Origin: Methyloceanibacter marginalis
Lineage (GTDB): Bacteria; Pseudomonadota; Alphaproteobacteria; Rhizobiales; Methyloligellaceae
Direction: 5' to 3'
DNA length: 32,725 bases
Assembly (NCBI RefSeq): GCF_001723295.1
Contig: NZ_LPWD01000464.1
Location: 1 to 32,725 of the forward strand
This document shows positions 1-32,725 of the stretch, in pieces; the stretch's first letter is position 1; every line of letters begins with the position of its first letter. Below the pieces are notes generated by a model. The model was not told the DNA's origin. It did no database searches and saw nothing but the letters and a program-made list of their open reading frames with translations. Position numbers and translations under genes: made by a program.

Positions 1-640
1 CCCGCATGGAAGCCGGAAACAGGCCCGGGGCGATGGTGGCGACGAGGCTATAGAGATAGGCGGCGCCAGTGCCGAGCCCGATCAGCGTGAACATGTTGAG
101 CCAGCCGGAGCGCAGGGACTCGAAGCCCCGCACGAAGAACGGCCAGCCGCACCACAGAACGGCGGGCGTGGCGAGCGCCAGCAACAGCCATTGCTTGGCG
201 TGGGGTGAGAGGAAGGGCAGGAGATCGATGCCGAAGACATGGGCGCCCATGTCGAGCGCGACGATGAGGAGCGATAGCGGCACGGCGACCCAAAGGCGCC
301 GGGTGAAATCGATCAACTCTTCGTTCGGGGCTTCCGGCGCCAGCGCGCCCATGGGCTCGAGCGCCATGCCGCAGATGGGGCAGGGGCCGGGGCCCTCCTG
401 CACGATCTCCGGATGCATGGGGCAGGTGTAGAGCGTACCGGGAGGCGCGGGCTTCGGTTCGTCCTGCTCGGTCAGATAGCGCTCAGGGTCTGCGGCAAAT
501 TTCGCCTGACATCCGTCCGAGCAGAAATGATAGGTGTGACCCTGGTAGTCGCGGCTGGGTTTGCCCACATTGGGATCGACCTTCATGCCACAGACGGGGT
601 CGGTGGCGAGCTGGGTCTGGTCGGGTGCGGCTTCTGTCAT
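1..640 (-). CDS. copA: Copper-translocating P-type ATPase, N-terminal part (runs off the left edge)
   Basis: First 213 codons of a heavy-metal-transporting P1B ATPase that exports Cu(I) from the cytoplasm. The start is ATG at 638-640. Residues about 14-55 form a YHS domain (DPVCGMKVD, then YHFCSDGCQAKF). Residues about 69-92 form a heavy-metal-binding domain (YTCPMHPE, then GPGPCPICGMALEP). The first transmembrane helices follow (LWVAVPLSLLIVALD, then LLLALATPAVLWCGWPFFV). This YHS plus HMBD N-terminus in place of HMA domains is typical of one CopA/SilP-like subgroup. The catalytic DKTGT and CPC motifs would lie outside the window. It is transcribed away from the cytochrome gene at 747, across about 106 bp. 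Copper is the usual substrate of this architecture, but silver or another metal is possible. Confidence 0.92.
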   Translation of the reverse strand, partial: MTEAAPDQTQLATDPVCGMKVDPNVGKPSRDYQGHTYHFCSDGCQAKFAADPERYLTEQDEPKPAPPGTLYTCPMHPEIVQEGPGPCPICGMALEPMGALAPEAPNEELIDFTRRLWVAVPLSLLIVALDMGAHVFGIDLLPFLSPHAKQWLLLALATPAVLWCGWPFFVRGFESLRSGWLNMFTLIGLGTGAAYLYSLVATIAPGLFPASMR

Positions 641-746
641 GCTTTCAAGGCCATGGGGACTCTAGGTTCATATGGCGATTCACGCTGCCTTGCACACGGG
701 TGCCTAGCATAAGGTAAAGTGCAAGCTTGTTCGGGGGACCATTCTG

Positions 747-1620
747 TTGCGAACGGTTGTTTTCGAGATCTGCATCGCGTTGGCGGCGCTTGCAGGCTTC
801 GGTGTCGGCTATCTGCTGTGGGACCGGACGGACGCCTACTACGCGGTCGATTTGGCGGTGCTTGGGCCGGGACCGGAGAACGACCTTATCCGCTACGGCC
901 ATGCGCTTATTGTGGACACGCCGCGCTATGTCGGCCGTAGCGCGGAAAATCCCGCCATGGCCTATGGCGGCAACGATCTCGCCTGCCAGAGCTGCCATCT
1001 GAAGGCCGGGCTCCAGCCCTTCGCCGCGCCGTTCGTCTCCACCGCCGCGACCTTTCCCATGATGGTCAACAACAAGGTGGTCACGCTGCCCGACCGCATC
1101 AATTCCTGCATGGCGCTCGGATTGAACGGCCGGCCGCTGCCGGAAGACAGCCAGGAGATGGCGGCACTGATCGCTTATATCGAATTCGTCGGCAAGGGGA
1201 CGCCGGAGGCATCCGCCTCCCAGGCATGGGATTGATGCCGATTGCCTGCCGGAGGCCTTGCCGGATTCCAGGCGGGGCCTCGCGGTCTACGCTCAGCACT
1301 GCGCGAGCTGCCACGGGCAGAACGGGCAGGGCGAGCGGAAGCAGCCGCCGAACGTCGGCTATTACGTGCCGCCGCTCTGGGGCGAAGGCAGCTTCAATGG
1401 CGGCGCGGGCATGGGGCAGCTCTTTTATGCGGCGTCCTTTATCCGCGCCAACATGCCGACCGGCGTCGACTACCGGACGCCCACGCTCACGGTTCAGGAG
1501 GCCTGGGACGTCGCGGCCTACATGATTTCCAATCCGCATCCGATCGCCCCGCCGGAGCCGGAACCTGAGCCAGCGGCGGAGGAAGGCGCGGGCGAGGAAG
1601 AAGCGCCGGCGGCGCCTTAG
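747..1620 (+). pseudogene. TsdA-like diheme cytochrome c, two frameshifts
   Basis: Resembles the thiosulfate dehydrogenase (TsdA) family of periplasmic diheme cytochromes. It starts at TTG 747, with GGGGA about 9 bases upstream, and has an N-terminal hydrophobic anchor (about residues 5-25). The first haem motif is CQSCH, followed by RINSC, the position of the unusual Cys axial ligand in TsdA. The second haem motif is CASCH, followed by FIRANMP with the expected Met. The frame breaks twice. One G appears lost at 1208-1209 (GAGGC where GAGGGC restores PEGIRLPGMG). One C appears lost at 1245-1246 (GCCTG where GCCCTG restores PIALPEALPDSRRG). With both restored the protein is about 291 residues, ending in a Pro/Glu/Ala-rich tail. 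The substrate is inferred from family resemblance only. Without repair the two halves (747-1235 and from about 1258) would be separate monohaem fragments. Confidence 0.8.
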
Positions 1621-1838
1621 ACGGCTCCGCGTGTGCTGCGTCTCTGGTCCCGAGAGCGGCGGTTCGAAAACCAGAGCCCGATGGCGACCGGAAAACCGAG
1701 CGCGAGCCAGGACAGATAGTCCCACAGGCCGTCGCCGATCAGCGCGAACAGCAGACCCGCGCTGCTGATCACGGCGATGATGAGCGGCATGAGATAGGTG
1801 CGGCCGAGAAGACCGCGTCGAAGCGGGCTGGCAGCCAT
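1617..1838 (-). CDS. Small two-helix membrane protein downstream of the PepSY gene
   Basis: 73 residues with two probable transmembrane segments, about 17-37 (MPLIIAVISSAGLLFALIG) and 41-58 (LSWLALGFPVAIGLWF), then an Arg-rich tail. Its ATG directly abuts the TAG stop of the PepSY gene, so it is almost certainly co-transcribed and may be translationally coupled. Small unnamed membrane proteins are often found next to PepSY-TM proteins in iron-uptake operons. I do not recognise a named family. The last bases overlap the end of the convergent cytochrome gene. Confidence 0.7.
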   Translation of the reverse strand: MAASPLRRGLLGRTYLMPLIIAVISSAGLLFALIGDGLWDYLSWLALGFPVAIGLWFSNRRSRDQRRSTRGAV

Positions 1839-2993
1839 CTATTCCGCCGGTGCTCCGGCGTAGCGCGGGGCGATCTCGGCATCGTCGGCGAAGCGATTGG
1901 CGGCGTTCGGGCGGCGGCGCCGGAACCAGAGATAAAGCCCCGTCACCAGCACGACGATGGTGATCACGTCGAGGATGGCCCACAGAATCTTGAGCGGCAT
2001 CCCGCCGTAATCGCCAAAATGAAGCGGCTGCGAGATGAGCAGCGTGGTGACGTACCACGGCATCTCGCGCGTGTCGGTGAAGTCGCCGGTGGCGGCATCG
2101 ATCACGACCGGCTGAAGAAGCTTCGAGGTCAGCGGCGTATCGCCGTGCATGAAGACCGTGTAGTGGCCGGTGCTCGAGTAGAGCGTCCCCGGAAAGGCGA
2201 CAAAGCTCGGGATCATGCCCGGCACTTTGTCGCGCGCGGTTTGGATCGCGGTTTCCAGAGAAGCGGGCGTCTCGGGGCGCGGGTTGTCCTTGTGTGCGCC
2301 GAGCATCTCGGTGAGCTGGTCGTTGCGCCATACTGAAAACCAGATCCGCCCACGTATTGATGCGCCGGTGCCACCGACCACGATCATCCAGGCGGCAAGC
2401 ACGATACCAAGCAGGTTGTGCAGGTCGAGCCAGCGCACGGCCCGCGGGCGATGGTGACGCACGCTGCCGAAGTCGAGCTTCCGCATCGAGGGGCTGTAAA
2501 CGACGATGCCCGAGACGATCGAGGCCACGAACAACAGCCCCATGAAGCCCAGGAAGAGCTTGCCGGCGAGGCCTGCGAAAATGTCCACATGCAGCCGGTA
2601 GACGTAGAACATGACCGTGCCCTGGAACGGGATCTCGCCCAAGGCCTCGCCTGTGCGCGCGTCAAGCGCGAGATAGCGGTTGCCGTCCTCCGAGTCGAGC
2701 TCGTCGCCAAGGCCGGCATAGACGAGCGCCGGCTCCTCCTCGTCCCAGCTCAGATATTGAAGCTGCTTGCCCGGGAAATGAGCTTTGCTGTTGGTGACGA
2801 TCGTGTCGAGGGACGCGTTGACGCCCGGGTTTTCGATCTCCGGTGCTTCGACCTCGTTCCCGAGGACGTGCTCGATCTCGTGGTAGAACACGAGCGGCAG
2901 ACCCGTCACGCAGAGCAGCAACAGGAAAAGGGTGCAGACGAGGCTCGTCCATTTGTGCACCCAAGACCATTGCCGCAGTGCCTTGTTGGTCAT
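1839..2993 (-). CDS. PepSY-associated transmembrane protein (PiuB-like, iron uptake)
   Basis: 384 residues, ATG start at 2993. Architecture: N-terminal helix about 14-38 after a WVHKW motif, a periplasmic PepSY-like segment, helices about 143-167 and 190-210, a second large periplasmic segment, and a last helix about 333-357. Conserved histidine-containing motifs of the PepSY_TM family are visible: HKW, YRLHVDIF, LDLHNLLG and QPLHFGDYGG. Family members sit in the inner membrane beside siderophore receptors and are implicated in reductive release of iron from siderophores, but the mechanism is not firmly established. It lies 189 bp downstream of the TonB-dependent receptor on the same strand and is followed without a gap by a small membrane protein. 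This supports a three-gene iron operon. The reading frame is intact. Confidence 0.88.
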   Translation of the reverse strand: MTNKALRQWSWVHKWTSLVCTLFLLLLCVTGLPLVFYHEIEHVLGNEVEAPEIENPGVNASLDTIVTNSKAHFPGKQLQYLSWDEEEPALVYAGLGDELDSEDGNRYLALDARTGEALGEIPFQGTVMFYVYRLHVDIFAGLAGKLFLGFMGLLFVASIVSGIVVYSPSMRKLDFGSVRHHRPRAVRWLDLHNLLGIVLAAWMIVVGGTGASIRGRIWFSVWRNDQLTEMLGAHKDNPRPETPASLETAIQTARDKVPGMIPSFVAFPGTLYSSTGHYTVFMHGDTPLTSKLLQPVVIDAATGDFTDTREMPWYVTTLLISQPLHFGDYGGMPLKILWAILDVITIVVLVTGLYLWFRRRRPNAANRFADDAEIAPRYAGAPAE

Positions 2994-3129
2994 TCGCCCA
3001 CCTTATCCTCGTTCGGAAACGCGGTCCCCGCCGCATCGTTCGGCTTATAGCGTCGGTCTCTCGCGCTACGGAATGAAAATGGCCGAAAAAGGAATGTGCA
3101 TGACATTCATGTATTCGGAGGGCTCTGAG

Positions 3130-3164
3130 CATCGGTGGGAGTGGTTCGAACACCTCCACCGATG
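3130..3164. terminator. Long imperfect hairpin between receptor and PepSY gene
   Basis: Inverted repeat: CATCGGTGG (3130-3138) pairs perfectly with CCACCGATG (3156-3164), and GTG/CAC continue inward around a central TTCGAA. There is no clear T-run on either side. It lies just past the stop codon of the receptor gene, so it may be a terminator or attenuator separating the receptor from the PepSY gene, or a 3'-end stabiliser. The structure is visible in the sequence, but the role is inference. Confidence 0.4.
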
Positions 3165-3182
3165 TCTGAGCGCTTGTAGCCT

Positions 3183-5611
3183 TTACCAGCGGCGCGTGAT
3201 CGTGCCGATGACCGTGCGCGGCTCGCCGAAGTAGCAGGTGTCCCAACAGGAGGCGACATAGGTCTTGTCGGCTATGTTGTGGACGTTGAGTGCGAACCGC
3301 CAGTGGTCGGACTCATAGTCGATCGCCGCGTCGAACAGGGTGATCGAGGGCACGACCATGCGCGCGCTGTTGATGCTGTCGCCGAAGGTCTCGCCGATAT
3401 AGCGGACGCCGCCGCCGAAGCCGAAGCCCTCGAAGCGACCTCGCTGGACGGTATAGTGCGCCCAGAGCGAGCCCCAATGCTCCGCCACGGCGGGCTCGCG
3501 CTTGCCGAGTTCGGTCAGGTTGGCGCTCTCCGTAATGGTGAACTCAGGCAGCCAGGTATAGGCGGCGATGAGATCGAGGCCGTCCGTCAGCTGCGCCACC
3601 GTCTCGAACTCGATGCCGCGTGACAGAACCTCGCCTGTCTGACGTGGATTGAAGAGGTTGTCGTAGGTCAGATAGTTCTGCTTGCGGATGTCGAACGCGG
3701 AAACCGTGATCAAGCTCTCGCGGCCGGGGGGCTGAAACTTGATGCCGCCTCGTATTGCTGGCCGGTCTCCGGATCGAACGGATTGCCGGTGAACGGATCG
3801 AAGCCGGAGACGGGGAGGAACGACGTCGAGTAGCTGACATAGGGCGCAAAGCCGCTCGGCGTGACGTAGACGGCGCCGGTCCGCCACGAGAAGGCCTCGT
3901 CTTTTTGCTCCGAGTTGGTGCCGAACAGGTGATCGTCGATCTTGACCTCGGCCCAATCGTAGCGGCCGCCGGCGACGAGCACCAAGCGATCCCAAAGTTT
4001 TGCCTGCTCCTGCGCGTAGAGGCCCGTCTGCGTGAGGTCCGTGTCCGAGTCGTTGAACAAAGGCGGGCGACGGAACAGGCCCCCATAGCTCGGCGAGAAC
4101 ATGTCGATAGGCGTCGAAAGACCGTCGCCTGACGTCTGATCGAAGTGGTTCCACTGATAGTCGACGCCGAACAGCATCGTGTGTTCAATCGGGCCCGTGA
4201 AGAAGTTGGCCTCGGCCTGGTTGTCGATGACGAACTGATCGACATTTTCGTCGGAGAAGAAGGCACGGCGGCCCATCAGCCTCTGCGTAGGATCGAACGG
4301 ATCGAGGCCGGTGCCATAGAGGCTATCGTATTCGAGATCGATCATGCCGTAGCGGGCGTTCTGGCGGAGTTGCCAGGTCTCGTTGACCTGATGCTCGAGG
4401 AAGTAGCTGACGGCCTTCTGTGTCGGCTCGAAACTGTCGAAGTTGGGATCGCCGGAATGAAAGCTGGGCGAGATCCTTCCATTTTTGTTTGGCAGGATCA
4501 TTCCCTCGGGCGGCAGGAAGTTCGACATCACGCCCGTCTCCCGCTCCAGATAATGCGCCAGGATGGTAAGCGTCGTATCGGTGGTGGGCTTTAGGGTGAG
4601 GGCGGGCGCGAAGTAAAGCGTGTCCACGGAGACGTTCTCGACCTGGGTATCGGTCTTCAGGCCCAGCCCGGTGACGCGATAAAGAACTTTGTTGCTTTCC
4701 GTCGCCGGGCCGCCGAAGTCGAAGAAGGGCTGCACGCGGCCGAAATTTCCGATCTGCACGCCTGCTTCGTAGAAGGTCTCTTCGGTCGGCCGCTTGGTGA
4801 TGACGTTGACCGTGCCGCCAGGATTCATCTGGCCATAGAGAACCGACGACGGCCCCTTGAGCACTTCGATGCGCTCCGCGCCATAGGGCTCCACCTTCCA
4901 GGCCGCCCAGGTGTTGTTGTTGCGCGCGAACAGGCCGTCGAAATAGATGCCCGGATAGTAGGCGTCGAAGCCGCGGATACTGAGCCAGTCGTAGCGTGAG
5001 TCGCTGCCGTAGGTGCTGGGCCGGACGCCGGCCGTATAGCCCAAGGCTTCCGGCAGCGTGTTGGCGCCGAGCTGCTCGATGCGGTCCGCGGTAATCACCG
5101 AGACGGACTGAGGAACTTCGATGATCGGCGTATCCGTCTTCATGCCCGAGGCGGTTCGCGTGGCGACGAAGCCGTCGACCGGCCCCCAAGCGGACTCGCC
5201 GGTGCCGTCTCCGGTATCTTGCCCGTCACTCTCGCCCAGACCGGCAAGGCCTTCGGTGCCGCCGGTGCCCGTGTAGGATCTCGAACGCGAGGGGGCAGGC
5301 CGGACGGCCGCGACTTGCGGCGCGCTTTCCTCGGCGGTTTCGCCCTGAGCTGGCTCTTTCACCGCCGGCTGCGTGACTTCGATGGGCGGCAGCTTGTCCG
5401 GATTATCCTCAGAGGTCGCTGCGGCGTCTTCCGCGGAGGCATCTTGCGTCCCCGTCACCGGCTCGGCACCGGATGCGCCGGTTTGCGGCGCCTCCTCAGG
5501 AGGCTGCGCTTCTTGAGCCGTGGCACTATCGACGGCAACCAAAGCGAGTGTTCCTGCAACCAAAAGTGTACGTAGTCTCAGATAGATAGCAGCAGAATTT
5601 ACAACCAACAT
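3183..5611 (-). pseudogene. TonB-dependent siderophore receptor, one frameshift
   Basis: Outer-membrane ferric-siderophore receptor of about 809 residues if repaired. I prefer ATG 5611 over the in-frame ATG at 5641: 5611 has a GGGGGG run 6-11 bases upstream and opens directly into a signal peptide ending near ATAQ. Residues about 34-150 are an unusually long Pro/Glu/Ala-rich linker. The plug (about 157-260) carries IIEVPQSVSVIT, LSIRGFD, YFDGLF and IEVLKGPSSVLYGQMNPGG. The barrel ends CWDTCYFGEPRTV...RRW, as in FhuA-type hydroxamate receptors. The frame breaks at 3745-3746: reading GAGGCGGCATC as GAGGCGGGCATC turns a premature end into QYEAGIKFQPPGR and continues to the true stop at 3183. Downstream are the PepSY protein and a small membrane protein. 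Siderophore type is inferred from the C-terminal motif only. Confidence 0.88.
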
Positions 5612-5779
5612 GATAACACCCCCCGATGAGGGGCGGATCATAGGTAGGAGTAATCAATGTTCAGAATGCAAAGTGTACAAGTTAATAGATGAATTTGTCG
5701 CAATATCGGCGACCAAGGATGTGGTGCCGTTCAGCGGGACCCGGTCGGCACAGACTTCCTGACATGAATGCGACACACC

Positions 5780-6529
5780 TTAAGCGGGTTGGGCGCTCGT
5801 CACCTGCCTGTTCGGTACTGTTCGCCGAAGCTTGGTGAGCGAGGCGATGTGCAGCAGGATCGATAGCGGCACGAGGAAGGTCGGTATCAAGGCGAGTGGG
5901 AACAGCGTCACGAGGTGATTTGCCGGCTCGACCATGAATGGCTGCAACAGTGATGGAGCGGTAATGAAGCCGGTTGCGACGGCTATCACGAGATCGCCGA
6001 TGCCGAACCAGTTCCAAGCGGCGACGAGGTCGCCGTTCAGGCGCGGAGCCCGCGCGTAGGCAATCGCCACGACCGGGGCAAGAACGCCGACGAGAATGTC
6101 TCCGACGCCCGCCGGCCAGGCGAAGAGACCTGGCAACCGACCCGTGGCGTAGAGGATCAAGAAAATCACGCCGAGTGCGCGATAGAGCTGAAGGCCGACC
6201 AGCCAAGATTGCGGCACGGCTTCGATGAGGTGCTTCACCGTCTCCGATCGCCAGATCAAAAGGCCGCCGATGAGGATCGGCAGGGCGATGGCGTACTGAA
6301 TTGTCGGCATTGTGTCGGCGCCGGCCTGGAACGTGCCCAACGCCGCAAGGGCTGCAGCGGCGGCAAGCCAAAGTGCGAGAACGGCCGCCGCAATGCCAAC
6401 TGTGCTTTTGCGTCGCTTGACCGGCCAATGCGCCTGTTCCAACGCCCGATTCAGTCCGATCAGGACGGCGGTGATGATGCCGGCCGTACCAAGGAGGACG
6501 TAGTAGGGAAGAAAGGTTGGAATTGTCAT
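5780..6529 (-). CDS. Polytopic membrane protein of unknown function
   Basis: 249 residues with about seven hydrophobic segments, from the N-terminal YYVLLGTAGIITAVLIGL to the C-terminal LFPLALIPTFLVPLSILL. I see no enzyme or transporter motif and do not recognise the family. The ATG overlaps the stop of the upstream hydrolase (ATGA, 6526-6529), and GGAGG stands 9 bases before it. It is therefore the second gene of a two-gene operon with the alpha/beta hydrolase, probably under the divergent HxlR regulator. The frame is intact. Confidence 0.72.
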   Translation of the reverse strand: MTIPTFLPYYVLLGTAGIITAVLIGLNRALEQAHWPVKRRKSTVGIAAAVLALWLAAAAALAALGTFQAGADTMPTIQYAIALPILIGGLLIWRSETVKHLIEAVPQSWLVGLQLYRALGVIFLILYATGRLPGLFAWPAGVGDILVGVLAPVVAIAYARAPRLNGDLVAAWNWFGIGDLVIAVATGFITAPSLLQPFMVEPANHLVTLFPLALIPTFLVPLSILLHIASLTKLRRTVPNRQVTSAQPA

Positions 6530-7451
6530 AGCGTGCCTCCAACGCGTTTGCGGCGAGGTTCGACTATGTCGCCGGTTCTGCGCGCTGTCGCATCGATGAT
6601 GATGTTGGCGATCGACTCGGGCCGCTCGAGCGCCGAGAAGTGACCGGTCCTCGGAAGTGTGATCAGTAGGCTGCCCGGGACAAGAGCCGCGACCTCTGCG
6701 CGCTCTTTGGGCTTTGACCAGTCGTGGTCGCCATACACGAGCGTGACGGGCGTCTTGACGCGCGGATAAAGGCCCCGCGCCGCGATGAAGCTTGGCAGCG
6801 CTCGGAAATATTTGGTCTCTGCCGTGGCATAGCCCGTGCGCTTGGCACTACGCAGCAACTCTAGGACGAAATCCTTGGGGAGCTTGCGTCCATCGTAGAA
6901 ACCGCCGCGCATGATGCCACCGAGAATCATCGAGTTCGACATCTTGGAAAGACGAGGCCGATGCCGGGAGCTTTTAACGCCTTCACGACGATCGCGGCGA
7001 GCAGGTTGGCGCGCTCCACACCTTGCGGATAGTCGTAGCTGTTGAGGGCGACGATTTGGCGAAGGCGATCGCCCAGCTCTGTCGAGGCCGTGAGCGACAG
7101 CGTGGCGCCCATCGACTCGCCAACAAGCGTTACGTCCTTGAGATCGAGTCCTTCGACGAACTCGACGACAGCCTTGCGCAAGTCAGGCTCGTTGTAGTTC
7201 GCGCCAGGCCGGATATCGGACCAGCCAAGAGCTGGGTAGTCCGGCACGTAGACGGTGAACCGGTCTGCGAGCAGCGGGATCAAGCGATGGAAGTAGTCGA
7301 GCTGCGTTCTGAGAGTGTGAAGGAGCACGAGGGCCGGCCCCGTGCCGATCTTGAGATAGCGGAGACGACTGCCGTCAGGGCGGGTGAACAAGGCTATGTC
7401 GCCTTCGGGGCTCCAGCGCCGTGTGTAGGTGTGGGGATCGGTCTTGGACAT
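6526..7451 (-). pseudogene. Alpha/beta-fold hydrolase, one frameshift
   Basis: About 308 residues if repaired. N-terminal part: GTGPALVLLHTLRTQLDYF (oxyanion-hole region), then YVPDYPALGWSD, and the nucleophile elbow GESMGA with Ser as nucleophile. C-terminal part: LVYGDHDWSKP (acid region) and RTGHFSALERPE with the catalytic His. The halves lie in different frames. At 6946-6950, reading CTTTCC as CTTTTCC gives GLVFSKMSNSMILGG and joins them cleanly. The substrate cannot be told. Fold family members include esterases, haloalkane dehalogenases and epoxide hydrolases, but none is singled out here. AAGGAG precedes the start. The gene is divergent from an HxlR-family regulator across about 110 bp. 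Confidence 0.83.
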
Positions 7452-7500
7452 TGCTTGGCTCCTTCATACGGGCGACTTGTGTCCAGTAACTATGTATTGG

Positions 7501-7529
7501 CAAGTGACTTGTCAATAAGTAGTGACTTG
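7501..7529. promoter_or_regulatory. Candidate HxlR operator between divergent genes
   Basis: CAAGTGACTTG at 7501-7511 is an 11-bp palindrome (CAAG, 3-base centre, CTTG). Its right part, AGTGACTTG, recurs at 7521-7529, an 18-bp period between copies. On the minus strand TTGACA (7516-7511) would make a good -35 for the hydrolase operon, with only a weak -10. Repeated dyads inside a divergent intergenic region beside an HxlR gene fit autoregulation plus control of the neighbour. The binding protein is inferred. Confidence 0.45.
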
Positions 7530-7561
7530 ACGTTTAGAAGTAACATACCTAAGTGGTTGGT

Positions 7562-7879
7562 ATGGCGCACGGTTATGGAATCGAGGATTGTCCGGTGGCG
7601 CGGGCGCTGGATGTCATCGGCGAGAAATGGTCGCTGCTCATTCTGCGCGACCTGTTTCGCAAGGGACCCTTGCGCTTTCAGTCATTTGAAGAGGGGCTGC
7701 CGGGCATCGCGCCGAATACGCTGTCGGCGCGGCTGAAGTCACTCGAGGCTCAAGGTGTGATCGCCACGCGGCTCTATGAGAGCCATCCACCACGCTACGA
7801 GTATCTCCTGACTCCCAAGGGAAAGGCACTTGGCCCGGTGCTGAAGGCGCTGCATGCGTGGGGCGAGACCCACGGTTGA
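7562..7879 (+). CDS. HxlR-family winged-helix transcriptional regulator
   Basis: 105 residues from ATG 7562. A GTG at 7553 would add three. The protein matches the HxlR pattern throughout: a Cys-Pro near the N-terminus (EDCPVARALDVIGEKW), LLILRDLF, the recognition-helix region GIAPNTLSARLKSLEAQGVI, and the wing (HPPRYEYLLTPKGKAL). The N-terminal Cys is in some HxlR members (HypR, QorR) a redox or electrophile sensor. It probably controls the divergent hydrolase/membrane-protein operon and itself. The inducer is unknown. Confidence 0.9.
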   Translation: MAHGYGIEDCPVARALDVIGEKWSLLILRDLFRKGPLRFQSFEEGLPGIAPNTLSARLKSLEAQGVIATRLYESHPPRYEYLLTPKGKALGPVLKALHAWGETHG

Positions 7880-7946
7880 GCCGGCTTGTCTCGCCTGATC
7901 CTTGACGCCATGTTCATAGAGAGAGTTCCGTTGAGAGCCTAGGCCG

Positions 7947-8945
7947 TTGAAACCAGATTCCCACCGCTTTTGCGTCGCGCCGATGATGGAGTGGACCGAC
8001 CGCCACTGCCGCTATTTCTTGCGGCTGCTTTCGTCGCGCGCGTTCCTCTACACCGAGATGGTGACGGCGGAGGCCGTGCTCTACGGCGACCGAGAGCGCG
8101 TGCTCGGGTTCGATGCGGCCGAGCATCCGGTCGGACTTCAGCTCGGCGGCAGCGATCCGGCGAAGCTTGCCGAGGCGGCGCGGATGGGCGAGGGCTTCGG
8201 CTACGACGAGATCAACCTCAATATCGGCTGCCCCTCGGACCGGGTGCAGTCGGGGCGCTTCGGGGCCTGCCTCATGGCCGAGCCGGCCTTGGTGGCGGAC
8301 TGCGTGAAGGCGATGGCCGATGCCGTCTCTGTGCCGGTGACCGTCAAATGCCGCATCGGCATCGACGACCAAGATGCCGAGGAGAGTCTCGATCGATTCA
8401 TCGACACGGTGGCGGACGCGGGCTGTTCGAGCTTTATCGTCCATGCGCGCAAGGCCTGGCTCGATGGCTTGAGCCCGAAAGAGAATCGCGACGTGCCACC
8501 GCTCGACCACGACCGCGTGCATCGCTTGAAGGCGCGGCGGCGCGACCTCACCATCCTTATCAATGGCGGTATCGCCGCGCTGGCCGAGGCCGAGCCGCAC
8601 CTTGCCCATCTCGACGGTGTGATGCTGGGCCGCGCCGCCTATGCGGATCCCTATCTCCTGGCCGAGGTGGATCGGAGGCTCTACGGCGCAGAGGGCCTTC
8701 CGCCGTCGCGTGCGGACGTGCTCGACCGGTTCATGTCCTACGTCGAGCGAGAGCTTGCCCGCGGCGTGCGGCTGAATGCCATGACGCGCCACATCCTCGG
8801 CCTGTTCCATGGTCAGCCTCGGGCACGGGCGTTCCGCCGCCACATCGCCGAGAATGCTCATCTTGATGGCGCTGGCATCGAAGTGCTGGAGCGGGCGCGG
8901 GATATTGTCCTGGGTGAGAGCTACCGCGCCGTGGCGGCCGAGTAG
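7947..8945 (+). CDS. dusA: tRNA-dihydrouridine(20/20a) synthase DusA
   Basis: Flavoenzyme that reduces uridine 20/20a in the tRNA D-loop to dihydrouridine using NADPH. 332 residues, the usual DusA length. Start is TTG 7947, directly in front of the conserved opening RFCVAPMMEWTDRH. Motifs: YTEMVTAEA, HPVGLQLGGSDP, INLNIGCPSDRVQSG with Cys95 in the GCPS loop as the likely catalytic acid, VKCRIGID, FIVHARKAW, ILINGGI and GVMLGRAAY (FMN phosphate site). The C-terminal helical domain (about 240-332) is present. The frame is intact. It appears monocistronic. Confidence 0.95.
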   Translation: MKPDSHRFCVAPMMEWTDRHCRYFLRLLSSRAFLYTEMVTAEAVLYGDRERVLGFDAAEHPVGLQLGGSDPAKLAEAARMGEGFGYDEINLNIGCPSDRVQSGRFGACLMAEPALVADCVKAMADAVSVPVTVKCRIGIDDQDAEESLDRFIDTVADAGCSSFIVHARKAWLDGLSPKENRDVPPLDHDRVHRLKARRRDLTILINGGIAALAEAEPHLAHLDGVMLGRAAYADPYLLAEVDRRLYGAEGLPPSRADVLDRFMSYVERELARGVRLNAMTRHILGLFHGQPRARAFRRHIAENAHLDGAGIEVLERARDIVLGESYRAVAAE

Positions 8946-9067
8946 CGCCGGCGCTCTATGGCCTTATCCAATCTCTCATGCCGGGCACCCCGGACCTTGG
9001 TTTGATCCGAGCTTGTGCCCGGTCATGACGAATTCCGTTTGACCGACGCTCCGTGTGAGCCGCCGGT

Positions 9068-9691
9068 TCAGCCCGCTTGGCGGGACGGTTTCTTCCGATC
9101 GACAATTGCCAGGATGAGACCCTGAACATCTAGAAAGCGAGCCGTGCGCTCGCAATATTCGCGGTAGCTCGTGCCGTAGTGCTGCTTCAACCAATCCTCC
9201 TCGACCAGCGACATCAACACATAGGCACCGATCATTACGCAGGAGAGCACGATAGTGAGGATCGAGTTGGCGCCGATAGACAGGCCGATCAGGCCGACGA
9301 TCGAGGCGGTGTATTGCGGATTGCGGCTAAAGCGGTAGAGGCCATGACTGACGAGGCCGTCCGAGCCGCAATAGGTGTTGCCGAGGCCGAGATTGAAATA
9401 GCCGCACACGGTGATGAACAACCCGCCGAGGCCCAGTGGCACGCCGACAATGAAGCGGGTCCAATCGAGCAGCGGGGTGGCATTCCAGTCGAGAACGGCG
9501 ACAACGAAAGTCAGCACCATGCCGCCGCGAAACAGTCCCCAGAAAGTGAGGCTCTGCCAGCTGCCGGGCGCAGGCGTTGGCCAAATGCGGAAGGGCGGTG
9601 CGAGGAGGGTCCGCAGCAGCAGAGAATCGAGGGTGAGGCCAACGATGAGGCCTGCTGCAAAGACGACGCTTGTGTAATCGAATACGATCAT
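9068..9691 (-). CDS. Isoprenylcysteine methyltransferase-like membrane protein
   Basis: 207 residues with about five transmembrane segments. The C-terminal half carries the signature of the ICMT/phospholipid methyltransferase superfamily: GLVSHGLYRFSRNPQYTA (about 136-153), then a hydrophobic hairpin and the EEDWLKQHYGTSYREY segment. These motifs bind S-adenosylmethionine near the membrane in characterised relatives. Bacterial members mostly have unknown substrates. The frame is intact. It stands alone on the minus strand and converges with dusA. Confidence 0.82.
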   Translation of the reverse strand: MIVFDYTSVVFAAGLIVGLTLDSLLLRTLLAPPFRIWPTPAPGSWQSLTFWGLFRGGMVLTFVVAVLDWNATPLLDWTRFIVGVPLGLGGLFITVCGYFNLGLGNTYCGSDGLVSHGLYRFSRNPQYTASIVGLIGLSIGANSILTIVLSCVMIGAYVLMSLVEEDWLKQHYGTSYREYCERTARFLDVQGLILAIVDRKKPSRQAG

Positions 9692-9777
9692 GACAGGCGT
9701 GCAAGGAAGCAGATTCGGATTGCAAATTTGCGACAGAGATCTGACGGTTCTATTGCGCTCATCGCATCAAAACGTGC

Positions 9778-11340
9778 CTAGATCTTCTGATTGTACTCCC
9801 CGACCTCGGGTTGCTTGGAGAGTTCCTTGTCGATCTCGGCGAAGATCGCGCGCATGTTCTCTTCGGACGTGGGGCTCTCCACCACGACCACGAGTTCGGG
9901 CTTGTTGGACGAGGCGCGCACCAATCCCCACGTGCCGTCATCGAGAACGATGCGAATGCCGTTTACGGTGATCAGCTCGCGGATGTTTTGTCCGGCAAGC
10001 TTGCCGCCGTTCGCGGCGACATCCTCGAAATGCTTCACCACACGGTCGACCACGCCGTACTTCGCTTCGTCGGCGCAATGGGGCGACATGGTCGGCGACT
10101 GCCACGTGCGCGGCAGGGCGTCCTTCAGTTCGGCGAGGGTCTTGTCCGGGTTGCGGTCGAGCATGTCGAGCACCGCGGTTGCGGCAACAAGACCATCATC
10201 ATAGCCCCGGCCGATGGGCGGGTTGAAGAAGAAATGGCCAGATTTCTCGAAGCCCACGAGCGCGCCGGTCTCGTGGCTGTAGCGTTTGATGTAGGAGTGG
10301 CCGGTTTTCCAATAGTCCGTCTTGGCGCCGTTCGCCTGCAGCACGGGATCGGTCTTGAACAGGCCGGTGGACTTCACGTCCACGACGAAATGGGCGTTCT
10401 TGTTCAGGGCTGAGATATCGCGCGCCAGCATGACCCCGACCTTGTCGGCGTAAATTGCCTCGCCAGTATTGTCGACCACGCCGCAACGGTCGCCGTCGCC
10501 GTCAAACACAAGCGCGAGGTCGGCTTTGTGCTCCATGACCGCATCGCGCGTGGCATTGAGCATGGCCAGATCCTCGGGATTTGGATTGTGGGCTGGAAAG
10601 CTATGATCGAGCTCGCAATTGAGCGGGATGACCTCGCAGCCGAGCGCCGAGAGTACGTGCGGCGCGAAGGCGCCCGCCGTGCCGTTGCCGCAAGAGACCA
10701 CCACCTTCAAGCGCCGGGTCAGCTTCGGATGCTTGAGCAGGTCGGCCATATAGCGCTCCGGCATGTCCGGCACGTAGATGTAACGCGCGCCCTCGTGATA
10801 GGGCGCGAACTTTGCGTTCATCACGATCTCCTTCAATGCCGTCATGTCTTCGGGCGAGAAGGTCAAAGGCCGGTCGATGCCCATCTTGATTCCGGTCCAA
10901 CCGTTGTCGTTGTGACTTGCCGTGACCATGGCCACGCCTTCGACATCGAGATCGAACTGAGCAAAATAGGCCATGGGAGACAGCGCCAAGCCGATATCGT
11001 GGCACCTCGCGCCGCCGGCCAGAAGGCCCGTGACCAGCGCCGCCTTGATCGCCGCGGAATAGGAGCGGAAGTCATGTCCGACCACGATGCGAACGGGTAC
11101 GCCGCGCTCGCGCATCAGCGTGGTCAGTCCGAGCCCGACCGCTTCCATGCCGAGCAGGTTGACCTCTTGGGGATAGAGCCAGCGCGCGTCGTATTCGCGG
11201 AAGCCGGTCACCTTGACGAGGGGCAGCCGTTCGAATTCGGCGGTGTTGGGGACGAGATCTTGGCGCGGCTTCGGAAACATTCTCACTCCTAGCGGGAAGC
11301 TGGCGGTCGCGGGGGCCTTCAGGGATAACCCCTGGGCCAT
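9778..11340 (-). CDS. Phosphomannomutase/phosphoglucomutase
   Basis: Alpha-D-phosphohexomutase interconverting hexose 1- and 6-phosphates for surface polysaccharide and nucleotide-sugar synthesis. I choose ATG 11340 (520 residues) because GAGGAAA lies 9 bases upstream. A TTG at 11379 would add 13 residues. Family landmarks are in order: active-site phosphoserine loop TASHNDNGWTG (Ser142), metal-binding DGDGDR (280-285), sugar-binding FEKSGH (364-369), and the C-terminal phosphate loop RASSNKPELVV. This is a slightly long member because of about 40 residues before the first domain. AlgC-like dual specificity is common, and the sequence alone does not decide between mannose and glucose. Confidence 0.92.
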   Translation of the reverse strand: MAQGLSLKAPATASFPLGVRMFPKPRQDLVPNTAEFERLPLVKVTGFREYDARWLYPQEVNLLGMEAVGLGLTTLMRERGVPVRIVVGHDFRSYSAAIKAALVTGLLAGGARCHDIGLALSPMAYFAQFDLDVEGVAMVTASHNDNGWTGIKMGIDRPLTFSPEDMTALKEIVMNAKFAPYHEGARYIYVPDMPERYMADLLKHPKLTRRLKVVVSCGNGTAGAFAPHVLSALGCEVIPLNCELDHSFPAHNPNPEDLAMLNATRDAVMEHKADLALVFDGDGDRCGVVDNTGEAIYADKVGVMLARDISALNKNAHFVVDVKSTGLFKTDPVLQANGAKTDYWKTGHSYIKRYSHETGALVGFEKSGHFFFNPPIGRGYDDGLVAATAVLDMLDRNPDKTLAELKDALPRTWQSPTMSPHCADEAKYGVVDRVVKHFEDVAANGGKLAGQNIRELITVNGIRIVLDDGTWGLVRASSNKPELVVVVESPTSEENMRAIFAEIDKELSKQPEVGEYNQKI

Positions 11341-11394
11341 AGCAGAGTTTCCTCTAAGCCCACCACCTTTTGAGATCAATGGAGGGACTTGAGG

Positions 11395-11954
11395 CTATTG
11401 AACGAGAACGAGCTCGCCACCTTGGATTTGGAAGCTCTTGAGGCGGCCCAGGAAGCTCATGCCGAGAAGATTGGTGGCCAAGACGCCTTTTCCGGCAACC
11501 GCGGCCGGGACGCACGGACCGTGATGTCCTCCACCCGCACGCGATCCAATGTTACGGGCGCGACGCGGGTGACGCCGTTGGCGGTCTGGACCGGTACGGA
11601 GAAGTCGAGACTTTGCGGCGACAGCCCGAGGCGCTGGGCATCCTCATAGGTGAGCACGACGTAGGTCGCGCCCGTGTCGGCCATGAAGCTTGCCAGGCGC
11701 TCGTTGACGGCGGCCTTGAAGACGAAGTGACCGTTCGCGTCGGAGCGTAGCTTCACCGTGCGGTCGAAGCCGGACCTTTCCTCTTCGGTCTCGGCGGGCC
11801 GATCCCGCATGCTCTCGGCCAGCGTTGGAAGCGCGTTGTCGGGCCGGACAAGCGCACGAAGATCGTGGAAGAAATAAACGAAGGCCGCGACGCCGAGCGC
11901 AAGTGCGCCCCACTGCATGGCTTCCAGCAGCAGATGTTTGGTGGTCGAACGCAA
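11395..11954 (-). pseudogene. Second TIGR02281-type retropepsin-like aspartic protease, one frameshift
   Basis: About 186 residues if repaired. TTG start at 11954, with GGAGTGAGG upstream. One N-terminal transmembrane helix (about 13-30), then the clan AA domain with the active-site motif ADTGATYVVLT and the hydrophobic partner ending GMSFLGRLKSF. The frame breaks at 11507-11509: reading GCGTCCCGG as GCGTCCCCGG gives VRASPAAVAGKGVLATNLLGMSFLGRL to the TAG at 11395. It lies 38 bp after its paralogue and aligns with it along the whole protease domain. It is a tandem duplicate with a shorter membrane anchor. Substrates of this alphaproteobacterial family are unknown. Confidence 0.82.
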
Positions 11955-11992
11955 AGGGTGCGCCTCACTCCAAGACCGGCGTTCTCGGGCCT

Positions 11993-12694
11993 TCAGCCGC
12001 GAAGGGTCAGGAAATCGCCCGAAAACTCATAGGAGCGGAGGCGGCTTAAAAAACTCATACCGAGCAGGCTCTGAGTGAGTGCGCCCGGGCGTGCCACCAG
12101 GGCCTCGACCTTGGTGCGGTCGAGGGGCCCGATGGAGACCTCGTCTATGCGCACGCGGGCCGCCACGGTGCGTCCGTTGGCGGTCAGGACGGGGACCCGA
12201 TAGGTGAGTTTTTCGGGGTCTATACCGGCTTTCTTCGCGTCTTCCGGCGTCAAAACGATGGACGAGGCCCCGGTGTCCACGATCATGGAAACTTCTTTGC
12301 CGTTCACGTCCACCTTGGCGGTGAAATGACCGTCGAGCCGCCGCCTGATCTTGACCTCGGTCAGACCGCCGGCGCTGGTCTCCACGGTCATGGCCGTGCC
12401 GGGGAGCAGCTCGCCGACGACGCGCGCGGCGATGGGGGTGATCTCGTCTTTGTAGGCATACAGAGTGACCAGGCCGAGCCCGAGCGCGAGCCAGGTCACC
12501 GCATCGCGAGCCATGGCGCCCGCACCACCGCCGTAGCGGGTCACGAGCCCGCCGGCGATGTACACGAGCAGGGCCATGAAGAAGGCCGCATAGGCAAAGG
12601 TCGCAGTGTCGAGGCCGGCGATCATGCCCGACTCGTTGCTCACCAGCATCATGGCGCCAAGCGCGAGAATGAACAGGGCGACCCAGGTGGTCAT
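11993..12694 (-). CDS. TIGR02281-type membrane retropepsin-like aspartic protease
   Basis: 233 residues from ATG 12694, which overlaps the TGA of the DUF1289 gene (ATGA). Three transmembrane helices (about 4-21, 33-52, 66-82) are followed by a periplasmic-facing protease domain: GHFTAKVDVNGKEVSMIVDTGASSIVLTPED has the Asp-Thr-Gly motif at 140-142, and the C-terminal GMSFLSRLRSYEF closes the retropepsin fold. One DTG per chain means it should act as a dimer. The family is widespread in Rhizobiales but its target is not known. Coupling to DUF1289 upstream and a second protease copy downstream make a three-gene unit. Confidence 0.88.
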   Translation of the reverse strand: MTTWVALFILALGAMMLVSNESGMIAGLDTATFAYAAFFMALLVYIAGGLVTRYGGGAGAMARDAVTWLALGLGLVTLYAYKDEITPIAARVVGELLPGTAMTVETSAGGLTEVKIRRRLDGHFTAKVDVNGKEVSMIVDTGASSIVLTPEDAKKAGIDPEKLTYRVPVLTANGRTVAARVRIDEVSIGPLDRTKVEALVARPGALTQSLLGMSFLSRLRSYEFSGDFLTLRG

Positions 12695-12885
12695 GGGCCC
12701 GACCCTTCCGCCTCGGCCATGGCTTCCATGCGCTCCAGCCGTTCCGGCAGGGCCTTCATGATGGTGCGCCGCTGCTCCGGCGTCATGTCGACCCAACGGG
12801 CGATTTCAGTGCCGCTGCGGCCGCAACCCACGCAAAGCCCCGACCTGTCGTCGAGCAGACAAATGTTGACGCAAGGCGTTTCCAA
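12691..12885 (-). CDS. DUF1289 domain protein
   Basis: 64 residues, TTG start at 12885 just before the conserved opening ETPCVNICLLDDRSGLCVGCGRS. Four cysteines in CxxxC and CxxC spacing suggest a bound metal or Fe-S cluster. The following helical part (EIARWVDMTPEQRRTIMKALPERL) is typical of DUF1289. Function is unknown. The stop overlaps the start of the aspartic protease gene, so the two are translationally coupled. Confidence 0.87.
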   Translation of the reverse strand: METPCVNICLLDDRSGLCVGCGRSGTEIARWVDMTPEQRRTIMKALPERLERMEAMAEAEGSGP

Positions 12886-12977
12886 GAAGTCCCCTACCGG
12901 TCGGGATGCCCAAACAACCTATGTAGGGGGTGTGGCGGGGCAGGGCAATCGGGCCGCCTGTCGCGCGGTTCAAGCGG

Positions 12978-14540
12978 CTAGCTGGCCCGCTTGTTCCGCT
13001 CGGCGCGCCAGGGCGTTTGTGGGGCTTCCGGCCGCTCCTCGCCGGGCTCGGCAAGCCGTGGCAGCGCCTCCATGATGCGCATGCGGGGGAGGGTAACGAT
13101 GACCTCCGTGCCGTAGCGCAGCTTGCTCTTCAGTTCGAAACTGCCGTCGTGCAACTCGATCAGGCCTTTGGTGATGGGAAGGCCGAGCCCCGTCCCGCCT
13201 TCGGCGGTTTGGTGGGCGAGCGAGCCCTGGCCGAAGCTCCGCAGCACGCGGGGGATCTCAGCCTCGGGGATGCCGGGCCCCGTATCCTTGACGCTCAGGA
13301 ACTGGCCGCTAAGGGGGGTGCGCCCGATCTTGAGGGTGACGGTTCCGCCCGTGGGCGTGAACTTGATGGCATTGGACAGGAGGTTGAGACAGATCTGCCG
13401 GAGGGCTCGCTCGTCGGCCCAGACCTGGGTCAGGTTCTCTTCGAAGGTTTCGACGATCTTCAGTCCTTTGTTCTCGGCGCGGACGCGCATCAGCCGGTGG
13501 CAATCCTCGACAATATCGGCCAGCGCCACGGGCGCTTCGTTCAGCTCATAGCGTCCCGCCTCGATGCGGCTGATATCGAGGACCTCGTTGATCAGTGTCA
13601 GCAGGTGCTGCCCGCTCTCGTGAATGTCGTTGGCATATTCCTTGTAGGTCGGGTTGGAATGCGGACCCAGGATCTCGCCGCGCATGATCTCGGAGAAGCC
13701 GAGGATGGCGTTCAGCGGCGTGCGCAACTCGTGGCTCATGGTGGCGAGGAACCGCGACTTAGCGAGGTTCGCTTCCTCTGCGCGCAGGCGCGCCTCGTCC
13801 GAAATCGATTTCGACTGCTCAAGCTCACCGATCAGCGCGTCCTTCTCGGCGCGGTACTCGAGCATGGCCATGACCGTCGTATTAAATCCGGTCATCAGCC
13901 AGATGAAGTAGATGTGCACGCCGACGGCCATGGCCGCCATCGCCCAGAAGAAGGGGTTGTCGAGCAGCGCGAAGCGCAACACGATGGCGATCGTCATCGG
14001 CAGCGTGCCGGCATAGACGATGGGCATGACCGTAGATGCGAACAGCATGCGCATCGAGATCACGACGATAAGCGAGGCGAAGATGAAGGTGTGCGCGGCC
14101 TCGCCCTGGGTTTCCGGACTGATGAAGGCTACGGTTGCCCACGTCACCCCGTAGAGAAACTCCGCGGCTGCGATTTTAGCGCGCCAGGCCGGCGTATCGG
14201 CCTCTTCGCGCGGCGTCTTGGCGAACTGCCGGCAAATCGCGATGAGAATGCCCTTGGCCACGAAGACGGCGCCAAGCCACAGGAGCAACTCGCGCGGGGG
14301 CGCCCAGAACATGGCGCCCATGGCGACGACGAGCGCGAGCAGCGGCGTGGTGACGGCGGCCGACAGCTCGTTCTTCACGAACATCATCAGGAGCTCGTAT
14401 TCGAACTCCGGCTTGCGGCCTGATTTGTAGGTGAGCTTTTCGCGGGCTTCCTGGACGCTGCGATAGGCGCGGCGTTTTTGATCGTTCGCCGAGCCCGAAT
14501 GGACCCGCGAGGCCTCGGCTGACGCGCCTCCTGACATCAC
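12978..14540 (-). CDS. Membrane sensor histidine kinase
   Basis: 520 residues (GTG 14540, or ATG 14537). About six transmembrane helices lie between 60 and 216. A coiled coil (about 228-262) leads to HisKA with phosphoacceptor His270 in FLATMSHELRTPLNAILGFSE. The HATPase domain has an N box (NLLSNAIKFTP, 386-396), G1 (DTGPGIP, 419-425) and G2 (GGTGLGLPITKGL, 448-460). The core resembles the PleC/PdhS-type kinases of alphaproteobacteria, but no PAS domain is seen. No response regulator is adjacent, so its partner is elsewhere. The signal is unknown. The frame is intact, although long antisense frames occur opposite it. Confidence 0.92.
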   Translation of the reverse strand: MMSGGASAEASRVHSGSANDQKRRAYRSVQEAREKLTYKSGRKPEFEYELLMMFVKNELSAAVTTPLLALVVAMGAMFWAPPRELLLWLGAVFVAKGILIAICRQFAKTPREEADTPAWRAKIAAAEFLYGVTWATVAFISPETQGEAAHTFIFASLIVVISMRMLFASTVMPIVYAGTLPMTIAIVLRFALLDNPFFWAMAAMAVGVHIYFIWLMTGFNTTVMAMLEYRAEKDALIGELEQSKSISDEARLRAEEANLAKSRFLATMSHELRTPLNAILGFSEIMRGEILGPHSNPTYKEYANDIHESGQHLLTLINEVLDISRIEAGRYELNEAPVALADIVEDCHRLMRVRAENKGLKIVETFEENLTQVWADERALRQICLNLLSNAIKFTPTGGTVTLKIGRTPLSGQFLSVKDTGPGIPEAEIPRVLRSFGQGSLAHQTAEGGTGLGLPITKGLIELHDGSFELKSKLRYGTEVIVTLPRMRIMEALPRLAEPGEERPEAPQTPWRAERNKRAS

Positions 14541-14778
14541 TTCTTAGACCCGCGACTTTACCATCAACAAAAACCGGAGAAGGATCAATGGCATAGCGCG
14601 CACGCGCGGCCGCGCCCAGACCCCCGACTTAGGCTTAACAAGAACTATCAGCCGAAAATCCTAACGGGTCGTTTACTCTCGACCCGGCCTGGCACGGCCC
14701 TTGAAGCCGGAATCGGCGGGCGCCACATGCTCATACAGGCTCGCGAAGGGGGAGCCGGGTCGGTAGGATGGGACCTCC

Positions 14779-15522
14779 ATGCAGCTCACCGTGATCGGCT
14801 GCGGCGACGCCTTCGGCGCCGGCAGCCGCCTCCAGACATCTTTTTGCGTCCGCTCGGGCCCCTCCACGTTCCTCATCGACTGTGGGGCGACGTCGCTGAT
14901 CGGCATGCGCCGGCTGGGCATCAACCCGAACGATATCGATACGGTGTTCGTCACGCATCTGCATGGGGACCATTTCGGCGGTCTGCCGTGGCTCTTAATC
15001 GACGCCAAGTATGTCAGCAACCGGTCGCGGCCTTTGGTGGTTACGGGTCCCAAGGGCATCGAGGATCGCTTCTCAACGTTGGCGGAAGCGCTCTATCCCA
15101 ATTCGACGCGCGCCGAGCGCGGCTTCGAGCTCATCTTCGTGGAGTACGAGGAGCGGAAGCCGATCGAGGTAGCCGGCGTCACGGTAACTCCGTTCGAGGT
15201 GCATCACCCTTCCGGTGCACCGCCTTACGCGCTCAGGTTCGCCGTGGACGGCAAGGTCCTGTCCTTCACGGGCGACACGGGCTGGGTCGATGTGCTGAGC
15301 GAGGTGGCGCGCGACGCCGATCTCTTCATCAGCGAATGCTTTCAGTACGATGTGACGCTTCCCATCCATCTCGACTACAAGACGATCGACGCCAATTACG
15401 AGAGGCTCGGCGCAGACCGTGTGCTGCTCACCCATATGGGGCAAGAGATGCTCGCCGAGAGCGTGAAGGTCGATCGCGAACGCTATATGATTGCCGAAGA
15501 CGGCATGACCATCGAGATATGA
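14779..15522 (+). CDS. Metallo-beta-lactamase-fold hydrolase (RNase Z-like)
   Basis: 247 residues, ATG 14779. It opens with a beta strand and GCGDAFGAGSRLQT as in the RNase Z/ElaC branch of MBL proteins. The zinc motif is THLHGDHFGG (His60, His62, Asp64, His65), followed by a later EVHHP, the FTGDTGW aspartate and LTHMG. It lacks the exosite insertion of true RNase Z, so it may act on a small molecule or nucleotide. A start 24 bp upstream of the next gene indicates a two-gene operon with the uracil-DNA-glycosylase-like gene. Confidence 0.87.
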   Translation: MQLTVIGCGDAFGAGSRLQTSFCVRSGPSTFLIDCGATSLIGMRRLGINPNDIDTVFVTHLHGDHFGGLPWLLIDAKYVSNRSRPLVVTGPKGIEDRFSTLAEALYPNSTRAERGFELIFVEYEERKPIEVAGVTVTPFEVHHPSGAPPYALRFAVDGKVLSFTGDTGWVDVLSEVARDADLFISECFQYDVTLPIHLDYKTIDANYERLGADRVLLTHMGQEMLAESVKVDRERYMIAEDGMTIEI

Positions 15523-15546
15523 CTGCCGTCGTCCTTGGTCGCTGGC

Positions 15547-16158
15547 ATGGCTGAGCTCACTGACATTCTCGCTTCGATCCGCTCCTGCCGCGTTTGCGTG
15601 GAGACGCCGCGCGGGAGGCCGCTGCCTCACACGCCGCGTCCCGTTGTGCGGGCGAGCGCTACGGCGCGGCTGGCGATTTGTGGTCAGGCGCCGGGCACGC
15701 GCGTCCATGCTTCCGGCAAACCGTTCACCGACCCGTCCGGCGAGCGCTTGCGCGCTTGGCTCGATATGAAGCCGGAGGAGTTTTACGACGAGGGCCGCGT
15801 GGCCATTGTGCCGATGGGTTTCTGCTTTCCGGGCCAAGACGCCAAAGGGGGCGATCTCCCGCCGAGGCGCGAATGCGCCGCACTATGGCATCGTGAGCTC
15901 TTCGCCGCTCTGCCTCGGATCGAGCTCGTCCTCGCCGTCGGCGCTTATGCGCATGCCTTTCATCTTGGCGGCGCGCGCGGCACGACCCTGCAAGAGACGA
16001 TGCTCCGCTGGCGCGAGCATCTCAAAGCAAAGCGGCGTCCGCGTATCCTTCCGCTCCCGCATCCGTCCTGGCGCAACAATGCGTGGCTGAAGAGAAACCC
16101 TTGGTTCGATGCCGAACTGCTGCCGGTGCTGCGGCGGGAGGTTCGCCGGGTGCTCTGA
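15547..16158 (+). CDS. Fe-S cluster uracil-DNA glycosylase-superfamily protein
   Basis: 203 residues from ATG 15547 (TTG 15535 would add four). Cys14, Cys17, Cys93 and Cys110 match the spacing of the four [4Fe-4S] ligands in family 4 glycosylases (CxxC, then two Cys about 16 apart). The first active-site loop reads GQAPGTRVHASGKPF (46-60), where family 4 has GE-PG, and the second is HPSWRNN near the C-terminus. The fold and cluster therefore look retained, but the first loop differs. It may remove uracil or another damaged base, or belong to an uncharacterised subgroup. It is probably co-transcribed with the MBL gene. Confidence 0.82.
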   Translation: MAELTDILASIRSCRVCVETPRGRPLPHTPRPVVRASATARLAICGQAPGTRVHASGKPFTDPSGERLRAWLDMKPEEFYDEGRVAIVPMGFCFPGQDAKGGDLPPRRECAALWHRELFAALPRIELVLAVGAYAHAFHLGGARGTTLQETMLRWREHLKAKRRPRILPLPHPSWRNNAWLKRNPWFDAELLPVLRREVRRVL

Positions 16159-16205
16159 GCCGCCTTGCGGAATATGGAAAAATAATCTACCTATTCTGGA
16201 ATTGG

Positions 16206-16232
16206 CCGAGAATAGTGGAACGATGTTCTCGG
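16206..16232. promoter_or_regulatory. Inverted repeat upstream of Lrp/AsnC gene
   Basis: CCGAGAA (16206-16212) and TTCTCGG (16226-16232) form a perfect 7-bp inverted repeat with a 13-base centre. It sits in a locally AT-rich leader 41-67 bases before the regulator start. Lrp/AsnC proteins commonly bind such dyads in their own promoter. The site is visible, but its use as the autoregulatory operator is inference. Confidence 0.45.
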
Positions 16233-16272
16233 TATAAGGCGTTTTTCTCAATAGTTTTGTCAGGTCATTCAG

Positions 16273-16752
16273 ATGCTTGACCGCATGGACCGCAAGATCC
16301 TGGACATCTTGCAGAAGGACTGCACGCTGCCGGTCGCCGAGATCGGCAAGCAGATCGGGCTTTCCACCACGCCGTGCTGGCGGCGCATTCAGAAGCTCGA
16401 GGAGCAAGGTGTGATCGAGCGGCGCGTCGCCCTCCTGGATCCCAAGAAGGTCAATGTGGGGGTGACGGTGTTCGTCTCCATCACCACGAGCAACCACACC
16501 AAGGAATGGCTCGAGCGGTTCCACGCGGCTCTCGAAGACTTTCCGGAAGTGGTGGAGTTCTACCGCATGAGCGGGCAGATCGATTATCTGCTGCGTGTTG
16601 TGGTGCCGGATATCGAACGCTATGACACCTTCTACAAGCGCCTGATCTCCAAGATCGAGCTCTATGACGTGAGCTCTGCTTTCGCCATGGAGCAGATCAA
16701 GTTCACCACGGCGCTGCCGCTCGACTACGCCGCCGAAGAGCGACGCCCCTAG
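16273..16752 (+). CDS. Lrp/AsnC-family transcriptional regulator
   Basis: 159 residues, ATG 16273. The N-terminal helix-turn-helix runs from MDRKILDILQKD through VAEIGKQIGLSTTPCWRRIQKLEEQGVI (about 5-50). The C-terminal RAM/ligand-binding domain (about 67-150) includes EFYRMSGQIDYLLRVVVPD. The length is typical. The ligand is probably an amino acid, but which one is not visible. Its TAG stop overlaps the stop of the convergent dehydrogenase on the other strand (16749-16752, CTAG), so the two genes end in the same four bases. Confidence 0.93.
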   Translation: MLDRMDRKILDILQKDCTLPVAEIGKQIGLSTTPCWRRIQKLEEQGVIERRVALLDPKKVNVGVTVFVSITTSNHTKEWLERFHAALEDFPEVVEFYRMSGQIDYLLRVVVPDIERYDTFYKRLISKIELYDVSSAFAMEQIKFTTALPLDYAAEERRP

Positions 16753-17629
16753 ACGTCCGGTTTTTTGTGCTCGAGCCGCGCGATCAGGCTCGACGTGTCC
16801 CAACGGCCGCCGCCCATTTCTTGAATGTCCGCGTAGAACTGATCGACCAGGGCGGTCACCGGCAGGCTGGCTCCGTTGCGACGCGCCTCGTCCAAGCAAA
16901 TGCCGAAATCCTTGCGCACCCAATCCACGGCGAAGCCGAAGTCGAACTTGCCCTCGATCATGGTCTGCCAGCGATGATCCATCTGCCAGGATTGGGCGGC
17001 GCCTTTCGAGATGGTGGCGATCACCTTGTCGATATCGAGCCCGGCGCGCATGCCGAAATGCAGCGCTTCGGCGAGCCCCTGGATCAGGCCTGCGATGCAA
17101 ATCTGATTGACCATCTTGGTGAGCTGGCCGGAGCCCGGCGGCCCGATGAGATTGACCGCGCGGGCGTAGGTTTCGATCACGGGCTTTGCCTTGGCGAAGT
17201 CCGCCTCCTCGCCGCCGGCCATGACGGTGAGCGTGCCGCCTTCGGCCCCTGCCTGACCGCCTGAGAGCGTGCGCGAGACGCCCGCGCCGCGCGCCTTGGC
17301 GGCGTCATGCAGCTCCCGGGCGATAGTGGCCGAGGCGGTGGTGTGGTCGACGAATACGGCGCCGGGCTTGAGCGTCTCGAGGATGCCTTCGGGCCCGAGC
17401 GTCACCTCGCGAAGATCGTGATCGTTGCCCACACAGGCGAACACGAAGTCGGCACCATCGGCGGCCTGGGCCGGCGTATGCGCCAGCATGCCGCCGTGAT
17501 CGGCGACCCATCGGTCGGCCTTCTTGCGCGTGCGGTTGAACACGGTGACGTCGAAATGGCCGCGGGCCTGAGATGGCCGGCGAGGGGATAGCCCATGACG
17601 CCGAGCCCGATCCAAGCGACTTTACTCAT
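16749..17629 (-). pseudogene. 3-hydroxyisobutyrate dehydrogenase-family oxidoreductase, one frameshift
   Basis: About 293 residues if repaired, ATG 17629. NAD(P)-binding start: SKVAWIGLGVMGYPLAGHL. Substrate loop: SGGQAGAEGGTLTVMAGG. Catalytic region: GSGQLTKMVNQI with the conserved Lys. The C-terminal helical domain is complete. The break is at 17570-17571: reading CATCTCAGG as CATCTCCAGG gives GHLQARGHFDVTVFNRT. Members reduce or oxidise beta-hydroxyacids such as 3-hydroxyisobutyrate, tartronate semialdehyde or succinic semialdehyde. The exact substrate is open. The window also holds a succinate-semialdehyde dehydrogenase gene, but 11 kb away. Confidence 0.87.
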
Positions 17630-17680
17630 CGGCGGTGCTCCGTCCTTGTCCCAGCATTTCGTTCACCGGTGACAATAACA

Positions 17681-17707
17681 AAATGGCCGGGACGAGCCCG
17701 GCCATTT
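17681..17707 (-). terminator. Rho-independent terminator of the 2OG-Fe(II) oxygenase gene
   Basis: Perfect 11-bp stem (17681-17691 with 17697-17707, core GGCCGGG/CCCGGCC) around a 5-base loop. Read on the minus strand, the stem is followed by a T-rich tract (TTTTGTTATTG). It lies 28 bp past the oxygenase stop codon. Confidence 0.8.
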
Positions 17708-17734
17708 CAGTTCCAGTGTCCAGCAATGATGCGG

Positions 17735-18435
17735 TTAGCCGATCGGCGCTTCCGGGAAGGCGAGCTGCTCGCGAGCGCGCCACTCGTCGGTCACGTAATT
17801 GATGATCAGCGACACGCGCACACCCTTGATCGGCCGCTTCTCGAAGCCGTGAAACGTGTTGTCCGCGGGGACGAAAATCATCGCCGCGTTGGACTCGAAG
17901 GGCGACCGGCCGACATGGTTCTTGTCGGCGTCGTAGATGTCGGTGCCGAGGTCGCTATGGCTCGGATCCGTCGACAGATAGAGCAGCATGGTGAAGGACT
18001 TCACGCCGAGATCGCTATGGGGCTCGAGCCAGAAGCCGTCAGTGTCCTGCGCGAACTCGATGCGCAGATAGGTGCCGTCCAGATTGGTGCCGAACGTCTT
18101 CTCGATCAGGCCGGTGACACGCTTGTCCTGGAACGCTTCGGCTACGGCCTCGCAGACTGGATAGCCGCCCGGTTCTCGGCATCGAAATACTTGCGCGTCT
18201 TGTTGTGCAGCTCCCGCTTTCCCGACACGCCTTCGAGCGACGGCGCGGGAAAGGGAAGGGCAAGAATATCCTCGATAGTGTCGGCCGGAAGACAGGCCCT
18301 CAAGACCCAGTGCGGGTAGGGCTGATCGGAACGCTCGCCGGCCGCGACGCTTTGCGAAAACGCCTGGACGACATCGTCCGCAGTACTCTTCGCTGCTTCA
18401 GCGTCTGAGTGCTTTACCGCCACGCTTTCCCTCAT
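17735..18435 (-). pseudogene. 2-oxoglutarate/Fe(II)-dependent oxygenase-like protein, one frameshift
   Basis: About 233 residues if repaired, ATG 18435. The double-stranded beta-helix core is clear: YLRIEFAQDTDGFWLEPHSD with the iron-binding His-x-Asp, LLYLSTDPSHSDLGTDIY, and the distal His in NTFHGFEKRPIKGVRVSLIINY, where Lys/Arg would bind 2-oxoglutarate. The frame breaks at about 18150-18152: adding one base in TCTGCGAGG (for example TCTGCGGAGG) gives IQSAEAVAEAFQDKRV and stays open to the stop at 17735. The substrate is unknown, but relatives hydroxylate small molecules or proteins. It is followed by a strong terminator. Confidence 0.82.
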
Positions 18436-18630
18436 GGTGTAGGTCTACTCCTTAGAATGGATGCAAAATATGCTGGCTGATCCAGCGCCCAGGCAGACCC
18501 ATCCAACCGCTCAAATAGCACCCCGGCGCCCTTGGGCGCAAATGCCAAGGCGGCGACGGATCGGCTTAAGCTCTTGGACTAGATCGGTTTGGTCCTCGCG
18601 CCCTTGATGCGGGTCAAATCCCACGGGCGG

Positions 18631-18813
18631 TCAGTTGACGCTGACCCAGCGAATCTCCCCAGGATCGAGCATGTCGTCGCCGTCCGTAACCAGTTGCTCG
18701 GCGCGCAGGCACTTGGCCAGGAGCTCCAGCAGCGAAGCATGAAGCTCGCGCTCTGCCTCAGCTTGTGGCGGATTGGCGGCGAGGAACGCCAGGATTTCCC
18801 CGTAATCGGGCAT
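18631..18813 (-). CDS. Small acidic hypothetical protein
   Basis: 60 residues with an even amphipathic helical pattern (YGEILAFLAANPPQAEAERELHA, then LLELLAKCLRAEQL) and a C-terminal acidic strand. The amino-acid composition looks like a real protein rather than a GC-driven shadow frame, and GGGGG precedes the ATG at 18813. I recognise no family. It is downstream of the DUF1045 gene on the same strand. Confidence 0.45.
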   Translation of the reverse strand: MPDYGEILAFLAANPPQAEAERELHASLLELLAKCLRAEQLVTDGDDMLDPGEIRWVSVN

Positions 18814-18903
18814 CGGAACCCCCGTGTTTCCCCAGCGATGCGAAGGTGGCGGAGCCGTGTGTCAAAACTTAGGCCCGCTCTAAGCTGCGCGCTGACGGGG
18901 GGG

Positions 18904-19647
18904 TTAGCCGGCGAGCTTGTAGCGTCCGATGAGGCGCATGGGGGTGCGTCCGCTCGTGTCTGCGAACAAGGAGAGACCGTCCACGGCAACGCCCTCTGCG
19001 CAGATATCCTCGAGCACGGGCCACAGCGCCTGGGACACGCGCTCCAGGTGCGCCGTGTCGAGAGGGCCGGTGAGGGCGATCGAGAAGCGATACTCGCTCA
19101 TCACCTGGGGATGGCCGAAGCTTCGCAGGAGGAGCCGCTGATAGGGGCTGAGATGGCGGTGCTCTTCGCCGATCTCGTCGGGCTCCGCCGCGAATGTCTC
19201 GAAGGCGTTGACGCATTGGGCGGCCAGCCAGTCGAGCGCGGGCTTGGGGTCGACGGGGCGCAGGACGAGATAGCGGCCGGCTCGTGCGAGCGTCAAAGGT
19301 CCGGTTTCCACGGCTTTGCGGTGTGCGGCGAAGTTGATGAGCCGCGTGCGTACATCGTCCAGCGCGGCATCCTCGCGCAAGGCGAAGGGCGCAAGAAAAA
19401 GTGCATGCAAACCGGTATAGCGGCCCGGAAGGGCCGAGACCTTGGCGACGCCGGAGTCGGTAAAGCCTGCCGTTGAAAAAGCCTGCAAGGTAGCCCCGTC
19501 ATTGGCGCGGCCGAACCAGGAACGCCCGAATGCCGCGAGTGGGGAGCCGGGTTGTGGTGTGTAGTAGATGGCGTAGCGGGCAAAATTGGAAGCGCTCGAT
19601 GCGAGCCCATTTTGCGGTTGGGTGTCGACTTGGGCACAGTTGAGCAT
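18904..19647 (-). CDS. DUF1045 protein (phosphonate-metabolism-associated)
   Basis: 247 residues, with a strong GGGAGGAA ribosome-binding site before ATG 19647. It shows the DUF1045/TIGR03223 pattern from the start: RYAIYYTPQPGSPLAAFGRSWFG, then LPGRYTGLHALFLAPFAL, GPLTLARAGRYLVLRP and LSPYQRLLLRSFGHPQVMSEYRFSIALTG. The family is related to 2H phosphoesterases and often lies in phosphonate (phn) operons, but no phn gene is visible here. Function remains unproven. The frame is intact. Confidence 0.87.
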   Translation of the reverse strand: MLNCAQVDTQPQNGLASSASNFARYAIYYTPQPGSPLAAFGRSWFGRANDGATLQAFSTAGFTDSGVAKVSALPGRYTGLHALFLAPFALREDAALDDVRTRLINFAAHRKAVETGPLTLARAGRYLVLRPVDPKPALDWLAAQCVNAFETFAAEPDEIGEEHRHLSPYQRLLLRSFGHPQVMSEYRFSIALTGPLDTAHLERVSQALWPVLEDICAEGVAVDGLSLFADTSGRTPMRLIGRYKLAG

Positions 19648-19848
19648 CTATTCCTCCCGTTGAGCGCATGCACCCTTGGCTTCGCTCATGCCTCATGACT
19701 AACGAACGGCTGTGGCGCGGCGCGTCCGGTTTCGGGCGATAGGGGGGCGGTGCGATGAAGACTTGGTGAATCAAATTTACTGCAACTGCGAAGGACAATG
19801 TGTGCGTCGCAACAGCGAATGTCGCAGCAAGACCGGAACGAGGCGTGC

Positions 19849-20478
19849 ATGATCGAACTCTATACCTGGATGACGCCGAACGGACGGAAGGTCTCGATCA
19901 TGTTGGAGGAGGTGGGGCTTCCCTACCGTGTCCACCCCATCGACATCACCAAGGACCACCAGTTCGATCCCGCGTTCCTCAAGATCTCGCCTAACAACAA
20001 GATCCCGGCCATCGTCGATACGGATAACGGTCTGCACTTGATGGAGTCGGGCGCGATCCTGATGTACCTCGCGGAGAAGACAGGTAAGTTCTGGCCGCAG
20101 GACTTTCCCACCAAGTGGCGTGTGGCCGAATGGCTCATGTGGCAGATGGGCGGTGCGGGGCCGTTCCTCGGACAAGTGCATCACTTCGTGAAGTTCAATC
20201 CGGGCAAAAGCTCCTACGCCGAAGAGCGCTATTCCAAAGAGGCACGGCGTCTGTGGCGTGTGCTGGACACGCGCTTAAGCGACGTGGAGTACGTCGCGGG
20301 CGACTACTCCATCGCCGACATCGCTGTTTGGCCGTGGATTTCCCGGTTCGAGTGGCAGACCGTGAACTTTAACGAGCACCCCAACATCAAACGCTGGTAC
20401 GTGGCGATCGCCGAACGCCCCGCCGTTCAGCGCGGCTGGGACGTGCTCGAAGAGGGATGCGTCATGCCGATGCCGTGA
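19849..20478 (+). CDS. Glutathione S-transferase-family protein (YfcG/YghU-like)
   Basis: 209 residues from ATG 19849. An upstream TTG-type extension has no family support. The thioredoxin-like domain opens MIELYTWMTPNGRKVSIMLEE with a Thr/Asn pair near the glutathione thiol, then NNKIPAIVD and LMESGAILMYLAEKTG (Glu-Ser glutathione-binding pair). The helical domain follows, with YSIADIAVWPWI. These features match the Nu-class YfcG/YghU group, which acts as glutathione-dependent disulfide reductases and peroxidases. A glutathione reductase gene occurs near the right end of the window. Confidence 0.9.
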   Translation: MIELYTWMTPNGRKVSIMLEEVGLPYRVHPIDITKDHQFDPAFLKISPNNKIPAIVDTDNGLHLMESGAILMYLAEKTGKFWPQDFPTKWRVAEWLMWQMGGAGPFLGQVHHFVKFNPGKSSYAEERYSKEARRLWRVLDTRLSDVEYVAGDYSIADIAVWPWISRFEWQTVNFNEHPNIKRWYVAIAERPAVQRGWDVLEEGCVMPMP

Positions 20479-20550
20479 GGCCGGCTGGATGGCCGGTTTC
20501 GCCCATGGCAGGATGACGCGCATGCGCACGCATCGAAGAGGAGAAAGACT

Positions 20551-21495
20551 CTGCGCAAAGCCTTCTTCATCCTGCTTGCTCTGATCGTCGCGGGCTCGCT
20601 CGCTTTCTATCTTCTCACTATGCCGGTGACCCTGCCCGCCTCGGCGTTGCCGGACCATGCTCCGGACATTGCCAACGGAAGATCATGTTCATCGCCGGCG
20701 GATGCGCGGAGTGTCACGCCGCGCCGGTGGGCGCGTGCGACGATCTCGATATCGGAGGACGAAACGGTGCTCGCGGGCGGGCGTTGTCTTAAGACGGATG
20801 TCGGCACGTTCCATGTGCCAAATATCTCACCGGACACGGAGACCGGCATCGGCGATTGGACGATGCTCGATTTCGTCAACGCCATGAAGCGCGGTGTGGC
20901 ACCGGGCGGCGTTCATCTCTATCCGGCCTTTCCCTATACATCCTATCAGCGCATGACGTTCACGGACCTGATAGACCTCAAGGCCTATCTCGATACGTTG
21001 CCCGCCGTGCGCAACACAGTCCCCGCGCACGCACTGCACTTCCCCTACAGCATTCGCCGCGGGCTCGGACTGTTCCAACGTCTCTATGTCGACGGCGAGA
21101 AGTTTGCACCCGATCCGGAGGCAAGCGACGCGGTGAACCGCGGCGCCTATCTCGTGCTCGGACCCGCTCATTGTGGTGAGTGCCATTCCCCGCGCAACGC
21201 GCTCGGCGGCATCATCCAGAGCCACGCCTTCGCCGGCGCCAAGAGCCCCGAAGGGGATGGGACCACGCCTAACATCACCCCGAGCAAGGACGGGATCGGC
21301 GATTGGACCGAAGAAGACATTGTCTATCTTTTGGAGACCGGATCGACACCGGATTTCGATGTGATCGGCGAGACCATGGTGCCGGTACAGGAGAACATGG
21401 CGAAGCTTTCCGGTGACGATCGTTCGGCCATCGCCGCCTTCTTGAAGACGCTGCCGCCGCGACCCGATGCCGTAGAAAAAACCGGATCCCACTAA
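20551..21495 (+). pseudogene. Diheme cytochrome c, compensating frameshifts over the first haem motif
   Basis: Membrane-anchored periplasmic electron carrier of about 314 residues, like the cytochrome subunits of dehydrogenases. The likely start is CTG 20551, because GAGGAG lies 9 bases upstream and the frame gives a signal anchor (RKAFFILLALIVAGSLAFYLL). The next in-frame ATG (20620) would lose it. The first haem motif CAECH (20703-20717) is only readable in another frame: one A seems lost at 20679-20680 (GGAAG for GGAAAG), and one G seems gained at 20754-20755, restoring DLDIEDETVLAGG. The second haem motif is CGECH in LVLGPAHCGECHSPRNALGG. Other landmarks are NISPDTETGIGDWT and YPAFPYTSYQRM. 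Partner enzyme is unknown. Confidence 0.82.
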
Positions 21496-21679
21496 TACCG
21501 ACAGCATTTTTTGGTTAACGGCGCTTGTCGCCAATCTCTCGCCGCCATCGCCCCCTAACGTAACCCTTGGGGCTCACGAGGGTGCGGCTTGGCCTAGCTC
21601 TTGCTCTGGATTTGCGTGAATGTGTTGGTTGGCGCGCCGGGTTTGGCGTGATCGCCCAGGTTTTGCGTTGAGGATTGAA

Positions 21680-23555
21680 ATGGCGGGGAGACTGAAAGGC
21701 GGGCGGAGCCTGATATTTGGGCTCGCCCTGGCGGTGCTGGGTGCGGCTGCGCCCGTGTCCCTGTCCCACGCCGAACCGTTGCCCGAACCATGGGCGGTGC
21801 CGAAGCTCCCGCACGAGACCGTATTTCCCCAGATAACTACCTCTCCAACGCGCATCGCCGTGGTCACGCCCGAAACGGAGCCTGCGACGGCCCCCGCTGC
21901 GCCGGTCGACAAGAAGGCCGAAGACACCAAGCGCGTGCAGCGCTGCTACGCCCAGCTCGGCTACTACAAAGGTCCGATCGACGGTAAGGCCAACGAGCAA
22001 ACGTGGACCGCCCACTGGTATTTCAAAAATGAGCATGGGCTGAAGCGATACGGTGACTTTCTGGCAGAGCCCGTCCTGAAGAAAGTCAAGGAGCTGTGCA
22101 AGGAGGAGGAACCGGTGCCGGAACCCGAGCCCGAGCCGGTATCGGAGCCCGAATCCCAGCCCGAATCCGAACCGGACCCTGTCGAGGCCGCCGCGCCCGA
22201 GCCGGCGGAGCCCAGTGAGGTAGAGCCGGATAAAATAAAGGCGGCTGAAGCGGCGGAAGAGACCAAGGAAGTAAAAGAGGCTGAGGCGGCGGAGGAGACC
22301 AAGGACACTGGGGAAACCGCTGAAGAGTCCGAGACCGCGCTTGCGCCCGAGGAGCTGGCGGTGCCCGTTGTGGAGGAGGAGCTCCCGCCGCCTCCCACCC
22401 GTCTGGACATCGATTGCCTTGATGGGGATTTGATCGCGCTACTGCGCAAGGCCCACGGCGCTAGCGTGAGGGCGCGCACTTGCCTGCCGGGCTGTTTGCC
22501 GCCGCCGAAGGGGCTCAGCCAAATTCAGCTCGACGATCTGCGCAGCCGCTATGGGGTCGCCTGGTGCCTGTCTTGCCTACAGATCGCCGGACATCTTTCC
22601 CTGGACGATATCAAGCGCATCGAGGACGAGGGCGATATCGAGCTTTGCACGATACCGCCGCGTCAATTGCCCCGCCCGGGCATGGGCAACGGCAATGTGG
22701 TCAAATCCTTCAGCCGTATCCGCGAGCTCTATCGGGCCTTGCCGCCGGCATCCGAGGACCCGGGAAAGATTGCCGTGATTATCGGCAACGGCAACTACGA
22801 CAATCTGCCGGCCGCGGAGACGGCTCGGAACGACGCCGGTGCCATGTATTTCTTTCTCACCGAGCATCTCGGATTCCGCCAGGACCGCATCATCGATTTG
22901 CGGAACGCCAAGCGGGCCGATTTCGAACGGGGTGTTCGGCCCGGTGCCGGGCTCCGACGGCGAGCTGAAGCGGCTCGTCGGCGCACAACCGAACGCCAAG
23001 GTAGTCGTCTATTATTCAGGCCACGGCGCCACCAATTCGAGCCACAGCGAGACCTATCTTCTGCCGGTTGACGCTGAGCCCTATCGCGAGGAGCGGGGCG
23101 GCTATCCGCTGTCCACCCTCTACGCCAACCTCGCGGCCCTGAAGGCAAAGTCGGTGCTGGTCCTGCTTGAGAGCTCGTTTGGGCGTGACCACGGCGCTTA
23201 TGTGCTGCCGCCCAATCTGCCGGAGACGACGACCAGCGCGTTACCGCCGCAGCCGCTTTCGACCGTGACGGTTCTCGCCTCCGCCGACCGGGGGCAGCGC
23301 GCGCTGATCGACACCAGCTACGATATCGGGCTGTTCACCCGCTACCTGATCGAGGGGCTGGCCGGCAGCGCCGATCTGTATCCCGTGGGCAATGGGGATG
23401 GACGCGTCGATAGCGCGGAAATCTATGCTTATGCCGCGGCCATGGTGCGGCTCTCGGCGCGCAAGACGTTCGGGCTCTTGCAGGAGCCCGTCTATTCGAG
23501 CGCCATGACCCCTATGCTCACGGACCCGGGGGAGGTGGCCGCCAAGCCCAACTGA
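21680..23555 (+). pseudogene. Caspase-like (peptidase C14 fold) secreted protein with Ser at the Cys site, one frameshift
   Basis: About 624 residues if repaired. ATG 21680 has AGGA 6 bases upstream and opens a signal peptide ending SHAEP. Residues 84-140 resemble a peptidoglycan-binding domain (RVQRCYAQLGYYKGPIDGK). Residues 141-239 are a Pro/Glu/Ala linker with the repeat EAAEETK. Residues 240-325 contain six cysteines. The C14-type domain starts near 362 (KIAVIIGNGNYDNLP) and has VVVYYSGHGA with His448. At the catalytic-Cys position (usually DACFSG) it reads ESSFGR (497-502), so Ser499 replaces Cys. A Ca-binding-like GNGDGRVDSAEIYAY follows. The frame breaks at 22929-22932: removing one G gives ADFERVFGPVPGS. 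It is probably a non-proteolytic relative in the periplasm. Confidence 0.82.
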
Positions 23556-23715
23556 GCAAGAAGGGGAAGCCAGCACAAATCGTCAGCACACGAATATAGT
23601 CAGCACCCGAAAATTCCTTTACAAACCGGGCCGAACACCCTAGCAGCACGCGGCTCGCAAGCGGAACCGCCCAAGGGCAGTGACCTGAACAATCTCGTGT
23701 GGGAGTACGCATGGG

Positions 23716-24906
23716 ATGGACGTTTTCTCCTCCGCTACGGACCTTCTCCGTGACCGCCGCCCGGAGCGGCCTGTTTTAGCGCTTCGGCCGCATGCCGCCT
23801 CGCGTGCCGCCGCGTGGTTCCTCGCCAACTTTCCGGGCCGGGTGCTTTACGCCGCCAAAGCCAATGATGCCCGCCAGGTGACCGATGCCTTGGTCGAGGC
23901 GGGCGTGACGGCGTTTGACGTGGCATCGCTGGTGGAGATCGAGCGCGTTGCGGGGATCGAGGGCGCGGAGCTCTATTTCATGAATCCCGTGAAGTCGCGC
24001 GGGGCCATTGCCCGAGCCTACCGGGAGTTCGGCGTACGGCGCTTTGCCTTCGACACTGCCGATGAGCTCGACAAGGTGCTGGAGGAGACGGACGGCGCCG
24101 GGGACCTCACCCTGTTTTTGCGCATCGCTTGCCCCAACACCCACAGCCTCATTCCGCTGGAGGGCAAGTTCGGCGCCTCACAAGAAGACGCGCCGGCGCT
24201 TCTCCTGAAAGCCCGCCAGCGCGCCAAGCGTCTCGGCATCACCTTCCATGTGGGCTCGCAAGCCGTGGTGCCGGCCGCGTTCGGTGAAGCGTTGCGCCAG
24301 GTGGGTCAGCTCATCGTGTCCTCGGGCGTCCTGGTCGATGCCATCGATATCGGCGGCGGCTTCCCGGCGCGTTACCCCCATTCCGATCCTCCGGCGCTTT
24401 CGAGCTTCATGGAGGAGATCGTGCGCGCGGCGGACGAGCTTGCCGTGAAGCACTCTTGCGAGCTTCTGTGCGAGCCGGGCCGCGCACTCGTGGCCGAGGC
24501 CGAGTCCGTGATCGTGCGCGTCGACGCGCGGCGCGGCAACGCGCTCTATATCAATGACGGGGCTTTCGGCACGCTGTTCGACGCGGCCTATTCCGGCTTC
24601 CGGTTCCCGGCGCGCCTGGTCACGCCGGACCGGCAGAAGACGGCTTCGCCCGAGGCCGAGTTCGTTCTTTACGGACCGACCTGCGATAGCTCCGACTATC
24701 TGCCCGGACCCTTCGTGCTGCCCGCGTGTGTGGACGAGGGCGATTATTTGGAGATCGGCCAGGTGGGCGCGTATGGCCGCGTCTTGGCGAATCGTTTCAA
24801 CGGCTTCGGCGAGTTCGATGAGGTGTTGCTCACCGACGAACCCATGCTGTCGATGTTTGATAGCAGCGAAGACGACGCGCAAGCCGTCTGGCCCGCCCGC
24901 GCTTAA
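23716..24906 (+). CDS. Ornithine/lysine decarboxylase, fold type III
   Basis: PLP-dependent decarboxylase making putrescine or cadaverine, the first step of polyamine synthesis. 396 residues, ATG 23716. The alanine-racemase-like barrel has YAAKAN with the PLP Lys48, FHVGSQ with His178 stacking on PLP, GGGFP (213-217) and CEPGR (252-256). The second domain has GPTCDSSD with Cys323-Asp324, which reaches the partner active site in the dimer. Alphaproteobacterial enzymes of this type are usually about 377 residues and often use both ornithine and lysine, so this one is slightly extended at the ends. The frame is intact. Confidence 0.93.
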   Translation: MDVFSSATDLLRDRRPERPVLALRPHAASRAAAWFLANFPGRVLYAAKANDARQVTDALVEAGVTAFDVASLVEIERVAGIEGAELYFMNPVKSRGAIARAYREFGVRRFAFDTADELDKVLEETDGAGDLTLFLRIACPNTHSLIPLEGKFGASQEDAPALLLKARQRAKRLGITFHVGSQAVVPAAFGEALRQVGQLIVSSGVLVDAIDIGGGFPARYPHSDPPALSSFMEEIVRAADELAVKHSCELLCEPGRALVAEAESVIVRVDARRGNALYINDGAFGTLFDAAYSGFRFPARLVTPDRQKTASPEAEFVLYGPTCDSSDYLPGPFVLPACVDEGDYLEIGQVGAYGRVLANRFNGFGEFDEVLLTDEPMLSMFDSSEDDAQAVWPARA

Positions 24907-24934
24907 TCAGCGCAAGCACCCATCCAACAAAAAA

Positions 24935-24961
24935 GGGCCGCGCTTCCTCGGAAGCCGGCCC
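24935..24961 (-). terminator. Terminator between decarboxylase and DUF2735 genes
   Basis: GGGCCG (24935-24940) pairs with CGGCCC (24956-24961), and GCTT/AAGC extends the stem inward. On the minus strand the stem is followed by six T, a strong intrinsic terminator for the DUF2735 gene. In the plus direction the T-tract is weak, but the hairpin may also end the decarboxylase transcript. Confidence 0.8.
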
Positions 24962-24987
24962 TCTTCGTATGTGGACGGCGTAAGCCG

Positions 24988-25185
24988 TCAGTTGTTGCGA
25001 GAGCGCTCCTCTTCGCGGATGGCCGCCTCGTGATAAGAGGCGCCGCCACAGGCGACCTTTGCGATGCGCGGCATCACAAAGCTCTCGGCGAGGTGCGTCT
25101 CGTTGCGACCGCTACTCAATCCGGCGCGGCCGCCTTTGGGGAACTGGTAGATCTTGGCCGTCCCCTCAGTTGCGTTTGCCGTCAT
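24988..25185 (-). CDS. DUF2735 protein, divergent from glnII
   Basis: 65 residues. I choose ATG 25185 because GGAGAG lies 5 bases upstream. ATG 25197 would add four residues but lacks such a site. The core TAKIYQFPKGGRAGL is the DUF2735 signature. The middle (SFVMPRIAKVACGGASYHEAAI) is a likely helix and the tail is charged. The family is small, of unknown function, and in rhizobia is typically found beside glnII, as here. This suggests a role linked to nitrogen status. A strong terminator follows. Confidence 0.85.
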   Translation of the reverse strand: MTANATEGTAKIYQFPKGGRAGLSSGRNETHLAESFVMPRIAKVACGGASYHEAAIREEERSRNN

Positions 25186-25273
25186 GGTTCTCTCCATTCA
25201 GTCATTCCGTGTGTCGAAGACTCAGCGCATCAACACAGCTTGAGTTCCCCTATACATGGGAGCTGCGGCGCCG

Positions 25274-25292
25274 TGCACAATAAATTTGCGCA
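25274..25292. promoter_or_regulatory. Imperfect palindrome, possible NtrC-type enhancer site
   Basis: TGCACAATAAATTTGCGCA: TGC.CAA on the left mirrors TTG.GCA on the right. It lies about 220 bp upstream of the sigma-54 promoter, a usual enhancer distance. Known NtrC sites have a TGCAC-N7-GTGCA form of 17 bp. This one is 19 bp, so the assignment is tentative. Confidence 0.35.
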
Positions 25293-25509
25293 ATGACTAT
25301 TATTTCAGCCGTTTAGCCGGCTGATGCTTCGCTTTGCAGTCTCGCCCGAGAGCGCGGTGAGCGCCCCTGTTGACTTGCGACCGGGATTGGCAGGAGGGCA
25401 GCGGCGCGCGCTAACCCCCGCTGTTTATTACCAAAAAATGAACGCTCGTTTCTGAGGAGACCGCTCGGTCGGTCGCCAGCGCACGCTCGGGTGAGGGCAT
25501 TCATCTCGT

Positions 25510-25525
25510 TGGCACAATTGCTGCT
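25510..25525 (+). promoter_or_regulatory. Sigma-54 (-24/-12) promoter of glnII
   Basis: TGGCACAATTGCTGCT matches the TGGCAC-N5-TTGCW consensus at every position except one T, with the invariant GG and GC at the required spacing. Transcription should begin near 25535, leaving a leader of about 80 bases before the glnII ATG. Rhizobial glnII genes are known to be RpoN/NtrC-controlled, which agrees with this. Confidence 0.8.
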
Positions 25526-25614
25526 TCGCAAAAACGGTTTTGGCCGTCACGCACAGGCGGCCCGGATGGGTACCTCCACACGTTTTTGCCTCAACACCAC
25601 ATGAAGGATTCGCA

Positions 25615-26652
25615 ATGACCAAGTACAAACTCGAGTACATTTGGCTCGACGGTTACACGCCGACGCCGAATCTGCGTGGAAAGACTCAGATCAAAGAATA
25701 CGGAAGCTTTCCGACACTCGAGGATCTTCCCCTCTGGGGCTTCGACGGCAGCTCGACGATGCAGGCGGAAGGCAGCAGCTCGGATTGTGTTCTGAAGCCG
25801 GTCCGTGTTTTCCCCGACGCGGCACGCAAGGATGGCGCTCTGGTGCTTTGCGAGGTCATGATGCCGGACGGCGAGACCCCGCACCCGACCAACAAGCGCG
25901 CAACGATTCTGGACGACGACGGCGCCTGGTTCGGCTTCGAGCAAGAGTACTTCTTCTACAAAGACGGCCGCCCGCTCGGGTTTCCGGCGGATGGCTACCC
26001 GGCGCCGCAAGGCAAATACTACACGGGCGTTGGCTACGCGCAGGTCGGTTCGATTTCACGCGAGATCGTCGAGGAGCATCTCGACCTGTGTCTCGCGGCC
26101 GGCATCAATCACGAGGGCATCAACGCCGAGGTGGCGAAAGGTCAGTGGGAATTCCAGATCTTCGGCAAGGGTTCGAAGAAGGCGGCCGACGAAATGTGGA
26201 TGGCCCGCTACCTGCTGGAACGTCTCACCGAGAAATACGGCGTCGATGTCGAGTATCATTGCAAGCCGCTCGGCGACACGGACTGGAACGGCTCGGGCAT
26301 GCACGCCAACTTCTCCACGACGTATCTGCGTGAAGTCGGCGGCGAGCCGTATTTCCTGGCCCTGATGGACGCGTTCGAGGCGGCCTGTGCCGACCACATC
26401 GCAGTCTACGGTCCGGACAACCACATGCGGCTGACCGGCAAGCACGAGACCCAGGCGATCGACCAGTTCAGCTGGGGTATCGCCGACCGTGGCGCGTCGA
26501 TCCGGGTGCCGCACTCGTTCCCCCGGAACGGCTACAAGGGCTATCTCGAGGATCGCCGGCCGAACAGCCAAGGCGACCCCTACCAGATCGCCTCGCAGAT
26601 TTTGAAGACGGTTGCCTCCGTCGACACGGCGAAGGCCAGCGCCGCCGCATAG
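25615..26652 (+). CDS. glnII: Glutamine synthetase type II
   Basis: Ammonia assimilation: glutamate + NH3 + ATP to glutamine. 345 residues, the compact eukaryote-like GSII form rather than the 470-residue GlnA. I choose ATG 25615 (AAGGATT upstream), which opens MTKYKLEYIWLDGY. Motifs: beta-grasp WGFDGSSTMQAEGSSSDC, HPTNKRA, metal-binding GFEQEYFFY and GINAEVAKGQWEFQIF, ammonia/glutamate site NGSGMHANFST, and ATP-binding RLTGKHET. GSII lacks the adenylylation site, so control is mainly transcriptional, fitting the sigma-54 promoter in front. A strong terminator follows. Confidence 0.96.
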   Translation: MTKYKLEYIWLDGYTPTPNLRGKTQIKEYGSFPTLEDLPLWGFDGSSTMQAEGSSSDCVLKPVRVFPDAARKDGALVLCEVMMPDGETPHPTNKRATILDDDGAWFGFEQEYFFYKDGRPLGFPADGYPAPQGKYYTGVGYAQVGSISREIVEEHLDLCLAAGINHEGINAEVAKGQWEFQIFGKGSKKAADEMWMARYLLERLTEKYGVDVEYHCKPLGDTDWNGSGMHANFSTTYLREVGGEPYFLALMDAFEAACADHIAVYGPDNHMRLTGKHETQAIDQFSWGIADRGASIRVPHSFPRNGYKGYLEDRRPNSQGDPYQIASQILKTVASVDTAKASAAA

Positions 26653-26677
26653 TACCGCGCCGGCACGAGCTGGAAGC

Positions 26678-26708
26678 AAATGGGGGGTCGGGGGGCCCCC
26701 CATTTTTT
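26678..26708 (+). terminator. Rho-independent terminator of glnII
   Basis: AAATGGGGGG (26678-26687) pairs perfectly with CCCCCCATTT (26696-26705) around an 8-base loop. The T-run (26703-26708) starts inside the stem base. It lies 26 bp after the glnII stop. Confidence 0.85.
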
Positions 26709-26897
26709 GCGCGAGTCGTTTCAAAAGCTTCGCTGCGCTCGTTCAGGCCTGTTCGGAAGAGGGAACCCGCCGTCAAAGAGTCAGCTCCGACTGGTGCCGG
26801 GGAACTTTCCTAACGAGAGCGTGTACTGACGGAGCGCCAGCGAGCGGCTACACTGGTTCCCTAAAGCTCGTCAGAAGCCTTCATAGGGGGAGTTGCC

Positions 26898-27299
26898 ATG
26901 ACCACTGAGACACTCGAAACCGTTTGGGCCCCGCGCGTCCTCAGCGTTTTGCGTATTGTCGCGGCGCTGCTCTTCTTCGAGCACGGCACGGCTAAGCTGT
27001 TCGGTTTTCCGCCGTCCGATTTTTCGCCGGAGGTCATGTCACTGCCCTGGATCGCAGGTGTTCTCGAGGTGGTCGGCGGCGCGTTGCTGATCGTCGGCCT
27101 GTTCACGCGGCCCGTGGCCTTCATTCTCTCGGGCCAGATGGCCGTCGCCTATTGGATGTTCCATCACTCGTCGGAGAAGATCTATCCGCTGTTGAATGGT
27201 GGAGACGGCGCCATTTTGTTCTGCTTCATCTTTCTCTATCTCGTTTTCGCCGGTCCGGGCCCTTGGAGCCTCGATGCGCTGCGGCGGCGGGAAAGCTAG
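26898..27299 (+). CDS. DoxX-family membrane protein
   Basis: 133 residues with four hydrophobic helices. AGGGGGAG precedes ATG 26898. The DoxX pattern is clear: LRIVAALLFFEHGTAKLFGFP in helix 1, then IAGVLEVVGGALLIVGLFTRPVAFIL, and a third segment with YWMFHHSSEKIYPLLNGG. Relatives accompany quinol oxidases or redox-stress systems (DoxD/MspX types), but most are uncharacterised. It stands alone here. Confidence 0.88.
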   Translation: MTTETLETVWAPRVLSVLRIVAALLFFEHGTAKLFGFPPSDFSPEVMSLPWIAGVLEVVGGALLIVGLFTRPVAFILSGQMAVAYWMFHHSSEKIYPLLNGGDGAILFCFIFLYLVFAGPGPWSLDALRRRES

Positions 27300-27456
27300 A
27301 GGCGGCGCCACGAGAGCCCTCGTCACCGGCCCGGAGTTTGGCGCGCGTGCTCGCCTCGCAGGCGGCGCGCCAGACTCGATTTCGTTAACGCCGTAAATAG
27401 ATTTTTAGCCAAATCTTTAAACGCAAACTTTAGCGCCCCCGCCACAGATTCGGGCG

Positions 27457-27657
27457 ATGAGTATGCGTCAGCAGTTCATGGCGGGTCTGCTCGCGGTCAC
27501 GTTAATCGCGACGCTAGGCGCGAGCGCGGCCAAGGATGTCGCGCCGGTCGCCGGGCGGTCCCACGCGAGTATCTGGCTCGACCCTTCAGCGTCCGACCAA
27601 TTGCTCGCCAGCCGGCTCAACATCACCAACATGGCGAAGAGGCCGCCGGCACGCTAA
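27457..27657 (+). CDS. Small putative exported protein
   Basis: 66 residues. A signal-peptide-like N-terminus (QQFMAGLLAVTLIATLGASAA) is followed by a short mature part of about 40 residues. There is no good ribosome-binding site and I recognise no family. It could be a real small secreted protein or a chance frame. Confidence 0.4.
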   Translation: MSMRQQFMAGLLAVTLIATLGASAAKDVAPVAGRSHASIWLDPSASDQLLASRLNITNMAKRPPAR

Positions 27658-27708
27658 CGGCCGCGCTCCGCGGAGCCGGATTTCCCAACCGAGATCAAGA
27701 TGGCCGGG

Positions 27709-27784
27709 TGGTGGGCGGTACTGGACTCGAACCAGTGACCCCTGCGATGTGAACACAGTGCTCTACCAGCTGAGCTAACCGCCC
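27709..27784 (-). tRNA. tRNA-Val (anticodon CAC), CCA encoded
   Basis: The minus strand folds into a full cloverleaf: acceptor GGGCGGT/ACCGCCC, D-arm GCTC...GAGC, anticodon stem CTGTG/CGCAG with loop TTCACAT, so the anticodon is CAC (reads GUG). The T-arm ACTGG/CCAGT holds TTCGAGT. The discriminator A (27712) is followed by genomic CCA (27711-27709). Confidence 0.96.
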
Positions 27785-27921
27785 GTTTTCGCGTGGAGCT
27801 TGGCGCATCGCCGTCTCAGGGTGGCTGAGGGGATGCGGCTGGAGGGGGGATTTAGCGAGTGGCTCCCGGGTAAGTCAAGGAAGGCGCATCCTAGCCGGAA
27901 GCGCCCTCCGGGCACGCCGTC

Positions 27922-28203
27922 CTATTGGGCCGGTGCCGCGGGCGCGACCATCTTGCCGACAGTGGCCAAGGTCTCGCGGGCTTTCTTGTAGTTGCCCTCG
28001 GTGCAAAGCGCGTCGGCCTCGTCGAGCAGCAGGTTCACCTCCTCGACCTCGCCTTCGCTGAGCGCCTTGGCCTCGACCCTCTGATCAACCAGTGTCTCGG
28101 TCTTGGCCAGCTCGTTCACGCAGGCCTGCTCTTCGTCCGCGGCGTAGGCTGTGCCCGCCATCAGCAGCATCATACAAGCGCTGATCATTATGCGTTCGCG
28201 CAT
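27922..28203 (-). CDS. Small exported helical protein
   Basis: 93 residues. The signal peptide RIMISACMMLLMAGTAYA-AD is clear. The mature part has two cysteines (EQACVNEL and DALCTEGN) likely forming a disulfide, and a helical hairpin (ALSEGEVEEVNLLLDEADALC, then YKKARETLATV). The tail is Ala/Pro-rich. I do not recognise a named family. It is probably periplasmic. Confidence 0.7.
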   Translation of the reverse strand: MRERIMISACMMLLMAGTAYAADEEQACVNELAKTETLVDQRVEAKALSEGEVEEVNLLLDEADALCTEGNYKKARETLATVGKMVAPAAPAQ

Positions 28204-28330
28204 TCCCGTCTCTCCTTGGCGCAGGACTTAATCTCAAAGGTTTGGCGAAGATATTTGACCGCGACTGTGACCGTTGATTGCGGCAGCACAGGGATGGGCT
28301 CCCCGCATCAACGCCCCGTCGGGTGCGGTA

Positions 28331-29026
28331 TTAGGAAGGCGCGGCGGCCTTCGCTGTCAAGCCCCTGAGAAGGGGCAGGGCGGACGTCTCCAGCATGTCG
28401 AAGTGGTCGATGACAGCGTTCGCCTGAGGTCCCTCCGGCGGCGGCGGGCAATAGCCGAAGGACACGAGGATCGAGGGAACGCCGGCGCCAAGCGCGGCCC
28501 GAATGTCCACGGCGCTGTCGCCCACCATGAGCGCGTGGCCTGGTTCGCCGCCCGCGGCGGCAATCACGCCTAGCAGGTGGCCTGGGTCGGCTTCGACACC
28601 TGAAATGTGTCGCGCCCGGCAATGGCGGCAAAGTGGTGATCAAGCTCAGGCTCGCAGCAGCAGGCGTGTCAAGCGCTCGCGCTTATTGGTGCAGACCGCA
28701 AGCCGGGCGCCGGCGGCGCGTAGCCGCTCGAGTGCGGCCACGCGCCCGGGAAGGGGCGGCTTTGCACCGCAATATTGGCTTCATAGTGCAGGAGAAAGTC
28801 GGCCAGCATGACATCAACGTCGACATCAACCTCGCCGGCGCTGGCCATGCCAAGAGCCTCTTCGATCATGGCCCGGGCGCCGCGCCACGGCCTCGCGCAC
28901 CCGATCGGCTGCAACAGGCTCGTAGCCGCGGGCCGTAAGCACGTGGTTCAGTGTATTGGTGAGATCCGGTGCGGTATCGACCAGCGTGCCGTCGAGGTCG
29001 AAGACGATGGTGGCGCCATTCAACAT
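28331..29026 (-). pseudogene. gph: Phosphoglycolate phosphatase (HAD family), multiple frameshifts
   Basis: HAD hydrolase dephosphorylating 2-phosphoglycolate. About 231 residues, ATG 29026. Motif I TIVFDLDGTLVDTAPDL (nucleophile Asp), then GARAMIEEALGMA, motif II AVCTNKRERL, and motif IV LMVGDSAVDIRAAL, all in different frames. At least four breaks are needed. Near 28885: one base extra or two lost. Near 28744: one C lost, restoring PFPGRVAALERLRAAGA. Near 28648: one extra or two lost, before ELDHHFAAIAGRD. Near 28588: one G lost, restoring SKPDPGHLLG. The net length stays a multiple of three. Every domain of the family is recoverable in order, so no segment is missing. Confidence 0.85.
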
Positions 29027-29103
29027 GGCACCTCTGTCACATGTGCTTTTCTGCCTGGCAAGCGGCCCTTGCAGCCCGGCAAGCGGCGGCGAGAGAGCGG
29101 GCC

Positions 29104-30552
29104 ATGCAGCTGAAAAATTCTGGCATCGTCAAGGACCAGTGCCTGATCGGCGGCGCATGGACCGGCACGCCGGCGCTCGATGTAACCAATCCGGCGACGG
29201 GTGAGGTGATCGGCCGCGTGCCCGACCTCGGTGCCAAAGAGACGCGCGCGGCAATCGAGGCTGCCAACGCGGCGTTTCCCGCCTGGAGCGGATTGCTGGC
29301 CAAGGAGCGCGCGGCGATTTTGCGCCGCTGGTACGAGCTTCAGCGCGAGCACAAGGAGGACCTTGCACGGCTCATGACCGCCGAGCAGGGCAAGCCGCTC
29401 ACGGAATCACGCGCGGAAGTGGACTACGGCGCGTCCTTCACCGAGTTCTACGCCGAGGAGGCGAAGCGCGTTCTCGGCGAGATCATCCCCACCCCGAAAC
29501 GAAGCGGCCGCATGCTGGTGTTGAAGCAGCCGGTCGGCGTGGTCGGCGCCATCACGCCGTGGAACTTCCCGCTCGCCATGATCACCCGCAAGATCTCGCC
29601 GGCGCTTGCCGCCGGCTGCACCGTCGTGGTGAAGCCCGCGCCGGAGACGCCGCTTTGCGCGCTGGCCCTGGCCGAGCTTGCGGTGCAAGCCGGTGTGCCG
29701 GCCGGCGTACTCAACGTGGTGACCGGCGATGCGGAGAAGATCGGCGGCGAACTGACCTCAAACCCGCTGGTACGCATGATCACCTTCACGGGCTCGACCG
29801 AGGTGGGCAAACTCCTGATGCGTCAGTCAGCCGAAACCGTGAAGAAGCTGGCACTCGAGCTCGGCGGCAATGCCCCATTCATCGTCTTCGACGACGCGGA
29901 TGTCGATGCCGCGGTCGAAGGGACGCTCGCTTCGAAGTACCGGAACTCCGGCCAGACCTGCGTCAGTGCCAACCGGATCTTGGTGCAAGACGGCATCTAC
30001 ACGCGCTTTGCCGAGAAGCTGACGGCGGCTGCTGCCGAACTCAAGGTAGGCGAGGGGACGCAAGAGGGTGTCGAGCAAGGACCGCTCATCAATGAGGCGG
30101 CGGTTGCCAAGGTGGAAGCGCATGTGAAGGACGCCGTGGCCAAAGGCGCCAAAGTTCTGACCGGCGGTGCGCCGCACGCGCTGGGGCGGACGTTCTACAA
30201 GCCGACCGTGCTTGCCGAGGTCACGCCAGACATGCAGCTCGCGCAAGAGGAGACGTTCGGGCCTATCGCCCCGCTGTTCCGTTTTCACGACGAGGCGCAG
30301 GCGATCGCCTTGGCAAACGGCACACCCTCCGGGCTTGCCGCCTATTTCTACACGCGCGATCTTGCGCGCGCTTGGCGGGTGGCCGAGGCGCTCGAATATG
30401 GCATGATCGGCGTCAACGAGGGGATCATTTCTTCGGAGCTGGCGCCGTTCGGCGGCGTGAAAGAATCCGGCCAGGGCCGAGAAGGCTCCCATCATGGAAT
30501 CGATGAGTTCGTGGAGCTGAAATACGTCATGATGGGGGGGCTGGACGGCTGA
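29104..30552 (+). CDS. gabD: NAD(P)-dependent succinate-semialdehyde dehydrogenase
   Basis: Oxidises succinic semialdehyde (or glutarate semialdehyde) to the acid. 482 residues from ATG 29104. An in-frame extension to 28969 overlaps gph and has no family support. Aldehyde dehydrogenase motifs: [39 protein letters not shown] with general base Glu252, [11 protein letters not shown] with nucleophile Cys286, EETFGPI and [13 protein letters not shown]. The opening [17 protein letters not shown] and overall pattern fit GabD. Its TGA overlaps the rpiA ATG (TGATG), beginning a tight four-gene run. Confidence 0.92.
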
Positions 30553-31271
30553 TGGCGGAAAGCGACGCGAAGGTCGACGGCTTCAAGGCGGCAGCCGCGC
30601 AAGCCGCGGTCGAGCTGGTGAAGCCGGGCATGCGGCTTGGGCTCGGCACGGGCTCCACGGCCTATCATTTCGTGGAAGCCGTCGGCGTGCTCGTGCGCAA
30701 CGGTCTCGATGTGACCTGCGTGCCGACATCGGAAGCCACGAGGTCGCATGCCGAGAAGCTGCGTATTCCGCTGTCATCGCTGGACGAAACACCGCAACTC
30801 GACCTCACGGTCGACGGCGCCGACGAGCTCGACGATCAGCTTCGCCTGATCAAAGGCGGGGGTGGTGCGTTGCTGCGCGAGAAGATCGTGGCGACGGCAT
30901 CTGACCGGATGGTGGTGATCGCCGACGCCAGCAAGGTGTCGGAGACGCTTGGCTCACATCCATTGCCCGTGGAGGTCGTGCGCTTCGGTCTGCGGGCGAC
31001 CATGCGATTGGTCGAGGCGCTGGCCGCGGAAGCCGGTTGCGAGGGAGACATCAGGCTTCGCGCGGGGCAGGGGGATCTTCCCTTCGTCACCGACCAAGGC
31101 AATCTCATCGTGGACTGCGCCTTCCACAAGATCTCGGAACCCGAAGTGCTGGCCTTTGCCCTCAAGCGCGTGCCGGGGGTGGTTGAGCACGGACTGTTCC
31201 TCGGCCTTGCCGATCTCGCCATCATCGCCGGACCCGGTGGCGTAAAGGCGATGCGCCGTCCTGGAGCTTGA
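30552..31271 (+). CDS. rpiA: Ribose-5-phosphate isomerase A
   Basis: Interconverts ribose 5-phosphate and ribulose 5-phosphate in the pentose phosphate pathway. 239 residues. Motifs: [16 protein letters not shown] (phosphate loop), [24 protein letters not shown] with catalytic Asp/Glu, and [13 protein letters not shown] with catalytic Lys/Glu. Start is coupled to gabD by TGATG. gor begins 7 bp after its stop. Sitting before glutathione reductase suggests linkage of pentose-pathway flux and NADPH-dependent redox control. Confidence 0.95.
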
Positions 31272-31278
31272 GAGTCGC

Positions 31279-32673
31279 GTGTCCGAATACGATTATGATC
31301 TTTTTGTCATTGGCGCGGGCTCGGGCGGCGTGCGGGCCGCGCGGCTTGCCGCCGAGCTCGGCAAGCGCGTGGGGATCGCCGAGGAATACCGCATCGGCGG
31401 CACCTGCGTGATCCGCGGCTGCGTGCCGAAGAAGCTCCTCGTCTATGGCAGCCGCTATGGCGGCGAGATCGAGGACGCGCGCAGCTTCGGCTGGGCTTAC
31501 GAGGATTTGCGCTTCGATTGGCCGACGCTGATCCACAACGTGCACCGGGAGGTCGACCGGCTGAACGCGGTGTACACACGCACCCTCGAGAAAGCCGGCG
31601 TCGACCGGTTTCTGACGCGTGCGACTGTCGAGGGGCCGCATACTGTGCACCTGCCGGATCGCGACCAGCCCATTTCGGCGGAATATGTTCTGATTGCCAC
31701 CGGCTCGCATCCGGCCATACCGGACGTGCCGGGCAAGGAGCATCTCATCAGCTCGAACGAGTGCTTCCAACTCGAGCACTTGCCCGAGAGCATCGTCATT
31801 ATCGGCGCCGGCTATATCGGCATGGAGTTCGCCTCGATCTTCGCCGGGCTCGGCGTCGCCGTCACCGTGCTCCATCGCGGCGAGCAGATCTTGCGCGATT
31901 TCGACAGCGATCTGCGCGACGGGCTGGCGGAGGCCATGCGCGATCGCGGGGTCGATCTGCGCATGAACGCCAATGTCCAGTCGATCGAACCGGCGGGCGA
32001 CTGCTACCGCGTCGCCTTGAAGGAAGGAGGCTCGGTTTCGGCTTCCCTGGTCATGGCCGCCACGGGACGGGTTCCGAACACCAAGGACCTCGGGCTCCAG
32101 CGAGCGGGCGTCGAGCTCGGCTGGAACGGCCATGTGGTCGTGGACGACTATTCCAAGTCGTCGGTCGACAGCATCTACGCGGTCGGCGATGTGACCGACC
32201 GGGTGCAACTCACGCCGGTGGCGATCCGCGAGGGGACCGCCTTCGTCGAGACCATCTTCGAGGATAATCCCAAGGTCATGGATTATGCGTTTATCCCAAC
32301 GGCGGTGTTCACCGAGCCGGAGATCGGCACCGTTGGGCTGACCGAGGAGCAGGCCCGGGATCGCTGCCGTGTCATTGACATCTTTAAGGCAAGCTTCCGG
32401 CCCATGCGCGCGACGATCAGCGGGCGGAACGAGAAGGTGATGATGAAGCTCGTGATCGACGCGGAGAGCGACAAGGTGCTCGGCGTGCATGTGCTGGGCC
32501 CTGACGCGGCGGAGATCGTGCAGATGGCGGCGATTGCGCTCAGGCTCGGCGTGACCAAGGCGCAGTTCGACACCACCATGGCGCTCCATCCGAGCATCGC
32601 GGAAGAGCTCGTGACGATGCGGCACAGATGGGAAGCGCCATCACCAATCAAGGGATCCGATGCGGCGGCTTGA
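31279..32673 (+). CDS. gor: Glutathione-disulfide reductase
   Basis: NADPH-dependent reduction of GSSG. 464 residues, GTG 31279. FAD-binding GAGSGGVRAARLAAELG, redox disulfide GGTCVIRGCVPKK (Cys43, Cys48), NADPH-binding IIGAGYIGMEFASIFAGLG followed by VLHRGEQILRDFD, second FAD motif YAVGDV, and the C-terminal active-site HPSIAEEL with the catalytic His-Glu pair for the partner subunit. CVIRGC is the common alphaproteobacterial and plant variant. The frame is intact. Its last 14 bases overlap the following SDR gene. Confidence 0.95.
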   Translation: MSEYDYDLFVIGAGSGGVRAARLAAELGKRVGIAEEYRIGGTCVIRGCVPKKLLVYGSRYGGEIEDARSFGWAYEDLRFDWPTLIHNVHREVDRLNAVYTRTLEKAGVDRFLTRATVEGPHTVHLPDRDQPISAEYVLIATGSHPAIPDVPGKEHLISSNECFQLEHLPESIVIIGAGYIGMEFASIFAGLGVAVTVLHRGEQILRDFDSDLRDGLAEAMRDRGVDLRMNANVQSIEPAGDCYRVALKEGGSVSASLVMAATGRVPNTKDLGLQRAGVELGWNGHVVVDDYSKSSVDSIYAVGDVTDRVQLTPVAIREGTAFVETIFEDNPKVMDYAFIPTAVFTEPEIGTVGLTEEQARDRCRVIDIFKASFRPMRATISGRNEKVMMKLVIDAESDKVLGVHVLGPDAAEIVQMAAIALRLGVTKAQFDTTMALHPSIAEELVTMRHRWEAPSPIKGSDAAA

Positions 32674-32725
32674 GGACAAGATTGCGCTCGTGACGGGAGG
32701 CGGCGCCGGGATCGGCCGGGCCGTC
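32660..32725 (+). CDS. SDR-family oxidoreductase, N-terminal fragment (runs off the right edge)
   Basis: First 22 codons only: ATG 32660 with AAGGGA 5 bases upstream. RRLEDKIALVTGGGAGIGRAV is the TGxxxGxG nucleotide-binding start of short-chain dehydrogenases. It overlaps the end of gor by 14 bases, so it belongs to the same transcript. The substrate cannot be inferred from this fragment. Confidence 0.85.
   Translation, partial: MRRLEDKIALVTGGGAGIGRAV

Follow-up and report, generated by a model that had tools for sequence, protein, structure and literature searches.

In the window, i.e. the whole analysed stretch of 32,725 nucleotides of Methyloceanibacter marginalis DNA, the divergently oriented genes gstI and glnII probably share one control region, in which a single array of NtrC sites would serve both of them: NtrC would activate glnII through a sigma-54 promoter and repress gstI, whose product would act as a brake on translation. 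The switch is real and mostly known; the points that most merit further study are the fixed distance between the NtrC-type sites and gstI, and the missing sigma-54 element in Hyphomicrobium and Filomicrobium. The proposed arrangement offers an account, open to testing, of why gstI and glnII are regulated in opposite directions.

The gene opposite glnII (positions 24988–25185, minus strand; 65 codons and a stop) encodes a protein of 65 residues that matches PF10931 (DUF2735) with 57.1 bits (cut-off 25). Comparison with relatives indicated that translation starts more likely at 25185 than at 25197, the position 12 bases earlier given in the list of open reading frames. Pfam lists the function of this family as unknown, and our literature search found no paper using the word DUF2735. 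The small open reading frame divergent from glnII on pSymB of S. meliloti 1021 is itself a PF10931 member (72.4 bits, 61 residues), and DUF2735 is annotated at the corresponding position beside glnII in S. medicae and Rhizobium rhododendri. The divergent gstI-glnII pair of Rhizobium leguminosarum and Sinorhizobium meliloti was reportedly described by Spinosa (2000) and Napolitani (2004). According to the accessible parts of the S. meliloti literature (PMC8829014, PMC3596328), gstI adjoins glnII divergently and its product is an inhibitor of the translation of glutamine synthetase II (GSII). The statement of the initial annotation that DUF2735 has no known function is thus outdated, since gstI occupies the corresponding position in S. 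meliloti. The DUF2735 protein of the window is very probably GstI, the described inhibitor of GSII translation; GstI is equated with PF10931 on the basis of position and family match at the S. meliloti locus. The window protein shares 20–49% identity with 36 aligned relatives (21% with the protein of S. meliloti 4H41), and a tblastn search with it against plasmids gave no match at 1e-3. Its AlphaFold model, based on 37 sequences (mean pLDDT 66.7, pTM 0.24), contains a single long C-terminal helix.

Among 397 genomes of the order searched, PF10931 was detected in 93, all of which also encode GlnII (93/93), and the family is thereby given a likely role. In 88 of these 93 genomes, that of the window included, gstI and glnII stand next to each other in divergent orientation, with 336–658 bp between the matched parts. 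The remaining five genomes all belong to genus g83 (family f42); four of them have gstI and glnII on different contigs, and the fifth has gstI behind glnII in the same orientation. Three genomes, G135 and G399 of genus g83 among them, encode GlnII but gave no match to PF10931, and the GlnII of one of the three has a different N-terminus.

The protein encoded by glnII itself (25615–26652, plus strand) shows 82.8% identity to that of the pSymB copy of S. meliloti 1021. It matched the profile NF041605 with 369.8 bits, i.e. below the curated cut-off of 500; this cut-off was passed by none of the 397 genomes of the order, 96 of which scored above 350 bits, with the next best value being 61. We call the gene GlnII on the basis of this distinct group, the absence of any genome passing the cut-off and the identity to the pSymB copy.

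The sigma-54 consensus is TGGCAC-N5-TTGC, with GG at -24 and GC at -12. The initial annotation had placed a near-consensus -24/-12 element about 90 bases before glnII, and this claim was borne out. The element TGGCACAATTGCTGCT (25510–25525, plus strand) ends 89 bases upstream of the glnII ATG (25615) and, compared with TGGCAC-N5-TTGCW, has the correct GG/GC spacing and a single deviation (C for T at -15). With a scoring matrix made from this consensus (maximum 18.2, threshold 12) it reached 16.3, and a score of at least 16 was seen in only 0.06% of dinucleotide-shuffled intergenic regions. The -12 C is at 25524, which predicts a transcription start at 25536. The pattern TGGCACNNNNNYTGCW was not enriched genome-wide (5 occurrences in the 3.0-Mb genome, with the reversed control pattern occurring 12 times); the case for a sigma-54 element rests on placement and conservation. 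Judged in this way, the sigma-54 promoter of glnII is a well-supported prediction. In the accessible part of an S. meliloti start-site map (PMC3616915), glnII is given as RpoN-dependent, yet no start was detected for it.

An element scoring at least 12 was found on the glnII strand in 77 of the 88 intergenic regions that separate DUF2735 and glnII in the order, its -12 C being located 78–151 nt from the glnII ATG. By comparison, this score was reached in 2.7% of shuffled regions and, on the opposite strand (facing gstI), in 2/88 regions, i.e. a gstI-facing element was absent from most of them. The genomes come from one order and are mutually related, so that the counts do not represent independent events. 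The 11 regions below 12 are those of 10 genomes of family f2 and of G110. We also examined 80 fetched named loci, 77 of which had enough upstream sequence (at least three genomes are common to this set and that of the 88 regions). A score of 12 was reached in 73/77, in 72 of these within 160 nt of glnII; the four loci below it are from Hyphomicrobium (two) and Filomicrobium (two). An upstream gstI was detected in 61/77 named loci, and none was found within 2.5 kb in the other 16. Loci of this kind were scanned over 450 nt, and all 16 carry the element before glnII, which indicates that gstI is not required and counts against the model favoured below. The rpoN gene was found in 27/27 genomes tested (the window's genome and 12 f2 genomes among them), and NtrC above the TIGR01818 cut-off in 22/22 (the window's genome and 10 f2 genomes included), in each case with the GAFTGA motif, also in the window's genome.

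The initial annotation had also reported an imperfect dyad about 220 bp further upstream. A 19-bp dyad, TGCACAATAAATTTGCGCA, is indeed present at 25274–25292, 217 bp upstream of the sigma-54 element. Conservation, however, supports a 17-bp register (TGC-N11-GC) and not the 19-bp dyad: TGCAYAANANANNNGC is conserved in 10/10 aligned sequences (the window and nine family relatives), while the outer GCA of the dyad is not conserved among the same ten. We designated the conserved 17-bp stretch, TGCACAATAAATTTGCG (TGC-N11-GCG; 25274–25290, no strand assigned), site A. With an NtrC-type score of 9.4, it is borderline when taken alone, since the 95% shuffle quantile is 10.3 and the best site reaches about 9.4 in one of ten shuffled regions. 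Site B, TGACTATTATTTCAGCC (25294–25310, no strand assigned), begins 20 bp after site A, and its centre is 116 bp away from the start of gstI; it is weak in the window (5.7), and the equivalent position scores 8.4–10.9 in 6/9 relatives. A degenerate third site (C), TGATGCTTCGCTTTGCA (25322–25338, no strand assigned), is marked by alignment position only; it has no TGC in the window, and its counterpart is TGC-N11-GCA in 8/9 relatives. Site A overlaps the -35 of a gstI core promoter predicted by eye on the minus strand (25249–25280), with TTGTGC at 25275–25280 and a weak -10 at approximately 25249–25257. In the family alignment, also inspected by eye, CTATAT occurs 17 bp from TTGTGC or TTATGC in 5/9 relatives. 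A simple sigma-70 scan of the window did not report this core promoter.

In the accessible part of a study of S. meliloti NfeR1 (PMC10746234), TGC-N11-GCA is named as an NtrC motif of both activated and repressed promoters, rhizobial glnII promoters being among those activated. This motif was present in 75 of the 88 gstI/glnII regions versus 22 expected. For scoring, we used an NtrC matrix trained on other genes, i.e. 15 distinct sites upstream of P-II genes in two families, f1 and f2; it was supplied by 18 of 30 loci, which had been read in the correct direction, and the 12 reverse-strand loci contributed none. The best site passed the 95% shuffle level in 71/88 regions and did not do so in 17/88. 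It was centred 55–150 bp from the gstI start in 71/88 regions (19.4 expected under random placement), and a site scoring at least 7 was centred 105–117 bp from gstI in 45/88 regions of 9 of the 11 families, versus 0.9 in shuffles. When the distance was counted from glnII the sites were spread, with 24/88 in the fullest 13-bp bin. The NtrC-type sites thus keep a fixed distance to gstI and much less so to glnII.

The five g83 genomes with uncoupled genes are informative in this respect. In all of them the top-scoring site of the 400 nt preceding gstI has its centre at 114–116 bp, a location that fits sites serving gstI itself; the scores are clear in three (11.9, 11.9 and 12.4) and weak in two (7.6 and 4.6). 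The glnII genes of these genomes retain the sigma-54 element in 5/5 cases (15.0–18.2), and the three genomes with a clear gstI site have a separate NtrC-type site at 218–221 bp of glnII. The palindrome of the window is accordingly better read as a predicted NtrC site belonging with gstI than as an enhancer of glnII only; these sites could also be recognised by NtrX or a different regulator. Inspection by eye suggests that the sites of families f34, f16 and f35 lie upstream of the gstI core promoter and not over it, so that occlusion may not be general.

In the model that we favour, NtrC activated at low nitrogen would bind the TGC-N11-GCA-type array at the gstI end of the region and, from there, activate transcription by sigma-54 polymerase from the remote promoter of glnII. 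The same NtrC, bound directly on or beside the sigma-70 promoter of gstI, would turn this gene off, in the window possibly by occlusion. At high nitrogen there would be little glnII transcription, gstI would be on, and GstI would block translation of the residual glnII mRNA. Transcript changes published for S. meliloti agree with such a scheme. In the accessible part of one study, low nitrogen at sufficient phosphate raised glnII 28-fold and lowered gstI four-fold; in that of a second study, gstI of the wild type was 3-fold lower on low nitrogen (P 0.07), and gstI also fell in a glnB glnK mutant. In a glnD mutant on low nitrogen, the drop in gstI (2.6-fold, P 0.1) and the rise in glnII both persisted, and the authors proposed an additional regulatory mechanism; this response counts against our scheme. 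The excerpts of the gstI and NtrC literature that our search covered describe no experiment that tested NtrC directly at gstI, and one may exist in print.

The palindromes might instead constitute an enhancer of glnII only, in which case gstI would be under indirect repression or that of a different regulator, and the nearness of the sites to gstI would be incidental. NtrC enhancers are usually located upstream of sigma-54 promoters, which counts in favour of this reading, as does the persisting nitrogen response of both genes in the S. meliloti glnD mutant, for which the accessible text suggests another mechanism. However, it is the distance to gstI that is conserved and that to glnII far less so; a clear gstI site persists in three of the five uncoupled genomes, and the glnII genes of these three have a site of their own; and 10/10 f2 genomes keep a site scoring at least 12 where the sigma-54 element is missing. 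On this balance we consider an enhancer dedicated to glnII unlikely.

The initial annotation suggested that both genes may respond to nitrogen limitation; much less probable is the reading of this idea in which both are induced, with DUF2735 as a nitrogen-stress gene. A nitrogen response of both genes is plausible, given their common control region with NtrC-type sites, but the same direction of response is not supported: the two transcripts change in opposite directions in the accessible S. meliloti data, and a sigma-54 element faces gstI in only 2/88 regions. It is hardly credible that the sigma-54-like and palindromic matches arose by chance and that an ordinary promoter drives glnII. The lack of genome-wide enrichment of the 16-bp pattern would permit this, and a sigma-70-like match (9 of 12) was found at 25274–25303 on the plus strand; nevertheless, the sigma-54 element is kept at one place in 77/88 regions, whereas only one of nine aligned relatives has the -10 portion of this sigma-70-like sequence.

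The favoured model, i.e. one NtrC array acting on both genes, would take a particular form in the group where the sigma-54 element is missing. Four Hyphomicrobium/Filomicrobium loci (L235, L252, L259 and L302) and the 10 f2 genomes carry gstI and an NtrC-type site, and have no recognisable sigma-54 element before glnII; the NtrC-type site is weak in L259 (8.7) and scores at least 12 in all 10 f2 genomes. Relaxing the spacer to 4–6 bases revealed no convincing element in the 10 f2 genomes, in G110 or in three further Hyphomicrobium/Filomicrobium loci, the best scores being 10.2 (G408, 422 nt from glnII) and 10.1 (L252, 98 nt, with a 4-base spacer). One f2 genome is identical to a named Hyphomicrobium locus, and Hyphomicrobium and Filomicrobium both belong to the Hyphomicrobiaceae; from this single match we infer that the whole of f2 represents this family. 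The f2 genomes encode rpoN (12/12) and ntrC (10/10 tested), and sigma-54 elements scoring 13.1 precede the P-II genes of two of them (G339 and G112). The loss thus seems to be confined to the glnII element, with the system as such being kept.

Hyphomicrobium and Filomicrobium may therefore represent a natural case in which glnII has seemingly lost its sigma-54 element and the gene of the translational brake has been retained. We tentatively suggest, as a possibility that falls short of being the likelier outcome, that a single NtrC array with a fixed position relative to the gstI promoter constitutes a two-way switch, repressing gstI and enhancing glnII, and that nitrogen control of GSII in these genera operates mainly through NtrC repression of gstI, i.e. 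at the level of translation. Two loci of Filomicrobium MAG_Ve_Sed_36 disagree: a sigma-54 element is present in L272, together with a site resembling that of the window's family, and L259 lacks the element, which may mean that this MAG bin is mixed.

The predicted 5' leader of glnII, with its start deduced from the -12 element, comprises 79 nt (25536–25614, plus strand). Folding places a stem near its 5' end (25542–25548 with 25556–25562, plus strand), and a Shine-Dalgarno-like AAGGA is located at 25604–25608 on the same strand. A conserved RNA element in this leader was considered and rejected: the 5' stem could be aligned in 9/10 family members (G023 excluded) with almost no compensatory change. 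A GCRTCA box precedes the Shine-Dalgarno sequence, within the last 50 nt before glnII, in 25 of the 40 regions of families f16, f34 and f35; overall, it occurs in 26/88 regions (1.8 expected), and in 0/10 members of the window's family. Another motif, TGGCACGNNNNTTGAC, recurs approximately 77–105 nt before the P-II genes of L201, L203, L204, L207, L208, L210, L213, L222 and L227. It is -24/-12-like, and its -12 part, TTGAC, resembles a sigma-70 -35, so that the two promoters perhaps overlap.

The closest precedent for NtrC acting as a repressor at such sites is NfeR1 of S. meliloti, for which TGC-N11-GCA is reported as the NtrC site of a repressed promoter in the accessible part of the study (PMC10746234). 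The repressed gene in that case is an sRNA with no sigma-54 signature, whereas the array of the window would also serve a sigma-54 gene. Moreover, NtrC is reported there to repress NfeR1 regardless of phosphorylation and most strongly under nitrogen surplus, in contrast to the low-nitrogen repression proposed for gstI, and this mode of action, like the glnD response, counts against our scheme. The locus resembles the gstI-glnII pair of R. leguminosarum and S. meliloti in combining a small divergent PF10931 gene with a sigma-54 element before glnII. S. meliloti also has a TGC-N11-GCG site near gstI, TGCACATGATTTACGCG, which starts 53 bp from this gene in strain 4H41 and has identical letters in strain 1021. 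The window differs from the S. meliloti pair in its distant GstI (the above-mentioned 21% identity to 4H41) as well as in the glnII leader and the Shine-Dalgarno region. Enteric glnA combines distant NtrC sites with a -24/-12 promoter, as does the window; to our knowledge, it has no translation inhibitor gene on the opposite side, unlike the locus described here.
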